DNA of 64,000 nt from the NCBI GenBank assembly GCA_009846685.1, contig VWVY01000001.1, positions 496,001 to 560,000 on the forward strand, read 5' to 3'. The notes under the pieces are model-generated. The model was not told where the DNA came from and searched no databases. It worked only from the letters and a program-made list of their open reading frames with translations. How positions within the stretch are numbered: position 1 is the stretch's first letter; each line of letters begins with the position of its first letter. A program made the position numbers and the translations under genes. Below are positions 1 through 64,000 of this stretch, piece after piece. The stretch is from Rhizobiales bacterium SYSU XM002. Lineage in GTDB: Bacteria > Pseudomonadota > Alphaproteobacteria > Rhizobiales > Beijerinckiaceae.

Positions 1-270
1 TCTTTCGTCGAGAAGCCGCTGTTTTCGCGCGAGGGTTCGAACATCCGCCTCTTCGAGCGCGGGCGGGCGATGGGGGATACGGAAGGCCCATACGGCGAGG
101 AAGGCTTCGTGCGACAGCAGAAGATCCGCATTCCGGATTTCGGCAAGGGCCATGTCATCATAGGGTCGTGGATGGTCGCGAGCGAGCCAGCGGGGATGCT
201 GGTGCGCGAGGACAAATCGCCCGTCACCGGCAATCTTGCCCGCTTCATCCCGCACTTTATCGAGCCGTGA
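1..270 (+). CDS. Glutathionylspermidine synthase-like ATP-grasp protein, C-terminal fragment
   Basis: The reading frame is open from the first base and ends in TGA at 268-270, so about 89 C-terminal residues are seen and the start lies outside the window. The fragment begins with KPLFSREGSN, followed by an YGEEGFV segment, an IIGSWMVASEPAGM segment and a closing RFIPHFIEP. This is the C-terminal signature of the GSP_synth family (E. coli YgiC, YjfC and the synthetase half of Gsp), ATP-grasp ligases that join polyamines or other amines to peptides. The substrate cannot be told from this part. Two DUF1190-like genes follow about 1 kb downstream, the same partnership as ygiB/ygiC in E. coli, which supports the call. 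Confidence 0.8.
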   Translation, partial: SFVEKPLFSREGSNIRLFERGRAMGDTEGPYGEEGFVRQQKIRIPDFGKGHVIIGSWMVASEPAGMLVREDKSPVTGNLARFIPHFIEP

Positions 271-335
271 GGACGTGACCTAGACCGGGGGGAATGCTAG
301 ACCGGCGCAAGACGTTTCGTGCCGGAGAAACCCAG

Positions 336-1190
336 ATGGTCCGCCCCCTCGATCACCTCGTCATCGGCGTTCCGGATCTCGCGGCGGCCGGTGCGCTCTT
401 CGAAGCACTTGGCTTTCAGGTCGGCGGCGTAAACCGCCATCCGTGGGGCACACATAACCGCATCGTCCAGTTCGCGGATGAGACCTTTCTCGAACTCATC
501 ACGGTGGGCGAATCGGAGAAGATTCCGGAGCATGGCGACGGGTTCTTCTCCTTCGGCGCCTTCGTGCGCGATGCGCTGGCGCGCCGGCCGGGCCTCTCGA
601 TGCTGGTTCTCAAATCATCCGATGCGAGCACCGATGCGGCTGCGTTTCGTGCCGCCGGCATGGGTGATTTCGAACCGTTCGATTTCTCCCGCAAGGGGCG
701 TGGCCCCAAGGGCAATCAGGTCGAAGTCGCTTTCAGCCTTGCCTTCGCCGCCGATCCCGCGCTGCCGGAGGCGGCATTCTTCACCTGCCAGCAGCATTTC
801 CCGCGGAATTTCTGGTCAGATGCGGCGCAGGGGCATCCGAACGGGGCGACCGGGATTGCCCGCGTGACACTGGTGGCGGAAAACCCATCCGACCATCACA
901 TCTTCCTCGCCGCGTTCACGGGCAATCGCGAGATGCGTGCAACGTCGTTTGGCATCGAAATCGAGGTGGGGAATGCTGTTATCGAAGTGACCTCGCCGCA
1001 GGGCTTCGCGTTCCGTTATGGCGAAATCGCCCCGGCTGCGGTGACGCCTGTTTTCGGCGGCATCGAGATCACTGCGTCACATCTCCGGCTCGTCAGCGAG
1101 GCTGCTTTGCCCGAAATGCTCGACTATCGCGGCGGCATGACCCTGCCTTCCCGGCATTTTGGCACCACGCTGCGTTTCGTCGAGGGTTGA
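336..1190 (+). CDS. VOC superfamily (glyoxalase-like) protein
   Basis: A 284-residue protein. It opens with RPLDHLVIGVPDL, the typical first beta strand of a vicinal-oxygen-chelate module, followed by a conserved helix and an H-x-x-G-T-H-N-R segment where metal or substrate ligands usually lie. A second module continues after residue 160, so this resembles the long glyoxalase_3-like members. The substrate is unknown. I chose ATG 336 over an in-frame ATG at 294 because a GGAGAAA ribosome site sits just upstream of it and homology starts immediately after it. Its stop abuts the next gene, which suggests co-transcription. Confidence 0.75.
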   Translation: MVRPLDHLVIGVPDLAAAGALFEALGFQVGGVNRHPWGTHNRIVQFADETFLELITVGESEKIPEHGDGFFSFGAFVRDALARRPGLSMLVLKSSDASTDAAAFRAAGMGDFEPFDFSRKGRGPKGNQVEVAFSLAFAADPALPEAAFFTCQQHFPRNFWSDAAQGHPNGATGIARVTLVAENPSDHHIFLAAFTGNREMRATSFGIEIEVGNAVIEVTSPQGFAFRYGEIAPAAVTPVFGGIEITASHLRLVSEAALPEMLDYRGGMTLPSRHFGTTLRFVEG

Positions 1191-1192
1191 CC

Positions 1193-1549
1193 ATGCGCGC
1201 GGTCATTCTCGGCATCATCCTCGCCATCGCCGGGCTGATGGGTTTCCTGTTCTTCCGCGGTGAATGCCCCGGCGGGCAGGTCTTCGCCACCGAGGCGAAA
1301 TGTCGGGAAGCGGCTGGCTTCGACGCCGCCTTCTGCCGGATTTCCTTCGCGCAGGCGCGGAGGCGGGCCTACGAGGATGCTTCGCCGTTCTCGACGCAAG
1401 ATGCCTGCCTTCGCCATTTTCCGGTTTGCGAGCCGCATCACAAGGTCGTCAGCGGCTATGTGCCGACACCACGCGGCGTCTGCGTGACCCGCGACAAGCC
1501 AGGCGAACCGGTGTTCGAGAAGATCGGCCAGTCGTTCCAGAAGCGCTGA
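1193..1549 (+). CDS. DUF1190-like small membrane-anchored cysteine protein, copy 1
   Basis: About 118 residues. An N-terminal hydrophobic helix (residues 1-20) is followed by a cysteine-rich outer part with spacing CPGG, F-x-T-x-x-x-C, FC and a later C-x-x-x-FPVCE. This matches the DUF1190 (YgiB/YjfM) pattern, whose function is unknown; those proteins accompany glutathionylspermidine-synthase-like ligases. An in-frame TTG at 1187 is an alternative start, but ATG 1193 is more usual and is preceded by GAGGG. The gene overlaps or abuts the VOC gene. The family call rests on cysteine spacing and gene context only. Confidence 0.6.
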   Translation: MRAVILGIILAIAGLMGFLFFRGECPGGQVFATEAKCREAAGFDAAFCRISFAQARRRAYEDASPFSTQDACLRHFPVCEPHHKVVSGYVPTPRGVCVTRDKPGEPVFEKIGQSFQKR

Positions 1550-1651
1550 CACCCGGCTCTTAGACTTTCGCCGGGAATAGACCTTCGCAGCATTGCCTTT
1601 GGCGCGCGGGCGCGGAATGAACAGGGCAACGAAGCTCCTGAGGAACGCGAC

Positions 1652-2002
1652 ATGAAGAAGATCATCATCGCCATCGTGCTCATTGCCGGCGCCTTCCTCG
1701 GCTACAAGCTCGCCAACAAGGATGAATGCCCCGGCGGCAAGGCGTTCGAAACGGCTGCGGCATGCCAAGCGAGTGGCCTTTCGGCGGAAATCTGTTCGGG
1801 GGCGTTCAGCGCAGCGACCGAGAAGACCAAGGCGATGAAGCCAGTCGAATCGCTCGAGCAGTGCCACTTGCGTTATCCGCATTGTGAACCCGGCCATGCC
1901 GGCGGCTTCCTGCCGAAGATCGAGAAGGTCTGTATCGTCGCGGGCAAGCCGGGCGAGCCGCTCTACGGCCAGATCGGTTCCAATATTGCAGGCGGCCACT
2001 GA
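1652..2002 (+). CDS. DUF1190-like small membrane-anchored cysteine protein, copy 2
   Basis: A 116-residue paralogue of the preceding gene. It has an N-terminal membrane segment (MKKIIIAIVLIAGAFLGYK), then CPGG, a second cysteine after F-x-T, an IC pair, and a C-x-x-RYPHCEPGHAGG segment, and ends with PGEPLYGQIG, much as copy 1 ends with PGEPVFEKIG. The start ATG 1652 has GAGGAA eight to twelve bases upstream. The tandem pair lies just after the ATP-grasp gene, so the products probably serve the same envelope-related role. That role is not known for the family. Confidence 0.65.
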   Translation: MKKIIIAIVLIAGAFLGYKLANKDECPGGKAFETAAACQASGLSAEICSGAFSAATEKTKAMKPVESLEQCHLRYPHCEPGHAGGFLPKIEKVCIVAGKPGEPLYGQIGSNIAGGH

Positions 2003-2014
2003 TGGTGTAAAACC

Positions 2015-2035
2015 CCGCCCTTATCCCTAGGGCGG
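2015..2035 (+). promoter_or_regulatory. Hairpin next to the kdsA ribosome binding site
   Basis: CCGCCCT at 2015-2021 pairs perfectly with AGGGCGG at 2029-2035 around a 7-base loop. The 3' arm runs straight into the GGAGG of the kdsA Shine-Dalgarno (2034-2038), eight bases before the ATG. It may terminate the upstream unit or mask the ribosome site. There is no T-run, so an intrinsic terminator is less likely. The role is inferred. Confidence 0.4.
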
Positions 2036-2045
2036 AGGACACCAT

Positions 2046-2879
2046 ATGCCGGGCACCACCGAGGTTCGGGTCGGGAACGTTGTTTTCGGCAATGCGCTTC
2101 CTTTCGCGCTGATTGCCGGCCCGTGCCAGATGGAAAGCCGCGCCCACGCCTTCGACATGGCCGGACGTCTCAAGGAAATCTGCGGCCGGCTCGGGATTGG
2201 CTTCGTCTACAAGTCCTCCTTCGACAAGGCGAACCGCACCTCGATGAGTGCCGCGCGCGGCATCGGCATCGAGAAGGGGCTGGATATCTTCGCCGATCTG
2301 AAGGCCGAGTTCGGCATTCCGGTCATCACCGATGTCCATGAGAGCTGGCAATGCGCCGAAGCCGCCAAGGCGGTCGATATGCTCCAGATTCCGGCCTTCC
2401 TCTGCCGTCAGACCGATTTGCTCGTCGCCGCCGCGCGCACGGGCCTCGCGATCAACATCAAGAAGGGCCAGTTCCTCGCGCCCTGGGACATGCGCAACGT
2501 CATCCAGAAAGTCCGTGACGCGGGCAACGACCGGGTGATGGCCTGCGACCGCGGCACCTCCTTCGGCTACAACACGCTGGTCAGCGATTTCCGCGGCCTG
2601 CCGACGATGGCCGAGCAGTGCCGCTGCCCTGTGATCTTCGACGCGACCCATTCGGTGCAGCAACCGGGCGGGCAGGGCGGCTCCTCCGGCGGCCAGCGGG
2701 AGTTCGTCGCGGTTCTGGCCCGCGCGGCAGTGGCAGTCGGCGTCGCAGGTCTCTTCATCGAGACGCATCAGGATCCGGATGACGCGCCCTGCGATGGGCC
2801 GAACATGGTGCCGTTGCACCAGATGCCGGCACTGCTCGAACGCCTCATGGCCTACGATTCGATCACCAAGGGAGCCTGA
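2046..2879 (+). CDS. kdsA: 3-deoxy-8-phosphooctulonate (Kdo-8-P) synthase
   Basis: Condenses phosphoenolpyruvate with arabinose-5-phosphate to Kdo-8-phosphate in the cytoplasm, for the inner core of lipopolysaccharide. At 277 residues it is full length. Recognisable motifs are [34 protein letters not shown] and [12 protein letters not shown]. Cys27 in AGPC together with His202, Glu239 and Asp250 forms the metal site of the metal-dependent class, whereas the E. coli enzyme has Asn in place of the cysteine. The start has GGAGG eight bases upstream. The next gene starts three bases after the stop. Confidence 0.96.
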
Positions 2880-2882
2880 GCC

Positions 2883-3437
2883 ATGCCGGTTCTGCTTGCG
2901 GTTCTCGGCGCCCTGATGTCGGGCCTCTTCATGTGGATGGTCTGGGGCAACGGTATGGACGTCGTCAATCACTGGCTCGACCAGCGGGCCAACAAGGCGA
3001 AAACCCAGAAGGACGCCAAAGCCATTGCCGATGCCCGCGATCGCGCCCGCCGCGCGCCCTTGCGTTCGATCGAGGACCCGCGCGAGGCCGCTCTGGTGCT
3101 GCTCACCAAGCTCGCCATGTTGCGCGGCGAGATCACCGCGGAGCAGAACCTGCTCCTCTCCAAGATCGCGATGGATCGCCTCGGCATGGGCGGCAAGCCG
3201 GAGCACCACACCGCGCTCGCGGCCTTCGCCGCCAAGGGCGCGCCGGATGGCGATGCGGTCGTCGCGGACCTCTCGCCTTTGTTCCACGTCCGCCTCAACG
3301 CCGAGGAGCGGGACGATCTCTTCGCGATGATGGATGAGGTCGCCGCACTGCACGGCGGGGCGACCGAAGCGCAGGAGTCGATGATCGAGCGACTCGCGAA
3401 GCGGCTGAGTTATCGACGATCGGCAGAGAACGGCTAG
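2883..3437 (+). CDS. TerB-like membrane-anchored protein of unknown function
   Basis: A 184-residue protein with one N-terminal hydrophobic helix (about residues 3-22), a charged linker rich in Lys, Ala and Arg, then an all-helical region. The helical part (REAALVLLTKLAMLRGEITAEQ, then a second repeat ending in EAQESMIERL) resembles the TerB/DjlA-type tellurite-resistance fold, which usually acts as a binding module. No catalytic residue can be named. It is probably co-transcribed with kdsA. Its stop overlaps the stop of the convergent gene within a CTAG. The fold call is by pattern only. Confidence 0.55.
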   Translation: MPVLLAVLGALMSGLFMWMVWGNGMDVVNHWLDQRANKAKTQKDAKAIADARDRARRAPLRSIEDPREAALVLLTKLAMLRGEITAEQNLLLSKIAMDRLGMGGKPEHHTALAAFAAKGAPDGDAVVADLSPLFHVRLNAEERDDLFAMMDEVAALHGGATEAQESMIERLAKRLSYRRSAENG

Positions 3438-4276
3438 GGCGTTTCGCCCGCCTTCATGAGACTCTTCACCAGCAGGGCCGACGATTGGTCTTCCGTCCCC
3501 GCGAGCGCTTTGGAAAAATCGGTTGCAATCCGGCAACCCTCCACGGGATCCAACTCGGCAATTTTGGCAACCTTGGTCAATCCGGCAACATCCAGTTTGA
3601 GGTCCTTGTAACGTCGCAGCAATTCTGGGCCGATTTCGTCCGAGGTCAGATATTTCTCCGGCATCGACGGTGACTTCACTGCAGAACGCAAAAGCGCCGC
3701 TTTTACGCGCCCCTCACGGATTACGTCATCCGATGTAAAATTGCCGGGAGCTACAAATGAACCCCTCCCGAGATAGTAATCGACGCACAACTGCGGCGTT
3801 GACGTCATTTTGGACAGGTTCAGTGCGTTGAGGGACAGCATTTCCACAAGAGTAGCATCACTGGCCTTGGCGATGCTCTTATTGACGTATTTCGAAATGA
3901 TCACACGCGACGCCACTTCGACACGGGCACTCGTATCTTTGGGCATTTCCTTGAGTATAGGCTCCAATGCTGCCCGGATCTCGACCCCCGACTCGGGGTA
4001 ACTCTCCACAAGCGCCTGGAACACTTCGTATTTCTTCATTTCTTCCAGAACGGCTTCATAGCTCGGTCCACGGTTTTGCACTTCGACCATGCCAACGACG
4101 AGTCTTGGCAAGCCAACGACGAAAAGGACGGTAACGAGAGTCGCCGTATGAGGCCATTTGACAAAACGCTCTGCCGCCCGGCCGAGCGGGAAACCCACGA
4201 TTGCGCCCAGCGCTCCGGCCGCGGCTCCGAGAAGCAAAGGATTGACCTGCGAAAGCAGGCCCAAAACCGAAGACAT
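3434..4276 (-). CDS. Unknown two-helix membrane protein
   Basis: I do not recognise a family. The 280-residue product has two hydrophobic segments near the N terminus (about residues 10-30, with a glycine-rich LLGAAAGALGAIVGFPLG stretch, and 42-62), followed by a soluble, largely helical region of about 210 residues with two cysteines. The codons are richer in A/T than in kdsA or eno, so acquisition by transfer is possible. It stands alone between convergent and same-strand neighbours and shares its stop tetranucleotide with the TerB-like gene. Confidence 0.6.
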   Translation of the reverse strand: MSSVLGLLSQVNPLLLGAAAGALGAIVGFPLGRAAERFVKWPHTATLVTVLFVVGLPRLVVGMVEVQNRGPSYEAVLEEMKKYEVFQALVESYPESGVEIRAALEPILKEMPKDTSARVEVASRVIISKYVNKSIAKASDATLVEMLSLNALNLSKMTSTPQLCVDYYLGRGSFVAPGNFTSDDVIREGRVKAALLRSAVKSPSMPEKYLTSDEIGPELLRRYKDLKLDVAGLTKVAKIAELDPVEGCRIATDFSKALAGTEDQSSALLVKSLMKAGETP

Positions 4277-4334
4277 CCGAAAACTCCGTTCTTCCTGCCG
4301 GATATCGCCACAGTGCCGCAGCGGTGTCCACGAG

Positions 4335-4910
4335 CTAGGCGGCCGGCAACGCCGCCTTCGCCATCGCCGGTTCGAGCCGCGCGGCGATGTTTTGCTGCGT
4401 CAGTTCACCCGTCACCTTGTCGACGAAGCTGCCATCGGCGCGGAAGACATAGGTTTGCGGGATGCCACGATGCTTGAGCGCCTTCTGGTAGATTCGGCCC
4501 CGCTCCACCGAGACGCGCGCGAACGGGTTGCCATGCTCGCGGAGATAGCCGCCAGCATTGGCCTCGGTATCATCCGCCGCGAGTCCGAAAAGACGGATGC
4601 CGGGCCGCTCGGCGAGGCGCATCAATTCCGGGTGCTCGATCCGGCATTGCGGGCACCATGACGCCCAGATGTTGAGAAGCGTCACGCCGCCGGCAAATGC
4701 AGCGCGTGAAAGCCCCTCGACTTGCTGGTTCGCGTGCAGCACGCCCGGAATGCCGGGCAGGGTCCCATCGTCGGGTAGCGCGGGGGTCAGAATGTCGATG
4801 CGGCCAGTCTGCGCCGCATAGCCGAATGCGCCGAGAAGCGGCAGACCGAAGAGCAGCGAGCCCGTCATCACCCGGCGGCTTGGGCCGTTTCCAGTTGCGC
4901 TTTCCGTCAT
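4335..4910 (-). CDS. CcmG/DsbE-type periplasmic thiol:disulfide oxidoreductase
   Basis: A 191-residue thioredoxin-fold protein anchored by one N-terminal helix (about residues 14-33). The active site is WASWCPQC with Cys86 and Cys89, followed by E-H-P-E-L as in CcmG, and the cis-proline loop is GIPQTYVF. Family members reduce apocytochrome c thiols before haem attachment. No ccm genes lie nearby, so a more general periplasmic reductase is also possible. I chose ATG 4910, which has a strong GGAAGGAG just upstream, although the frame is open further back. Confidence 0.82.
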   Translation of the reverse strand: MTESATGNGPSRRVMTGSLLFGLPLLGAFGYAAQTGRIDILTPALPDDGTLPGIPGVLHANQQVEGLSRAAFAGGVTLLNIWASWCPQCRIEHPELMRLAERPGIRLFGLAADDTEANAGGYLREHGNPFARVSVERGRIYQKALKHRGIPQTYVFRADGSFVDKVTGELTQQNIAARLEPAMAKAALPAA

Positions 4911-5052
4911 CGGGAACTCCTTCCGTGATGGTGGAATAGCCGGGCAATATTCCCAAGTGCTGAATCGCACAGAAAAGCTTGCGATTTTCGTTGATGGAAC
5001 CTTGCCGTCGGGCGTTAGATCCGATTTCCGCCATCCACCCTCCGAGGGCATC

Positions 5053-5700
5053 ATGAAACAGTCCGCCGTCATCCGTAGCCTGATCGCTCTGGCAGCGTTG
5101 CAGATCTTCGCCACCGGCCCAACTTCGGCACAGACGCCGCAGCAGACCGTCGCGGCGACAATGCCCGTTTATGCTCACATCGTCCGCTTTCCCGCGCCGG
5201 CCGGTTTCAATCCGGTCTTCCAGAAGGACAACGAGGGGCGGTTCTTCATCTTCGAGATGATCCCGAAGGGCGAGCACATCACGAGCTGGAAGCAGATGCT
5301 CACCGTTACCGGAATCAATGGCGCAGCGATGGCGTTGCCGACGCCAGCCCAATATCTCCAGAATTTCACACAAGGCTATCAGAAGGCCTGCCCGGACACC
5401 TTCGTTTCGCGACCGCTCAGCGAGAGCGCGCCGAAAGCGAATGAACCTGCGCTGTTCTTCATCGGCTGCGGCAAGGTTGCGCAACCGAATGAGAACCCTC
5501 GCTCGGAGGCAGTCATCGTCGGCTTTTTCGCCAGCCCAAAGGGTATCTACTCGGTGCAGTGGGCGGAGCGCGGTCCGGCACAGGACAAGGCGCCTGTGTT
5601 CGATGAAGGCAAATTGCGCCCGCGCCTCGATGCGCTCAAAACCGCCCGACTCTGCGACCGGGTGCCGGGTGAGGCGGCGCCTTATCCCAGCTGCAAGTAA
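5053..5700 (+). CDS. Secreted protein of unknown function
   Basis: A 215-residue product with a clear Sec signal peptide (MKQSAVIRSLIALAALQIF, cleavage near TSAQ). The mature part contains a beta-rich segment with YAHIVRFPAPAGFNPVFQ and EMIPKGEHITSW, an acidic patch and a cysteine pair near the C terminus. I recognise no named domain. The frame is open back to 4957, but ATG 5053 follows GAGGG and starts the signal peptide directly. It is tail-to-tail with queF: its stop ends at 5700 and the queF stop begins at 5701. Confidence 0.6.
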   Translation: MKQSAVIRSLIALAALQIFATGPTSAQTPQQTVAATMPVYAHIVRFPAPAGFNPVFQKDNEGRFFIFEMIPKGEHITSWKQMLTVTGINGAAMALPTPAQYLQNFTQGYQKACPDTFVSRPLSESAPKANEPALFFIGCGKVAQPNENPRSEAVIVGFFASPKGIYSVQWAERGPAQDKAPVFDEGKLRPRLDALKTARLCDRVPGEAAPYPSCK

Positions 5701-6159
5701 TCAACGCCCCCGGTAGGGCGGGATGCCCTGATCGGGCAGGAACAGGTTTTTCGGCAGTTCGCCGTGCTGGTAGAATACGTCGATGGGAATGCCGCCTCGC
5801 GGATACCAGTAGCCGCCGATCCGGAACCAGCGCGGTGCCAGAAGCTCGACGAGCTTCCGGCCGATGCTGACCGTGCAATCCTCGTGAAAGGCGCCGTGGT
5901 TGCGGAACGCGCCGAGGTATAGCTTGAGCGACTTCGATTCCACGAGCCATTCGCCAGGCACATAGTCGATCACGAGGATGCCGAAGTCAGGCTGACCGGT
6001 GACGGGGCAAATCGACGTGAACTCAGGGCAGGTGAAGCGCGCGACATAGTCAGCGTCCGCATGCGGGTTCGGGACGCGATCGAGATGGGCTTCCTCGGGC
6101 GACTGTGGCCAGACCGTGGGTTTGCCGAGCTGGGTGGTTTCGAACGGGGCGTTGCTCAT
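5701..6159 (-). CDS. queF: NADPH-dependent 7-cyano-7-deazaguanine reductase
   Basis: Reduces preQ0 to preQ1 in queuosine biosynthesis for tRNA modification. At 152 residues this is the short single-domain (unimodular) form. The nucleophile is Cys51 in [14 protein letters not shown] with Asp58 as acid. The QueF signature ESKSLK is at about 74-79, and HED at 92-94 binds substrate. ATG 6159 gives the typical length, while the frame remains open further upstream without support. No other queuosine gene is visible in the window. Confidence 0.93.
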
Positions 6160-6224
6160 GGGCGAATTTCCGCGTGAGGCGGCTTTCCTATTTGGTGTGA
6201 TCCCGATATGAGCGGCACCCATAG

Positions 6225-7550
<1,326 letters not shown>

Positions 7551-7551
7551 T

Positions 7552-8451
7552 ATGACCACATCTCCTGCCGCGGCAGCCCCACCGCCGCGGCGGGGTCTGG
7601 CCATCCTCGCGATGCTCGGTGCCGTGCTGATCTACGGCACCAATTTCGCGATTTCGCGTCACGCGCTGCTCAATGGCATGACGCCGCATGACCTGACGGC
7701 GCTGCGCTTCCTGTTTTCCGGCATGGTGCTGTTGCCGCTGTTCCTGAAAGCCGGCGTGACGACATGCGCAGGTGTCGGCTGGGGCAGGGGGCTCGTCCTG
7801 ACCATCATGTCCGGCCTGCCGATGACCATGCTGATGATGCAGGGGCTCGCCTGGTCGCCGGCAGCGCATGGCGCGGCGATCGGCCCCGGAACTGTCACCG
7901 TAATCGGCGCGCTCGGCGGTGCCTTCCTGTTCGGCGTCAAGCCGCCGCGCAATGTCGTCATCGGCATTCTCGTCGTGCTCACGGGTCTTTCGCTGATCGG
8001 GTTCGCCGCCTCGGCCTCCGGTGCGCGCAACATCATCCTCGGAGACCTGTGCTTTTTGGGGGTCGGGCTGATCTGGGGCGGTTATCCGTTGATGCTCCAG
8101 CTCTGGCGTGTCGATCCCTTGCGCGCGACCGCTATCCTGTCCGTGCTTTCACTGGCGGTGTTCCTGCCGTACTACCTTCTGACACAGCACTCGAACCTGC
8201 CCTCGATTCCCCTGTGGATCGTGCTGTTCCACGGCATCAATCAGGGCATCCTCAACGTCGTCGTCGGGCTCTGGCTGTGGGGCTGGGCTGCGCGGGAAAT
8301 CGGTGCCGCCGAATCCGGCCGCTATCCACCCTTGATCCCGGTTATCGGCGCGCTGAGCGCGATTCCGCTGCTCGGCGAATGGCCGGGACCCTACCAATGG
8401 GGCGGCATCGCGTTGATCGTCGGCGGGTTGCTGCTCACGACGCGGCGGTAG
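7552..8451 (+). CDS. DMT family (EamA) transporter
   Basis: A 299-residue integral membrane protein with about ten hydrophobic helices arranged as two EamA repeats (roughly residues 20-145 and 160-298). The first repeat shows the usual F-A-I-S-R and L-T-A-L-R-F-L pattern, and the second ends in a GGLLLTTRR tail. Members export or take up amino acids, metabolites or drugs, and the substrate cannot be inferred here. It starts one base after the eno stop, so it is probably translated from the eno transcript. Confidence 0.85.
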   Translation: MTTSPAAAAPPPRRGLAILAMLGAVLIYGTNFAISRHALLNGMTPHDLTALRFLFSGMVLLPLFLKAGVTTCAGVGWGRGLVLTIMSGLPMTMLMMQGLAWSPAAHGAAIGPGTVTVIGALGGAFLFGVKPPRNVVIGILVVLTGLSLIGFAASASGARNIILGDLCFLGVGLIWGGYPLMLQLWRVDPLRATAILSVLSLAVFLPYYLLTQHSNLPSIPLWIVLFHGINQGILNVVVGLWLWGWAAREIGAAESGRYPPLIPVIGALSAIPLLGEWPGPYQWGGIALIVGGLLLTTRR

Positions 8452-8472
8452 GAATGGAAGCACCGGTCAGGG

Positions 8473-9189
8473 TCAGAAGAACGTGACGCGGCCATCGTCG
8501 AGATCATAGCGCGCCGCCACGATCCTGATCTTTCCGTCCTTCACCTTTCCGGCGACGATCTCGCTGTCGCGCGTCAATCGCGCCGCAGTCGCCTTGGCGC
8601 TGGCGATGATCGTGTTGTCGACGAAGTCCCCGCCGGCAGCCTGAACCGATTTCGCAATCGGGATGATGGGCGAAATCATCGGCCAGATCGACCCCGGATA
8701 GGTCGCGCCTTTGGTGACGGCATCGCAGGCAGCCGCTACGGCGCCGCAACGCTCATGCCCGAGAACCACGATCAGCGGCGAGCCAAGCACGGCCGCGCCG
8801 TATTCGATCGTCCCCATGGCGCCGACATCGACAAGGTTGCCGGCATTGCGGACGACGAATAGCTCCCCAACATTCAGGCCACCGAAAACCAGTTCAGGTG
8901 GAACCCGGCTATCGGCGCAGGAAATGATGGTCGCCCACGGCGCCTGCGACTGGGCAACGGCGGAGCGCCGCTTGCCGAGTTCCAGCGAACAGACTTCTGG
9001 CGCAGCAACATAGCGGGCGTTGCCGGCCTTCAGCTTCTCCAAGGCCTGATCGGGCGTAAGGTCGGTCGTCGGCCCGCCCGCAGCCCGAGCAAAGTCGGTG
9101 CCGGCTACCAAAGCCGCAGCCGTCAACCCCAGGCCCGCCCGTATGAAGGCACGGCGCCCCATAGCAGCGCCAGCACAATGCTCACACAT
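8473..9189 (-). CDS. Beta-class carbonic anhydrase with Tat signal
   Basis: Hydrates CO2 to bicarbonate. The zinc ligands are visible: Cys91, Asp93 and Arg95 in CADSRVPPE, then His145 and Cys148 in GHERCGAV. The N terminus carries a twin-arginine signal (GRRAFIRAGLGLTAAALV), so the enzyme should fold in the cytoplasm and work in the periplasm, which is less common for the beta class. The start is preceded by a run of G that can serve as ribosome site. It is convergent with the DMT gene, 21 bases apart. Confidence 0.9.
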   Translation of the reverse strand: MCEHCAGAAMGRRAFIRAGLGLTAAALVAGTDFARAAGGPTTDLTPDQALEKLKAGNARYVAAPEVCSLELGKRRSAVAQSQAPWATIISCADSRVPPELVFGGLNVGELFVVRNAGNLVDVGAMGTIEYGAAVLGSPLIVVLGHERCGAVAAACDAVTKGATYPGSIWPMISPIIPIAKSVQAAGGDFVDNTIIASAKATAARLTRDSEIVAGKVKDGKIRIVAARYDLDDGRVTFF

Positions 9190-9351
9190 ATACCCCCCTA
9201 TGCCGCAAGACTTCGCGGCAGCCCGATTTGATCTGCACTTCGCAGCCTATTCCAAGTATATCTTTCCGAAAAGGGAGAACAGAAACCGATTTTCCTTGTG
9301 CGGATGGTGACCCGCAACCGCTTTTTAACCCGCCCGGGCGATACTCGCGGC

Positions 9352-9666
9352 ATGATCATCCATACACGCCGCCGCCACATCAGCGCCCTCGTCGTGTTCC
9401 ACACGATCGCGTGGGGCGCCTCGGCCTATTTCGCGCATTCCGCCTATACCGGCGACCGCGGCCTCATGGCCAAGAAGGAAGTAAAGCTCAAAACACAGGA
9501 GACTTTGGACAGGATCGCCGAGGCCAAGCATGTCCGGACGACCTGGGAGCGACGCGTCAATCAGCTTTCCGGTACGGAGGTTGATCGCGACCTGCTCGAC
9601 GAGCGTCAGCGCCTGATGCTCAACCTCGCGCACAAGAACGATCTCGTCATCCAGCTCAACCGCTGA
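9352..9666 (+). CDS. ftsB: Septum formation initiator (FtsB/DivIC-like)
   Basis: A 104-residue bitopic protein with a short cytoplasmic N terminus, one membrane helix (about residues 10-28) and a periplasmic coiled coil (about 40-75), ending in the DLLDERQRLMLNLA region typical of alphaproteobacterial DivIC/FtsB. It would join FtsL and FtsQ in the divisome. Its place between eno and pdhA matches other alphaproteobacteria. The frame is open from 9298, but ATG 9352 gives a normal N terminus directly before the membrane segment. Confidence 0.82.
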   Translation: MIIHTRRRHISALVVFHTIAWGASAYFAHSAYTGDRGLMAKKEVKLKTQETLDRIAEAKHVRTTWERRVNQLSGTEVDRDLLDERQRLMLNLAHKNDLVIQLNR

Positions 9667-9951
9667 TCACCCGCAGGCAGACGACCTGCTGGACGCGGAT
9701 AAGCCATGCGCGAAGCGCAAGGCTTTGCTGTTGCGCGGCCAAATTCATGTTGTGCAGCGCAAAAATCCATGCCCCCAGTGGCGTGTCATGCATATTCCGC
9801 AGAACATGAATGTCACTCCGGCTGTTTCTCCGGTCTGGCCTTTATGGCAAAAAGCGCTAAGCCTTAAGGGTAAGCACGTTCCCGCAAGGGAAAACGAAGA
9901 CGCCCAAAGGCGCGACGAACCGGGTTGAAACGACCAGTACGAGGGGATCTC
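9667..9951 (+). promoter_or_regulatory. Leader region upstream of pdhA
   Basis: A 285-base gap before the pyruvate dehydrogenase operon. I see no gene in it. It contains a palindromic CTTAAG and a hairpin TTCCC-GCAA-GGGAA at 9879-9892 with a GNRA-type loop, about 60 bases before the pdhA start, and an AT-richer patch around 9835-9865. The region most likely holds the pdh promoter. No clear -35/-10 pair could be assigned with confidence. Confidence 0.35.
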
Positions 9952-11004
9952 ATGGCTTCCAAAGCAGCCAAACCGAGCGCCGTATCCAAAACCGCCGCGA
10001 CGAAAGCCGATGGGGCCAAATCGGGTCCCAAAGCCGGACCGAAACCCTTCACGAAGGAAGAAGATCTTCTTGCCTACCGCGAGATGCTGCTGATTCGCCG
10101 CTTCGAGGAAAAGGCCGGCCAGCTTTATGGCATGGGCCTGATCGGCGGTTTCTGCCACCTCTACATCGGACAGGAAGCGGTCGTCATCGGCATGCAGATG
10201 GCTGCGAAGCCGGGTGATCAGGTCATCACCGGTTACCGCGATCACGGCCACATGCTCGCTTGCGGCATGGACGCCAACGGCGTGATGGCCGAGCTGACCG
10301 GCCGCAAGGGCGGCTATTCGCGCGGCAAGGGCGGCTCGATGCACATGTTCAGCCGCGAGAAGCAGTTCTTCGGCGGCCACGGCATCGTCGGCGCGCAGGT
10401 GGCGCTCGGCACGGGCCTCGCCTTCGCTGACAAGTATCGCTCCAACGGTAACGTCAGCATGATCTATTTCGGCGACGGCGCGGCGAACCAGGGCCAGGTC
10501 TACGAGAGCTTCAACATGGCGGAGCTTTGGGCGCTCCCCGCGATCTACATCATCGAGAACAACCGCTACGCGATGGGCACCGCCGTGACGCGCGCCTCGG
10601 CACAGACGGATTTCTCGAAGCGCGGCGTTTCCTTCAACATCCCTGGCGAGCAGGTGGACGGCATGGACGTCCAGGCCGTTCGCGAAGCGGGCCTTCGCGC
10701 GATGGAATTCGCCCGCGCGGGCAAGGGCCCGTACATTCTCGAAATGCAGACCTACCGTTACCGTGGCCATTCGATGTCCGACCCGGCGAAGTATCGCTCG
10801 AAGGACGAGGTGGACAAGATGCGGTCGGAGCATGATCCGATCGATCAGGTGCGTGAGCGCCTGATGAAGAAGCACAAGGTCGCCGAGGACGAGATCAAGA
10901 AGATCGACGCCGACGTGCGCCGCATTGTCAACGAGAGCGCGGAATTCGCGACTGTCGACCCCGAGCCGGATCCGTCCGAGCTCTGGACCGATATCACGCT
11001 CTGA
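9952..11004 (+). CDS. pdhA: Pyruvate dehydrogenase E1 component, alpha subunit
   Basis: With PdhB it forms the thiamine-diphosphate-dependent E1 that decarboxylates pyruvate and reductively acetylates lipoyl groups. The 350-residue protein has an Ala/Lys-rich N-terminal tail, then RRFEEKAGQLYGMG, the E1-alpha signature HMLACGMD, GGKGGSMHMF and the ThDP motif GDGAANQGQVYESFN. The phosphorylation-loop region YRYRGHSMSDP is conserved. ATG 9952, with GAGGGGA upstream, is preferred to a TTG at 9925. It is first in an operon with pdhB and pdhC. Confidence 0.97.
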   Translation: MASKAAKPSAVSKTAATKADGAKSGPKAGPKPFTKEEDLLAYREMLLIRRFEEKAGQLYGMGLIGGFCHLYIGQEAVVIGMQMAAKPGDQVITGYRDHGHMLACGMDANGVMAELTGRKGGYSRGKGGSMHMFSREKQFFGGHGIVGAQVALGTGLAFADKYRSNGNVSMIYFGDGAANQGQVYESFNMAELWALPAIYIIENNRYAMGTAVTRASAQTDFSKRGVSFNIPGEQVDGMDVQAVREAGLRAMEFARAGKGPYILEMQTYRYRGHSMSDPAKYRSKDEVDKMRSEHDPIDQVRERLMKKHKVAEDEIKKIDADVRRIVNESAEFATVDPEPDPSELWTDITL

Positions 11005-11037
11005 GTTCCCACGCTTCAACGAGACCGGATCATACCC

Positions 11038-12411
11038 ATGCCCATCGATGTTCTGATGCCTGCCCTGTCGCCCACCATGGAAAAGGGCAACCTCGCCAAA
11101 TGGCTCAAGAAGGAAGGCGACACCATCAAATCCGGCGATGTGATTGCCGAAATCGAGACCGACAAGGCGACGATGGAAGTCGAAGCCGTCGACGAAGGCA
11201 TTCTCGCCAAGATCCTCGTCGAGGCCGGCGCGCAGGATGTCGCGGTGAATACGAAGATTGCGATCATCGCTGGTGAAGGCGAGGACGTGAACGCCGCGAG
11301 CGCGACGGCCGCTCCAGCCCCGGCTCCCGCTGCGGCCCCTGTTGCTGCACCCGCCGCCACAGTTCCTGCGGCACCCCGTACCGAAGCTGCGGGCTATGAT
11401 GCCTCGGGCGAAATCCCCGCCGGCACCGAGATGGTGAAGACCACCGTCCGCGAAGCCCTGCGTGACGCGATGGCCGAGGAAATGCGGCGTGATGGCGACG
11501 TCTTCGTCATGGGCGAGGAAGTCGCGGAATATCAGGGCGCCTACAAAATCACGCAGGGGCTCCTGCAGGAATTCGGCGCGCGGCGCGTCATCGATACGCC
11601 GATCACCGAGCACGGCTTTGCCGGCATCGGCGTCGGCGCGGCGCTGGCGGGCCTCAAGCCCATCGTCGAGTTCATGACCTTCAACTTCGCCATGCAGGCG
11701 ATCGACCACATCATCAACTCGGCGGCGAAGACGCTCTACATGTCCGGTGGCCAGCTCGGCTGCCCGATCGTGTTCCGCGGCCCGAATGGCGCGGCAGCGC
11801 GCGTCGCGGCCCAGCACTCCCAGGATTACGCCGCATGGTATAGCCAGATCCCCGGCCTCAAGGTGATCCAGCCGTGGTCGGCGGCGGATGCGAAGGGCTT
11901 GCTCAAGGCCGCGATCCGCGATCCGAACCCGATCATCTTCCTCGAAAACGAGATCCTCTACGGCCAGTCCTTCGACGTGCCGAAGATGGAGGATTTCGTG
12001 CTGCCGATCGGCAAGGCGAAGATCGTCCGGCCGGGCAGCCACGTCACGCTCGTCTCCTTCGGCATCGGCATGACCTACGCCATGAAGGCCGCCGAGGCGC
12101 TGGCGGGCGAGGGGATCGAGGCCGAGGTGATCGACCTGCGCACCATCCGCCCGATGGATGTCGCCACCGTGGTCCGCTCAATCCAGAAGACCAACCGCTG
12201 CGTCGCCATCGAGGAAGGCTGGCCGCAATCCGGCGTCACTGCCGAGATCGGCATGAAGATCATGGAGGAGGCCTTCGATTATCTCGATGCGCCGGTCGCC
12301 CGCGTCACCGGCAAGGATGTGCCGATGCCCTACGCCGCCAACCTTGAAAAGCTCGCGCTTCCGAATGTCGGCGAGGTCGTCGCGGCGGCCAAGGCCGTGC
12401 TGTATCGCTGA
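11038..12411 (+). CDS. pdhB: Pyruvate dehydrogenase E1 component, beta subunit, with N-terminal lipoyl domain
   Basis: A 457-residue protein, longer than the usual E1-beta (about 330) because it begins with a complete lipoyl domain (residues 1-80, lipoylated Lys43 in [11 protein letters not shown]). An Ala/Pro linker (about 85-120) leads to the transketolase-like pyrimidine and C-terminal domains, with [12 protein letters not shown] and the conserved [13 protein letters not shown]. Lipoyl-bearing E1-beta is known from alphaproteobacteria such as Sinorhizobium. The lipoyl domain is almost identical to that of PdhC. Gene spacing to pdhA is 33 bases. Confidence 0.97.
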
Positions 12412-12436
12412 AGCATCAGGACAGGGAGAAAAGACC

Positions 12437-13816
12437 ATGCCCATCAACATCCTGATGCCCGCCCTCTCGCCCACCATGGAAAAGGGCAATCTCGCCAAGT
12501 GGCTGAAGAAGGAAGGCGACACGATCAAATCCGGTGACGTGATCGCCGAGATCGAGACCGACAAGGCCACCATGGAGGTTGAGGCGGTCGACGAGGGCGT
12601 GCTCGCCAAGATCGTCGTCGCGGCCGGCACGCAGGATGTGCCAGTCAACCAGCTCATCGCGCTGATCGCGGGTGAGGGCGAAGACGCCAAGGCCGTCGCC
12701 GCCGGTGGTGCTGCTGCCGCGCCTGCGCCCGCCGCTGCGCCCGCGCCTGTTGCCGAGATCCAGAACGGTGGCCACACGCTCACGAATGGCAAAATCGAGA
12801 ACGAGCGGACCGCACCTTCCAAACCTCTTGGTGGCGGTTCTGATCCATGGCCTTGGAGCAGTAACCCCGGCTCGCGTGTGTTCGCCTCGCCGCTGGCGAA
12901 GCGCATCGCCAAGGATGCCGGGATCGATCTCGCCGCGATCAAGGGCTCCGGTCCGCACGGCCGCGTGGTGATGGCGGATGTCGAGGCCGCCAAGTCTGGT
13001 GGCGCGAAGATCATCCCGATGCCGGGTGCTGCTGCCGCTGCGCCCGCCGCCTCGCCGAAAGCCGCGCCGGCGCCTGCAATGGGCGACGACCAGATCAAGA
13101 AGCTCTTCGCGGAAGGCTCCTACGAGGAAATCCCGCACGACGGCATGCGCAAGACCATCGCGCGGCGGTTGCAGGAATCGAAATCGACGGTCCCGCACTT
13201 CTACCTCACGGTGGATTGCGAACTCGATGCCCTGCTGGCGCTGCGCGAGCAGATCAACAAGTCGGCCCCGGTGAAGGACGGCAAGCCCGCCTTCAAGCTC
13301 TCGGTCAATGACATGGTGATCAAGGCAATGGCGATGGCGCTCAAGGCCGTGCCGGATGCCAATGTGAGCTGGACCGAAGGCTCGATGCTCAAGCACAGGC
13401 ACGCCGATGTCGGCGTCGCGGTGTCGATTCCCGGTGGGCTCATCACGCCGATCATCCGCGGCGCGTGCCACAAGACGCTCTCGACCATCTCCAACGAGAT
13501 GAAAGATCTGGCCGCCCGTGCGAAGGCGCGCAAGCTCAAGCCCGAGGAATACCAAGGCGGCACGACGGCCGTCTCGAACCTCGGCATGTTCGGGGTGAAG
13601 GATTTCGCCGCCGTCATCAACCCACCGCACGCGACCATCCTCGCGGTCGGCGCGGGCGAGCAGCGTGCGGTCGTCAAGGGTGGGCAGGTGATCGCCGCGA
13701 CGGTGATGTCCGTCACGCTCTCGACCGACCATCGCGCGGTTGATGGCGCGTTGGGCGCGGAACTGCTGCAGGCGTTCAAGGGCTACATCGAGAACCCGAT
13801 GGGGATGTTGGTCTGA
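12437..13816 (+). CDS. pdhC: Dihydrolipoamide acetyltransferase, E2 component of pyruvate dehydrogenase
   Basis: Transfers the acetyl group from lipoyl to CoA and forms the complex core. The 459-residue protein has one lipoyl domain (residues 1-80, Lys43), a flexible linker with an NGGHTLTNGK to SSNPG insert (about 112-150), a peripheral-subunit-binding domain (RVFASPLAKRIA to GRVVMADVEAA, about 152-190), a second Ala/Pro linker, and the catalytic domain with DHRAVDGALGAELL near the end (His and Asp of the HxxxDG motif). ATG 12437 follows GGGAGAAAAG. Confidence 0.97.
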   Translation: MPINILMPALSPTMEKGNLAKWLKKEGDTIKSGDVIAEIETDKATMEVEAVDEGVLAKIVVAAGTQDVPVNQLIALIAGEGEDAKAVAAGGAAAAPAPAAAPAPVAEIQNGGHTLTNGKIENERTAPSKPLGGGSDPWPWSSNPGSRVFASPLAKRIAKDAGIDLAAIKGSGPHGRVVMADVEAAKSGGAKIIPMPGAAAAAPAASPKAAPAPAMGDDQIKKLFAEGSYEEIPHDGMRKTIARRLQESKSTVPHFYLTVDCELDALLALREQINKSAPVKDGKPAFKLSVNDMVIKAMAMALKAVPDANVSWTEGSMLKHRHADVGVAVSIPGGLITPIIRGACHKTLSTISNEMKDLAARAKARKLKPEEYQGGTTAVSNLGMFGVKDFAAVINPPHATILAVGAGEQRAVVKGGQVIAATVMSVTLSTDHRAVDGALGAELLQAFKGYIENPMGMLV

Positions 13817-13838
13817 TCGCGGGGCGGGGGAAGCGGCC

Positions 13839-14483
13839 ATGAAAACCGTCCTCGCATACGGCGACTCGATCACTTGGGGCACCGATCCGGCGCGTACCGG
13901 ATTGCGGCATGCCTTCGCGGATCGCTGGCCGAACGTGCTTCAGGCACGGCTCGGGGAGGGGGTTCAGGTAGTGGCCGAGGGGCTCGGCGGTCGCACCACG
14001 GCGCATGACGACATCCTCGCGGATTGCGATCGCAACGGCGCGCGTATCCTGCCGACAATCCTGATGACGCATCGCCCGGTGCATGTCGCGATCATCATGC
14101 TCGGCACCAACGATATGAAGCCGGCGGTTGCCGGCAGTGCCTCCGCCGCGTTTCTCGGCATGAAGCGCTGCGTCGAGATCGTGCAGAAGCATTCGCCGCG
14201 AGTGCCCGGTTTCGCCGGAACGAAGGTGGTGGTGGTATCCCCGCCGCTCATCGTTCCGACCAAGGACCCGTTTTTCGCCGACATGGTCGCGGGCGGGGTC
14301 GAGAATTCGAAAAAGCTCGCGCCCTATTACGAGGCGCTGGCGGTGGAAATGGGTTGCGCCTTCTTCGACGCGGCCAGCGTCGCGACGGCGAGTGAAATCG
14401 ACGGCGTGCATCTCGATGCCGCCAACACGCGGGCCATCGGCGAAGCCTTGGCCCCCAAGGTACGGGAATTATTGAAGGACTAG
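13839..14483 (+). CDS. SGNH/GDSL-family hydrolase (arylesterase-like)
   Basis: A 214-residue esterase. Block I is GDSITWG (nucleophile Ser10), the glycine block is GLGGRTT, block III is GTND (89-92), and block V is DGVHLD near residue 190, giving the Ser-Asp-His triad. No signal peptide is present, so it acts in the cytoplasm. Relatives hydrolyse acetyl or aryl esters; the natural substrate is unknown. It starts 22 bases after pdhC, so it may be read through from the pdh operon. Confidence 0.85.
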   Translation: MKTVLAYGDSITWGTDPARTGLRHAFADRWPNVLQARLGEGVQVVAEGLGGRTTAHDDILADCDRNGARILPTILMTHRPVHVAIIMLGTNDMKPAVAGSASAAFLGMKRCVEIVQKHSPRVPGFAGTKVVVVSPPLIVPTKDPFFADMVAGGVENSKKLAPYYEALAVEMGCAFFDAASVATASEIDGVHLDAANTRAIGEALAPKVRELLKD

Positions 14484-14562
14484 GAGAATTGCGCCCGATC
14501 AAGGAGCGAGGTGGCGGCATCGCTAGTCTGGTTTCATCAAAACCGGGCCCAAGGAGAGCCGA

Positions 14563-14799
14563 ATGAGCCACGTCCCCCACGAACTGATCGCCGAATTCCC
14601 CGAGTTCGCCTTCAAGATTACCGAAATGAAGACTTCCGAGCCGCATTTCGCGCGGCTCTACGAGGACTATCACGAGGTCAACCGCGCCATTCACCGCGCC
14701 GAGACCAATGTCGAGCCGACCGACGATCTCCACATGGAGGAGATGCGGAAGCGGCGCATCAAACTGAAGGACGAACTCTACGCGATGCTCAAGGGCTGA
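14563..14799 (+). CDS. YdcH-like (DUF465) small protein
   Basis: A 78-residue helical protein that reads as two antiparallel helices, with a central HFARLYEDYHEVNRAIHRAE and a C-terminal MRKRRIKLKDELYAML. That is the signature of the DUF465/YdcH family, whose function is not established. The ATG is preceded by AAGGAGAG, a strong ribosome site. It lies between the SGNH hydrolase and a small membrane protein, all on the same strand toward lpdA. Confidence 0.85.
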   Translation: MSHVPHELIAEFPEFAFKITEMKTSEPHFARLYEDYHEVNRAIHRAETNVEPTDDLHMEEMRKRRIKLKDELYAMLKG

Positions 14800-14824
14800 C
14801 GGGAGGTTCGGGAAAGGAGGAAAC

Positions 14825-15319
14825 GTGACGGAACCCGGTGCGCCCAAGAAGCGCCTTCTGCCACCACTCCTTTCCCTGCCAACCCTGTCGCTGTTGATTG
14901 CCTCGCTCTCGCTCGCTTCCTCGATCAGCCAGAGCTTCAATTACCGGCGCAACATCGAGACCGTTCAGCAGAACGTGCTGCGCGCGGAAAACCTCAAGAC
15001 CTGCCGCGAGATCATCGACGTGTTCTTCGCCTTCCGCCTGAAGGCCGAGGATACACAGGCGCGACGGAGCACTGATTCCGCTCGCGAACTCAAGGCGCAT
15101 GTCTATCGTTTCGGCGCGCTCGGCACCTACCTTGCCAATTTCACGCCCGAAACCGCGCGCGAGCGTTACACCGCGCTCACCTGGAAACTCAATGAAATCG
15201 CCGAGAAGGCGGGTGCCTGGTCGCCTGCCGAGTTCGAGGCCAAATTTGCCGACGCCGACAAGGCCTTCGGCACGCTGAACGAGGATTGCGCCCATCTCGC
15301 GCAGTTCGTGAAGATCTGA
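14825..15319 (+). CDS. Unknown small membrane-anchored protein
   Basis: A 164-residue product with a GTG start and a very good GGAGG four bases upstream. An N-terminal hydrophobic helix (about residues 14-36) is followed by a helical, charged domain with two cysteines (in KTCREI and NEDCAHLA). I do not recognise a family. Its position between DUF465 and lpdA suggests read-through from the pdh region. Its last codons come just before the lpdA ribosome site. Confidence 0.55.
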   Translation: MTEPGAPKKRLLPPLLSLPTLSLLIASLSLASSISQSFNYRRNIETVQQNVLRAENLKTCREIIDVFFAFRLKAEDTQARRSTDSARELKAHVYRFGALGTYLANFTPETARERYTALTWKLNEIAEKAGAWSPAEFEAKFADADKAFGTLNEDCAHLAQFVKI

Positions 15320-15336
15320 AAAGAACGGGGAAATCC

Positions 15337-16776
<1,440 letters not shown>

Positions 16777-16799
16777 CGACCCGTCTGTACCTGACGTGA

Positions 16800-16821
16800 G
16801 GCGGCGGACATTTCCGCCGCC
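16800..16821. terminator. Bidirectional hairpin terminator between lpdA and the DUF4424 gene
   Basis: GGCGGCGGA (16800-16808) pairs perfectly with TCCGCCGCC (16813-16821) around the loop CATT, a 9-bp GC-rich stem. It sits in the 45-base gap between convergent genes and abuts the stop of the DUF4424 gene. There is no long T-run, so termination may be partial or Rho-assisted. Confidence 0.65.
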
Positions 16822-17790
16822 CTATTCGTTGCTGAACTTCACGATCATCACGTTGAGATCCTCGCGCGGAACGAAATTCCGGTAGCGTACTTCGAATTGC
16901 GTCGGGCCGATCTTCTTCACCCCGCTGCCGCAGAAGCTGACGAGGTTATCCGTCACGCCCTTGTCGATCACGAGGCGGAAATCGCCGATCGGCCCGGCCC
17001 AGTTGGCGCCGGTCTTGAGCACATAGGCGAGCCAGTGCTCGCCATACATATGCGGCTCCTTCAGCTTCGCCTGCCGCGCATCAAAGGCGCGTAGGAAATC
17101 GTTGTCGATGCAGTAGGTTTTCCGCTTCTCCGCAAATTCCGGCGTACTGCGGTATTCGCGATTGAGCGCGCCGCCGACGCTGCCGCCCGGCATCGGCACG
17201 TAGGAATGTTCAACCGAAACGGTTTTTCCTGCCGGAAATACCTGGCGGCGAGTAACGATCGTTCGCGTCGTCCAACGGTTCTCCCAATCCGGATTGTCCG
17301 GCGCACCGATGTTCTGGAGAAGCCCTTCTTTCACTAGTGCATCGAGTTCCGCTTTGGGCAGTTTCTTGAGCGCCGCCTCGAAAACCTCGAACAGAGGCAT
17401 CACCGGCAGGCCAAGTCGGGTGACGCGATCCGTCACATCTCGGCCTTTGAAGATCGCGCGCTGGACAAAGTCGAGCTTTGCCGGCTGTCCGTCGATCAGT
17501 GTCTGGAACTTCAGTTCTGCGTAGTCGGGGATCGAGGTGACGGGCGAGGCAATGTGATCGGGCAAGGGAAAGGCGACCAAGGTGTCAATGTCCTGCGCCG
17601 ATGCGTTGGTGAAGCGGTATTTCACGCGCACCGCCGCCTGCGAGATGAAGAGGTCTTCGGAGTCCATGCGGATCGCTTCCGATTTTGTCAGCGTAATGCC
17701 GCCGATGGCAAGGGCGGCGGCGCTGTCGTTCGCTTCCGCCGGCGCAAGGGCGATCATTCCGGCAACGGCGGCAAGACTCAAATGTTTCAC
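16822..17790 (-). CDS. DUF4424 periplasmic protein
   Basis: A 322-residue exported protein with a signal peptide (MKHLSLAAVAGMIALAPAEA), then NDSAAALAIGGI and the typical SEDLFIS, V-K-Y-R-F and AFPLPD stretches of DUF4424, a family common in Rhizobiales with unknown role. Two cysteines (YCIDNDFLRAFD and FCGSG) lie in the C-terminal half and could form a disulfide. I chose GTG 17790, which has GGGGAG six bases upstream, over a TTG at 17808. Confidence 0.8.
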   Translation of the reverse strand: MKHLSLAAVAGMIALAPAEANDSAAALAIGGITLTKSEAIRMDSEDLFISQAAVRVKYRFTNASAQDIDTLVAFPLPDHIASPVTSIPDYAELKFQTLIDGQPAKLDFVQRAIFKGRDVTDRVTRLGLPVMPLFEVFEAALKKLPKAELDALVKEGLLQNIGAPDNPDWENRWTTRTIVTRRQVFPAGKTVSVEHSYVPMPGGSVGGALNREYRSTPEFAEKRKTYCIDNDFLRAFDARQAKLKEPHMYGEHWLAYVLKTGANWAGPIGDFRLVIDKGVTDNLVSFCGSGVKKIGPTQFEVRYRNFVPREDLNVMIVKFSNE

Positions 17791-17913
17791 TGACAACTCC
17801 CCGGTCAACGACGGCGAACCACCTATCGATGACTCAGGGCGAGGGCGGTGGCAATGGCTTGCCTTCGGGCGGGCCGGGGTTCAGATTGCAGGAACAAGGA
17901 CAAGGAGCTTCCC

Positions 17914-18171
17914 ATGAATCTCACGCCCGGTCTCGGTCTTCTCGTCACGCTGGTTCTCGGCGGCATCGCGGGTTGGTTGGCAAGCCTCATCGTCGGTGGT
18001 TCGGGCGGCATCATCCGCAATGTCATCGTCGGGTTGATTGGTGCGGTGGTCGGTCACTTCGTCCTGAACTGGCTGGGCGTCCGGCTCGGCGGCCCGCTGA
18101 TCCACTCGATGGTCGCGGCCGTGCTCGGCGGCGTGATCGTGATCGTCGTCGGCCGGTTTCTCAGCCGCTAG
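17914..18171 (+). CDS. GlsB/YeaQ/YmgE family stress-response membrane protein
   Basis: An 85-residue, strongly hydrophobic protein with three predicted membrane helices and glycine-zipper-like repeats (GGIAGWLASLIVGG, VGLIGAVVGHFVLNWLG, AVLGGVIVIVVGRF). This is the transglycosylase-associated (YeaQ/YmgE/GlsB) pattern, envelope proteins often induced by stress. The start is well supported by AAGGAG. The TAG stop overlaps the stop of the convergent antitoxin-like gene inside CTAG. Confidence 0.85.
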   Translation: MNLTPGLGLLVTLVLGGIAGWLASLIVGGSGGIIRNVIVGLIGAVVGHFVLNWLGVRLGGPLIHSMVAAVLGGVIVIVVGRFLSR

Positions 18172-18473
18172 CTGTAGATGCCGTAGCGCATGTTGTTGAG
18201 AGCCAGCGCCACGGCGTTCTGCCCTCTCCGGGAGCAAAGCGCATCGATCGGGCGTGTGCCGATAAATGGAACATGCGCCACGAGCCAGTTGTCCGCCGCC
18301 TCCGGCGAGCCGAAGTCCACGATGGCCTCGGCGCGTAGCGCTTCCGCATCCGCTTGAAGGGCAGGGCTCAGCCTGTCCAGATGAAAACGGACGATAGCTG
18401 CTGGATCACGCGGCTCCGGCGGCGCGAAGATCGCGAACCGGCGTCCGAAAAGCCGGTCAAGCCATGCCTTCAT
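18168..18473 (-). CDS. ParS/MbcA/Xre-type antitoxin domain protein without visible toxin
   Basis: A 101-residue protein. The C-terminal half (about residues 45-101), with FGSPEAADNWLVAH, GTRPIDALCSRRG and LNNMRYGIYS, matches the toxin-binding domain (DUF2384) of MbcA/ParS/Xre antitoxins, which usually neutralise RES-domain NAD+-degrading toxins. No RES gene is adjacent, and the short basic N terminus does not look like a complete Xre helix-turn-helix. It may be an orphan or a regulator recruited elsewhere. ATG 18473 with an upstream GAGG is preferred to TTG 18491. Confidence 0.6.
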   Translation of the reverse strand: MKAWLDRLFGRRFAIFAPPEPRDPAAIVRFHLDRLSPALQADAEALRAEAIVDFGSPEAADNWLVAHVPFIGTRPIDALCSRRGQNAVALALNNMRYGIYS

Positions 18474-18531
18474 CCGGATGATCCTCGCCAAGTGTGAACG
18501 GACGTCATTCTGCGCGAGTGCACGCCGCGCT

Positions 18532-18819
18532 TCAATCGACGAAATTCACCTCGAGCCCGAAGCCGGCCTTCATGCATTCGCGCGGCGCGTTGAAGGTCTC
18601 GGTCTGGTAGGGCGCAATATCGACCTCGCGCGGGCGCAGCGGCGTGAACAGTCGCGCATGGATGCGTTTCGAGCCGTGCAGACTGGTGACCTCACAGCAG
18701 GGGTCGCAGCGGTACTTCACCCATTTCGCCGCATCACCGGTCGGCTCGCTCCAGATGCCGGCGTCGGCGCGATGAGTGGCGGCGAGGGCCAGAACGGCCG
18801 CGATATAGATCAGTCGCAT
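18532..18819 (-). CDS. Small secreted cysteine-containing protein
   Basis: A 95-residue product with a signal peptide (MRLIYIAAVLALAATHRADA) and a mature domain of about 75 residues carrying a C-D-P-C-C cluster and one later cysteine, enough for two disulfides. I recognise no family. The ribosome site AAAGGAGG six to seven bases before the ATG is near perfect. It lies upstream of, and on the same strand as, the antitoxin-like gene but 58 bases apart. Confidence 0.65.
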   Translation of the reverse strand: MRLIYIAAVLALAATHRADAGIWSEPTGDAAKWVKYRCDPCCEVTSLHGSKRIHARLFTPLRPREVDIAPYQTETFNAPRECMKAGFGLEVNFVD

Positions 18820-19010
18820 CGGATCCTCCTTTGGACTTTCGCCCCGTCCGGTCCCGATGCTCGTTTCTTACCACGGCAGCCTTGCTTTCGGCTTAACACA
18901 ACCGCCCGCATCCTCCGCAGGGGAGGCATGACACGTCAGCACTTGTCCGCTCCGCTGCTTCGGCTTAGGTGAGGACAATCCTTCAACGGCGTCCCCAAGA
19001 AAGGTGCCAG

Positions 19011-19988
19011 ATGGCGACAATCGACCTTCTGAACAACGATCCGAGGAAGAACACCCTCTCGAAGGAACTGCGCCACCCCGAGAAGGCGCATCGGCCGGAT
19101 AATCCCATCCAGCGCAAACCGGACTGGATCCGCGTCAAGGCGCCCGGGTCGCCCGGCTGGAAAGACACCCACGCCATCGTCAAGGAAAACGGTCTCGTCA
19201 CCGTGTGCGAGGAGGCGGGCTGTCCCAACATCGGCGAGTGCTGGGAGAAGAAGCACGCCACCTTCATGATTATGGGCGACACCTGCACGCGCGCCTGCGC
19301 CTTCTGCAACGTGAAGACCGGCATGCCTGCGCCGCTTGATCCGAACGAGCCGGATTATGTTGCCACCGCGACCGCTAAGCTCGGGCTCACTCATGTCGTC
19401 GTCACCTCGGTCGATCGCGACGATCTGGCGGATGGCGGTGCCGAGCATTTCGCCCGCACCATTCGCGCCATCCGTGAGAAATCGCCGAAAACCACGATCG
19501 AGATCCTGACGCCGGATTTCCTGCGCAAGGAAGGGGCACTGGAAGTCGTGGTGGCCGCCAAGCCGGATGTCTTCAACCACAACCTCGAGACCGTGCCATC
19601 GAACTACCTCAAGGTCCGCCCCGGGGCGCGCTATTTCCACTCGATCCGTCTGCTTCAGCGCGTGAAGGAACTCGATGCGACCATCTTCACCAAGTCTGGC
19701 ATCATGGTCGGCCTCGGCGAGGAGCGGAACGAGGTGCTGCAATTGATGGACGATCTCCGCTCCGCGGATGTCGATTTCATCACCATCGGCCAGTATCTCC
19801 AGCCAACGAAGAAGCATCATGCGGTGATGAAGTTCGTGCCGCCTGACGAGTTCAAGGGCTACGAAACCATCGCCTACACCAAGGGCTTCCTGATGGTGTC
19901 CTCGTCGCCGCTCACGCGCTCTTCGCACCACGCGGGCGAAGACTTCGCGAAGCTCAAGGCGGCACGGGACGCGAAAGCGGGAGCCTGA
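19011..19988 (+). CDS. lipA: Lipoyl synthase
   Basis: A radical-SAM enzyme that inserts two sulfurs into octanoyl groups on lipoyl domains, and so activates the PdhB and PdhC lipoyl domains encoded upstream. The 325-residue protein has the auxiliary-cluster cysteines Cys66, Cys71 and Cys77 ([13 protein letters not shown]) and the radical-SAM triad Cys92, Cys96 and Cys99 (CTRACAFC), and the C-terminal arginine-serine-serine ([12 protein letters not shown]). Its stop overlaps the next start (TGATG). ATG 19011 has AAAGG upstream. Confidence 0.97.
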
Positions 19989-20443
19989 TGCCCCGCTTCG
20001 AGACCACGCGTCCTGTTCGACATAGCCCGGAGACGATGTTCAACCTCGTCGCGGATATCGCGCGCTATCCCGAGTTCGTGCCGATGTGCGAAGCACTGCA
20101 CATCCGGCGGAGGAATGAAAACGAGGGCGTCGTCGCGCTGCTCGCGGACATGACCATCGGCTACAAAATGATCCGCGAGACCTTCACCACGCGCGTCGAG
20201 CTCGATCCGGCTGCCAGCCAGATCCGCGTGGCCTACGTGGACGGACCTTTCAAGCATCTCGAAAACCGCTGGACTTTTCTTGCGCGGCCGGATGGCGGTT
20301 GCGACGTGAGATTCTTTATCGACTACGAATTCCGCAGCCGCACCTTCCAGATGCTCGCCGGTGCCGTGTTCGAGAAGGTGTTCCGCAAGATGGCCGAGGC
20401 GTTCGAGGCCCGCGCCGATGCGCTCGCCCGCGCCTCAGGCTGA
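19988..20443 (+). CDS. COQ10/RatA-type START-domain protein
   Basis: A 151-residue protein of the polyketide-cyclase/START fold. It opens with FETTRPVRHSPETMFNLVADIARYPEFVPMCEAL, the family hallmark, and ends with a FRSRTFQMLAGAVFEKVF helix. Members bind ubiquinone (COQ10) or, in E. coli, act on ribosomes (RatA). In alphaproteobacteria the gene commonly follows lipA, as here with a one-base overlap, which favours a role in quinone handling. The last bases overlap the convergent cinA-like gene. Confidence 0.85.
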   Translation: MPRFETTRPVRHSPETMFNLVADIARYPEFVPMCEALHIRRRNENEGVVALLADMTIGYKMIRETFTTRVELDPAASQIRVAYVDGPFKHLENRWTFLARPDGGCDVRFFIDYEFRSRTFQMLAGAVFEKVFRKMAEAFEARADALARASG

Positions 20444-20947
20444 GATCGCGACGTTTTCCGCAAGCCCGAGCAGCAGCAGCAAGGCGTCACGCGTCGCCGC
20501 CCTGCGGATGCCCGTGCGCCCGAGTGCGGGATCGTAGCGCCGCTCGATCCGGTTGACCTGCCCGTCACGCGAAGCTGCCGCGAGATGGACGAGCCCCACC
20601 GGCTTTTCCGTGCTGCCGCCACCGGGCCCGGCAACGCCAGTGATCGAGACCGCGAGATCGCCGTCAGAAGCCCTGAGCGCACCCTCGGCCATCGCCGCCG
20701 CGACCTCGGCGGAAACCGCGCCATGCGCGGCGAGCAGTCGCTCCGGGACGCCGAGCATCGCCATCTTCGCTGCGTTGGAATAGGTGACGAACCCGCGATC
20801 CACGACATCGGACGAGCCGGCGATCGCGGTGAGATTCATCGCCACCATGCCGCCCGTGCAGGATTCGGCGGTCGCGATCCTGAGCCCGCGCGCCCGCGCC
20901 GCAGCAAGAACCCGGCGGGAGAGGGCAGGGAGCGAGATTTCCGGCAT
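20435..20947 (-). CDS. CinA-family amidohydrolase domain protein (PncC-like)
   Basis: A 170-residue stand-alone CinA C-terminal domain. The motif ATAESCTGGMVAMNLT with the catalytic serine, the V-T-Y-S-N-A-A-K segment and AVSITGVAGPGGGS are typical of nicotinamide-nucleotide amidohydrolases (PncC), which deamidate NMN in the pyridine nucleotide cycle. The N-terminal molybdopterin-like domain of full-length CinA is absent, as usual for this form. The ribosome site AAGGAGGC is strong. It is followed on the same strand from ispDF after a short gap. Confidence 0.85.
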   Translation of the reverse strand: MPEISLPALSRRVLAAARARGLRIATAESCTGGMVAMNLTAIAGSSDVVDRGFVTYSNAAKMAMLGVPERLLAAHGAVSAEVAAAMAEGALRASDGDLAVSITGVAGPGGGSTEKPVGLVHLAAASRDGQVNRIERRYDPALGRTGIRRAATRDALLLLLGLAENVAISA

Positions 20948-20977
20948 GGACGCCTCCTTGGCGCGGCTATCCTCGCC

Positions 20978-22165
20978 TCAGAACGCCACTGAAGCAACCG
21001 CCATGACGGCGATGCCCTCACGACGCCCCGTGAAGCCGAGTTTCTCCGAAGTCGTCGCCTTCACGCCGACTTTCTCGACCGGCAACCCGAGAATTTCGCC
21101 GATCCGCACCTGCATCGCCGCACGATGTGGGCCGATTTTCGGCGCTTCGCAGATAATCGTGCAATCGACATTGACGATCCTCCCGCCCTTGGCCCGCACG
21201 AGATCATGCGCGTGGATCAGGAAGCGGTCCGAGGCGGCGCCGCGCCACTGCGGATCGGAAGGGGGGAAATGCGATCCGATATCGCCATCCCCGATCGTGC
21301 CGAGCAGCGCATCCGTGATCGCGTGCAGCACCGGATCGGCGTCGGAGTGCCCAAGCAGCGATTGTGTATGCGGCACAGCGATGCCGCCCAGAATGACATG
21401 ATCTCCCGATGTGAACGCGTGGACATCGTAGCCGATACCCGCACGCGTCCCGCGCCCGCCGGCCGCATGCGCCTCGGCACGCGCGAGGTCGGATTCGAGC
21501 GTGATCTTGAACAGCGCCGGATCGCCGGTGAAACTCGCGACCGGATGGCCATAGGCCGCGGCGACGCCGGCGTCGTCGGTGAAGTCCGAACGCCCTTCGC
21601 GCGCCGCGCGCTCATGCGCATCCCGGATCAGGCCAAAGCGGAATGCCTGTGGCGTCTGCACCGCACGCATCGCGGCGCGATCCGGGTTGGTGAGGAGCTT
21701 CCCATCCTCATCGAGCAGCGCCAGCGTGTCGGCAACGGGGAGCACCGGGATCGCCGCGCCCGCCGTCACGCCCGCGAGGACTGCGCGCAGGATCACCGCC
21801 TCGCCAACGAAGGGACGGGCGGCATCATGGATCAGCACAACGCCATCGTCCGGAAAGCGCACGCCCGCCAAGGCGTCGAGCCCGGCTCGCACCGAGTCTT
21901 GCCGTGTCTCGCCGCCCGGAACGGAAACAAGGCGAACACCCGCGACGCCGGATTGGCTCGCGGCCTCGGCGTAGTCCGGCGCATCGTCGGGGTGGATAAC
22001 CGTGACGATGCTGCCAATGGCATCGACAGTGCCCAGATGCCGGATTGCTTCAGCGAGAACGGATCGACTACCGATCCGGCGATATTGCTTGGGCACCTCG
22101 CCACCGAGACGCCGGCCGCGACCGGCGGCGACGATGATCGCGGCGACAGGGGGGGCAGCATTCAT
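20978..22165 (-). CDS. ispDF: Bifunctional IspD/IspF enzyme
   Basis: A 395-residue fusion for two steps of the MEP isoprenoid pathway. Residues 1 to about 230 form the cytidylyltransferase (AAGRGRRLGGEVPKQYRRIG at the start, VLIHDAARPFV in the middle). Residues about 238-395 form 2-C-methyl-D-erythritol 2,4-cyclodiphosphate synthase (GIGYDVHAF with metal ligands, HSDADPVLHAITDALLG, and a closing EKLGFTGRREGIAVMAVA). The fusion is characteristic of alpha- and epsilonproteobacteria. Confidence 0.97.
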   Translation of the reverse strand: MNAAPPVAAIIVAAGRGRRLGGEVPKQYRRIGSRSVLAEAIRHLGTVDAIGSIVTVIHPDDAPDYAEAASQSGVAGVRLVSVPGGETRQDSVRAGLDALAGVRFPDDGVVLIHDAARPFVGEAVILRAVLAGVTAGAAIPVLPVADTLALLDEDGKLLTNPDRAAMRAVQTPQAFRFGLIRDAHERAAREGRSDFTDDAGVAAAYGHPVASFTGDPALFKITLESDLARAEAHAAGGRGTRAGIGYDVHAFTSGDHVILGGIAVPHTQSLLGHSDADPVLHAITDALLGTIGDGDIGSHFPPSDPQWRGAASDRFLIHAHDLVRAKGGRIVNVDCTIICEAPKIGPHRAAMQVRIGEILGLPVEKVGVKATTSEKLGFTGRREGIAVMAVASVAF

Positions 22166-22340
22166 GGCAATATCCCGGCAAGTGAAGGTGCCGATCCATC
22201 GGGAAATTCTGCGCGCGCGTCAATCGCCGACGGGCTTGAGTGGGCCACCCTTGCCGGATTTCCGCCTTTCCTCTACCTGACGCCGCAGGAACGATCAGCA
22301 ATCCGACCGATGCCGGCTTGGCATATATTTTCAGTCTATT

Positions 22341-22374
22341 GCCTCTCTTGAGGCTAAATGCCTATTTATTAGGC
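22341..22374 (+). promoter_or_regulatory. Two small hairpins in the dusB-ntrBC leader
   Basis: GCCTC-TCTT-GAGGC at 22341-22354 and GCCTA-TTTAT-TAGGC at 22360-22374 are two perfect short inverted repeats in an AT-rich patch that ends ten bases before the dusB start. The second hairpin overlaps the only Shine-Dalgarno-like AGGCGA. They may modulate translation or termination of the dusB-ntrB transcript; this is inferred. Confidence 0.4.
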
Positions 22375-22383
22375 GAACTGGCA

Positions 22384-23397
22384 ATGAAATTGGCATCTCT
22401 CCGGATTGGCCCTTACAGTCTTGCAGGACCCGCCGCGCTGGCACCGATGTCTGGCGTCACCGATCACGGCTTCCGTTTGGTCGCGCATCGTTTCGGCGCC
22501 GGGATGGTCGTGAGCGAGATGGTGGCTGCGGATCAACTCGCCGCGGGAGCGGAGGAAGCACGACTCAGGGCCGAAGGGCAGGGACTTCCGGTTCACATCG
22601 TGCAACTCGCGGGATGCGAGGCTACGGCGATGGCGGAGGGCGCAAGGGTCGCGGAGGCGTCCGGCGCCGATATCATCGACATCAACATGGGTTGCCCGGC
22701 TAAACGTGTGACGAACGGCTGGTCTGGCTCGGCTCTGATGCGCGACCTTGCCCATGCGCAGACGTTGATCGACGCCGTGCGGCAGGCGGTTAGCGTGCCG
22801 GTGACGCTGAAAATGCGGCTCGGATGGGATGAAAACACCAAGAACGCGCCTGAACTGGCCCGTCGCGCCGAGGGGGCCGGCCTTTCGCTTGTGACCGTTC
22901 ATGGCCGGACCCGGATGCAGTTCTACAAGGGGCAGGCAGACTGGCGGGCCGTTCGCGCTGTCCGCGAGGCCACGCACCTGCCGCTGATTGTCAATGGCGA
23001 TATCGCCGGCATCGCCGATGCCGAGGCCGCGCTCGCGCAATCCGGCGCGGATGCGGTCATGATCGGGCGGGCGGCGCTGGGCCGCCCCTGGCTCGTTGGC
23101 GAGATCGCAGCCTGTTTGTCCGGCGAAAGCCCTGTCGAGACCCTGCCATCGGCCTTTTCCGAGGCAGCAACGCAACACTACGACTCGCTCCTCGCAGCGA
23201 TGGGGACGCGACAAGGCGTGCGACACGCCCGGAAGCATGTCGCTGCCTATGCCGAGGAGGCCGTCCGACGCGGTGCTCATGTCGAGCGGCGGGAGCTGGC
23301 GGAAATCTTGCAAGCAGATGATCCGGAACGCGTTTCCCGCTTTCTCGAAACCCTGTTCGATGGTGCTGACGCACCGCTGCCCGAGAGGGCGGCCTGA
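22384..23397 (+). CDS. dusB: tRNA-dihydrouridine synthase (NifR3-type)
   Basis: A flavin enzyme that reduces uridines in tRNA. The 337-residue protein has [13 protein letters not shown] at the FMN site, Cys104 in [11 protein letters not shown] as the catalytic acid, [14 protein letters not shown] and the phosphate-binding [17 protein letters not shown]. It stands directly before ntrB, the classic nifR3-ntrB-ntrC order of alphaproteobacteria. I chose ATG 22384, where homology begins, although the frame is open to 22240. Confidence 0.93.
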
Positions 23398-23425
23398 GGT
23401 CCCGACCGGAAAGGATGCAAGCCCC

Positions 23426-24499
23426 TTGCGAACCCTGATCGATGCGATGCCGATGCCTGTCATCGAACTCGACGGCAAGAGCCGGATCGTCTTTGCGAAT
23501 TCCGCCGCTGAGCCCCTGCTGGGCGCAGGCCGTGAGCGCCTGCGTTCCCGCACGCTGGCGGAATTCGTGCCGCCGAACTCGCCGCTGCTGCAACTGATCG
23601 AGCACGTGCGCGAGAAGGGCGGCAGCGTCACCGAATACGGGATCGACCTTTCCTCGGGGCGGAACCTGAAGAACGACTACGTCGCCGATATCTACGCTTC
23701 GCCCCTCGTGGACCGGAAAGACGAGATCCTTCTCGTCATCCAGCCGCGGGCGATCATGGACAAGATGAACCGGCAGCTGACCCATCGCGATGCGGTACGC
23801 TCCGTGGGCGCGATGGCTTCAATGCTCGCACACGAGATCAAGAACCCGCTCTCCGGTATCCGCGGCGCGGCGCAACTGATCGAGCATTCACTCCCCGAGG
23901 CGGAAAAGCCGCTCTCGACCCTTATTCGCGCCGAGGTGGACCGCATCGTCCGGCTTGTCGAGCGGTTCGAGATCTTCTCGGACGGGCGGCCTTTGCCGAT
24001 GATTCCTGTCAATATTCACGAGGTGCTCGATCACGTCACCCGGCTCGCGACCAGTGGCTTTGCAGCGCATATCACGTTCGAAAATCGGTTCGATCCCTCG
24101 CTACCGCCGATTCTTGCCAACCGCGACAAGCTGATCCAGGCCATTCTCAACCTTGTCAAAAACGCCGCCGAAGCCATCGGACCAGACGCCCCCGATGGCC
24201 GGATCGTGCTGTCCACCGCCTTCAGGCCCGGCGTTTCGGTGATGGTGCCGACGAGCGCGCAGCGCGTCGCGCTGCCGTTCGAGGTCTGCATCTACGACAA
24301 CGGGCCCGGTATTCCGGAAAACCTGATGCCACATCTCTTCGAACCCTTCGTAACCAGCAAGGCCTCCGGTTCTGGCCTCGGTCTTGCAATGGTGGCGAAA
24401 GTTGTGAGCGATCACGGCGGGGTCATCGAATGCGAGCGGATCAAGGGGCAGACGCTGTTCCGTATCCTCCTGCCGATGCACCACGCACGCGACCACTGA
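23426..24499 (+). CDS. ntrB: Nitrogen regulation sensor kinase/phosphatase NtrB
   Basis: Phosphorylates or dephosphorylates NtrC according to the PII signal. The 357-residue cytoplasmic protein has a PAS domain (about residues 1-110), an H box with His136 in LAHEIKNPLSGIRGAAQL, N box NLVKNAAEAI, and G boxes DNGPGIPE and GSGLGLAMV. The start is uncertain: TTG 23426 follows GGAAAGGA and gives the expected short lead before the PAS motif. ATG 23444 would be slightly shorter, and the frame is also open far back into dusB. Confidence 0.93.
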   Translation: MRTLIDAMPMPVIELDGKSRIVFANSAAEPLLGAGRERLRSRTLAEFVPPNSPLLQLIEHVREKGGSVTEYGIDLSSGRNLKNDYVADIYASPLVDRKDEILLVIQPRAIMDKMNRQLTHRDAVRSVGAMASMLAHEIKNPLSGIRGAAQLIEHSLPEAEKPLSTLIRAEVDRIVRLVERFEIFSDGRPLPMIPVNIHEVLDHVTRLATSGFAAHITFENRFDPSLPPILANRDKLIQAILNLVKNAAEAIGPDAPDGRIVLSTAFRPGVSVMVPTSAQRVALPFEVCIYDNGPGIPENLMPHLFEPFVTSKASGSGLGLAMVAKVVSDHGGVIECERIKGQTLFRILLPMHHARDH

Positions 24500-24557
24500 C
24501 GATGGCGATGCCGCACGACGGCAAGGCCGATTGAACTGAAACGAGGGCCCGACAGGC

Positions 24558-26039
<1,482 letters not shown>

Positions 26040-26227
26040 CCCTGCCGCAGAATTGTCGCAATCCAACAACACTGTTGCGATTATGAGTCATTCGGGCCAG
26101 TGTTCCGGCCCGATCAGATTCGCTGTTTCGCGGCATTCCCAGCAATCAGGTTCCCGAGCGTTTTTGTGGCAACGATCCGTCGCTTTACTTCTGTCTTTCT
26201 GCGCGGCCTTCCGGCCGCCGGAGCGCC
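26040..26227 (+). promoter_or_regulatory. ntrC-ntrY intergenic region with two inverted repeats
   Basis: A 188-base gap with no gene. TCGCAA (26056-26061) and TTGCGA (26075-26080) are complementary around 13 bases, and GGGCC (26094-26098) pairs with GGCCC (26107-26111). The lower GC content compared with the flanking genes fits a promoter region for ntrYX, with the second hairpin perhaps ending the ntrBC transcript. No binding protein is assigned. Confidence 0.35.
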
Positions 26228-28537
26228 GTGCGCATGACGGATCGCGCACCAGAGGCCCCTGCAGTGACGGATGAAGGCACCAAAAGTGGCGCCGACACCG
26301 GAGCAGGGGGGAGGGCGATTGCTCTTGACGAGCGCACCGGGTCCGTCTGGGCGACAGTCACCGTCATCGTCTCGCTTCTCGCCGCGATCGGCACTTTCCT
26401 GTTCCTGATGGGGACGCTCGGCGTCGAGCCGGACGAGAAAACGACACTGATTTTCCTCGGCGTGGATGTTGCGTTGATCCTCGCGCTGCTGATGATCGTC
26501 GCGCGGGAACTCTGGCGGCTGCATCGCGCCAATCAGGCAGGTTTGGCCGGCGCACGTCTGCACCGGCGTATCGTGAGCCTCTTCAGCCTCGTTGCGGCAG
26601 TGCCAACCGCGCTGGTCGCCGGGGCGGCAGTGATCGCGCTGGAGCGGGGGCTGACGCCGTGGTTCTCGGGCGATCTCCGGTCGCTGGTGCAGAACGCGGA
26701 TGTGATCTCGCGGAACTTCCAGCAGCAGATCTGCCAGAACCTCATCCGTGAGACGCGATTGATGGCGAATGACCTCGATCGTGCGGGATCGAGCGGCTTT
26801 TTCATCAACAATCAGGCCGGTTTCCAGAGTTTCCTCAACGGACGCGCCGCCGCGCTCGGTTTTCCCTATGCCGTCATCTTCAAGGAAGACGGCACGATGG
26901 TGGAGAAGGCGCAGGTCGAGACGCGCAACGCGGTAACGCCGCCGGTCGTCTCACCGGAAGATTTCCGTTACGCCGGCACCGATGAGCCACCATGCCTTTT
27001 CAGCCGGGAGTCCATTGGCGGACTGGTGGAGCTGAAAAGCTTCGGCAAGGACTCCTTCTTGATGGTGGCGCGCAGCATCGACCCGCGGATGCTGGAATTT
27101 CCGGTGATCGCGCGCTCCGGCATCCTGCAATATCAGGTGCTCGAACAGCGCCGGAAGGCAACGCAGCTCGGCATCGTGCTCGTGTTCGCACTGCTCACCC
27201 TTATCGGCTTGCTCGCTTCCGTGCTGCTGGGGCTTGGCTTCGCCGACAAGCTTGTCGATCCAATCCGGCGCCTGATGCAGGCAACCGACCAGGTCTCCGC
27301 AGGCAACCTCTACGTTCAGGTACCGCTCGCCAAGATCGGCAGCGACCTCGGCCAGTTGGGCGCGACCTTCAATAACATGACAAGTGTGCTGCGCGAGCAG
27401 CATGACAGCCTGAGCGAAGCCAACGCGCTGATCGATCGGCGTCGCCGCTTCATGGAAGCCGTGCTCTCCTCGGTGCCGGCGGGGGTGATCGGACTTGACG
27501 TTGCAGGTCAGGTGAGCCTCATCAACCCGATGGCGCGGCAGATCCTCAGCCTCGGCGATCAGGATATACACGATCGACACTACACCGACGTGCTGCCGGA
27601 GATTGCCCCGGCGATCGAGGAAGCGAGAGCGGGCGCGCCCCGCCTTATGCAGACCGAGATCATGCTGCGCCGCCGTGGCATGGAACGCACGCTCTCGGTG
27701 CGCATGACAGCGGATTCGACTGGCGGCCATGTCATCACGCTTGACGACATCACGGATCTCGTCACGGCGCAGCGCACCTCGGCTTGGGCGGATGTCGCCC
27801 GGCGCATTGCACATGAGATCAAGAACCCGCTGACCCCGATCCAGCTTTCGGCCGAACGCATTCGCCGCAAGTTCGGCAAGGTCATCACCGAGGACCGTCC
27901 AGTCTTCGACCAGTGCACGGATACGATCATCCGCCAGGTCGAGGACATCAAGCGCATGGTGGATGAGTTCTCCTCGTTCGCCCGGATGCCCAAACCCCAG
28001 CCCAAGGACGAGGATCTCACCGCGACCCTGCGCGAGGTCGCCTTCCTGATGCGCGTCGGCAATCCTACGATCACCATCGAAGATAGCCTGCCGGATCACC
28101 CGGTTATGGCGCGCTATGATCGTCGCCTGATTGCACAGGCGGTGCAGAACCTGATCAAGAACGCCTGCGAGGCCATCGCGGAATCGCCGGCTGGCGAGGC
28201 AGAAGCGGGCCGCATCGACATCGGTTTGACCGAGATGGGCGAAACGCTGGTGATCGACATCCGCGACAACGGCAAAGGCTTCCCGAAAGAAGACCGCCAG
28301 CGCCTGCTCGAGCCCTACATGACAACCCGCGACGGGGGCACCGGTCTTGGTCTCCCGATTGTCGCCAAGATCTTCGAGGATCACGGCGGGCGGATCGAAC
28401 TGCTCGACCCGCAGCCGATGGACGGGGTTGCCCAGTCCGGCGCACTCGTCCGCATCCATCTGCCGCGCTTCGCGCCCACCGAGGCGCCCGAGACCGCGAA
28501 GCTCGACCAACCCGGAACAACCGAGGAAACCCGATAA
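26228..28537 (+). CDS. ntrY: Membrane sensor histidine kinase NtrY
   Basis: A 769-residue sensor that pairs with NtrX in nitrogen, redox and envelope responses. It has several membrane helices in the first 110 residues and one near 310-330 flanking a periplasmic region, then HAMP, a PAS domain, an H box in RRIAHEIKNPLTPIQL, an N box NLIKNACEAI, and G boxes DNGKGFP and GTGLGLPIV. The GTG at 26228 has GGAG five bases upstream; ATG 26234, six bases later, is equally possible. Its stop overlaps the ntrX start (TAATG). Confidence 0.94.
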   Translation: MRMTDRAPEAPAVTDEGTKSGADTGAGGRAIALDERTGSVWATVTVIVSLLAAIGTFLFLMGTLGVEPDEKTTLIFLGVDVALILALLMIVARELWRLHRANQAGLAGARLHRRIVSLFSLVAAVPTALVAGAAVIALERGLTPWFSGDLRSLVQNADVISRNFQQQICQNLIRETRLMANDLDRAGSSGFFINNQAGFQSFLNGRAAALGFPYAVIFKEDGTMVEKAQVETRNAVTPPVVSPEDFRYAGTDEPPCLFSRESIGGLVELKSFGKDSFLMVARSIDPRMLEFPVIARSGILQYQVLEQRRKATQLGIVLVFALLTLIGLLASVLLGLGFADKLVDPIRRLMQATDQVSAGNLYVQVPLAKIGSDLGQLGATFNNMTSVLREQHDSLSEANALIDRRRRFMEAVLSSVPAGVIGLDVAGQVSLINPMARQILSLGDQDIHDRHYTDVLPEIAPAIEEARAGAPRLMQTEIMLRRRGMERTLSVRMTADSTGGHVITLDDITDLVTAQRTSAWADVARRIAHEIKNPLTPIQLSAERIRRKFGKVITEDRPVFDQCTDTIIRQVEDIKRMVDEFSSFARMPKPQPKDEDLTATLREVAFLMRVGNPTITIEDSLPDHPVMARYDRRLIAQAVQNLIKNACEAIAESPAGEAEAGRIDIGLTEMGETLVIDIRDNGKGFPKEDRQRLLEPYMTTRDGGTGLGLPIVAKIFEDHGGRIELLDPQPMDGVAQSGALVRIHLPRFAPTEAPETAKLDQPGTTEETR

Positions 28538-29901
28538 TGGCAAGCGACATTCTTATCGTGGATGACGAGGCCGATATCCGCGAGCTCGTCGCCGGCATTC
28601 TCGACGACGAAGGCTATTCGACCCGCACGGCCCGCCATGCCGACGAGGCACTGGCCGCGATCGAGACACGCCGACCCAACCTGATCTTCCTCGACATCTG
28701 GATTCAGGGCAGCCGACTCGACGGCCTGCAGTTGCTGGAAGTCATCAAGGAGCTTCACCCGGAAATCCCGATCGTGATGATCTCCGGCCACGGCAATATC
28801 GAAACCGCCGTCGCGGCCATCAAGCAGGGCGCGTATGACTTCATCGAGAAGCCGTTCAAGGCCGACCGGCTGGTGCTCGTCGCTCAGCGCGCGCTCGAAC
28901 AGATGGCGCTCAAGCGCGAGATCAAAGACCTCAAGACCCGCTCCGGCGTGCCGGACGGACTTGTCGGCCAATCGACGATCATGTCGCAGTTGCGCCAGCA
29001 GATCGAGCGCGTCGCGCCGACCAACGCGCGCGTGCTGATTTCTGGTCCGCCCGGCTCGGGCAAGGAACTTTGCGCCCGCTCGCTCCATCAGTTCTCGCTG
29101 CGCGCGTCCGGCCCGTTCGTGACGATCAACGCCGCCGCGATCACGCCGGAGAAGATGGAGGAGGCGCTGTTCGGCATCGAGGGCAATGCCGGCCGCACCC
29201 GCCGCATCGGCGCGCTGGAGGAGGCGCATGGCGGCTCACTCTTCATCGACGAGATCGCGGACATGCCGCGCGAAACGCAGAACAAGATCCTGCGCGTGCT
29301 GGTCGATCAGAATTTCCAGCGTGTCGACGGCAATGCGCGCGTCCACGTCGATGTGCGCATCATCTCCTCGACGAGCCGCGATCTTCAGGAGGAGGTTGGC
29401 GCCGGACGTTTCCGGGAGGATCTCTACCACCGCCTCGGCGTCGTGCCGATCCGGGTGCCTGCTCTTGCCGAGCGGCGGGAGGATATTCCCTCCCTTATCG
29501 ATCATTTCATGCAGCAGATCGCCATTGCGTCGGGCCTGCCGAAGCGCCGGATCGCGATGGATGCGATGGCGATCCTGCAAACGCACGACTGGCCGGGCAA
29601 TGTCCGCCAGCTGCGCAACAACATCGAACGGTTGATGATCCTCGCTGGCGGAGATGCCAGCCAGGAAGTCACGGCCGAGATGCTGCCACAGGATGTCGGC
29701 TCCTCCGCTCCGCCAACGCCGAATGGCGCAGGCGGAGAGAAGCTGCTCTCGATGGCGCTTCGCGAGGCCCGCGAGGTGTTCGAGCGCGAATATCTCATCG
29801 CGCAGATCAACCGTTTCGGTGGTAACATCTCGCGTACAGCTGAATTCGTCGGCATGGAACGCTCCGCGTTGCACAGGAAACTCAAGTCGCTGGGGATTTG
29901 A
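28537..29901 (+). CDS. ntrX: Response regulator NtrX, lacking the sigma-54 GAFTGA loop
   Basis: The cognate regulator of NtrY. The 454-residue protein has a receiver domain (Asp9, Asp10, phospho-acceptor Asp53), an AAA+ domain with Walker A GPPGSGKE and Walker B GGSLFIDEIADM, and a C-terminal Fis-like helix-turn-helix (ISRTAEFVGMERSALHRKLKSLG). Where NtrC has GAFTGA, this protein reads EALFGIEGNAGRTRRIGALEE, so it should not remodel sigma-54 polymerase. Loss of the motif is known for NtrX in alphaproteobacteria such as Brucella, where it acts as a plain DNA-binding regulator. Confidence 0.94.
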   Translation: MASDILIVDDEADIRELVAGILDDEGYSTRTARHADEALAAIETRRPNLIFLDIWIQGSRLDGLQLLEVIKELHPEIPIVMISGHGNIETAVAAIKQGAYDFIEKPFKADRLVLVAQRALEQMALKREIKDLKTRSGVPDGLVGQSTIMSQLRQQIERVAPTNARVLISGPPGSGKELCARSLHQFSLRASGPFVTINAAAITPEKMEEALFGIEGNAGRTRRIGALEEAHGGSLFIDEIADMPRETQNKILRVLVDQNFQRVDGNARVHVDVRIISSTSRDLQEEVGAGRFREDLYHRLGVVPIRVPALAERREDIPSLIDHFMQQIAIASGLPKRRIAMDAMAILQTHDWPGNVRQLRNNIERLMILAGGDASQEVTAEMLPQDVGSSAPPTPNGAGGEKLLSMALREAREVFEREYLIAQINRFGGNISRTAEFVGMERSALHRKLKSLGI

Positions 29902-30035
29902 ACTTCCTATGCATGCCCCCTTGGCAGCGGCGCGAATTCGTGCAGGATTGAACAGAACATTGCAGTGCAGCAAGCATTGCGCTTCTCCCCCTAGGCCGCA
30001 CGCGCAAGCGCGCCAAGAACAAGAGAGTTGACGGA

Positions 30036-30278
30036 ATGGCTACCGAACGAGCCCTCAGTCTACAGGACAATTTTCTCAACCACGTCCGCAAGAACAAGAT
30101 TTCCGTCACCATCTTTCTGGTCAACGGGGTCAAGCTTCAGGGCGCCGTGACGTGGTTCGACAATTTCTGCGTCCTTCTGAAGCGTGATGGTGTTTCGCAG
30201 CTTGTCTACAAGCATGCGATCTCGACCATCATGCCCGCCGCGCCGATCCATCTGCCGGGCCCGAACGACGAGGACTAA
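30036..30278 (+). CDS. hfq: RNA chaperone Hfq
   Basis: An 80-residue Sm-like protein that forms a hexamer and pairs small RNAs with mRNAs. It has the Sm1 motif ([23 protein letters not shown]) and the Sm2 motif with the KHAISTI signature. The C-terminal tail is short, as in other alphaproteobacteria. The gene lies between ntrX and hflX, a standard order in this class. A 134-base gap upstream probably holds its own promoter. Confidence 0.97.
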
Positions 30279-30523
30279 GCAGGGCAGGGTGTTGACGACA
30301 TCCAGCCTGCCAAGACCACGAACGGAATAAAGTTACGTCTGAGAAGCCAAACCCGCCGGCACGGAAAGCCAAAGGTGCCGCCTTCGAACCCGAGAAGGCG
30401 ATCGCGCTGCAAACGCGCACGCTTGTTGTCGGCCCCTACCTCAGCGACCGCAGCGCCGCCCATGCCGGCTCGCTGTCGCTGCGCTCACCGCAGGCAAGGC
30501 TCGACGAGGCCGTCGGTCTCACG

Positions 30524-31717
30524 ATGGCGATCGACCTTTCGATCACTGGCGCCGTCGCCATTCCCCTCCGCGAGACCCGCCCGGCAACCTATATCGGTCA
30601 GGGCAAGGTCGAGGAAATCGCGCAGCGGATCGAGGCAGAGGAGATCGGCCTTGTGATGATGGACTGCGCGCTCTCGCCGGTGCAGCAGCGCAACCTCGAA
30701 CAGGCCTTCAAGGCCAAGGTGATCGACCGGACCGGGCTCATTCTTGAGATCTTCGGTCGCCGCGCCTCGACCCGTGAGGGGCGGTTGCAGGTCGAACTCG
30801 CCCATCTCGCCTACCAGAAATCACGCCTCGTCCGCTCCTGGACCCACCTTGAACGCCAACGCGGCGGTTTCGGCTTCCTTGGTGGTCCAGGCGAGACCCA
30901 GATCGAAACCGATCGTCGCCTCATTCAGGAGCGCATGAGCCGGATCGAGCGCGACCTTGAGGATGTCAAGCGCACGCGCGGACTGCATCGGGCCTCGCGC
31001 GAGAAGGTGCCGTATCCGACCGTCGCGCTCGTCGGCTATACCAACGCCGGGAAATCCAGCCTTTTCAACCGGATGACTGAGGCGGAAGTGTTGGCGAAAG
31101 ACATGCTGTTCGCTACGCTCGACCCGACCACCCGTGCGGTGTCTCTGCCGCATGGTCTCAAGATCGTGCTCTCCGATACGGTCGGCTTCATTTCTGATCT
31201 TCCGACGCAACTCGTCGCCGCCTTCCGGGCAACGCTGGAGGACGTGATCTCGGCGCGGATCATCCTCCATGTCCGCGATATCGCGAGCCCCGACGCCGAG
31301 GCGCAGGAACTCGACGTCAAGCAGGTGCTGGCGGAACTCGGGATCAGCGGCGCGGCGGAAAAACGCATCATCGAGGTCTGGAACAAGGCCGATCTCCTGC
31401 CGCCCGGCGAAGCGAAACGTCTCGCGGAGGTGAGCCAGCGGCGCGGGGAGGGGGCACCGATCCTCGTTTCCGCGTTGACGGGCGAGGGTATTCCGGCACT
31501 GCTGGCGGAAATCGAGCGGCGGCTCGCGGAAGGGCGCGAAACGTTGAAAATCACGCTCGCAGCGGATGATGGTGCCGGCCTTGCCTGGCTGCACGAGAAC
31601 GCAGAAGTGCTCTCGCGGCGCAATGGCCGGACGGGCAAGGTCACAATTACAATTCGAGCCGGAGCAAGCGAAATGGGACGGATCGCGCGCCGGTTTCCCG
31701 AGGCGAAGCCGGCCTAG
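30524..31717 (+). CDS. hflX: GTPase HflX (5' end uncertain)
   Basis: A ribosome-binding GTPase involved in rescue of stalled or stressed ribosomes. Motifs are [10 protein letters not shown], the glycine-rich [14 protein letters not shown]1 [12 protein letters not shown]3 DTVGF and G4 NKAD. The first ATG in frame is 30524, but the conserved N terminus (RTLVVGPYLSDRS, RSPQARLDEAVGL) is encoded upstream from about 30413, in a frame open back to 30296 that has no ATG, GTG or TTG. The true protein is probably about 40-60 residues longer, from a non-standard start or after a sequence error. The stop is shared with mazG in CTAG. Confidence 0.93.
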
Positions 31718-32541
31718 CCGCGCTTTTCCTGCTCCTTGGCCTCGTCCCAGAGCGCGTCCATTTCAGAAAGATCGGTCTGGGAAAAATCGCGTCCAGCCGA
31801 TTCCAGCGCTCGCTCGATATGGGCGAAGCGACGCCTGAACTTGGCGTTCGTGCCTTCGAGCGCGGCTTCCGGGTCGATATCGGCATGGCGCGCGAGATTG
31901 GCGATGACGAACAGCATGTCGCCGATCTCATCCTTCAGCGCCGCCGTGTCGCCCTGATCGAGAACCTCCTCGACCTCGGCGATCTCCTCCCGCAGCTTGG
32001 CGAGCACAGCCTTCGGGTCGTTCCAGTCGAAGCCGACAGCGCCCGCCTTCTGCTGGAGCTTCACGGCTTTCTTGAGCGCGGGCATGGCGACCGGTACGCC
32101 GTCGAGCAGGCTTTTTCGGGCCGGAGCTAGCCCGCTCGCCGCCTTGCGGGTCGCTTTCTCGGCGCGCTCCTCGGCTTTTATCGCCTCCCAGAGTTCCTTG
32201 ACCTCGCCGGGGTTGCCGGCCGAGCGATCGCCGAACACATGCGGATGGCGGCGGATCAGCTTCGTCGTGATCGCCTCGACGACATCGGGAAACGCGAAAT
32301 ACCCCGCTTCCTCGGCCATCTGCGCATGAAAGGCGACCTGCAGCAAGAGATCGCCGAGTTCGTCGCAGAGATCCACCAAGTCGCCGCGTTCAATCGCATC
32401 GGCGACCTCGCAGGCCTCCTCGATCGTATAGGGCGCGATGGTCGAGAAATCCTGTTTCAGGTCCCACGGGCAGCCCGTCTCCGGGTCGCGCAGCGCGGCC
32501 ATGATCTCAAGCAGGCGAGAAATCTCCCGCGAGGGTTTCAT
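31714..32541 (-). CDS. mazG: Nucleoside triphosphate pyrophosphohydrolase MazG
   Basis: Hydrolyses non-canonical or excess NTPs to NMP and pyrophosphate, a housecleaning role. The 275-residue protein shows [16 protein letters not shown], then the first metal-binding set [11 protein letters not shown] with [15 protein letters not shown], and the RRHPHVFGD stretch. A second MazG repeat follows (residues about 170-260) with EEIAEVEE and [16 protein letters not shown], as in E. coli MazG. Its 5' end overlaps the 3' end of the LysR gene by 35 bases on the same strand. Confidence 0.95.
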
Positions 32542-33499
32542 GCTGCGCCTCTCCGTTGCCGATCGCGTGGGTCAAGCCGGGCCACCCGCGGGGCCGCGAC
32601 GGACCAATGTCAGCAATCACCTCGTCGAGGCAAGAGAGGAAGGCATCGATAATCACAGGAAGCCGTCGTCCGGCGAGCACCTGCACCTGAATCGATCGTT
32701 GATCGAGGATCGGATGCGCGATCGGCAACGCGACAAGCCGCCCTTCGCGGACGATATTCGCCATTGTCAGGTAACTCGCGACAGAAATGCCCCGCCCGGA
32801 GAGCGTGAGATGACGGATCATCGCCGAACTGTTGGCGATGGCGGTCGGGCGGATGGCGATACCCTCGTGCGCGCAGGCCATATCGAACAACTGCCGCACG
32901 GTCGTGTCCTGATCCATCAGGAACATCGGCACCTCGGCAAGATCCCTGATCGACAGGTCACGGCCAAGTTGGGCAAGCGGGTGATCGGGCACCGCGAAAG
33001 CGAGGATCGAGCCGTCGAGCCGGCGGACGACCCGGATTTCCGGCTCCGGCGCCAATGCGAAGGTCACGCCGAGGTCAACCTCGCCCGAGCGAACGCGCTG
33101 GCTCACGCGCCGCGTACCCGGAATGCCGAGCCGCACCTGCACGCCGGGATGGCGGCGGTGCAGCCGCGCCACGGTTTCGGGGATCACATACTGCGAGAGC
33201 CCCTCAACCGTATCGACCCGCAACACCGCGCTCTCCTGCCCGGAAAGGCGACGGATATCGGCGGCGACGCGCTCCGATTCCATCTCCTGCCGCCGGGCAT
33301 GGTTGGCGAGAATCTCCCCGGCCGGCGTCAAACGCATCCCGCGCGCATGGCGTTGGAAGAGGGGGGTGCCGATCTCGTTCTCGAGCCCGGCGATCTGGCG
33401 CGAAATCGCGGAACCCGCGACATGCAGCGCCTGCGCCGCCGCCTGTACCGAGCCGGCCCGTGCAACAGCAGCGAAATACTTCAGGGCCGTGCTGTCCAT
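32507..33499 (-). CDS. LysR-type transcriptional regulator
   Basis: A 330-residue regulator with an N-terminal winged helix-turn-helix (about residues 3-62: LKYFAAVARAGSVQAAAQAL, then SRQIAGLENEIGTPLF) and a periplasmic-binding-like effector domain. It is divergent from the peptide ABC importer operon and probably controls it, with the usual autoregulation through the 168-base intergenic region. ATG 33499 gives the usual LysR N terminus; the frame is open about 15 codons further. The effector is unknown, possibly a peptide or its hydrolysis product. Confidence 0.9.
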   Translation of the reverse strand: MDSTALKYFAAVARAGSVQAAAQALHVAGSAISRQIAGLENEIGTPLFQRHARGMRLTPAGEILANHARRQEMESERVAADIRRLSGQESAVLRVDTVEGLSQYVIPETVARLHRRHPGVQVRLGIPGTRRVSQRVRSGEVDLGVTFALAPEPEIRVVRRLDGSILAFAVPDHPLAQLGRDLSIRDLAEVPMFLMDQDTTVRQLFDMACAHEGIAIRPTAIANSSAMIRHLTLSGRGISVASYLTMANIVREGRLVALPIAHPILDQRSIQVQVLAGRRLPVIIDAFLSCLDEVIADIGPSRPRGWPGLTHAIGNGEAQHETLAGDFSPA

Positions 33500-33529
33500 G
33501 AATTGCGCACCTTGATGACGGTTCTTGCA

Positions 33530-33581
33530 TTGCCATTTAGGCAACGAAACGATCTAAACATTCTTATTGTGGCATGGCAAT
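33530..33581. promoter_or_regulatory. Candidate LysR operator sites
   Basis: TTGCC-ATTTA-GGCAA at 33530-33544 is a perfect dyad that contains the LysR consensus T-N11-A (33531-33543). A second imperfect site, ATTG-TGGCATGG-CAAT, is at 33566-33581 with the same ends. Both lie between the LysR start and the importer operon, where a LysR protein would bind. The sites are seen in the sequence; their use by this regulator is inferred. Confidence 0.5.
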
Positions 33582-33667
33582 CGCCGGTGCAGTCTCTCCA
33601 AAGGTCGTAGATCGGGTTGAGAAAACGGCTTCAGCCGCCCTCGGTCGAAACAAAACGGGAGATGTCG

Positions 33668-35206
33668 ATGCGAATGCTGAAATCCGCCATTGCGAAATCC
33701 GGTGTTACTGCCGCTGCTTTGCTGCTCGGGCTTCTCGGCTCGGCCGAGGCCGGCAAGAAGGACGATACGATCCGCTTTGCCTACGAGCAGGTACCCGAAA
33801 GCATCGACCCCTACTTCAACAACGTCCGCATCGGTGTGATCCTCGGCCAACTGGCATGGGATACCCTGATCCATCGCGACCCCATCTCGAACGAATACAA
33901 GGGCCAGATGGCGAAGAGCTGGAAATGGCTCGACGACAAGACCATCGAGTTCGAGCTACGCGAGGGGATCAAGTTCCACAACGGCGAGGAATTCGATGCC
34001 GATGACGTCGTCTACACGATGAACTTCGTCTCGAAGGCCGAGAACAAGGTCGTGACGCAGACGAACGTCAACTGGATCGCTGGCGCCGAGAAGGTGGACA
34101 AGTTCAAGGTCCGCATCAAGCTCAAGCGCAACTTCCCGGCCGCAATCGAATATCTTGCCGGCCCGGTGGTGATCCATCCGAACGAGTATTACGAGAAGGC
34201 TGGCCCCAAGGGCATGAACGAGAAGCCCGTCGGCTCCGGCCCCTACAAGATCGTCGAGCATATCGCCGGCAAGTCCGTGAAGCTCGTCGCCAATCCCGAT
34301 TACCACAAGGACCTCGGCAAGGGCGTGCCGAAGATCAAGAACCTCGAGATCCGCTTCCTGCCGGACCGGCAGACGCAGGTCGCCGAGGTCATGGCCGAGA
34401 ACCTCGATTTCATCATGGGCGTTCCGGTCGATCAGGCGCTCGGGCTCAAGGCTGTCCCGCATCTGACGGTGCAGGAAGGCGAGACGATGCGTATCGTCTT
34501 CATCAACTTCAATACGCTTGAAAATGGCCCCGAGCCGGCGCTGCGTGACGTCCGCGTCCGTCAGGCGATCGCGCACGCCGTGCCGCGCGAACAGATGGTG
34601 AAGGAACTCGTCGGCGAGAAGGCGCGCATCATCAATGCCGTCTGCTTCCCGACGCAGTTCGGTTGCGACGATTCCAAGGCGCCGCGCTACGCCTATGATC
34701 CCGCGAAAGCCCGCGCGCTGATGAAAGACGCCGGGTATGGCGGCGACAAGAAGATCACGGTCGATATTTACGCCTATCGCGAGCGCAACCAGAGCGAGGC
34801 GATGATCGGCGCGCTGCGGAGCATCGGCATCACCGCGAACCTCAAGTTCATGCAATACGCGGCGATGCGCGAGCAGATTCGCGCCGGCAAGGTGGCGATG
34901 GCGCACCAGACCTGGGGCTCGTTCTCGGTCAACGACGTATCGGCCTCGACACCGGTCTACTTCAAGTTCCTGGCCGACGATACGGCGCGTGACCCGGAAG
35001 TGCGGGACCTCCTTGAAAAGGGCGATTCCTCGGTCGATCCGGCAACGCGCAAGGAGGCCTATGCCAAGGCGCTCGGTCTTATTCAGGAGCGCGCGCTGGC
35101 CGTGCCGCTCTACTCGCTGACGACACATTATGTCGCCAATGGCGCGCTCAAGTTCGAGACCTATCCGGACGAGATCCCGCGCTTCTGGGAAATGACCTGG
35201 AAGTAA
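33668..35206 (+). CDS. ABC transporter substrate-binding protein, peptide/nickel (SBP_bac_5) family
   Basis: A 512-residue periplasmic receptor with a signal peptide (MLKSAIAKSGVTAAALLLGLLG). It shows the family-5 markers SIDPYFNNVRIG, LREGIKFHNGEEFDADDVVYT and GSGPYKIVEH, and the RVRQAIAHAVPREQ region. It captures peptides or similar cationic molecules for the permeases that follow. ATG 33668 lies seven bases after GGGAG; ATG 33662 is a close alternative. A strong hairpin follows the stop, so this gene is probably expressed above the rest of the operon. Confidence 0.92.
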   Translation: MRMLKSAIAKSGVTAAALLLGLLGSAEAGKKDDTIRFAYEQVPESIDPYFNNVRIGVILGQLAWDTLIHRDPISNEYKGQMAKSWKWLDDKTIEFELREGIKFHNGEEFDADDVVYTMNFVSKAENKVVTQTNVNWIAGAEKVDKFKVRIKLKRNFPAAIEYLAGPVVIHPNEYYEKAGPKGMNEKPVGSGPYKIVEHIAGKSVKLVANPDYHKDLGKGVPKIKNLEIRFLPDRQTQVAEVMAENLDFIMGVPVDQALGLKAVPHLTVQEGETMRIVFINFNTLENGPEPALRDVRVRQAIAHAVPREQMVKELVGEKARIINAVCFPTQFGCDDSKAPRYAYDPAKARALMKDAGYGGDKKITVDIYAYRERNQSEAMIGALRSIGITANLKFMQYAAMREQIRAGKVAMAHQTWGSFSVNDVSASTPVYFKFLADDTARDPEVRDLLEKGDSSVDPATRKEAYAKALGLIQERALAVPLYSLTTHYVANGALKFETYPDEIPRFWEMTWK

Positions 35207-35210
35207 CGCT

Positions 35211-35244
35211 CTCCCCCGGGGGAGCCTGCCGGAAGGCAGGCTCC
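35211..35244 (+). terminator. Overlapping palindrome and terminator-like hairpin after the binding-protein gene
   Basis: GGAGCCTGCC (35221-35230) pairs perfectly with GGCAGGCTCC (35235-35244) around GGAA and is followed by TCTCTTT, a partial T-rich tail. The perfect palindrome CTCCCCCGGGGGAG (35211-35224) shares four bases with its 5' arm, so both structures cannot form together. The arrangement fits partial termination or mRNA 3'-end protection that keeps the binding protein in excess over the permeases. Confidence 0.65.
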
Positions 35245-35269
35245 TCTCTTTCCCGGTTAGAGGCCCGCC

Positions 35270-36187
35270 ATGTTGGGATATTGCCTGAAACGACTGGGCA
35301 CAGCGTTTCTCGTGGCCCTGTTTGTCTCCGTCCTGAGCTTCGTGCTGCTGCGCATGTCCGGCGACATCGCCATCGCGATTGCCGGAGAGGGCGCACAGAG
35401 CGCGGATATCGAGCTTGTCCGCAAGACCTACGGCCTCGATCGACCACTGATCGTGCAATACCTCGACTGGCTCGGGCAGGCGGCCCGCGGCAACTTCGGC
35501 GAATCGCTCTATTTCAAGTCGCCGGTGATGGGGATCATCGCCGACAAGATCGGCACGACGATCATCCTCTCGCTCACCTCGCTCGCCTTCGCGCTGGCCA
35601 TCGGCATTCCGCTCGGCGTGCTTTCGGCGGTCTATCAGGGCGGCCTCGTCGACCGTATCTCGCTTGCCGTCGCGGTCACGGGGCAGGCACTGCCGAACTT
35701 TTTCTTCGCGCTGGTGCTGATCATGCTGTTTTCGGTGAAGCTCCGTTGGCTCCCCGTTTCCGGCAGCGGCACCTGGGCGCATTTCGTCCTGCCGACTATT
35801 GCACTTGGCTATTATATCACCCCGCCGTTCATGCGCATCGTCCGCGCCGGCATGGTCGATGCGCTGGAGATGGATTTCGTGCGTACCGCGCGCGCCAAGG
35901 GCCTCTCGAAAGCCCGGGTCGTGCTCAAGCATGCACTCTCGAACGCGCTGGTGCCGGTGGTCGCGCTGGCAGGCGTGCAGCTCGGCCTGTTGCTCGGCGG
36001 TTCGATCGTCATCGAGACGATTTTCGCGCTCGATGGCCTCGGCTATCTCGCCTACCAGTCGATCACCCACAAGGACTTTCCGGTGACGCAGGCGATCCTG
36101 CTGATGCTCTCCGTGGCCTATGTCCTGCTGACGCTGACGGCCGATCTCATCAACGCGTGGATCGATCCGCGCATCAGCGTCCGGTGA
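35270..36187 (+). CDS. ABC transporter permease, DppB/OppB type
   Basis: A 305-residue inner-membrane permease with six predicted helices. The N-terminal MLGYCLKRLGTAFLVALFVSVLSF and the YGLDRPLIVQYLDWL loop are typical of DppB/OppB. The EAA-like coupling motif is in DFVRTARAKGLSKARVVLKHALSNAL. It forms a heterodimer with the next gene product. It follows the hairpin after the binding-protein gene and is seven bases from the second permease. Confidence 0.92.
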   Translation: MLGYCLKRLGTAFLVALFVSVLSFVLLRMSGDIAIAIAGEGAQSADIELVRKTYGLDRPLIVQYLDWLGQAARGNFGESLYFKSPVMGIIADKIGTTIILSLTSLAFALAIGIPLGVLSAVYQGGLVDRISLAVAVTGQALPNFFFALVLIMLFSVKLRWLPVSGSGTWAHFVLPTIALGYYITPPFMRIVRAGMVDALEMDFVRTARAKGLSKARVVLKHALSNALVPVVALAGVQLGLLLGGSIVIETIFALDGLGYLAYQSITHKDFPVTQAILLMLSVAYVLLTLTADLINAWIDPRISVR

Positions 36188-36194
36188 GGCGGCG

Positions 36195-37052
36195 ATGGCA
36201 ACCTTCTCCACCATCGTCAGGAAAGTGACGGCGCATCGCGGCCTGACGCTCGGCCTTGTTCTGCTGGCCGCTATCTTCGCGATGGCGATCTTCGCGCCGC
36301 TGATAGCGCCCTTCGACCCCTACGATCAGGATCTCTCGCGCCGCCTCATCCCGCCGTTCTGGAGCCCGAAGGCCAACCCGGCCCATTGGCTCGGAACCGA
36401 CAATCTGGGCCGCGACTATCTCTCGCGCCTGATCTACGGCGCGCGGATCTCGCTGCTGATCGGCTTCGCGGTGATGCTGATCTCCGGCCTGATCGGCACG
36501 CTGCTCGGCCTCATCGCCGGCTATTTCGGCGGCAAGACCGACCTTTTCATCACCTTCCTCATCACGACGCGCCTCGCGATTCCCGTCGTGCTGGTCGCGC
36601 TCGCGGTCGTCGCGATGATCGGCGGCTCGCTGACGGTTGTGATCCTCGTCCTCGGCCTCCTCAAATGGGACCGCATCGCGGTGGTGATGCGTGCCGCGAC
36701 GCAGCAGGTCCGCTCGCTCGATTACGTCGCGGCGGCGGAAGCGGCGGGGGCAAGCGTGCCGCGCATAATCCTGCGCGAGGTGTTGCCGAACGTCTTCCCG
36801 CAGCTCGTCGTCGTCGCGACTGTCGAGGCCGCCAGCGCCATCCTTCTCGAAGCGGCGCTCTCATTCCTCGGGCTCGGCGTGCAGCCGCCCTTGCCCTCAT
36901 GGGGGCTGATGATCGCAGAGGCGAAAACCATGATGTTCTTCGCCTTCTGGATGATCGCCATTCCCGGCACGCTGCTCGCCATCCTCGTTTTCGCGATCAA
37001 CCTCGTCGGCGATGGCCTACGCGACGTGATCGTGCCCAAGGGGAGGGGCTGA
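36195..37052 (+). CDS. ABC transporter permease, DppC/OppC type
   Basis: A 285-residue permease with an N-terminal helix, the loop PFDPYDQDLSRRLIPP, and LGTDNLGRDYLSRLIYGAR, the strongest DppC signature, followed by five more helices. The coupling motif lies in LDYVAAAEAAGASVPRIILREVLPNVFP. It is the partner of the preceding permease. The stop is one base before the ATP-binding gene, which supports tight co-translation. Confidence 0.92.
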   Translation: MATFSTIVRKVTAHRGLTLGLVLLAAIFAMAIFAPLIAPFDPYDQDLSRRLIPPFWSPKANPAHWLGTDNLGRDYLSRLIYGARISLLIGFAVMLISGLIGTLLGLIAGYFGGKTDLFITFLITTRLAIPVVLVALAVVAMIGGSLTVVILVLGLLKWDRIAVVMRAATQQVRSLDYVAAAEAAGASVPRIILREVLPNVFPQLVVVATVEAASAILLEAALSFLGLGVQPPLPSWGLMIAEAKTMMFFAFWMIAIPGTLLAILVFAINLVGDGLRDVIVPKGRG

Positions 37053-37053
37053 C

Positions 37054-38018
<965 letters not shown>

Positions 38019-38022
<4 letters not shown>

Positions 38023-39041
38023 CATTTGACCACACGACGACCGAACCGCTTCTCTCGATCCGCAATGTCGCCCGGCGCTTCAGCATTCCGCAGGGACTGC
38101 TCAAGCCGCCGAAGGTGCTCAACGCCGTCAACGGCATCGACCTCGACGTGGCGCCGGGCGAGATCGTCGGCATCGTCGGCGAGTCCGGTTGCGGAAAATC
38201 GACGCTCGGTCGCATTGTCACCGGGCTGATGCCGGCGAGCGAAGGCACGATTCTCCTTGGCGGGCGGGATGTCTCGACGATCCCGCGTCTTGAACTCGCA
38301 CGGCTCGTTCAGCCGATTTTCCAGGACCCGTATTCCTCGCTCAACCCGCGTCGTTCCATTGCCGGAACGGTCGCGGAGCCGTTGCATATCCACGGTATCG
38401 GCGAGAGCAGCAAGCGGTTTGAAAAGGCGGTCGAAATGCTCGATCGCGTCGGGCTGCCGAGCCGGTTCGCGAACCATTTTCCGAGCCAGCTTTCGGGCGG
38501 GCAGCGCCAGCGCGTGGCCATCGCCCGCGCACTGATCCTCAATCCGCAGCTCATTGTCTGCGACGAGCCCACTTCCGCACTCGATGTTTCTGTTCAATCA
38601 CAAATTCTCAATCTTTTGATGGAGTTGAGGCGAGATTTTAAACTGACTTATCTGTTTATTTCGCACAACCTCGCCGTCGTCGAGCACATCGCTGACCGGG
38701 TCGGCGTGATGTATCTTGGGCGCATTGCCGAGATGGCGCCGGCGCCCGATCTTTTCGCCGCTCCGCGTCACCCCTATTCGCAAGCGTTGCTCAATTCGGT
38801 GCTGACGCCCGAACCGGGGGCAGGGGTGCCGGACATCGGCCTGAGGGGCACCTTCCCCGATCCGCTGAACCCGCCGGCGGGATGCGTATTCCACCCGCGC
38901 TGCCCGCGCGAATTCGGCCCTTGCTCATCCCGGGTACCGGCCTTGCTTCCCGCCGACAGCGGGCAAGGAAGCGGGCAGGTGGCCTGTCATCTCGCCAACC
39001 CGGAATTTTCCTCGCCCACGGAGCCCCTTCATGTCGCGTGA
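38019..39041 (+). CDS. ABC transporter ATP-binding protein, DppF/OppF type
   Basis: A 340-residue ATPase and partner of the preceding gene. Walker A is GESGCGKS, the signature LSGGQRQRV, Walker B LIVCDEPTSALDVS, and the C-terminal cysteines are in GCVFHPRCPREFGPC. About 80 bases after Walker B (38585-38665) are strikingly A/T-rich compared with the rest of the gene although the protein sequence stays conserved. The end overlaps the M20 gene start by 11 bases. Confidence 0.93.
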
Positions 39042-40428
39042 ACGCGCAATTGCCTCGGCCTTCGACGAATTCGATTCCGGCCGCTTCGCCGCCGTGATGG
39101 ATCGCCGCATCGCCATTCCCACCGAGAGCCAGAATCCGGATAGAGCTGCCGACCTGAAGCGCTATCTCGACGAGGAAATGATCCCGGCGTTCAAGGCGAT
39201 GGGCTTCACGACGCGCATCCTCGAACACCCGAAGGCGCTGGCGCCGTTTCTCTATGCCGAGCGCATCGAGGGTGAGGGGCTGCCGACGATCCTTGGCTAC
39301 GGTCACGGCGATACGGTGCGAGGACTCGACGAGGGCTGGAAACCCGGCCTCTCGCCTTGGAAGCTCCAACCCGTGGGCGACCGCTGGTATGGACGCGGCG
39401 TCGTCGACAACAAGGGCCAGCATTCGATCAACATGGCAGCGCAGGCGGCTGTGATCGCGACGCGCGGCGAGCTCGGCTTCAATGCCAAGTGGATCATCGA
39501 GATGGGCGAGGAGATGGGCTCGCCCGGCCTCAAGGAGGTGTGCGAGGCAAACCGCGACCTGCTCAAGGCCGACATTCTCATCGCCTCCGATGGCCCGCGG
39601 CTTTCCGCCGCCCGGCCGACAATCTTTCTCGGCGCACGCGGCGCACTCCTTGTCGATCTCGTCATTGAGGCGCGGGAAGGGGGCCACCATTCGGGCAATT
39701 GGGGCGGCCTGCTCTCCAACCCCGGCATCCAGCTTGCCCATGCCATCGCGACGCTCGTCGGCCCCTCGGGGCAAATCCGTATCCCGGAAATGGTCCCGGC
39801 AAGCGGCATTCCCGAGAATGTCCGCACAGCGCTCGCCGATTGCACTCCCGAGCCCGGCCCGGACGATCCCGTCATCGATCATGATTGGGGCGAGCCAGGC
39901 CTCACGGCGGCGGAGAAGGTGTACGGCTGGTGCAATTTCGAGGTGCTGGCCTACGAGACCGGCAACCCCAAAACCCCGGTCAACGCCATTCCCCCGCGGG
40001 CTTTTGCGCGCTGCCAGCTCCGGCATACGGTGGGGATCGATCAGGACAAGGTGATCCCGGCGATCAAAGCGCATTTGGAACGGGCAGGGCTCGGCATGGT
40101 CGAGGTCCGCTCCGGACGCGACAACGCATTCCCCGCGACGCGGCTTGACCCTGATCACCCGTCCGTCCGCTTCGCGCTCGACTCCATCGCGCGCTCGTCC
40201 AACAAGAAACCGGCGCTTCTGCCCAATCTCGGCGGCGCGCTGCCGAACGACGTCTTCTGCGACACCCTCGGCCTCAAGACGATCTGGGTACCGCATTCCT
40301 ATCCCGGCTGCTCTCAGCACGCGCCAAACGAGCACGTACCTGCCGCATTGATCCGCGAGGCACTGGGGCTGATGGCCGGGCTCTACTGGGACATCGGCGA
40401 GACGTCGAAATCTGCACTCGGCGTGTAA
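39031..40428 (+). CDS. M20 family metallopeptidase/amidohydrolase
   Basis: A 465-residue cytoplasmic dizinc hydrolase. It shows GYGHGDTVRG (first metal His and Asp), YGRGVVDNKGQ (bridging Asp), IIEMGEEMGSPG (catalytic Glu pair) and a dimerisation region with REGGHHSGNWGG, with the last metal His in SYPGCSQHAPNEH. M20 enzymes cleave dipeptides, N-acyl amino acids or carbamoyl groups. Overlap with the importer operon suggests it hydrolyses the imported substrate. The exact substrate is not known. Confidence 0.9.
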   Translation: MSRERAIASAFDEFDSGRFAAVMDRRIAIPTESQNPDRAADLKRYLDEEMIPAFKAMGFTTRILEHPKALAPFLYAERIEGEGLPTILGYGHGDTVRGLDEGWKPGLSPWKLQPVGDRWYGRGVVDNKGQHSINMAAQAAVIATRGELGFNAKWIIEMGEEMGSPGLKEVCEANRDLLKADILIASDGPRLSAARPTIFLGARGALLVDLVIEAREGGHHSGNWGGLLSNPGIQLAHAIATLVGPSGQIRIPEMVPASGIPENVRTALADCTPEPGPDDPVIDHDWGEPGLTAAEKVYGWCNFEVLAYETGNPKTPVNAIPPRAFARCQLRHTVGIDQDKVIPAIKAHLERAGLGMVEVRSGRDNAFPATRLDPDHPSVRFALDSIARSSNKKPALLPNLGGALPNDVFCDTLGLKTIWVPHSYPGCSQHAPNEHVPAALIREALGLMAGLYWDIGETSKSALGV

Positions 40429-40431
40429 GAC

Positions 40432-41604
40432 CTAATAGGCGGCCTGATAGATCGTATAGGCGTCGGCCTCGGTCAACGCACGCGGGTTGTTGACGAGCAG
40501 CCGTGTCTGCTTCATCGCCTCGCTGGCCAGCATTCCCAGCGCATCCTCGGGGATACCGACATCGCGCAGCCGCTCCGGCACATCCAGCGCGCGGGCGAGC
40601 GCCTGGAGTTCGAGAATGAAGGCCTCAGCACGCATGTCTTCCGGCGTGTCGGAGAGCTTCGGGAACGCATCAACAGCGATTTCCGCATAGGCTTTTGCTG
40701 CAACGGGCAGGTTGAAGCGCAACACATGCGGGAGCACCAGCGCATTCGAGAGGCCGTGTGGAATATGGAAATGTCCGCCGATCGGGTAGGCGAGGGCATG
40801 GACCGCTGCCACCGGCGAATTCGCAAACGCCTGCCCTGCAAGCAGCGAGCCGAGTAGCATCCCCTCGCGTGCCGCAGCATCGCCACCGGACTGGCAAGCA
40901 GCGCGGATATTGGCGCCGAGGAGCCGCAGAGCCTCCCGCGCCAGCGCGCGCGAGATAGCGTTGTTGTTGGCCGAGGCTGAGGCATACGCCTCGATCGCGT
41001 GAACCATGGCATCGATACCCGTTGCGGCTGTTACCGGAGCCGGCAGCCCCATCGTCAGCTCGGCATCGAGAATCGCAAGGTCGGGCAGGAGCAGGGGGCT
41101 GACGATGCCCTTTTTCTCCGCGGCACCGGTCGTGATGATGGCGATGGGAGTCACTTCCGAGCCGGTTCCGGCCGTGGTCGGCACAAGTGCCAAGGGCAGG
41201 CGCGGTCCACGCGCGTTGCCAACACCGTAGGCCTCCACCAACGGCTGGTCCGAGCGGGCGATCAGCGCAATCACCTTGGCAACGTCCATCGGTGAACCAC
41301 CGCCTATAGCCAGCACTCCGGTAGCGCGGTGTGTGCGTGCAACATGAACACCGCCCAACACGTCTTCTTCGGGCGGATCGGCATGGACGTCGTCATAGAC
41401 GGCAACAGCGACCCCATGCGCCGCGAGATGGCTCTGAATGTCTGTCAGGATGCCGAGCCGGCGCAGGCCCTTGTCCGTTACAAGGAGGACCCGGTCGCCC
41501 AGAACCGGCTTTACGTAATCGGCGATGTGCCGCGTCACGCCCGCACCGGCAATAATGGATTTCGTCGTGTTGAAGGTGAACATGGGCCTGGTTTCCGTTG
41601 CCAT
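40432..41604 (-). CDS. Iron-containing alcohol dehydrogenase
   Basis: A 390-residue group III dehydrogenase. The NAD-binding GGGSPMDVAK and the TTAGTGSEVT loop are conserved, and the metal ligands are the Asp and His of ATGIDAMVHAIEAY and the histidines of HALAYPIGGHFHIPHG. Members oxidise or reduce short alcohols or aldehydes, or maleylacetate; the substrate cannot be settled here. The ATG 41604 lacks a clear ribosome site, while ATG 41583 with upstream GGAAACCAGG is an alternative. It converges with the M20 gene, three bases apart. Confidence 0.9.
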   Translation of the reverse strand: MATETRPMFTFNTTKSIIAGAGVTRHIADYVKPVLGDRVLLVTDKGLRRLGILTDIQSHLAAHGVAVAVYDDVHADPPEEDVLGGVHVARTHRATGVLAIGGGSPMDVAKVIALIARSDQPLVEAYGVGNARGPRLPLALVPTTAGTGSEVTPIAIITTGAAEKKGIVSPLLLPDLAILDAELTMGLPAPVTAATGIDAMVHAIEAYASASANNNAISRALAREALRLLGANIRAACQSGGDAAAREGMLLGSLLAGQAFANSPVAAVHALAYPIGGHFHIPHGLSNALVLPHVLRFNLPVAAKAYAEIAVDAFPKLSDTPEDMRAEAFILELQALARALDVPERLRDVGIPEDALGMLASEAMKQTRLLVNNPRALTEADAYTIYQAAY

Positions 41605-41779
41605 CTGGCACGAGGGGAAAGCGTTTCCGCAATGCGGTCAAGAGCGACCTATCGCGGCGTCAACATGATTCGCATAAGACATATTATGGAACTTACTTGC
41701 ACAGGAGACGAGAACGAAACAGCAGTTCGGCAATACTGATTTACCCTTGTTATTCAATTCGATGTGAAACGATCCTCAT
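41605..41779. other. AT-rich gap between two minus-strand genes
   Basis: A 175-base stretch between the MBL hydrolase stop and the alcohol dehydrogenase start. Positions 41690-41780 are markedly A/T-rich for this chromosome. I see no gene and no clear hairpin. It presumably carries the promoter of the alcohol dehydrogenase gene. Confidence 0.3.
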
Positions 41780-42586
41780 TCAATTGACGTCGAGTTCGAT
41801 CACCATACCATCGTATGCCGGCGCGATGCCATCAGGTAGTTCCCTGCAAAGTCGCCGGTAATCGAGATCCGTGTGCAGATTGGTCAGCACCGCGCGCAGA
41901 GGCCGCTGTCGCTCGATCCAGCCAAGCGCGTCGGAGAGCGAGAAATGGGTCGGATGCGGCGTGTCACGCAAAGCATCGATGACCCAGCAATCGAGACCGT
42001 CAAGGTGGTGGACGACGTCTTCTGGAATCGCGCTGACATCGGGCGTGTAGGCGAAATCGCCGATGCGGAAACCCAGCGCGACGATATTACCGTGCACCAA
42101 CGGAAACGGCTGCAATCGGATCGGCCCGCCATGTCCAGAAATTTCGAAAAAACCATTATTATCAATGCAATGAGCCGTCAATATCGGCGGATATTCGCTC
42201 CCCGGCGGCGTCGTGAAGCAATAGCCGAACCGCGCCTGCAACAGATCGAGAGTACCCTGATTGGCATAGACCGGCATGCGCTTGCGCGTCAGAATAACCA
42301 GAGGCCGCAAATCGTCGATGCCATGCGTATGATCGGCGTGCTCGTGCGTATAGACGACCGCATCGAGCACCTTGACGCCCGCATCGATGAGTTGCTCGCG
42401 CAGGTCCGGTGAGGTGTCGATCAATACGCGCGTAATGCCGCCAGTGTCCTCACGCTCGACCAGTACCGAGCAACGACGACGTCGGTTGCGCGGTTCGATC
42501 GGGTCGCAGAGCCCCCAGCCCTGCGCGACGCGCGGCACGCCGCCAGAAGAACCGCAGCCAAGGATCGTGACCCTCAGCCGCGCCAT
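41780..42586 (-). CDS. MBL-fold metal-dependent hydrolase (PhnP-like)
   Basis: A 268-residue metallo-beta-lactamase-fold enzyme. It has the N-terminal TILGCGSSGGVPR and the metal motif THEHADHTHGID, with further ligands in the PLVHGN, DALRDTPHPTHFS and NLHTDLDY regions. This is the PhnP/phosphodiesterase-like branch, which often follows tatD in alphaproteobacteria. A nuclease or phosphodiesterase role is likely, but the substrate is unknown. The start directly abuts the tatD stop. Confidence 0.87.
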   Translation of the reverse strand: MARLRVTILGCGSSGGVPRVAQGWGLCDPIEPRNRRRRCSVLVEREDTGGITRVLIDTSPDLREQLIDAGVKVLDAVVYTHEHADHTHGIDDLRPLVILTRKRMPVYANQGTLDLLQARFGYCFTTPPGSEYPPILTAHCIDNNGFFEISGHGGPIRLQPFPLVHGNIVALGFRIGDFAYTPDVSAIPEDVVHHLDGLDCWVIDALRDTPHPTHFSLSDALGWIERQRPLRAVLTNLHTDLDYRRLCRELPDGIAPAYDGMVIELDVN

Positions 42587-43390
42587 TCACGCCGCTCCCA
42601 ACTTCGAGAACAGCCGGTTGGTGTTGGCTTCGAGCACCGGCGCCAGCGCCGCAAGCGGCTTGCCGCGCACATCCGCCAGCACCTGCGCGGTATGGGTGGT
42701 GTAGCCCGGCTCGTTGCGTTTGCCGCGATGCGGGACCGGCGCGAGATACGGCGCGTCCGTCTCGACCAGCAGACGATCCTCAGGAGCTTCGGCGGCAATC
42801 TTGCGAATGTCCTCCGAGTTCTTGAAGGTCAGGATTCCCGAAAACGAAAGGTAAAGTCCCAGTGCGACACCGCGTCGCGCGAGTTCGGCCCCCGATGAAA
42901 AGCAGTGCAGGACGGCCTTGAACGCACCCTTGCTCATCTCGTCTCCAAGGATCGCGATCATGTCGTCATCCGCCGCGCGGGCGTGGATCACGAGCGGCAG
43001 GCCGGTCCGGCGCGCGGCATCGATCTGGAGCCGAAACGATGCCGCCTGCATAGCGCGCGGGGACTTGTCGTAATGGTAGTCGAGTCCCCCTTCCCCAATG
43101 GCGACGCATTTCGGATGGTCGGCCGCCTTGAGGATATCGCCGAGCGTGACGTCGGGTTCCTCGGCAGCGTTGTGTGGATGCGTGCCGACCGAGAACCAGA
43201 CATTCGAGAAACGCTCGGCCAGCGCGCGATAGGCCGCGACCTTTCTCACCCGCGTCGAGATGGTGATCATCCGCTTGATGCCCATCTCGCCGGCACGCGC
43301 GATTACCGTATCGAGTTCCTCGGCAAAATCGGGGAAATCGAGGTGGCAATGCGTGTCGGTCAGAATCGGCAGAGAGGAAGAGAGGTTCAC
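42587..43390 (-). CDS. tatD: TatD-family metal-dependent hydrolase (DNase)
   Basis: A 267-residue TIM-barrel enzyme. The metal-binding T-D-T-H-C-H-L-D sequence is at the N terminus, [10 protein letters not shown] in the middle, VIHARAAD, the late HCFSSG and [12 protein letters not shown] complete the site. TatD proteins act as 3'-5' exonucleases or DNA-repair nucleases. It sits in the conserved order holB-metG-tatD-MBL on one strand. Its start overlaps the metG stop by four bases. Confidence 0.94.
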
Positions 43391-44937
43391 GCCCCCTCTC
43401 CTTCCGTTTCGATATAGCGCGGAAACAGGGCTGAGGGCGCCGGCAGCGCGACGCCCGGTTCGAGCGCAAATTCCTGGTCTGCATGGGCGAAGCTACGCCG
43501 ATCTGCCGGCACCGCAAGAAGATCGAGCAGCTTTGGCGCTGCCAGCGGTAGGAAAGGCTGCGTAAGAATGCCGACGATGCGCAGCACCTCTGCCGTCACC
43601 CAGAGCACGGTTTCCATACGCGTCGGATCGGTTTTCTTCAGCGCCCAGGGGGCCTGCCCAGCGAAATAGCGATTGGTATCGCCAACGACCTTCCAGATCG
43701 CGTTGAGGATCGTGTGAAGCGCGAAGTCGCCCATCGCCGCGCGCGCCTCGGCGACGAGGCTGTAGGCCGCATCCAACAGCAGCCTGTCTTCGTCGGCGAG
43801 CACGCCTTTTGCCGGCACCCTGCCCTCGCAGTTCTTGTTGACCATCGAGAGCGAGCGCTGCGCAAGGTTGCCGAGATCGTTGGCGAGATCGGCGTTGAGG
43901 CGCCCAACGATGGCCTCATGACTGTAGCTGCCATCCTGTCCGAACGAAATTTCGCGCAGAAGGAAGTAGCGGAAGGCGTCGATGCCGTATTTCTCGGCCA
44001 TCGTCATCGGCTCGACGACATTGCCGAGCGACTTCGACATTTTCTCGCCGCGGTTCGTGAGGAACCCGTGGCAGAATACGCGTTCCGGCAACGGCAGTCC
44101 GGCGGACATCAGGAACGCCGGCCAATAGACCGTATGGAAGCGGACAATATCCTTGCCGATGAGATGGAGGCTCGCCGGCCAGTATTTCATGCGCGGCGCG
44201 GCTTCGTCGGGGAAGCCGCAGGCCGTGATATAGTTTGTGAGCGCATCGACCCAGACATACATCACATGCTCCGGCGCGCCCGGCACCGGCACGCCCCAGG
44301 TGAAGGTCTTGCGCGAGACCGAGAGATCGGTCAGGCCGCGTGTCACGAAGCTCACCACCTCGTTCCTGCGCGTCTCCGGCCCGATGAAACCAGGGTTGGC
44401 GGCGTAATAGTCGAGCAGCGGCTGCTGGTATTTGGAAAGGCGGAAGAAATAGCTCTCCTCCTCCACCCATTCGACCGGCGTGCCGGTGGTGATCGCAATA
44501 CGCTTGTCGCCTTCGAGACGGGTCTCGTCCTCGCCGTAGAAGGCCTCGTCACGCACGGAATACCAGCCCGGATAGCTGGCGAGATAGATATCCCCGTTCG
44601 CCTCCATCCGGCGCCAGATCTCCTGGCAGGCGGCGTAGTGCCGCGCTTCGGTAGTGCGGATAAAATCGTCGTTGGTCGCCCCCAGGGCAGGCCCCATCGC
44701 GCGGAATCGCTCGGCGTTGCGGTCGGCGAGCGCCCGCACATCGATTCCTTCCTTCTCCGCCGTCTGCACCATCTTGAGGCCGTGCTCATCCGTGCCGGTG
44801 AGGAAGAACACGTCGCGTCCGTCAAGCCGCATGAACCGCGCGATCGCATCCGCCGCCATCAGCTCGTACGCATGGCCGAGATGCGGCGCGCCGTTGGGAT
44901 AGGAAATCGCGGTGGAGATGAAAAAGCGGTTCGTCAC
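43387..44937 (-). CDS. metG: Methionyl-tRNA synthetase
   Basis: Charges tRNA-Met. The 516-residue class I synthetase carries the HIGH motif as HLGH in [15 protein letters not shown] and the KMSKS motif in [10 protein letters not shown]. The C-terminal tRNA-binding EMAP-like domain found in E. coli MetG is absent, as is usual for alphaproteobacteria, and the protein matches the short form in length. It lies between holB and tatD. Confidence 0.97.
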
Positions 44938-44991
44938 GTTCTGGTCCTCGACGGTCCGGCACAGGGAATCCCGCGCCGTTCCTGTTCTCTA

Positions 44992-46086
44992 TCAGCGCCG
45001 GGCGTTGGAGACCAGCGCCGCCAGTTCGTCAAGAAGGGTCATCAGGAAGGCGCGCCGGTCGAGGTTATAGCCTTCAACCGCTTCGGCCTGCTCGGCGGTT
45101 CGGGACCAGAAGTCCGCGAGTTCGGTTGCGAGCACAAGGCGGCCTGCCGCCGCCGCTTGCTGGATGTGCCCGTGAAGCCAGCTTTCCAGTTCGTGCAGGA
45201 AATCCCGCATCGGCTGCTCGCCGGCCGCCCCCGCACGCATCACAGCCACGAGCCGAGCGATCTCTCCGTCCGCCTTCCGCGGCAGCGTATCGAGCACGCC
45301 GCGAACCGTGGCGAGAAACGCACGCAACGCCGGGTCGGCGTGGCGCAGCGCCTGGCGCATCGAGCCCTCCGCCATCGCGATGGCTTCTGCGTCCGGTCGG
45401 TTCGAAGGCGAAATTGCGCTTGCCAGCCGATGAAGATCGCTTTCGACGAGGGGCGCGAAGACAAGCCTTCTGCAGCGTGAGCGGATCGTCGGCAGCATTT
45501 TCTGCGGCTGATGGCAGACGAGCAGGAACATGGTTTTAGAGGGTGGCTCCTCCAGAGACTTCAGGAGAGCATTGGCGCTGTTGGCATTGAGATCGTCCGC
45601 CGCATCGACGATCACCACCCGCCAGCCACCGAACGCCGGCGTCTTTTCGAGAAGATGCAGGGCATCGCGCATATCCTCGACGCCGATCTCGGTCCGGAAT
45701 TTCTTGGATGAGCTATCGTAGCGTCGCCGCAGCACCGCCATATCGGGGTGGGCGCTGTTGGCAATGAGATGCGTCGCGCGGTGCTCGGCCGGAATGTCGA
45801 GGGTGGTCGCCGGCGCGGGATCGCTGAAAAATCCGCCGCCTTCCGCCTCTTCCGCCATCAGAAACCGGGCGACGCGATAGGCAAAGGTCGCCTTGCCTAT
45901 CCCTTCCTGGCCGACCAGCATGAAGGCGTGATGCAGGCGCCCCGCATTGTAGAGGTCGAGGAATTCCCGTTCGACCGCCTCATGCCCGACGAGCGAAAGC
46001 ATCTCGCGCGGATGTGGCGCGCCGGGAACGCGATCGATCTCCGGTGCGTCACTCTCCGGCGCCGGCAGAAAACGGATGTCGCTCAT
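44992..46086 (-). CDS. holB: DNA polymerase III delta-prime subunit
   Basis: A clamp-loader subunit. The 364-residue AAA+ protein has VGHEAVE near the start, Walker A GQEGIGKAT, the conserved SNALLKSLEEPPSKTMFLLV and the RSRCRRLVF sensor-like segment. The zinc-binding cysteines of the E. coli protein are not seen, which is common in alphaproteobacteria. Its start overlaps tmk by four bases, as in other bacteria where tmk and holB are paired. Confidence 0.94.
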   Translation of the reverse strand: MSDIRFLPAPESDAPEIDRVPGAPHPREMLSLVGHEAVEREFLDLYNAGRLHHAFMLVGQEGIGKATFAYRVARFLMAEEAEGGGFFSDPAPATTLDIPAEHRATHLIANSAHPDMAVLRRRYDSSSKKFRTEIGVEDMRDALHLLEKTPAFGGWRVVIVDAADDLNANSANALLKSLEEPPSKTMFLLVCHQPQKMLPTIRSRCRRLVFAPLVESDLHRLASAISPSNRPDAEAIAMAEGSMRQALRHADPALRAFLATVRGVLDTLPRKADGEIARLVAVMRAGAAGEQPMRDFLHELESWLHGHIQQAAAAGRLVLATELADFWSRTAEQAEAVEGYNLDRRAFLMTLLDELAALVSNARR

Positions 46087-46724
46087 GATTCTCGGCCGCG
46101 CGCGACGCGCACGCCCAGCCGTTCCTCGACGATACGCGTGATCGTGACGGCCAATTCGTCTTCGGGCAAGGTGCCATCCAGAACCGCGACACGCGCCGGT
46201 TCGGCCTTGGCCAACGCCAGAAACCGCCCGCGAACCCCTTCGTGAAAGGACAGGTTGTCGTTTTCGAAGCGATCCGCGGTGCCGCGACGCCGGGCGCGGG
46301 CAAGACCAACCTCCGGCGGAAGATCGAGCAACAGCGTAAGATCAGGTGCAAGACCATCCGTCGCGAGGCGGATCGTTGCCTCGATATCGGCATCCGGCAG
46401 CTTGCCACCCTGATAGGCGCGCGTCGAATCCGCGAAACGGTCGCATAGCACGGCGTGTCCTGCCGCCAGCGCCGGGCGGATCACGTTGAGCACGTTGTCC
46501 CGCCGCGCGGCGGCGAACAGCAGTGTCTGCGTGACGGCATCCGGCGTGCCGGCGCCACCGAGCAGTACCCCGCGCACGGCTTCGGCAAGCGGCGTTCCAC
46601 CCGGCTCACGAGTCACAGCCGTTTCGATGCCGCGTTCGGCGAGCCAGCGGGCGAGATGACGAATCTGGGTCGATTTTCCCGCACCCTCCCCGCCCTCGAA
46701 CGTAACGAACACGCCACGCTTCAT
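46083..46724 (-). CDS. tmk: Thymidylate kinase
   Basis: Phosphorylates dTMP to dTDP. The 213-residue protein has the P-loop FEGGEGAGKSTQ, the DR-Y-like motif in DRFADSTRAYQGG and the LID region with arginines in LARARRRG. ATG 46724 overlaps the TGA of the upstream D,D-carboxypeptidase-like gene (ATGA), so translation is probably coupled. The frame is open further upstream without homology. Confidence 0.96.
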   Translation of the reverse strand: MKRGVFVTFEGGEGAGKSTQIRHLARWLAERGIETAVTREPGGTPLAEAVRGVLLGGAGTPDAVTQTLLFAAARRDNVLNVIRPALAAGHAVLCDRFADSTRAYQGGKLPDADIEATIRLATDGLAPDLTLLLDLPPEVGLARARRRGTADRFENDNLSFHEGVRGRFLALAKAEPARVAVLDGTLPEDELAVTITRIVEERLGVRVARGRES

Positions 46725-47995
46725 GGCATCGCCTTCGCGGTTTGTCCCGAGCGCCGGTTGCGCGCCTTTTCGGAAAGCCAGTCCCAACCGTCTCGCGCCC
46801 ATTGACGCGAGATTTCGATGGCAGCATCTCGCGCCCGAGCGAAAATCCCGCCCTGCGCCACCGATTTCGCGGCCACCAGCGGCACGGTCTGGATGACGCG
46901 TCCATCGACCAGCACCTCGACGCGGGCGAGCTCCGCCCCTTCAGTGACCGGCGCTGGCACCGGCCCGCGATAGGAAAGCCGCAAGGTCATGCCATCATTA
47001 GTGCCGCGCAACAGCGGCAGGCGTACATCCGTCTTCGTCGCCACCGGAACACCAATGGATTCGCCGCCATAGAGCGACACCTCGCCGAGAACTTGCCCCT
47101 TCCTGAAGAGATCCCGCATCTCGAAACGCCGGAATCCCCATTCGAGAAGCTTTCTGGTCTCCAGCGCGCGGTCCTGCAGGGTCTTGACCCCGCCAATCGC
47201 GACAATCAACCGTCGCCCCTCCTGCATGGCGGAGCCGATCAGGAGATGGCTTCCGTCGGCGGCCGTGCCCGTCATCAACCCGTCGGCGCCAATATCCATC
47301 GTCAACAGCGGATTGCGGCTCACCTGCCGCCCCCTGCCGATTGCCATGTCCTTCTGCGCGAACAGCGGATATAGCTCTGGGTAAGTCTCGATCACATGGG
47401 CTGCGAGGCGTGTGAGGTCGCGCAGGCTCGCGTCCTGTGCGTCGCCCGCAAGGCCGGTCGCATTGGCGAACCGGAGATCACCGAGGCCGATCTTCTTCGC
47501 GTAGGCATTCATCATCTCGACGAAGCGGTCTTCGGTGCCGGCGATGTTTTCCGCCAGTGCCAGCGCGGCGTCATTCGCCCCGACGACGACGAGACCATTG
47601 ACCAGTTCGCCGACCTTGATGACCTTGTTGGGTGTCAAGAGCATGTTCGGAACGCCCGCAACCGCCCCGCCCTTGCGCCAGGCGCCGGTTGAAACCACCA
47701 TGTCGGCATCCGGAGAAAGGCGCCCTTCCTTGAGTTCGCGGAAAACGACGGCCGCCGTCATCAGCTTGACAAGACTCGCCGGTGCGATCCGCTTGTCGGC
47801 CTCACGCTCGAACAGAACCGTTCCGCTCGTCTGGTCGAAGAGAAAGGCCTGCTCGGCTTGCGTCTCGAACGGCGCGGTCTTGGTTTGCGCCTCTGCGGCC
47901 GAAACCGCCGTCAGTACGGCAAACGGCAGCCACAGCAACGCCGCGCGCAAATGCTGTGCGCTTCCGATTGAACGAAGTGCCTGCCGGATGGTCAT
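46721..47995 (-). CDS. D-alanyl-D-alanine carboxypeptidase-like (PBP5/DacF family) with altered active-site motifs
   Basis: A 424-residue exported protein with a signal peptide ending near AAEAQ, a peptidase S11 domain and a C-terminal beta-rich domain (VEVLVDGRVIQTVPLVA). The nucleophile motif is intact, Ser74-x-x-Lys77 in APASLVKLM. The SxN motif reads Gly139-Ala-Asn and the KTG motif reads Met241-Thr-Gly. Both substitutions are visible in the DNA and would normally weaken carboxypeptidase activity. It may be a low-activity or scaffolding member of the family. It precedes tmk with overlapping stop/start. Confidence 0.88.
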   Translation of the reverse strand: MTIRQALRSIGSAQHLRAALLWLPFAVLTAVSAAEAQTKTAPFETQAEQAFLFDQTSGTVLFEREADKRIAPASLVKLMTAAVVFRELKEGRLSPDADMVVSTGAWRKGGAVAGVPNMLLTPNKVIKVGELVNGLVVVGANDAALALAENIAGTEDRFVEMMNAYAKKIGLGDLRFANATGLAGDAQDASLRDLTRLAAHVIETYPELYPLFAQKDMAIGRGRQVSRNPLLTMDIGADGLMTGTAADGSHLLIGSAMQEGRRLIVAIGGVKTLQDRALETRKLLEWGFRRFEMRDLFRKGQVLGEVSLYGGESIGVPVATKTDVRLPLLRGTNDGMTLRLSYRGPVPAPVTEGAELARVEVLVDGRVIQTVPLVAAKSVAQGGIFARARDAAIEISRQWARDGWDWLSEKARNRRSGQTAKAMP

Positions 47996-48058
47996 CCGCC
48001 ATTCCTAGCCGGGAATGGTCCGCCGGTTCAATGCGATTTGCGCCGAAAGCGCTGTCTG

Positions 48059-49117
48059 TCAGTTGGGAATGCGGGCCGCAGATGCACGCTCGATCTCGCC
48101 GATCCGCGAGAACGGATGGTCCGCACCGAAACGGCTCAGGCCGCCATCCATCGCTGTGAAGGAAAGATCGGTCGGCCGCGCGCGCGGCAGATCGTTCTCC
48201 TGGCTGATGCGCCGCTGCGGCGGACTGGCGGGAGCGCTCGCCGGAACTGTCACGCCACCGATCGTATCGAGGTCGAACGGGCGTGCAGGCGGAACCGGCA
48301 GATTCGAAACCGGCACGAACTTCGTCTGCGTGATTACTGTCTTGTCTTCGGTTGCGGACAGCGCTTGCGAGACCGGCGCCGTGGGCTGCGAGGTGAACGC
48401 AAGCGCCCGCTTCTCAGGAACAGCACTGGCGACAGGTTCAACAGACGCAACCATCGTCGGCAAGGCCGTGCCTGATGGCAGGCCCGCCGGGCCATCCGTC
48501 TTCAGCGAGGCAACGAGCCTGCGGTCGTCCGATCCCTCAAGCGAGGCAGGACCGAGGTAGTCGACCTTAACGCGCGCCGTGCCGATGTGCTTGAACTGCA
48601 GCAAGTGCGCGGTGCGCTCGGAAACGTCGAGCACGCGGCCGCCGTGATACGGACCGCGATCGTTCACACGAACGACGATGGAGTGATTGTTGCGCAGATT
48701 GGTCACGCGCGCATAGCTCGGCAGTGGCATGGTCGGATGCGCGGCCGAGATGGAGTTGCGATCGTAAATCTCACCATTCGCGGTTTTGCGACCGTGAAAC
48801 GCGATTCCATACCAGCTCGCGTTGCCGGAAACGGTGTAGCCGACCGGCCGCTCGCGCGGCACATAACGACGGCCCGCAACCATGTAGGGTCGACCAACCT
48901 GATACCGCCCGCCGCCTTTCGGAGCGTCCTCGTCCATGCCGACGACGCGCGGGCTGGCCTTGCCATACTTCGGATCGGAGAACGCGCCGATTTCGCGCGA
49001 ATTGTGAGCCTTGCGGGTTACGCCCTGATTGGCGCAATTGGCGACGAAAAGGGCGGCAAGCGACACGCCGGCGAGCTTCGCCGCGCTTCGTGCCGATTTC
49101 GGCAGGTCTAACCGCAT
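48059..49117 (-). CDS. rlpA: RlpA-family septal ring lytic transglycosylase, lipoprotein
   Basis: A 352-residue lipoprotein. The signal sequence ends in a lipobox-like VANC (Cys28). The double-psi beta-barrel domain follows at about residues 94-190, with ASWYGIAFHGRKTANGE and VRVNDRGPYHGGRVLDVS, the catalytic Asp lying in NDRG. The rest is a long Ala/Pro/Ser-rich tail without an obvious SPOR domain. It would cleave or bind denuded glycan strands at the septum. It is first of the leftward run that contains the carboxypeptidase-like gene, tmk, holB and metG. Confidence 0.9.
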   Translation of the reverse strand: MRLDLPKSARSAAKLAGVSLAALFVANCANQGVTRKAHNSREIGAFSDPKYGKASPRVVGMDEDAPKGGGRYQVGRPYMVAGRRYVPRERPVGYTVSGNASWYGIAFHGRKTANGEIYDRNSISAAHPTMPLPSYARVTNLRNNHSIVVRVNDRGPYHGGRVLDVSERTAHLLQFKHIGTARVKVDYLGPASLEGSDDRRLVASLKTDGPAGLPSGTALPTMVASVEPVASAVPEKRALAFTSQPTAPVSQALSATEDKTVITQTKFVPVSNLPVPPARPFDLDTIGGVTVPASAPASPPQRRISQENDLPRARPTDLSFTAMDGGLSRFGADHPFSRIGEIERASAARIPN

Positions 49118-49370
49118 AGTCCCCCCAAGATTCCGTTCGGCGCAAATTCCGATGCGGTACCGGTGCGGAAATCAGCTTGAACGATTCCTGAACCGGATCA
49201 CAAGAACGTGAACGATCGCAGCAACAGAATATCCAGAATAAGGCGGGGTAATGGCGCGCCCGCTTTTGGTCAAGATTTCCGAGACAATGCAGTTTGCAGA
49301 TCGTTAATTTCGCGGGATTGGATGGCGCCGCTTGCCAGCGCCCGCAAAAATGGGCAATGCCTGTTTCGCC
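49118..49370. other. Intergenic region between rlpA and tRNA-Ser
   Basis: A 253-base divergent gap that must carry the rlpA promoter (leftward) and the tRNA promoter (rightward). It is A/T-richer than the genes around 49,180-49,320. I see no gene and no confident -35/-10 pair. Confidence 0.3.
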
Positions 49371-49460
49371 GGATGGGTGGCCGAGTGGTTTAAGGCAGCG
49401 GTCTTGAAAACCGCCGTAGGTGCAAACCTACCGTGAGTTCGAATCTCACCCCATCCGCCA
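49371..49460 (+). tRNA. tRNA-Ser, anticodon UGA
   Basis: A 90-nt gene with encoded CCA. The acceptor arm is GGATGGG with CCCATCC, discriminator G. The anticodon stem GCGGT (49398-49402) and ACCGC (49410-49414) encloses loop CTTGAAA, with anticodon TGA at 49405-49407. A long variable arm (GTAGGTGCAAACCTAC) marks it as a class II tRNA, as expected for serine. The T arm contains GTTCGAATC. It reads UCA codons. Confidence 0.96.
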
Positions 49461-49531
49461 GATCCGCGGCACGACGAAACCCGCATCTTTCCTGCAACCG
49501 ACTCTGGGTCCTTGCAAGCATTCCGCGTGTC

Positions 49532-49566
49532 AAAAAAAAGGAATCGGGCGCGATGGAGCGCCCGAT
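49532..49566 (-). terminator. Intrinsic terminator on the minus strand, no recognised gene upstream
   Basis: ATCGGGCGC (49543-49551) pairs perfectly with GCGCCCGAT (49558-49566). On the plus strand an A-run (49532-49539) precedes it, so on the minus strand the 9-bp stem is followed by eight T residues, a textbook Rho-independent terminator. It points left, toward the tRNA. Nothing recognisable is transcribed leftward into it for 1.5 kb. It may end an unannotated small RNA, protect the tRNA from antisense transcription, or be a relic. Confidence 0.7.
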
Positions 49567-49575
49567 GTCATAAGC

Positions 49576-49605
49576 TTGTCGTTCCACCCGGCTCGAGGGT
49601 ATAAT
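49576..49605 (+). promoter_or_regulatory. Sigma-70 promoter for the tRNA-adjacent propeller gene
   Basis: TTGTCG (49576-49581), an 18-base spacer and TATAAT (49600-49605) form a near-consensus promoter, rare in this GC-rich sequence. A transcript would begin near 49612, which makes the ATG at 49618 almost leaderless and favours ATG 49696 as the translation start. Confidence 0.55.
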
Positions 49606-49695
49606 GTGAGCTGAAACATGAGGTTTCGGTCGCTTCGCTCCGCAGCTTCGTTCAATCCCGCTTCGAAATTGCGTTTTGTTGGGAACTGCTTCGGT

Positions 49696-51009
49696 ATGGA
49701 ATTGGCTTACACGGCGGACGATGCAGCCCGTATGGCTCTCGATCGCATCGGAAGAACTGAAGACATCCAGTTTTCGCCGAACGGCCGTCGCATTGCGATT
49801 GCGGTCGCTAATGAAGATCGAATTCTTGTTCTTTCGATCAACATGCAAGATGCCCTTGTCGGCGGTTCGATCATGCTGTCCGACCCCATCGACCTGCATT
49901 GCGCTGCCTTTGACTTCCCGCATGGTCTGTTCTGGATCGACGATCAAACGATCATTGTTGCGAACCGGAACGGTTTGGCGCCGATCATGGCCGTTCCCGA
50001 CTGCGGCGGGAAGAAACCAGCGGAACCGCTTCCGGTATCTCTGATGATCGGAGCCGAAGCAGTCGATCGCCTGATAACACCAGGGTCTGTCGCGGCGCGG
50101 CGCCTATTCGGACGAACCTATGAAGTTCTCATTTGCAACAACTACGTCCATAACGTGACGCGACATCTCGTCGAACTGGGCAAAAAACCTCGCGTGCTCA
50201 GCAGCGAAATGTTGCTGCGAGATACGCTGGAGATACCTGACGGCATCACTTTTGCCCAAGATGGCAGCTGGATCGCTGTGAGCAATCATCTGCAACATTG
50301 TGTGAATATCTACCGCAATTCCGATGATCTCGGGCCGGATGCCAAACCGGATGGCCGACTCACAGGGTGCCTCTATCCCCACGGCCTGCGTTTTACTCGG
50401 GATGACAACGCCATTTACGTCGCAGATGCAGGAACGCCTTACGTCCATCTCTACGTTTCAGAAGATGGCAGCTGGGCCGGTGACAGGGCACCAAGGAAGA
50501 CCTATCGCGTCATCGATGAGGAGACCTTCCGGTTGGGGCAAACCAACCCGCAGGAGGGCGGCCCCAAAGGCATCGATGTCCGCGGCAAGGACCAGATAAT
50601 GGTCGTTAGCTGCGAAAGGCAGCCGGTCGCATTCTTTAAACTCGATCAACTCGGAACCGATCATCACGGCGAACCCGTGGATGCCATTGGCCTTGCGGAG
50701 CATGAGGCGCCAGCCAAGACCGAGCGCGCCAAAACCGAGATCGAAATTCTTTACCGACAGATGCATCGGGCGAGGCAGGAAGGCAACGAGAGTCAGAGAC
50801 TTCTTGCGGAAGCGAATTCAGCGATGGGGGCGCTGCAGGAAGCCCATCACACTTTGTCTGACGCACACCACCGGCTGTCCAGAGCGCACCACGACCTGGC
50901 GACGGCGCACCACGAGTTGTCGCAGCGCCATCACGCTCTGCACCGGTCGAGCTCGTGGAAAACCGCAACGTCATTCATTGCAGCAATTGCACAGCGCTTT
51001 TCTCGATAG
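49696..51009 (+). CDS. Beta-propeller-like protein with histidine-heptad coiled-coil tail
   Basis: About 437 residues. The first 330 contain repeated strand patterns such as IQFSPNGRRIAIAV, IPDGITFAQDGSWIAVS and LYPHGLRFTRDDNAIYVADA, typical of an NHL/SMP-30-like propeller. The C-terminal part is a coiled coil ending in five near-perfect heptads of the form A-H-H-x-L-x-x (residues about 383-417), then SSSWK, like the S-x-S-W-R-x-T-A-P-L tails of surface-polysaccharide enzymes. No signal peptide is clear. Codons are A/T-richer than neighbours, and it follows a tRNA gene, both hinting at transfer. An upstream ATG at 49618 is possible. The function is unknown. Confidence 0.7.
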   Translation: MELAYTADDAARMALDRIGRTEDIQFSPNGRRIAIAVANEDRILVLSINMQDALVGGSIMLSDPIDLHCAAFDFPHGLFWIDDQTIIVANRNGLAPIMAVPDCGGKKPAEPLPVSLMIGAEAVDRLITPGSVAARRLFGRTYEVLICNNYVHNVTRHLVELGKKPRVLSSEMLLRDTLEIPDGITFAQDGSWIAVSNHLQHCVNIYRNSDDLGPDAKPDGRLTGCLYPHGLRFTRDDNAIYVADAGTPYVHLYVSEDGSWAGDRAPRKTYRVIDEETFRLGQTNPQEGGPKGIDVRGKDQIMVVSCERQPVAFFKLDQLGTDHHGEPVDAIGLAEHEAPAKTERAKTEIEILYRQMHRARQEGNESQRLLAEANSAMGALQEAHHTLSDAHHRLSRAHHDLATAHHELSQRHHALHRSSSWKTATSFIAAIAQRFSR

Positions 51010-51096
51010 GAATGCGGTAATCGCCCCGGCAGCAAGCCCGGGCCAAATTGCAGACGGACAAGCACTCTTGAGCGTCTTGCCCCGCAGCACAGCGCC

Positions 51097-52005
51097 TCAC
51101 GCCACGTGCGGCATGTCGAACAGCATGAAATCGCCTTCGCTCATCGTGCGGGAAAGCGTGACGCGGTTGCGCCCGGCTGACTTCGCGGCGTAGAGCGCGA
51201 TATCGGCCTCCTTGAGCGCCTTGTCGAACCCATCCGAAGCCTTCTTCTGCGCAACGCCGATGCTGGCGGTCACGTCGAGCGGACCGTTAGCGGTTTCGAA
51301 CGGCGTCGAGGCGATCGCGCGGCGAAGGGCTTCGGCTTTTTCGGCGGCGGCGGGAAGACCGCCCCTTACCAGCAGGCCGAATTCTTCCCCGCCAAGCCGC
51401 GCGAAGCCCTTGTCCACTTCGACCGCGCGTCGACCGATCTCGCGCAGCACATCGTCGCCAACCTCGTGGCCGTTCGTATCGTTGATGCGCTTGAAATGAT
51501 CAACGTCGAGCACGATGACGGAAAATGGCCCCTCTTCGAACAGGCATCCGTCCAGTTCCTCGAAGAACGAACGGCGGTTGCGCAACCCTGTCAGGCTGTC
51601 AAAGGAGGCAAGGCGAATCAGGTCGCGATGGGCGGAAAGCAGGCGGCCGGCAGCACGCAGGCGGGCGAGCAGTTCGCTCTTGCGCGGCGGTGAATTGATA
51701 AAGTCGTCGGCTCCGGAATCGAGCGCCTCGACAAGCTTCGCCTCGTCGCGCGAAGTCGACATCACGATCACATAGAGCGGGTTGCCCTGACTCGCGATCA
51801 GGCGCGCCTCCCAGCACAGTTCGAAACCGGACATCGTAGGAAATTCGATTGCCGTGATCAGCACGTCGAACGGCTGGCCCGCGCGGAGGATCTGGATGGC
51901 GACTGCACCGTCCTCGGCAAGGATGACCTCGTGATTGTCTTCCTGCAGGATGGACGCAACGAGCGCTCGTTCCTCGGCACTCGGGTCGGCAACCAGAACA
52001 CGCAT
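51097..52005 (-). CDS. Diguanylate cyclase with degenerate receiver domain
   Basis: A 302-residue protein. Residues 1-120 form a receiver-like domain, but the phospho-acceptor position is Ala52 (LITAIEFPTMSG), the acidic pair is broken (ADPS) and the conserved lysine is Ser105. Residues 135-290 form a GGDEF domain with SFDSLTGLRNRR, DVDHFKRINDTNGH and an intact GGEEF at 205-209, so it should make cyclic di-GMP. The RxxD inhibitory site before GGEEF is not present. ATG 52005 has GGGAGAG upstream. Confidence 0.88.
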   Translation of the reverse strand: MRVLVADPSAEERALVASILQEDNHEVILAEDGAVAIQILRAGQPFDVLITAIEFPTMSGFELCWEARLIASQGNPLYVIVMSTSRDEAKLVEALDSGADDFINSPPRKSELLARLRAAGRLLSAHRDLIRLASFDSLTGLRNRRSFFEELDGCLFEEGPFSVIVLDVDHFKRINDTNGHEVGDDVLREIGRRAVEVDKGFARLGGEEFGLLVRGGLPAAAEKAEALRRAIASTPFETANGPLDVTASIGVAQKKASDGFDKALKEADIALYAAKSAGRNRVTLSRTMSEGDFMLFDMPHVA

Positions 52006-52152
52006 CAAACTCTCCCGCAGGCCCAACGCAGCGTGATTATCACCCTTTTCAAACTGAATGGTTTCAAACCGTCGGCGGATCAAAACTGCGGTTAAAAAAC
52101 TGCGAATGCGTAAAGATCGACCGAGTTTTCCCGCACAGGTTGTTTTTCCAAC

Positions 52153-53940
52153 TCAGGTTTCCTTGGCCTTCAAGCCACGCGTCTCCGCTTTCCCGGCGGC
52201 GCGGGCGGCAATCTGAAGAGCGCTGCGGAATTCATCCCGTTTTTCGTGAACGGACGCGATGACGAGCCCCATCGGCACGCCGATATCGACCAGCGCCGCC
52301 TCGGAAAGCTGGAGACTGGCCTCGATCGTTTCCGGTACGGCATCGGTTACGCCGATCGCGTAGAGATGGCGCGCGTGGACGGCGTCGCGGGCACGGGCGA
52401 CGATCGTGACGTCCGGCCTGACGGCGCGGACCTGTTCAACCACGGCATCGATTGCACTCTGGGTGTGGATCGTGATGATGACAGCTGAGGCTTCCTCGAC
52501 CCCGCAAGCATGGAGGAAAGCAGGGTTGGTTGCGTCGCCGAAATAAACGTCCGCGCCCCCCTTCCGCTCGCGCGCAACCGCCGCAGCATCATGATCGGTC
52601 GCGATATAGGGAATAGCGTGACGCGCGAGCATCGCGCAGACAACCTGCCCTACCCGCCCATGCCCGACGACGATGGCGTGGCCGCGCTGGACTGTCGGCT
52701 TCGCCTCCGTTTCCGGATCGGGCGCCTTGCGACCCGCCATGAAGGCATCAAAACGCCGCGCCACGTTCCCCATCAACGGGATCAGGACCATCGTGAGTGA
52801 GGTAACCGCCAGCAGGAAACTCGCGACATCGCCGGGAACGATCTTCACCACGACCGCGGCGCCGATGGCCACAAACGCAAATTCACCGCCGGGCGCGAGC
52901 AGCAGGGCGGATTCGATCGTCGCCGCCAGCGGGAGGCGGAACAACCGACCGAGCGCGACCATGACACTGGCCTTGAGCGCCATCAGTGTCGCCACGGCAC
53001 CAAGAAGCAACAGCGGTTGGCGCATCACCTCGCGCAAATCGATGTTCATGCCGACCGTGAAGAAAAAAAGGCCGAGCAGCAGCCCCTTGAAGGGTTCCAC
53101 GATCCCCTCGATCGCCTTCTTGTATTCGGTTTCAGAGAGCATCAACCCGGCGACGAACGCGCCGAGTGCCATCGAAAGTCCAGCGGCGGCGGCGGCAACG
53201 CCGGTCCCCACGATCACGAACAGGATCGCGGCGACGAACAACTCGGTCGATTGCGCGAGTGCAACCAAGCGGAACAGCGGCCGGAGCAGCAACCGCCCGA
53301 AGATGACGATGCCGGCGAGCGCGATTCCGGTCTGGGTCATGGCGATGCCCAGGCTCGTCATCAGATCGTGCTGGCCATTGCCACCGAGAATGGAAACCAG
53401 CAGCAGGATCGGCACCACCGCGAGATCTTGCGCCAGCAAAACCGAAAAGATCGCGCGACCGGAACTCGTGCGCATCCGCCCTTGCGCCGAAAGGATCTCG
53501 ATGACGATCGCCGTCGACGACAGGGCCAGCGCGGCACCGATCACGATCGCCGAGGAAGGCCCCTGCCCGACTGCCCGGGCGATCGCCGCGATCAGGATGG
53601 TTGAGGCGAGAACCTGCGCCATGCCGAGACCGAAAACCAGTCGGCGCATGGTCACAAGGCGGGAATAGGAGAGTTCAAGGCCGATCAGGAAGAGCAGGAA
53701 CACGATGCCGAGTTCGGCGATGGCAGCAACGTTCTTCGCGTCCGTCACCGTCAGCCAGAACAGCGCCGGCACCTCGCGGATGAAGGAGCCAAGCCCGAGC
53801 GGGCCGAGGATCGCGCCCGCGCCAAGATAGCCGAGCACCGGCGAGATGCCCCAGCGCCGGACGAGCGGCACCACCACCGCCGCTGTGCCGAGCACGACCA
53901 GCGCGTCGCTGTAGGCATAGATATTGACCTCGGCGGCCAA
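52153..53940 (-). CDS. KefB-type CPA2 cation:proton antiporter with TrkA-N domain
   Basis: A 595-residue protein. The first 390 residues hold about 12 membrane helices of a Na+/H+ exchanger domain (GYLGAGAILGPLGLG, LLFLIGLELS, LSSTAIVIEIL, GALALSST). A cytoplasmic Rossmann TrkA-N (RCK) domain follows with VVGHGRVGQVVCAML and FGDATNPAFLHACG. It probably effluxes K+ under control of NAD(H) or glutathione adducts. The KefF/KefG ancillary subunit is not adjacent, although KefF-like flavodoxin-fold reductases occur at 58,365 and 61,113. Confidence 0.92.
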   Translation of the reverse strand: MAAEVNIYAYSDALVVLGTAAVVVPLVRRWGISPVLGYLGAGAILGPLGLGSFIREVPALFWLTVTDAKNVAAIAELGIVFLLFLIGLELSYSRLVTMRRLVFGLGMAQVLASTILIAAIARAVGQGPSSAIVIGAALALSSTAIVIEILSAQGRMRTSSGRAIFSVLLAQDLAVVPILLLVSILGGNGQHDLMTSLGIAMTQTGIALAGIVIFGRLLLRPLFRLVALAQSTELFVAAILFVIVGTGVAAAAAGLSMALGAFVAGLMLSETEYKKAIEGIVEPFKGLLLGLFFFTVGMNIDLREVMRQPLLLLGAVATLMALKASVMVALGRLFRLPLAATIESALLLAPGGEFAFVAIGAAVVVKIVPGDVASFLLAVTSLTMVLIPLMGNVARRFDAFMAGRKAPDPETEAKPTVQRGHAIVVGHGRVGQVVCAMLARHAIPYIATDHDAAAVARERKGGADVYFGDATNPAFLHACGVEEASAVIITIHTQSAIDAVVEQVRAVRPDVTIVARARDAVHARHLYAIGVTDAVPETIEASLQLSEAALVDIGVPMGLVIASVHEKRDEFRSALQIAARAAGKAETRGLKAKET

Positions 53941-54026
53941 GCGCCCTCCTGATTTCGTGTCGCGAATCCGGCCCGGAGCCTAACATGCCGCCACAGCCCG
54001 GCGTCGAGCTTTTGTCGGGTTCCGGG

Positions 54027-54899
54027 TCAGCTTTCGCGCTTGATGGCGCTCTCGTGCCAGCGATGCAGCAGGCGATGCGAGACGTAGCTGGTGGCGAGGA
54101 AGATCGCGATACCCGAGAGCGAGATCATCAGCAGCGCAGCGAACATGCGCGGAATCTTGAGCTGGTAGCCGGATTCGAGGATGCGATAGGCAAGCCCCGA
54201 GGCCGTTCCGCCTGTCCCGGCCACGAATTCCGCGACCACCGCACCGATCAGAGCAAGGCCACCGGAAATTTTCAGCCCGCCGAGGAAGTAGGGCAAGGCG
54301 GCGGGTAGGCGCAGGTACCGCAGTGTCTGCCAACGGCTGGCGCGGTAAAGCTGGAACAGCGCGACGAGGTTGTGATCGGCCGAATTGAGTCCGAGAATTG
54401 TGTTCGAGAGGATCGGGAAAAAGGCAACGAGCCAGGCGCAGATCAGCAGTGAGAGATTGACGTCCCCCACCCAGATGATGATCAGCGGCGCGATCGAGAC
54501 CACGGGCGTCACCTGAAGGATAACGGCATAGGGCAAAAGCGAACGCTCGAGCCATTTCGACTGCGTGAACACGATCGCGAGTGCCACGCCGACGCTGACG
54601 GCCGCGATCAATGCCGCAAAGGTGATCCGCAAGGTCACCCCGAGCGCGATGGAGAGCGTCGGCCAGTCAGTGACAAGTGTCGTCGCAATCACGCTCGGCG
54701 ATGGCAGGAGGTAGGGCGGAATATTCTTCAGCCACACCATGAATTCCCAGAAGCCGAGAAAGAACGCACCTGTCACCAGCGGCGCGAGAATGCCGGGCCA
54801 GCGGCTCTTGGGAATACCGAGAACGGTTTCCTCGACCGCGAAGACCGGTGCATTCTCCTGATCCGTGCCGCGCACGGCGGTAGTGGTCGCTTCACTCAT
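54027..54899 (-). CDS. ABC transporter permease, SsuC/TauC/ThiX type
   Basis: A 290-residue inner-membrane permease with about six helices. The start region GIPKSRWPGILAPLVTGAFFLGFWEF and the PPYLLPSPSVI loop are typical of BPD_transp_1 members for taurine, sulfonates or pyrimidines. The coupling motif is in YRASRWQTLRYLRLPAALPYFLGGLKI. The ATG overlaps the upstream ATPase stop by four bases. ATG 54899 is preferred, with the longer frame unsupported. Confidence 0.9.
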   Translation of the reverse strand: MSEATTTAVRGTDQENAPVFAVEETVLGIPKSRWPGILAPLVTGAFFLGFWEFMVWLKNIPPYLLPSPSVIATTLVTDWPTLSIALGVTLRITFAALIAAVSVGVALAIVFTQSKWLERSLLPYAVILQVTPVVSIAPLIIIWVGDVNLSLLICAWLVAFFPILSNTILGLNSADHNLVALFQLYRASRWQTLRYLRLPAALPYFLGGLKISGGLALIGAVVAEFVAGTGGTASGLAYRILESGYQLKIPRMFAALLMISLSGIAIFLATSYVSHRLLHRWHESAIKRES

Positions 54900-55711
54900 G
54901 CATTGATCGCCTTCAGGAGCGCCTCCGAGCCGAGGCGGCACAGATGCGCGTATTCGGGTGACGTGCGGAACAGATTGTCGCGCGGGAACGGCGCATCGAC
55001 CATGAGTTCGCTCATCACGCGGCCGGGGCGCGCCGCCATCACCACAATACGCTGGCTGAGATAGACGCTTTCGAACACCGAATGCGTGACGAAGACGGCC
55101 GTGAAGCGGTTCGCCTCCCACAGGGTGAGAAGGTCATCGTTGAGTTTGTGACGGGTGATCTCGTCGAGCGCCGCGAAAGGTTCGTCCATCAACAGCACCT
55201 TCGGCTCGGTAACGAGCGCGCGGGCAATGGAGACGCGCATCTTCATGCCGCCCGACAGCTCGCGCGGATAGGATTTCTCGAACCCCCTGAGGCCGACGAG
55301 TTCCAGCATCGCCGCCGCGCGTTCGCGCGCCTCCGTCATTGGCATATGCTTGAGGCGGAGGGGCAGAAGCACGTTTTCAAGCGCTGGCGCCCAGGGCATC
55401 AAAGTCGGCTCCTGGAACACGAAACCGAGGCTGTGTTCTTCATGCCCGTAGGCATCGGCACTGTCTGCGCCCGGCCAGTCGACCGTTCCGGCGGAAGGCG
55501 CCGAGAGATCGGAGACGATGCGCAGCAGCGTCGATTTCCCGCAGCCCGACGGGCCGAGCAGACTGACGAACTCGCCCGGATAGAGATCGAGGTCGACATC
55601 CCGCAGCGCGAGCGTGCCGTTCGAGAATTTCTTCGAAAGGCCGCGGATCGAGACGAGCGGGCGGCGTTTCGCCGGCCCGCCCGCGACCAGCGCCGAGCCG
55701 GCGTTCGCCAT
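54896..55711 (-). CDS. ABC transporter ATP-binding protein, SsuB/TauB/ThiZ type
   Basis: A 271-residue ATPase. Walker A is GPSGCGKSTLL, the Q loop FVFQEPTLMPW, the signature LSGGMKMRVSIARAL and Walker B VLLMDEPFAALDEITR. It powers the permease encoded next. The start is one base from the binding-protein stop (shared base at 55711), so all three genes form one leftward operon. Confidence 0.93.
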   Translation of the reverse strand: MANAGSALVAGGPAKRRPLVSIRGLSKKFSNGTLALRDVDLDLYPGEFVSLLGPSGCGKSTLLRIVSDLSAPSAGTVDWPGADSADAYGHEEHSLGFVFQEPTLMPWAPALENVLLPLRLKHMPMTEARERAAAMLELVGLRGFEKSYPRELSGGMKMRVSIARALVTEPKVLLMDEPFAALDEITRHKLNDDLLTLWEANRFTAVFVTHSVFESVYLSQRIVVMAARPGRVMSELMVDAPFPRDNLFRTSPEYAHLCRLGSEALLKAINA

Positions 55712-56727
55712 CAGATGCCGACGCCCTTGTTGATGAAGTCGAGGCTGTAGGCCTTTTTGACATCAAGACCTGTCGGGAACACGCCCGCCTTGGTCATGTC
55801 GTCATAAAAGCGCGCCCAACGCTCGTCGGTCATGGCGCCGACGCCAAGCTTGAGCGCGTCGCCCGACATCACGATGCCCTTCTCGTTCATCGACTTGATC
55901 GCAAAGGCGATCTTTTCGTCGGTCATGTCCGGGTTGTCCTTCTTGATGAGCGCATTGGCGGCGGCATTGCCTTCGCCTGCCTTCATGTAGGCGGCCCAGC
56001 CTTCGAGGCTCGCGGTCACGAAGCGTTGCACGACGTCCTTCTTCTCGCTCACCATCTTCTGGCTGACCGAGATCGTCGTCGAATAGGGATCATAACCGGC
56101 ATCGGCCAGGAGATGCACGACCGGCTTCACCCCGCCCTCCTTCTCGATCGCGAAGGGCTCGGAGGTGAGATAACCCTGCTGGCACATCTGCTTGTCGGCC
56201 AGGAAGGGTGCCATGTTGAAGGTGTAGGGCCGGATCTGTTCGTCGGAGTACCCGAACTTCGCCTTGAGGAAGGGGTAGAATGACGTGCGGCCGGCAGCAC
56301 CGATCAAAACGGGCTTGCCCTTCAGCGCGGCGAGGTTGTCGTTGCCCTGCCCCGGATGGCAGATCAGGACCTGCGGATCCTTCTGGAAGATCGAGGCGAT
56401 GCACAGGAATGGCAGCTTCTGTTCGACATAGCGGATCGCCTCGAAGCCCGAGGACATGATCATGTCTACCGCCCCGCCGAGCAGGAGCTGCGAGGGGTTC
56501 TGCTGCGGACCGCCCATGCGGATATCCGCGTCGATGCCGTATTTCTTGTAGATGCCATTCGCGACCGCGTAATAGAAGCCGCCGTGCTCGGCCTGCGCGC
56601 GCCAGTTGGTCTGGTAGGAGACCTTGTCAAGCGTCTGCGCGCTGACCCGCCCGCCCAGAACGGGCACGAGCACCGAGCCACCGACAAGGCCCAGCGCCGC
56701 TCTGCGATTGATCCGGTATTTCATCAT
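55711..56727 (-). CDS. NMT1/THI5-like ABC substrate-binding protein
   Basis: A 338-residue periplasmic receptor with a Tat-like signal (RINRRAALGLVGGSVLVPVLGG). The NWRAQAEHGGFYYAVANGIY segment is characteristic of the NMT1/THI5 and ThiY group, which bind pyrimidine precursors of thiamine, riboflavin or aromatic sulfonates. The ligand here is not fixed by sequence. GGTGGAG precedes ATG 56727. No TPP riboswitch is seen upstream. It is divergent from an FAD-oxidoreductase gene. Confidence 0.9.
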   Translation of the reverse strand: MMKYRINRRAALGLVGGSVLVPVLGGRVSAQTLDKVSYQTNWRAQAEHGGFYYAVANGIYKKYGIDADIRMGGPQQNPSQLLLGGAVDMIMSSGFEAIRYVEQKLPFLCIASIFQKDPQVLICHPGQGNDNLAALKGKPVLIGAAGRTSFYPFLKAKFGYSDEQIRPYTFNMAPFLADKQMCQQGYLTSEPFAIEKEGGVKPVVHLLADAGYDPYSTTISVSQKMVSEKKDVVQRFVTASLEGWAAYMKAGEGNAAANALIKKDNPDMTDEKIAFAIKSMNEKGIVMSGDALKLGVGAMTDERWARFYDDMTKAGVFPTGLDVKKAYSLDFINKGVGI

Positions 56728-56988
56728 CGATCTGTCTCCACCTGAATTGACGCCCGTTTCTCGTGCGGTTCGCAACAGCCCTAGCAACCCCTATGCCGAT
56801 AGCGGGTTGTGCCAATATGTCGCAATGGGAACATTCCGTCCTCACATTGCTTTTTTTGAGGCGCGGTGCCTAGAACGCGCGCAATGTCTTCCGTGCATGA
56901 TACACAGCATATTGCCACCCTGCTGGCATTGAAGGCGGGCACGGGCCTTGCTAGCCTCCATCCCTGCCCGCTTTTCAAGGAACAACCG
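56728..56988. promoter_or_regulatory. Divergent control region between the importer and FAD-oxidoreductase operons
   Basis: A 261-base gap that must hold promoters for both directions. Seven T residues occur at 56851-56857. A weak plus-strand promoter can be read as TTGCTT (56847-56852), 18 bases, TAGAAC (56871-56876). I see no riboswitch and no convincing operator dyad. Confidence 0.35.
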
Positions 56989-58368
56989 ATGGAAGCCGCC
57001 GCTCTCCCGCCGCTCGATGCCGACATGTCGCCGCGCATCCGGGCCTTGATCGCCGATCTCGGTGATATCCCGGTCATCACCGAGAACAAGGTCGTGCGCA
57101 AGCGCAGCCGCGATTTCTTCTGGTATTCCCCGATCCTCAATGCCGAGCTGGCGAAGAAATCGGCCGAGATCGTCGTTGCCCCCCGCAACGAAGCGGACGT
57201 GATCCACGTCGCTGCGGCCTGCGTGAAGCATCGCGTTCCGGTGACCCCGCGCGGTGGCGCGACGGGCAATTACGGGCAGGCTGTGCCGCTTGAAGGCGGC
57301 GTTCTGCTCGATATGAACGCACTTGGCGGTATTGAATGGGCGATCCCCGGTCGGGTTCGCGTCGGCGCCGGCATGAACATCGGCGCGCTCGATGCCGAAT
57401 TGCGCCCGCAGGGCTGGGAAATGCGGATGCATCCATCCACCAAGCGCACCGCAACGATCGGTGGCTTCGTTGCAGGCGGGTCCGGCGGTGTCGGTTCGGT
57501 GATGTATGGCGGCCTGCGCGAGCCGGGCAATATCCTCACCGCCCGGATTGTGACGCTGGAGGAGCACCCGCGCGTCATCGAGCTGAGGGGCGACGCCGCG
57601 CAGAAGATCAACCGCGCCTATGGCACCACGGGCATCATCACCGCGCTCGAAATGCCGACCGCGCCGGCCTTTCCCTGGATCGACGTGATTGTCGCCTTCG
57701 ACAGCTACAAGACCGCGCTGCAATTCGGGCAGGACGTCGCCCGCGCCGACGGCGTCATCAAGAAACTGCTCTCCACCATCGCCTCGCCCCTACCCTCCTA
57801 TTTCGGGCAGATGGCCCCCTATTGCCCGGACGGTCAGGCCATTATCGCCTGCATGATCTCCGAGGCTTCATTCGAAACCTTCCGCGATATCCTCGCCGGG
57901 CGCGGCACGATCACCTATCAGGCACCGTCCCGCGAGGAGCCAGGGCAGGTGCCGCTTTATGAATACACATGGAACCACACGACCTTGCAGATGCTGAAAG
58001 TCGATCGCTCGATCACCTATCTCCAGTGTCTGTTCCCGCACGACCGGCTGCTTTCCAGCATTCTCGACATCAACGCGAAGTTCCCCGACGAACTCATTCA
58101 GCACAACGAGTTCATCAAGTTCGCCGGCAACGTCACCTGCTCGGCGCTCCCGGTCATCCGCTTCACGACCAAGGAGCGGCTCTATGAAATCATTGCGGCA
58201 CATGAGGAAGCCGGGATCCTGATCGCCAATCCGCATGTCTTCACGCTGGAAGACGGATCCCGCCACAAGCGCGCGGATGCCGACCAGATCGGCTTCAAGG
58301 CCGATATCGACCCCTACGGCCTGCTCAATCCCGGCAAGATGCGGACCTATCAGCCGGTGAAAATGTGA
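56989..58368 (+). CDS. FAD-binding (PCMH/GlcD-type) oxidoreductase, copy 1
   Basis: A 459-residue flavoprotein. The N terminus has KRSRDFFWYSP, the FAD-binding domain contains VTPRGGATGNYGQAVPLEGG and TATIGGFVAGGSGGVGSVMYGG, and the C terminus ends DPYGLLNPGKMRTY, typical of FAD_binding_4/FAD-oxidase_C dehydrogenases that oxidise 2-hydroxy acids or alcohols. It has a clear homologue at 61714-63129 in opposite orientation. ATG 56989 with AAGGAA is preferred to an upstream open extension. The stop overlaps the next start (ATGTGA). Confidence 0.88.
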   Translation: MEAAALPPLDADMSPRIRALIADLGDIPVITENKVVRKRSRDFFWYSPILNAELAKKSAEIVVAPRNEADVIHVAAACVKHRVPVTPRGGATGNYGQAVPLEGGVLLDMNALGGIEWAIPGRVRVGAGMNIGALDAELRPQGWEMRMHPSTKRTATIGGFVAGGSGGVGSVMYGGLREPGNILTARIVTLEEHPRVIELRGDAAQKINRAYGTTGIITALEMPTAPAFPWIDVIVAFDSYKTALQFGQDVARADGVIKKLLSTIASPLPSYFGQMAPYCPDGQAIIACMISEASFETFRDILAGRGTITYQAPSREEPGQVPLYEYTWNHTTLQMLKVDRSITYLQCLFPHDRLLSSILDINAKFPDELIQHNEFIKFAGNVTCSALPVIRFTTKERLYEIIAAHEEAGILIANPHVFTLEDGSRHKRADADQIGFKADIDPYGLLNPGKMRTYQPVKM

Positions 58369-58949
58369 AAATCCTCTATCTCTATTGCCATCCGCTCGAA
58401 GAAAGTTTCCACGCCGCGATCCGTGATCGCGCGCTCGCCACCCTCCGCGAGGCGGGGCATGAGGTCGATCTGCTCGATCTTTATGCTGAGGGCTTCAATC
58501 CCGTGCTCGATGCGCAGATGCGGCGCGACTATCATGACCTGTCGAAGAACCGTGAGGGCATCGAGGATTACATCGACCGCCTGCACGCGGCAGAGGGGCT
58601 TGTGGTGCAATTCCCGACTTGGTGCTTCGGCTTCCCGGCGATGTTGAAGGGCTTCTTCGACCGCGTCTTCGGCCCCGGCATTACCTTCGATCTGTCCGAT
58701 CCGGCGAACGTCAGGCCGATGCTGACCCATATCCGCCATGTCATCGGCATCTCGACCTACGGGCGTGATCGCTGGCGGGCGTTCCTCGTCGGCAACCCGC
58801 CGAAAAAGATGATTACACGCTATTTGCGCTGGTTCGTTTCACGCTCCGCGCGCATCCGCTATCTTGCGCTTTACCATATGAACGTTGCGACTGAGACGGA
58901 GAGGAAGGCCTTCCTCGCGCGCATCGACGGGGAGTTGCGGAATATCTGA
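58365..58949 (+). CDS. Flavodoxin-fold NAD(P)H dehydrogenase (NQO/KefF-like), copy 1
   Basis: A 194-residue flavodoxin_2 protein. It begins MKILYLYCHPLEESFHAAIRD and has QFPTWCFGFPAMLKGFFDRVF, the FMN and quinone-binding region. It would reduce quinones or other acceptors with NAD(P)H, and may accept electrons from, or protect against products of, the coupled FAD-oxidoreductase. GTG 58365 overlaps the upstream stop. A homologous copy is at 61113-61700 on the opposite strand, again next to an FAD-oxidoreductase. Confidence 0.88.
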   Translation: MKILYLYCHPLEESFHAAIRDRALATLREAGHEVDLLDLYAEGFNPVLDAQMRRDYHDLSKNREGIEDYIDRLHAAEGLVVQFPTWCFGFPAMLKGFFDRVFGPGITFDLSDPANVRPMLTHIRHVIGISTYGRDRWRAFLVGNPPKKMITRYLRWFVSRSARIRYLALYHMNVATETERKAFLARIDGELRNI

Positions 58950-59037
58950 GCGGATGTGATCAATCGCACATCCGGTACGCAAGCGCACATTCAGAATTCT
59001 CGCGCCACCCAGATATGGCCTGCTCCGGGAGAATGAC

Positions 59038-59946
59038 ATGATGAAACGCCTCGCCATCGCCGCAGCCGCCATGCTGCTCTCTTTTTCCGCCCATGCCCAG
59101 ACCCCGTCGGCACCGGGTAACGGCGAGCAGGATCGCGAGGCAATGATGCGCATGGCGTGGCAGGCGGCGGCGCAGGCCGCCAAGGCCGGCCCGACAAAAA
59201 TCGAACTTCTGGACCAAGGCACAATCAACCTTCCGAACGACATCGTCTACATCCCCCAGCCGCAAGCCGGCGCGCTGATGCGCGCGATGGGGAATACGGC
59301 GAGCCCTGCGCTGGTCGGCCTCATCACCGCCAAGGCGAAGGACTCCAACTGGATCGCAACCGTCTCCTTCGTCAAGGAAGGGTACATCAAAGATGAAGAC
59401 GCCAAGGAGTGGAACGCCAACGACCTGCTTCAGAACCTGAAGGATGGAACGGAAGCCGCGAACAAACAGCGCCGCGAGCGAGGGTTTCCCGCGCTTCTGA
59501 TTGACGGCTGGATTGAAGCGCCCACCTATGACAGCGCGACCCATCGCCTTGTCTGGTCAGTCGGTGCGCATAACGAAGGCAGCGCCTCGGATGCGCCGAA
59601 GACCATCAACTACAATACCTACCAGTTGGGCCGCGAAGGCTATTTCTCGCTCAAGATGGTGACGGACGCGAACGGCGTCTCAACGGACAAGGTCATTGCG
59701 AAAACTCTCCTCGCAAATCTCTCCTACAACACCGGCAAGGACTACTCCGACTTCAACGCGTCGACGGACCAGGTTGCGGCCTATGGCATTGCCGCTCTGG
59801 TAGGCGGCGCGGTGCTCAAGAAGGCAGGGTTCTTCGCGCTGGCCCTCGCACTTCTCGCGAAGTTCTGGAAGATTGCGGCGATCGGGGTCGTTGCGGCTGG
59901 ATTCGGCCTCAAGAAAATTGTCTTCCGAAAGAAGGACAATGCCTGA
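59038..59946 (+). CDS. DUF2167 membrane protein
   Basis: A 302-residue exported protein with a signal peptide (MKRLAIAAAAMLLSFSAHAQ). The extracytoplasmic region has GPTKIELLDQGTINLPNDIVYIP and the long domain with VSFVKEGYIKDEDAKEWNANDLL and LIDGWIEAPTYDSATHRLVWSV, then one or two membrane helices (about 245-290) and a basic tail. This fits DUF2167 (E. coli-type predicted membrane proteins). The function is unknown. It lies between the two redox modules without obvious coupling to either. Confidence 0.85.
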   Translation: MMKRLAIAAAAMLLSFSAHAQTPSAPGNGEQDREAMMRMAWQAAAQAAKAGPTKIELLDQGTINLPNDIVYIPQPQAGALMRAMGNTASPALVGLITAKAKDSNWIATVSFVKEGYIKDEDAKEWNANDLLQNLKDGTEAANKQRRERGFPALLIDGWIEAPTYDSATHRLVWSVGAHNEGSASDAPKTINYNTYQLGREGYFSLKMVTDANGVSTDKVIAKTLLANLSYNTGKDYSDFNASTDQVAAYGIAALVGGAVLKKAGFFALALALLAKFWKIAAIGVVAAGFGLKKIVFRKKDNA

Positions 59947-60004
59947 AATCGAGACTTGATCGTCGAAGCCCCTGCCCGCCTGCATCGACGTTACCGGAGA
60001 AAAG

Positions 60005-60793
60005 ATGAGCAAGACCCACTGGTTCGATCTGACTGCCCGCGATTTCGAGAAGCTCGACAAGGACCGCACCATCGCGATCCTGCCTATTGCCGCGACCGAA
60101 CAGCATGGCCCGCATCTTTCCGTCGGCACCGATACGCTGATGGCTGGCGGCTTCTGCGCCGAGGTGAAGAAGCGCCTGCCGACCGGCCTTTCGGTGCTGT
60201 TCCTGCCGGTTTTCTGGGTTGGAAAGTCGAACGAGCACCTGCGCTCGCCCGGCACAATCACGCTTTCAGCGGAAACCCTGATCCGCGCCTGGACCGAGAT
60301 CGGCGAGAGTGTCGCCCGTGCGGGAATCCGCAAGTTGGTGATCGTCAATTCGCATGGCGGCAACGTCGAGATCATGGGCATCGTCGCGCGCGAACTGCGC
60401 GTCCGCTGCAACATGCTGGTGGTGCAGACAGCTTGGCGCCGGCTCGGCGTGCCGGAGGGCGTGTTCTCGGACACCGAGAACGCCTTCGGCATCCACGGCG
60501 GGGATTACGAAACCTCGGCGATGCTCCATTTCGCGCCGGACCGGGTGAAGATGTCGAAAGCCAAGGACTTCGTGCCGAAATCCATCGACATGGCCGAGAC
60601 CTACAAGCACCTCAGGATGACCGGCTTCACCTCGATGGCCTGGATCGCGGAGGACAATCACCCCGAGGGCGTCGCTGGCGAAGCCCATCTCGCTACCGCC
60701 GAAAAGGGCCGCAAAGCGGCGGAGTTCCAGTCCTTGCGCTTCATAGAACTGTTGCAGGACGTTGCGAAGTTTCCGCTTAACGATCTGGCGTGA
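60005..60793 (+). CDS. Creatininase-family amidohydrolase
   Basis: A 262-residue metal-dependent amidase. The metal ligands are in ATEQHGPHLSVGTDTLM (Glu, His and Asp), NSHGGNVEIM (His) and IHGGDYETS (Glu). Members open cyclic amides such as creatinine or deformylate pyrimidines (ArfB, FAPy deformylase). The substrate here is unknown, but nearby importer and deaminase genes suggest a nitrogen heterocycle. It is translationally coupled to the next gene: GTG 60790 overlaps its TGA. Confidence 0.88.
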   Translation: MSKTHWFDLTARDFEKLDKDRTIAILPIAATEQHGPHLSVGTDTLMAGGFCAEVKKRLPTGLSVLFLPVFWVGKSNEHLRSPGTITLSAETLIRAWTEIGESVARAGIRKLVIVNSHGGNVEIMGIVARELRVRCNMLVVQTAWRRLGVPEGVFSDTENAFGIHGGDYETSAMLHFAPDRVKMSKAKDFVPKSIDMAETYKHLRMTGFTSMAWIAEDNHPEGVAGEAHLATAEKGRKAAEFQSLRFIELLQDVAKFPLNDLA

Positions 60794-61116
60794 TCAACGC
60801 GCTGTTCGTCTGCTCCGCCAATAAGCTCCGCAGCCCGACCGCCGAGCAGGTTTTTGCGGCCTGGCCAGGCGTCGAGACAGATTCGGCTGGGCTTCTGGAG
60901 ACCGCAGACCTCGTCCTCTCGCCAGAGCAGATCGAATGGGCGGATATCATCTTCGTCATGGAGAAGCGGCATCGCGCCAAGCTCTCGAAGAAATTCCGGC
61001 GCTATCTCGGCGGCAAGCGCGTGATCTGTCTCGACATCCCGGACGACTTTGACTTCATGGATCCGGAACTGGTCGCGCTGCTCGAACGGAAAGTCGGCCC
61101 GTTTCTGCGTCGCTAA
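60790..61116 (+). CDS. Low-molecular-weight protein tyrosine phosphatase-like protein
   Basis: A 108-residue protein with the PTP loop CSANKLRS (Cys8, Arg14, Ser15) followed by PTAEQVF, the signature of small LMW-PTP-like proteins that are shorter than classical ones. An acidic DDFDFMDPEL stretch near the end may supply the general acid. It starts with GTG inside the creatininase stop codon, so it is probably co-translated. Its substrate is unknown. Its stop overlaps the convergent reductase gene stop (CTAA). Confidence 0.8.
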   Translation: MINALFVCSANKLRSPTAEQVFAAWPGVETDSAGLLETADLVLSPEQIEWADIIFVMEKRHRAKLSKKFRRYLGGKRVICLDIPDDFDFMDPELVALLERKVGPFLRR

Positions 61117-61700
61117 AGCCGCCCCATCTCACGCCGCACCCGGTCGAGGTGCGCCTTGCGCGTCTCTTCACCCACCACATCGATGCGATGGAGCGCGAGC
61201 CACAGCGTCTTGCAGCGCGGGGCGCAGAGCACGCGGATGCCGGTGAGCAAGATACGGCGGCCGGGCATCCCCATCAGCCACCACCACCAGCGTGGTGAAC
61301 CGAGCGTCGTCAGCACACAGATCAGGCGAATGTTCGGAAGCAGCCCCCGGATCGGCTGGTTGCCCTCCGGCATCGAGAAGGTCTCGTGCGGCAGGAACAC
61401 CCGTTCGAGCCAGCCCTTGAGCATCGCCGGCTGGGCATACCACCACGTCGGGTAGATGAAGATCAGCCCCTCCGCCGCCTTCACCCGCGCGAGATGATCC
61501 GCCACCGGCACCCGGTTGACCTCGCGCGTGTGGTAATCGCCGCGCCCGGCGGCCGACATGACAGGATCAAACCCTTCCGCGTAGAGATCGAGCAGGTCCA
61601 CGGTATGGCCGGCCTTGGCCAGCACCTCGAGCGCGACATCGCGGATCGCGGCCGTGAAGCTGTCGGGCCGCGGATGGCAATAGACGACAAGCAGTTTCAT
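61113..61700 (-). CDS. Flavodoxin-fold NAD(P)H dehydrogenase (NQO/KefF-like), copy 2
   Basis: A 195-residue flavodoxin_2 protein homologous to the product of 58365-58949. It starts MKLLVVYCHPRPDSFTAAIRD and has LIFIYPTWWYAQPAMLKGWLERVF. A tryptophan-rich insert (SPRWWWWLMG) is distinctive. It is 13 bases downstream of the second FAD-oxidoreductase gene, mirroring the pairing of copy 1. Confidence 0.88.
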   Translation of the reverse strand: MKLLVVYCHPRPDSFTAAIRDVALEVLAKAGHTVDLLDLYAEGFDPVMSAAGRGDYHTREVNRVPVADHLARVKAAEGLIFIYPTWWYAQPAMLKGWLERVFLPHETFSMPEGNQPIRGLLPNIRLICVLTTLGSPRWWWWLMGMPGRRILLTGIRVLCAPRCKTLWLALHRIDVVGEETRKAHLDRVRREMGRL

Positions 61701-61713
61701 GCAAGAATTCGCT

Positions 61714-63129
61714 TCACGAGAGCTCGTGGCCCAAGCCCTTGAAGAGCCAGGTCTTGCCGGACTTGTAATCGTAGGCGGGGTCTTCCCAGGCGATCATCTT
61801 GCCGGGGTTGAGAAGCCCTTGCGGATCGGCCTCGCGCTTGAAGGCGAGTTGGGCTTCGTCCGTTTGCTTCATTCCACCCTCTTCGAGCGTGTAGCGGTGC
61901 GGATTGAAGATCGGCGCACCCATTTCCTCATGGATCGCCATGATCTCCTCGAGCCGCGCGTCCGTCGTATACTTGACCATCGGCAGGCCGAAACAGGTCA
62001 CCTTGCCGTCGAAACGCACGAACTCGAGGTGGCAGGTGACCTCCTCGCCGAAGCGGGCATGAATTTTCTCGACAAGATCGAGCTGGTTTGGGAACGGATA
62101 GAGCACCTGAAGATAGGTGATGCCGGGATCGACCCTGAGCGCCCGCAGCGTCGTGTGGTTCCAGGCAAGTTCGAAAGCCGGCGGCAGGCCCTTCTTGTCT
62201 TCGGCAGACAGCGCGTCGGAGCGGTAGAGCACTTCGGCGCTCTTCCAGCGCGCGGTGAAGGCGAGCAGGGGCTGCAACGCGAAATCCGCGACCATGACGA
62301 TGACGACATGCTTCGCGCGCGGCAGGAACTTCCTGTGCCGTGTGAAGACATCGTGCGGCACCGGGGCCGCCACCACGGCGAGTTCCTTCAGCAGCAGCCC
62401 GTCCTGCTCGCCGAGCGCATTGGCGTATTCGCTGGCGCGGCGGAGATCGTCAAACCCCACCAGCACATCGACCCAAGGGTGCGCCGTGGCCAGCGGCACC
62501 TCGCATTCGGTGATGATGCCGTTGGTGCCATAGGCATGCGCGACCTTGAGCAGATCGTCGCCCGAGAGGTCGAGCACGCGCGGGCTCGCCTCCATCGTCA
62601 TCACCTTCATGCGGATGATGTTGCCGTAGTCGCGCAGACCTCCCCAGCGGATCGACCCCACGCCGCCCGAACCGCCGGCGATGAAACCGCCCAGCGTCGC
62701 GGTGTGATAGGTCGAGGGGAACAGGCGGAGTTCCTGCCCGGATTTCTCGCGTGTTTCCTTGTCGATATCCGCCAGCACCGCGCCCGGCCCCGTCACCACC
62801 CGGCCCGGCGCGATGGATTTGACCGCGTTCATCGCCGAGAGATCGAGCACAACCCCACCGGAAAGCGGCATCGCCTGCCCGTAGTTCCCGGTGCCGGTGC
62901 CGCGCGGTGTCACCGGAATGCCGAGCCGGTGGCATTCGCCGAGCACGGTCGCCAGCTGCGCATCATCTGCGGGCGTGACGATCAGGTCGCCGGTGACGGC
63001 ATCGAGCTGGCGCTTCAGCGGTGGCGAGTACCAGTAGAAATCCCGGCTCTTCTGCTTGAGGATCGCCGGATTATCGTCGGTCTTGATGGAACCGAGGCGG
63101 GATTTCAGCGTCGCGATATCGAACGGCAT
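61714..63129 (-). CDS. FAD-binding (PCMH/GlcD-type) oxidoreductase, copy 2
   Basis: A 471-residue flavoprotein. It begins near KQKSRDFYWYSPPL, then VTPRGTGTGNYGQAMPLSGG, TATLGGFIAGGSGGVGSIRWGG and the terminal DPQGLLNPGKMIAWE. It is homologous over its whole length to the product of 56989-58368 but clearly diverged, so the two probably act on different substrates. It is 15 bases downstream of the amidohydrolase gene on the same strand. Confidence 0.88.
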   Translation of the reverse strand: MPFDIATLKSRLGSIKTDDNPAILKQKSRDFYWYSPPLKRQLDAVTGDLIVTPADDAQLATVLGECHRLGIPVTPRGTGTGNYGQAMPLSGGVVLDLSAMNAVKSIAPGRVVTGPGAVLADIDKETREKSGQELRLFPSTYHTATLGGFIAGGSGGVGSIRWGGLRDYGNIIRMKVMTMEASPRVLDLSGDDLLKVAHAYGTNGIITECEVPLATAHPWVDVLVGFDDLRRASEYANALGEQDGLLLKELAVVAAPVPHDVFTRHRKFLPRAKHVVIVMVADFALQPLLAFTARWKSAEVLYRSDALSAEDKKGLPPAFELAWNHTTLRALRVDPGITYLQVLYPFPNQLDLVEKIHARFGEEVTCHLEFVRFDGKVTCFGLPMVKYTTDARLEEIMAIHEEMGAPIFNPHRYTLEEGGMKQTDEAQLAFKREADPQGLLNPGKMIAWEDPAYDYKSGKTWLFKGLGHELS

Positions 63130-63144
63130 GGCGGGTTCCGAGAA

Positions 63145-64000
63145 TCAGAGAACATCGAGTTCGGCATAATCGGGAAGCGGCACGGCAATCGCCTTGCCCC
63201 CGATCAAAACCGTACGACCGACCTGCGGTCGGGAAAGAAATTCATTCATTGTCCGCGCCGGGAGAATGACGAGATCGGCAGCAAGGCCGGGCGCAAGCCG
63301 TCCCCTGTCGTCAAGGCCCATCTGGTCAGCCGGGCGAGCAAAGACCGTTTCGAGCCAAGGACGCGAAGAATGATCGAAGTGGAGAATGCGGGTCGCTTCG
63401 CGGTAGACTTCCACCGCGTCGAGATCGCCGTAGGCGTAGAAGGCATCGCGGGTATTGTCCGATGAGACCATCGTCGAGACGCCGGCCGCATCGAGTTCGT
63501 GCAGCGGCGCGACCCCGCGCCAGCGCGGCGTCCGGCCGGAAACGCGATCCTGAAGATACATGTTGCACATCGGCAGCGAAACGACGTTGAGCCGCGCCGC
63601 GACCAGTTTGTCGATGACGCGCCGACGGTCCGCGTCGTCCATCAACGCGAGTGAGCAGCAATGTCCCGCCAGCGCCCGGCCCGCGAACCGGTGGCGGACC
63701 AACGCATCGGCGATGACTTCCAGCGACCGCGCATCCGGACTGTCGCTCTCGTCAACATGGAAGTCGAGATCGATCCCCTCTGCCTTCGCCGTGCCGATCA
63801 TGATGTCGAGCGCGGCATCGAGCTTGCCGTCGAGCGGCTCACCGAGGAAGGTCACTGCGCCGAGCACGCCGCCGTAGCGCCGGACATGCGCGAGGACGTT
63901 CGCGAACTCCTCAGGCTCGTCGATCACCTTGACGACGGGGAACAGGCACACGGCCTGAAGCGCGATTCGGTCCTTCCACGCCGCGCGCATCTCGTCGAAC
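63145..64000 (-). CDS. Cytosine-deaminase-like amidohydrolase, 5' end outside window
   Basis: At least 285 residues of a TIM-barrel amidohydrolase, open past the right edge of the window. The metal or catalytic residues are in DLDFHVDESD (His and Glu), GHCCSLAL (His) and SSDNTRDAF (Asp), and the C-terminal beta-sandwich contains PGLAADLVILPARTMNEFLSRP. This matches cytosine deaminase and related CodA-type enzymes that act on pyrimidines, triazines or N-acyl hydantoins. It is the first visible gene of a leftward operon with FAD-oxidoreductase copy 2 and reductase copy 2. Confidence 0.85.
   Translation of the reverse strand, partial: FDEMRAAWKDRIALQAVCLFPVVKVIDEPEEFANVLAHVRRYGGVLGAVTFLGEPLDGKLDAALDIMIGTAKAEGIDLDFHVDESDSPDARSLEVIADALVRHRFAGRALAGHCCSLALMDDADRRRVIDKLVAARLNVVSLPMCNMYLQDRVSGRTPRWRGVAPLHELDAAGVSTMVSSDNTRDAFYAYGDLDAVEVYREATRILHFDHSSRPWLETVFARPADQMGLDDRGRLAPGLAADLVILPARTMNEFLSRPQVGRTVLIGGKAIAVPLPDYAELDVL

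Follow-up and report, generated by a model that had tools for sequence, protein, structure and literature searches.

The window analysed here is a stretch of 64,000 nucleotides, in which a gene lying downstream of a tRNA-Ser gene encodes a protein of four consecutive parts (Table 1). The open reading frame and its histidine heptads lie exactly where the preliminary description of this DNA had placed them. The propeller head and coiled-coil stalk that it had proposed are likewise borne out, as predictions, by an AlphaFold2 model.

Table 1. Features of the propeller gene and its immediate surroundings (positions in the window)
Feature	Position	Strand	Basis or remark
tRNA-Ser(TGA), neighbour outside the system	49371..49460	+	
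Promoter-like site TTGTCG-18-TATAAT	49576..49605	+	Roughly chance expectation for the region
Coding sequence, 437 aa: propeller, linker, coiled coil, tail	49696..51009	+	
Beta-propeller, residues 1-320	49696..50655	+	AlphaFold2 mean pLDDT 91.6, pTM 0.91; conservation over ten homologues
Low-confidence linker, residues 321-341	50656..50718	+	pLDDT below 50; poorly conserved
Single predicted helix, residues 342-417, coiled coil	50719..50946	+	DSSP on AlphaFold2 model; heptad phase
Five HH heptads, four common to all relatives, fifth variable; first His probably in the core ('a'), with Leu at 'd'	50842..50946	+	
Basic amphipathic tail SSSWKTATSFIAAIAQRFSR, helix 422-436	50947..51006	+	AlphaFold2 model

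A further ATG at 49,618, upstream of that at 49,696, also lies in the open frame. In three relatives from the same genus, AGGAG-type ribosome-binding sites stand just 5' of the aligned ATG, and 49,696 is therefore the likely start. Inspection of the protein by eye reveals no signal peptide, from which we infer a cytoplasmic location. The interval that separates the tRNA from the propeller gene contains, on the minus strand, a hairpin that resembles a terminator and has a T-run (49543-49566); no convincing minus-strand gene ends near it.

The propeller gene starts about 235 bases after the tRNA-Ser(TGA) gene, an adjacency that had been pointed out earlier. However, the genus relatives keep the gene at a different locus, beside an MFS transporter gene, and in one of them (G015) the same tRNA directly adjoins an antiporter gene, whereas the order in the window is propeller gene, GGDEF gene and antiporter. 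The tRNA neighbour thus means little and is incidental. A tRNA island was also considered and rejected, since the tRNA-Ser gene and the adjoining rlpA recur across the genus while the propeller gene does not, and no direct repeat of the tRNA occurs within the 4 kb examined. The stretch 3' of the tRNA (49460-52153) is a variable site between species of the genus, with the antiporter as immediate neighbour in G015 and different genes in others. As had been noted earlier, the gene is A/T-richer than its surroundings, with a GC3 of 0.62 against 0.71-0.84 in nine neighbours. The lower GC3, taken with the copies of the relatives at another locus and the gene order in G015, suggests that the gene may be a later arrival at this site than the genes around it. 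A plasmid or viral origin was rejected, as neither the plasmid nor the viral collections hold a homologue.

The five heptads read, in order, AHHTLSD, AHHRLSR, AHHDLAT, AHHELSQ and RHHALHR, and keep a perfect seven-residue register. When the 82-residue tail region was shuffled 100,000 times, the longest in-register HH run was three (18 shuffles) and five was never reached; the HH heptads are not due to chance. Their 21-base units differ in sequence and codons and Tandem Repeats Finder reports no array at this place, so the pattern is one of the protein and not of a recent DNA expansion. Poor conservation among orthologues, which the preliminary description had named as grounds for giving up its reading, is not what we observe. 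Four HH heptads stand at identical columns in each of the three relatives (from G012, G013 and G015), whose proteins share about 50% overall identity with that of the window; one of them retains the fifth heptad, one has it changed and one has lost it. In the order sample, none of the other 397 genomes carries heptads of HHxL type. Among the HH-heptad matches listed for viral contigs, those inspected mainly look like alternative-frame or low-complexity sequence and were set aside.

All eight shared histidine columns are invariant between the window protein and its three relatives. Both CAT and CAC are present in seven of these eight columns, which requires at least seven substitutions, all of them silent. 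Depending on the transition bias, the neutral probability of silent-only changes is about 2e-7 to 3e-5 (at most about 3e-5 for a bias up to 4), in a test on four sequences of which three are close. Because the columns are invariant despite this synonymous turnover, the histidine pairs are, to judge from their codons, under purifying selection. Measured from the window copy, the heptads and the propeller alike have a dN of about 0.41, against 1.1-1.3 for the linker; the synonymous distance to the other copies is saturated, so the conservation is long-term. The positions next to the conserved histidines vary. Since related species keep them, the histidines are probably functional, and their role would most likely lie in the assembly or switching of the protein. 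This conservation lifts the heptads above a mere curiosity.

In the AlphaFold2 model the stalk is an uninterrupted helix of 76 residues. When each of the seven possible phases is extended into the 42 residues upstream, the one that sets the first His at 'a' and Leu at 'd' has the highest mean hydrophobicity in all four proteins, 1.0-1.9 against 0.2-0.8 in the next best phase. The first histidine of each pair is therefore probably located in the core of the coiled coil, with the second at 'b'. The paired histidines had earlier been described as a stripe on the surface of the helix; the phase does not favour this, and the stalk looks like a histidine-leucine zipper instead.

A heptad coil directly preceding a C-terminal tail recurs on other proteins. 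Two distant homologues (L015 and L075) consist of a propeller, Ala-rich heptads (AKQAEAR) without histidine and an SRSWR[IL]TAPLR end. The earlier likeness of the tail to those of surface-polysaccharide enzymes is clear in these two homologues, but in the window protein, where the coil also directly precedes the tail, the sequence reads SSSWKTATSF and matches SWR[IL]TxPLR loosely. Its Trp is absent at the aligned position of the three nearest relatives, the tail sequence is poorly conserved, and the basic amphipathic character alone is kept. It is possible that the window tail is a relict of the SWR[IL]TAPLR tail. In another genome (G694), a coil plus the same SWR-type tail is carried by two proteins, one a methyltransferase and the other sulfotransferase-like, the latter without a Pfam match and assigned by its P-loop-like start. 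Since the same combination is attached to different heads, it behaves as an attachable module, and from these sequences it looks like a reusable one with many heads of surface-glycan type. Heptad coils followed by a C-terminal SxSWR[IL]TxPLR were located in a sulfotransferase (L075:2857-3798), a methyltransferase (L072:424-1599) and a sulfotransferase-like protein (L074:1473-2816). Within the genome from which the window comes, the tail pattern occurs once, in a 92-residue frame that is unlikely to be a gene and was discarded. Our literature search found no paper naming the SxSWR[IL]TxPLR motif.

Clear homologues of the propeller protein are rare and scattered. They are present in four of 17 genomes of the genus, in one more among the 397 genomes of the family sample, in a few more of the order sample of 398 (three apparent remnants included) and in Devosia enhydra. 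The remnants (L017, 1501-1827; L018; L019) come from one other genus, two with several stops and one a short frame with a single stop; the propeller gene appears to be decaying there. Three further hits of the order sample (L021-L023) were rejected, as they fall within long frames, rich in His, Arg and Asp, that are not homologous and look antisense. Three homologues (L010, L013 and L016) have a propeller but lack any coiled coil, so the head can function on its own.

Some of these distant homologues lie next to sulfotransferase or glycosyltransferase genes. Two sulfotransferase-like genes flank L075, one of them with its own coil and STSWRITAPLR tail; L015 and L016 adjoin glycosyltransferase-like genes and L010 adjoins a sulfotransferase. 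A polysaccharide cluster is absent around the gene in the window and in the three genus relatives. The link to surface polysaccharides thus holds for the family and not for the window locus. Two of the relatives encode, not far from the propeller, a DUF4214 protein whose C-terminus is RTX-like (L004:3300-4268 and L005:19-876).

The AlphaFold2 model of the head was built from an alignment of ten sequences, and the pLDDT of 91.6 and pTM of 0.91 refer to the propeller alone. It reveals six blades, counted by hand as strand groups, with the N-terminal strand (residues 5-7) closing the last. The polar residues E22/D23, H76, S131, D182, H229 and K291 are invariant or near-invariant over the ten homologues and form one set per blade, each at the start of the first strand. 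That the architecture belongs to no recognised family, as had been stated earlier, agrees with our searches: nothing in Pfam, NCBIfam, PHROGs or PADLOC scores above cut-off for the window protein, and we found no paper describing it or its family. A WD40 or NHL repeat model does not exceed its cut-off in most blades, a single NHL stretch being found below threshold. Foldseek gives TM values of about 0.5-0.6 to seven-bladed WD40 proteins. No solved structural relative emerged, as sequence and fold comparisons returned generic propeller matches only.

We propose that the gene encodes a cytoplasmic propeller protein for a glycan-type ligand, which is conditionally oligomeric through its His-Leu coiled coil and is held by its tail on the membrane or on partners. 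We favour this reading tentatively, at slightly less than an even chance. Counting against it are the lack of a polysaccharide cluster around the gene in the window and in the genus relatives, the homologues that have no coil, and the poor conservation of the tail sequence. The polar, conserved central face of the propeller makes the binding or processing of a small ligand probable, and the most plausible candidate would be a sugar, or a derivative of one, from the metabolism of surface glycans. The coiled-coil stalk would turn the head into an oligomer. In its last four to five layers, with His at 'a', Leu at 'd' and a second His at 'b', the assembly would become weaker and conditional, as a stack of histidines in the core might be loosened by protonation or locked by a bound divalent metal. 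Designed three-stranded coils with His at 'a', which hold Zn or Co by three histidines (PMC13262294), speak for this part of the proposal. The basic amphipathic tail would then hold the oligomer at the inner membrane or on partner enzymes. For the window protein itself, we infer its oligomerisation, its membrane contact and the identity of its ligand; switching by metal or pH through the histidine layers is a more speculative element of the proposal. Its boldest form, in which a natural His-Leu zipper of four to five consecutive core His layers acts as a proton- or metal-operated clamp and so controls how a propeller protein active in surface-glycan metabolism oligomerises, is rather unlikely in our judgement.

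A simpler possibility is that the heptads only spread or oligomerise the propellers, as a plain structural stalk in which histidine is tolerated and has no metal- or pH-related role. The distant homologues with Ala-rich heptads in the same place, and the other heptads that precede the same tail in unrelated proteins, are what such a stalk would look like. However, strict retention of eight histidine positions under synonymous turnover, beside neighbours that vary, is not expected of tolerated residues, and histidine in the core is unfavourable as a generic stalk residue. We consider a purely structural stalk somewhat unlikely.

Designed peptides have been the subject of much work on histidine in coiled-coil cores. 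In a designed three-stranded coil, one layer of His at 'a' forms a His3 site for Zn or Co (PMC13262294), and the eight to ten conserved, in-register histidines of the window protein, on one helix or several, could bind Zn, Ni, Cu or haem as the main task of the protein, in storage, buffering or metal sensing. However, none of the possible partner residues Cys, Asp and Glu is fixed at those columns, the aligned neighbour genes are not metal genes, and the His-rich runs of other relatives are mostly irregular and of HDH type rather than HHxL heptads. Metal binding as the main function of the stripe is improbable.

In SMP-30, paraoxonase and similar enzymes, metal ligands are located at blade starts. 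An enzyme of this group, with the catalytic head as its primary part and the histidine stalk as an accessory, would fit the six blades with a conserved polar residue at each start, the weak matches of some other family members to the SGL, Arylesterase and Lactonase models (best 2e-6) and a weak profile match of the window protein to an SGL-like protein of the same genome (L002), but it is very improbable given that the window protein matches neither SGL nor Arylesterase and passes no Pfam gathering score, and that both sequence and fold searches favour NHL/WD40-type propellers, although with no close match. At the SMP-30-type Glu/Asn/Asp ligand positions, by an equivalence drawn by eye with a shifted profile alignment, E22 fits and the others are H76, S131, D182, H229 and K291, so that the presumed Asn/Asp ligands are replaced by residues such as Asp, His and Lys. 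As these residues appear to be of other types, and the window protein stays below the cut-off of every curated model, we do not file it under SMP-30/paraoxonase.

The conditionally oligomeric glycan-ligand propeller, which we prefer, belongs to an uncharacterised family that is patchy across the order. The ties of this family to sulfotransferases and glycosyltransferases in some genomes make it a candidate component of surface-glycan synthesis. If true, four to five successive layers of core histidine, conserved in a natural protein, would provide a test case for cellular pH or metal switches.

With the SMP-30/gluconolactonase/paraoxonase and NHL-type propellers the protein shares six predicted blades and polar blade-start residues around the centre. 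However, it falls below the cut-off of every model, apparently carries other residues at the presumed metal-ligand positions and has an added coiled coil and tail. The SxSWR[IL]TxPLR-tailed proteins (L072, L074 and L075) are likewise composed of a globular head, a heptad coil and a short basic Trp tail at the C-terminus, whereas the window protein combines a propeller head and HH heptads with a loosely matching tail, and its nearest relatives lack the tail match. The closest parallel for the stalk itself is the de novo three-stranded coils (PMC13262294), which likewise are heptad coils with histidine in the core at 'a' and leucine at 'd'. The design cited contains one His layer, while the natural protein of the window would have four to five in succession.
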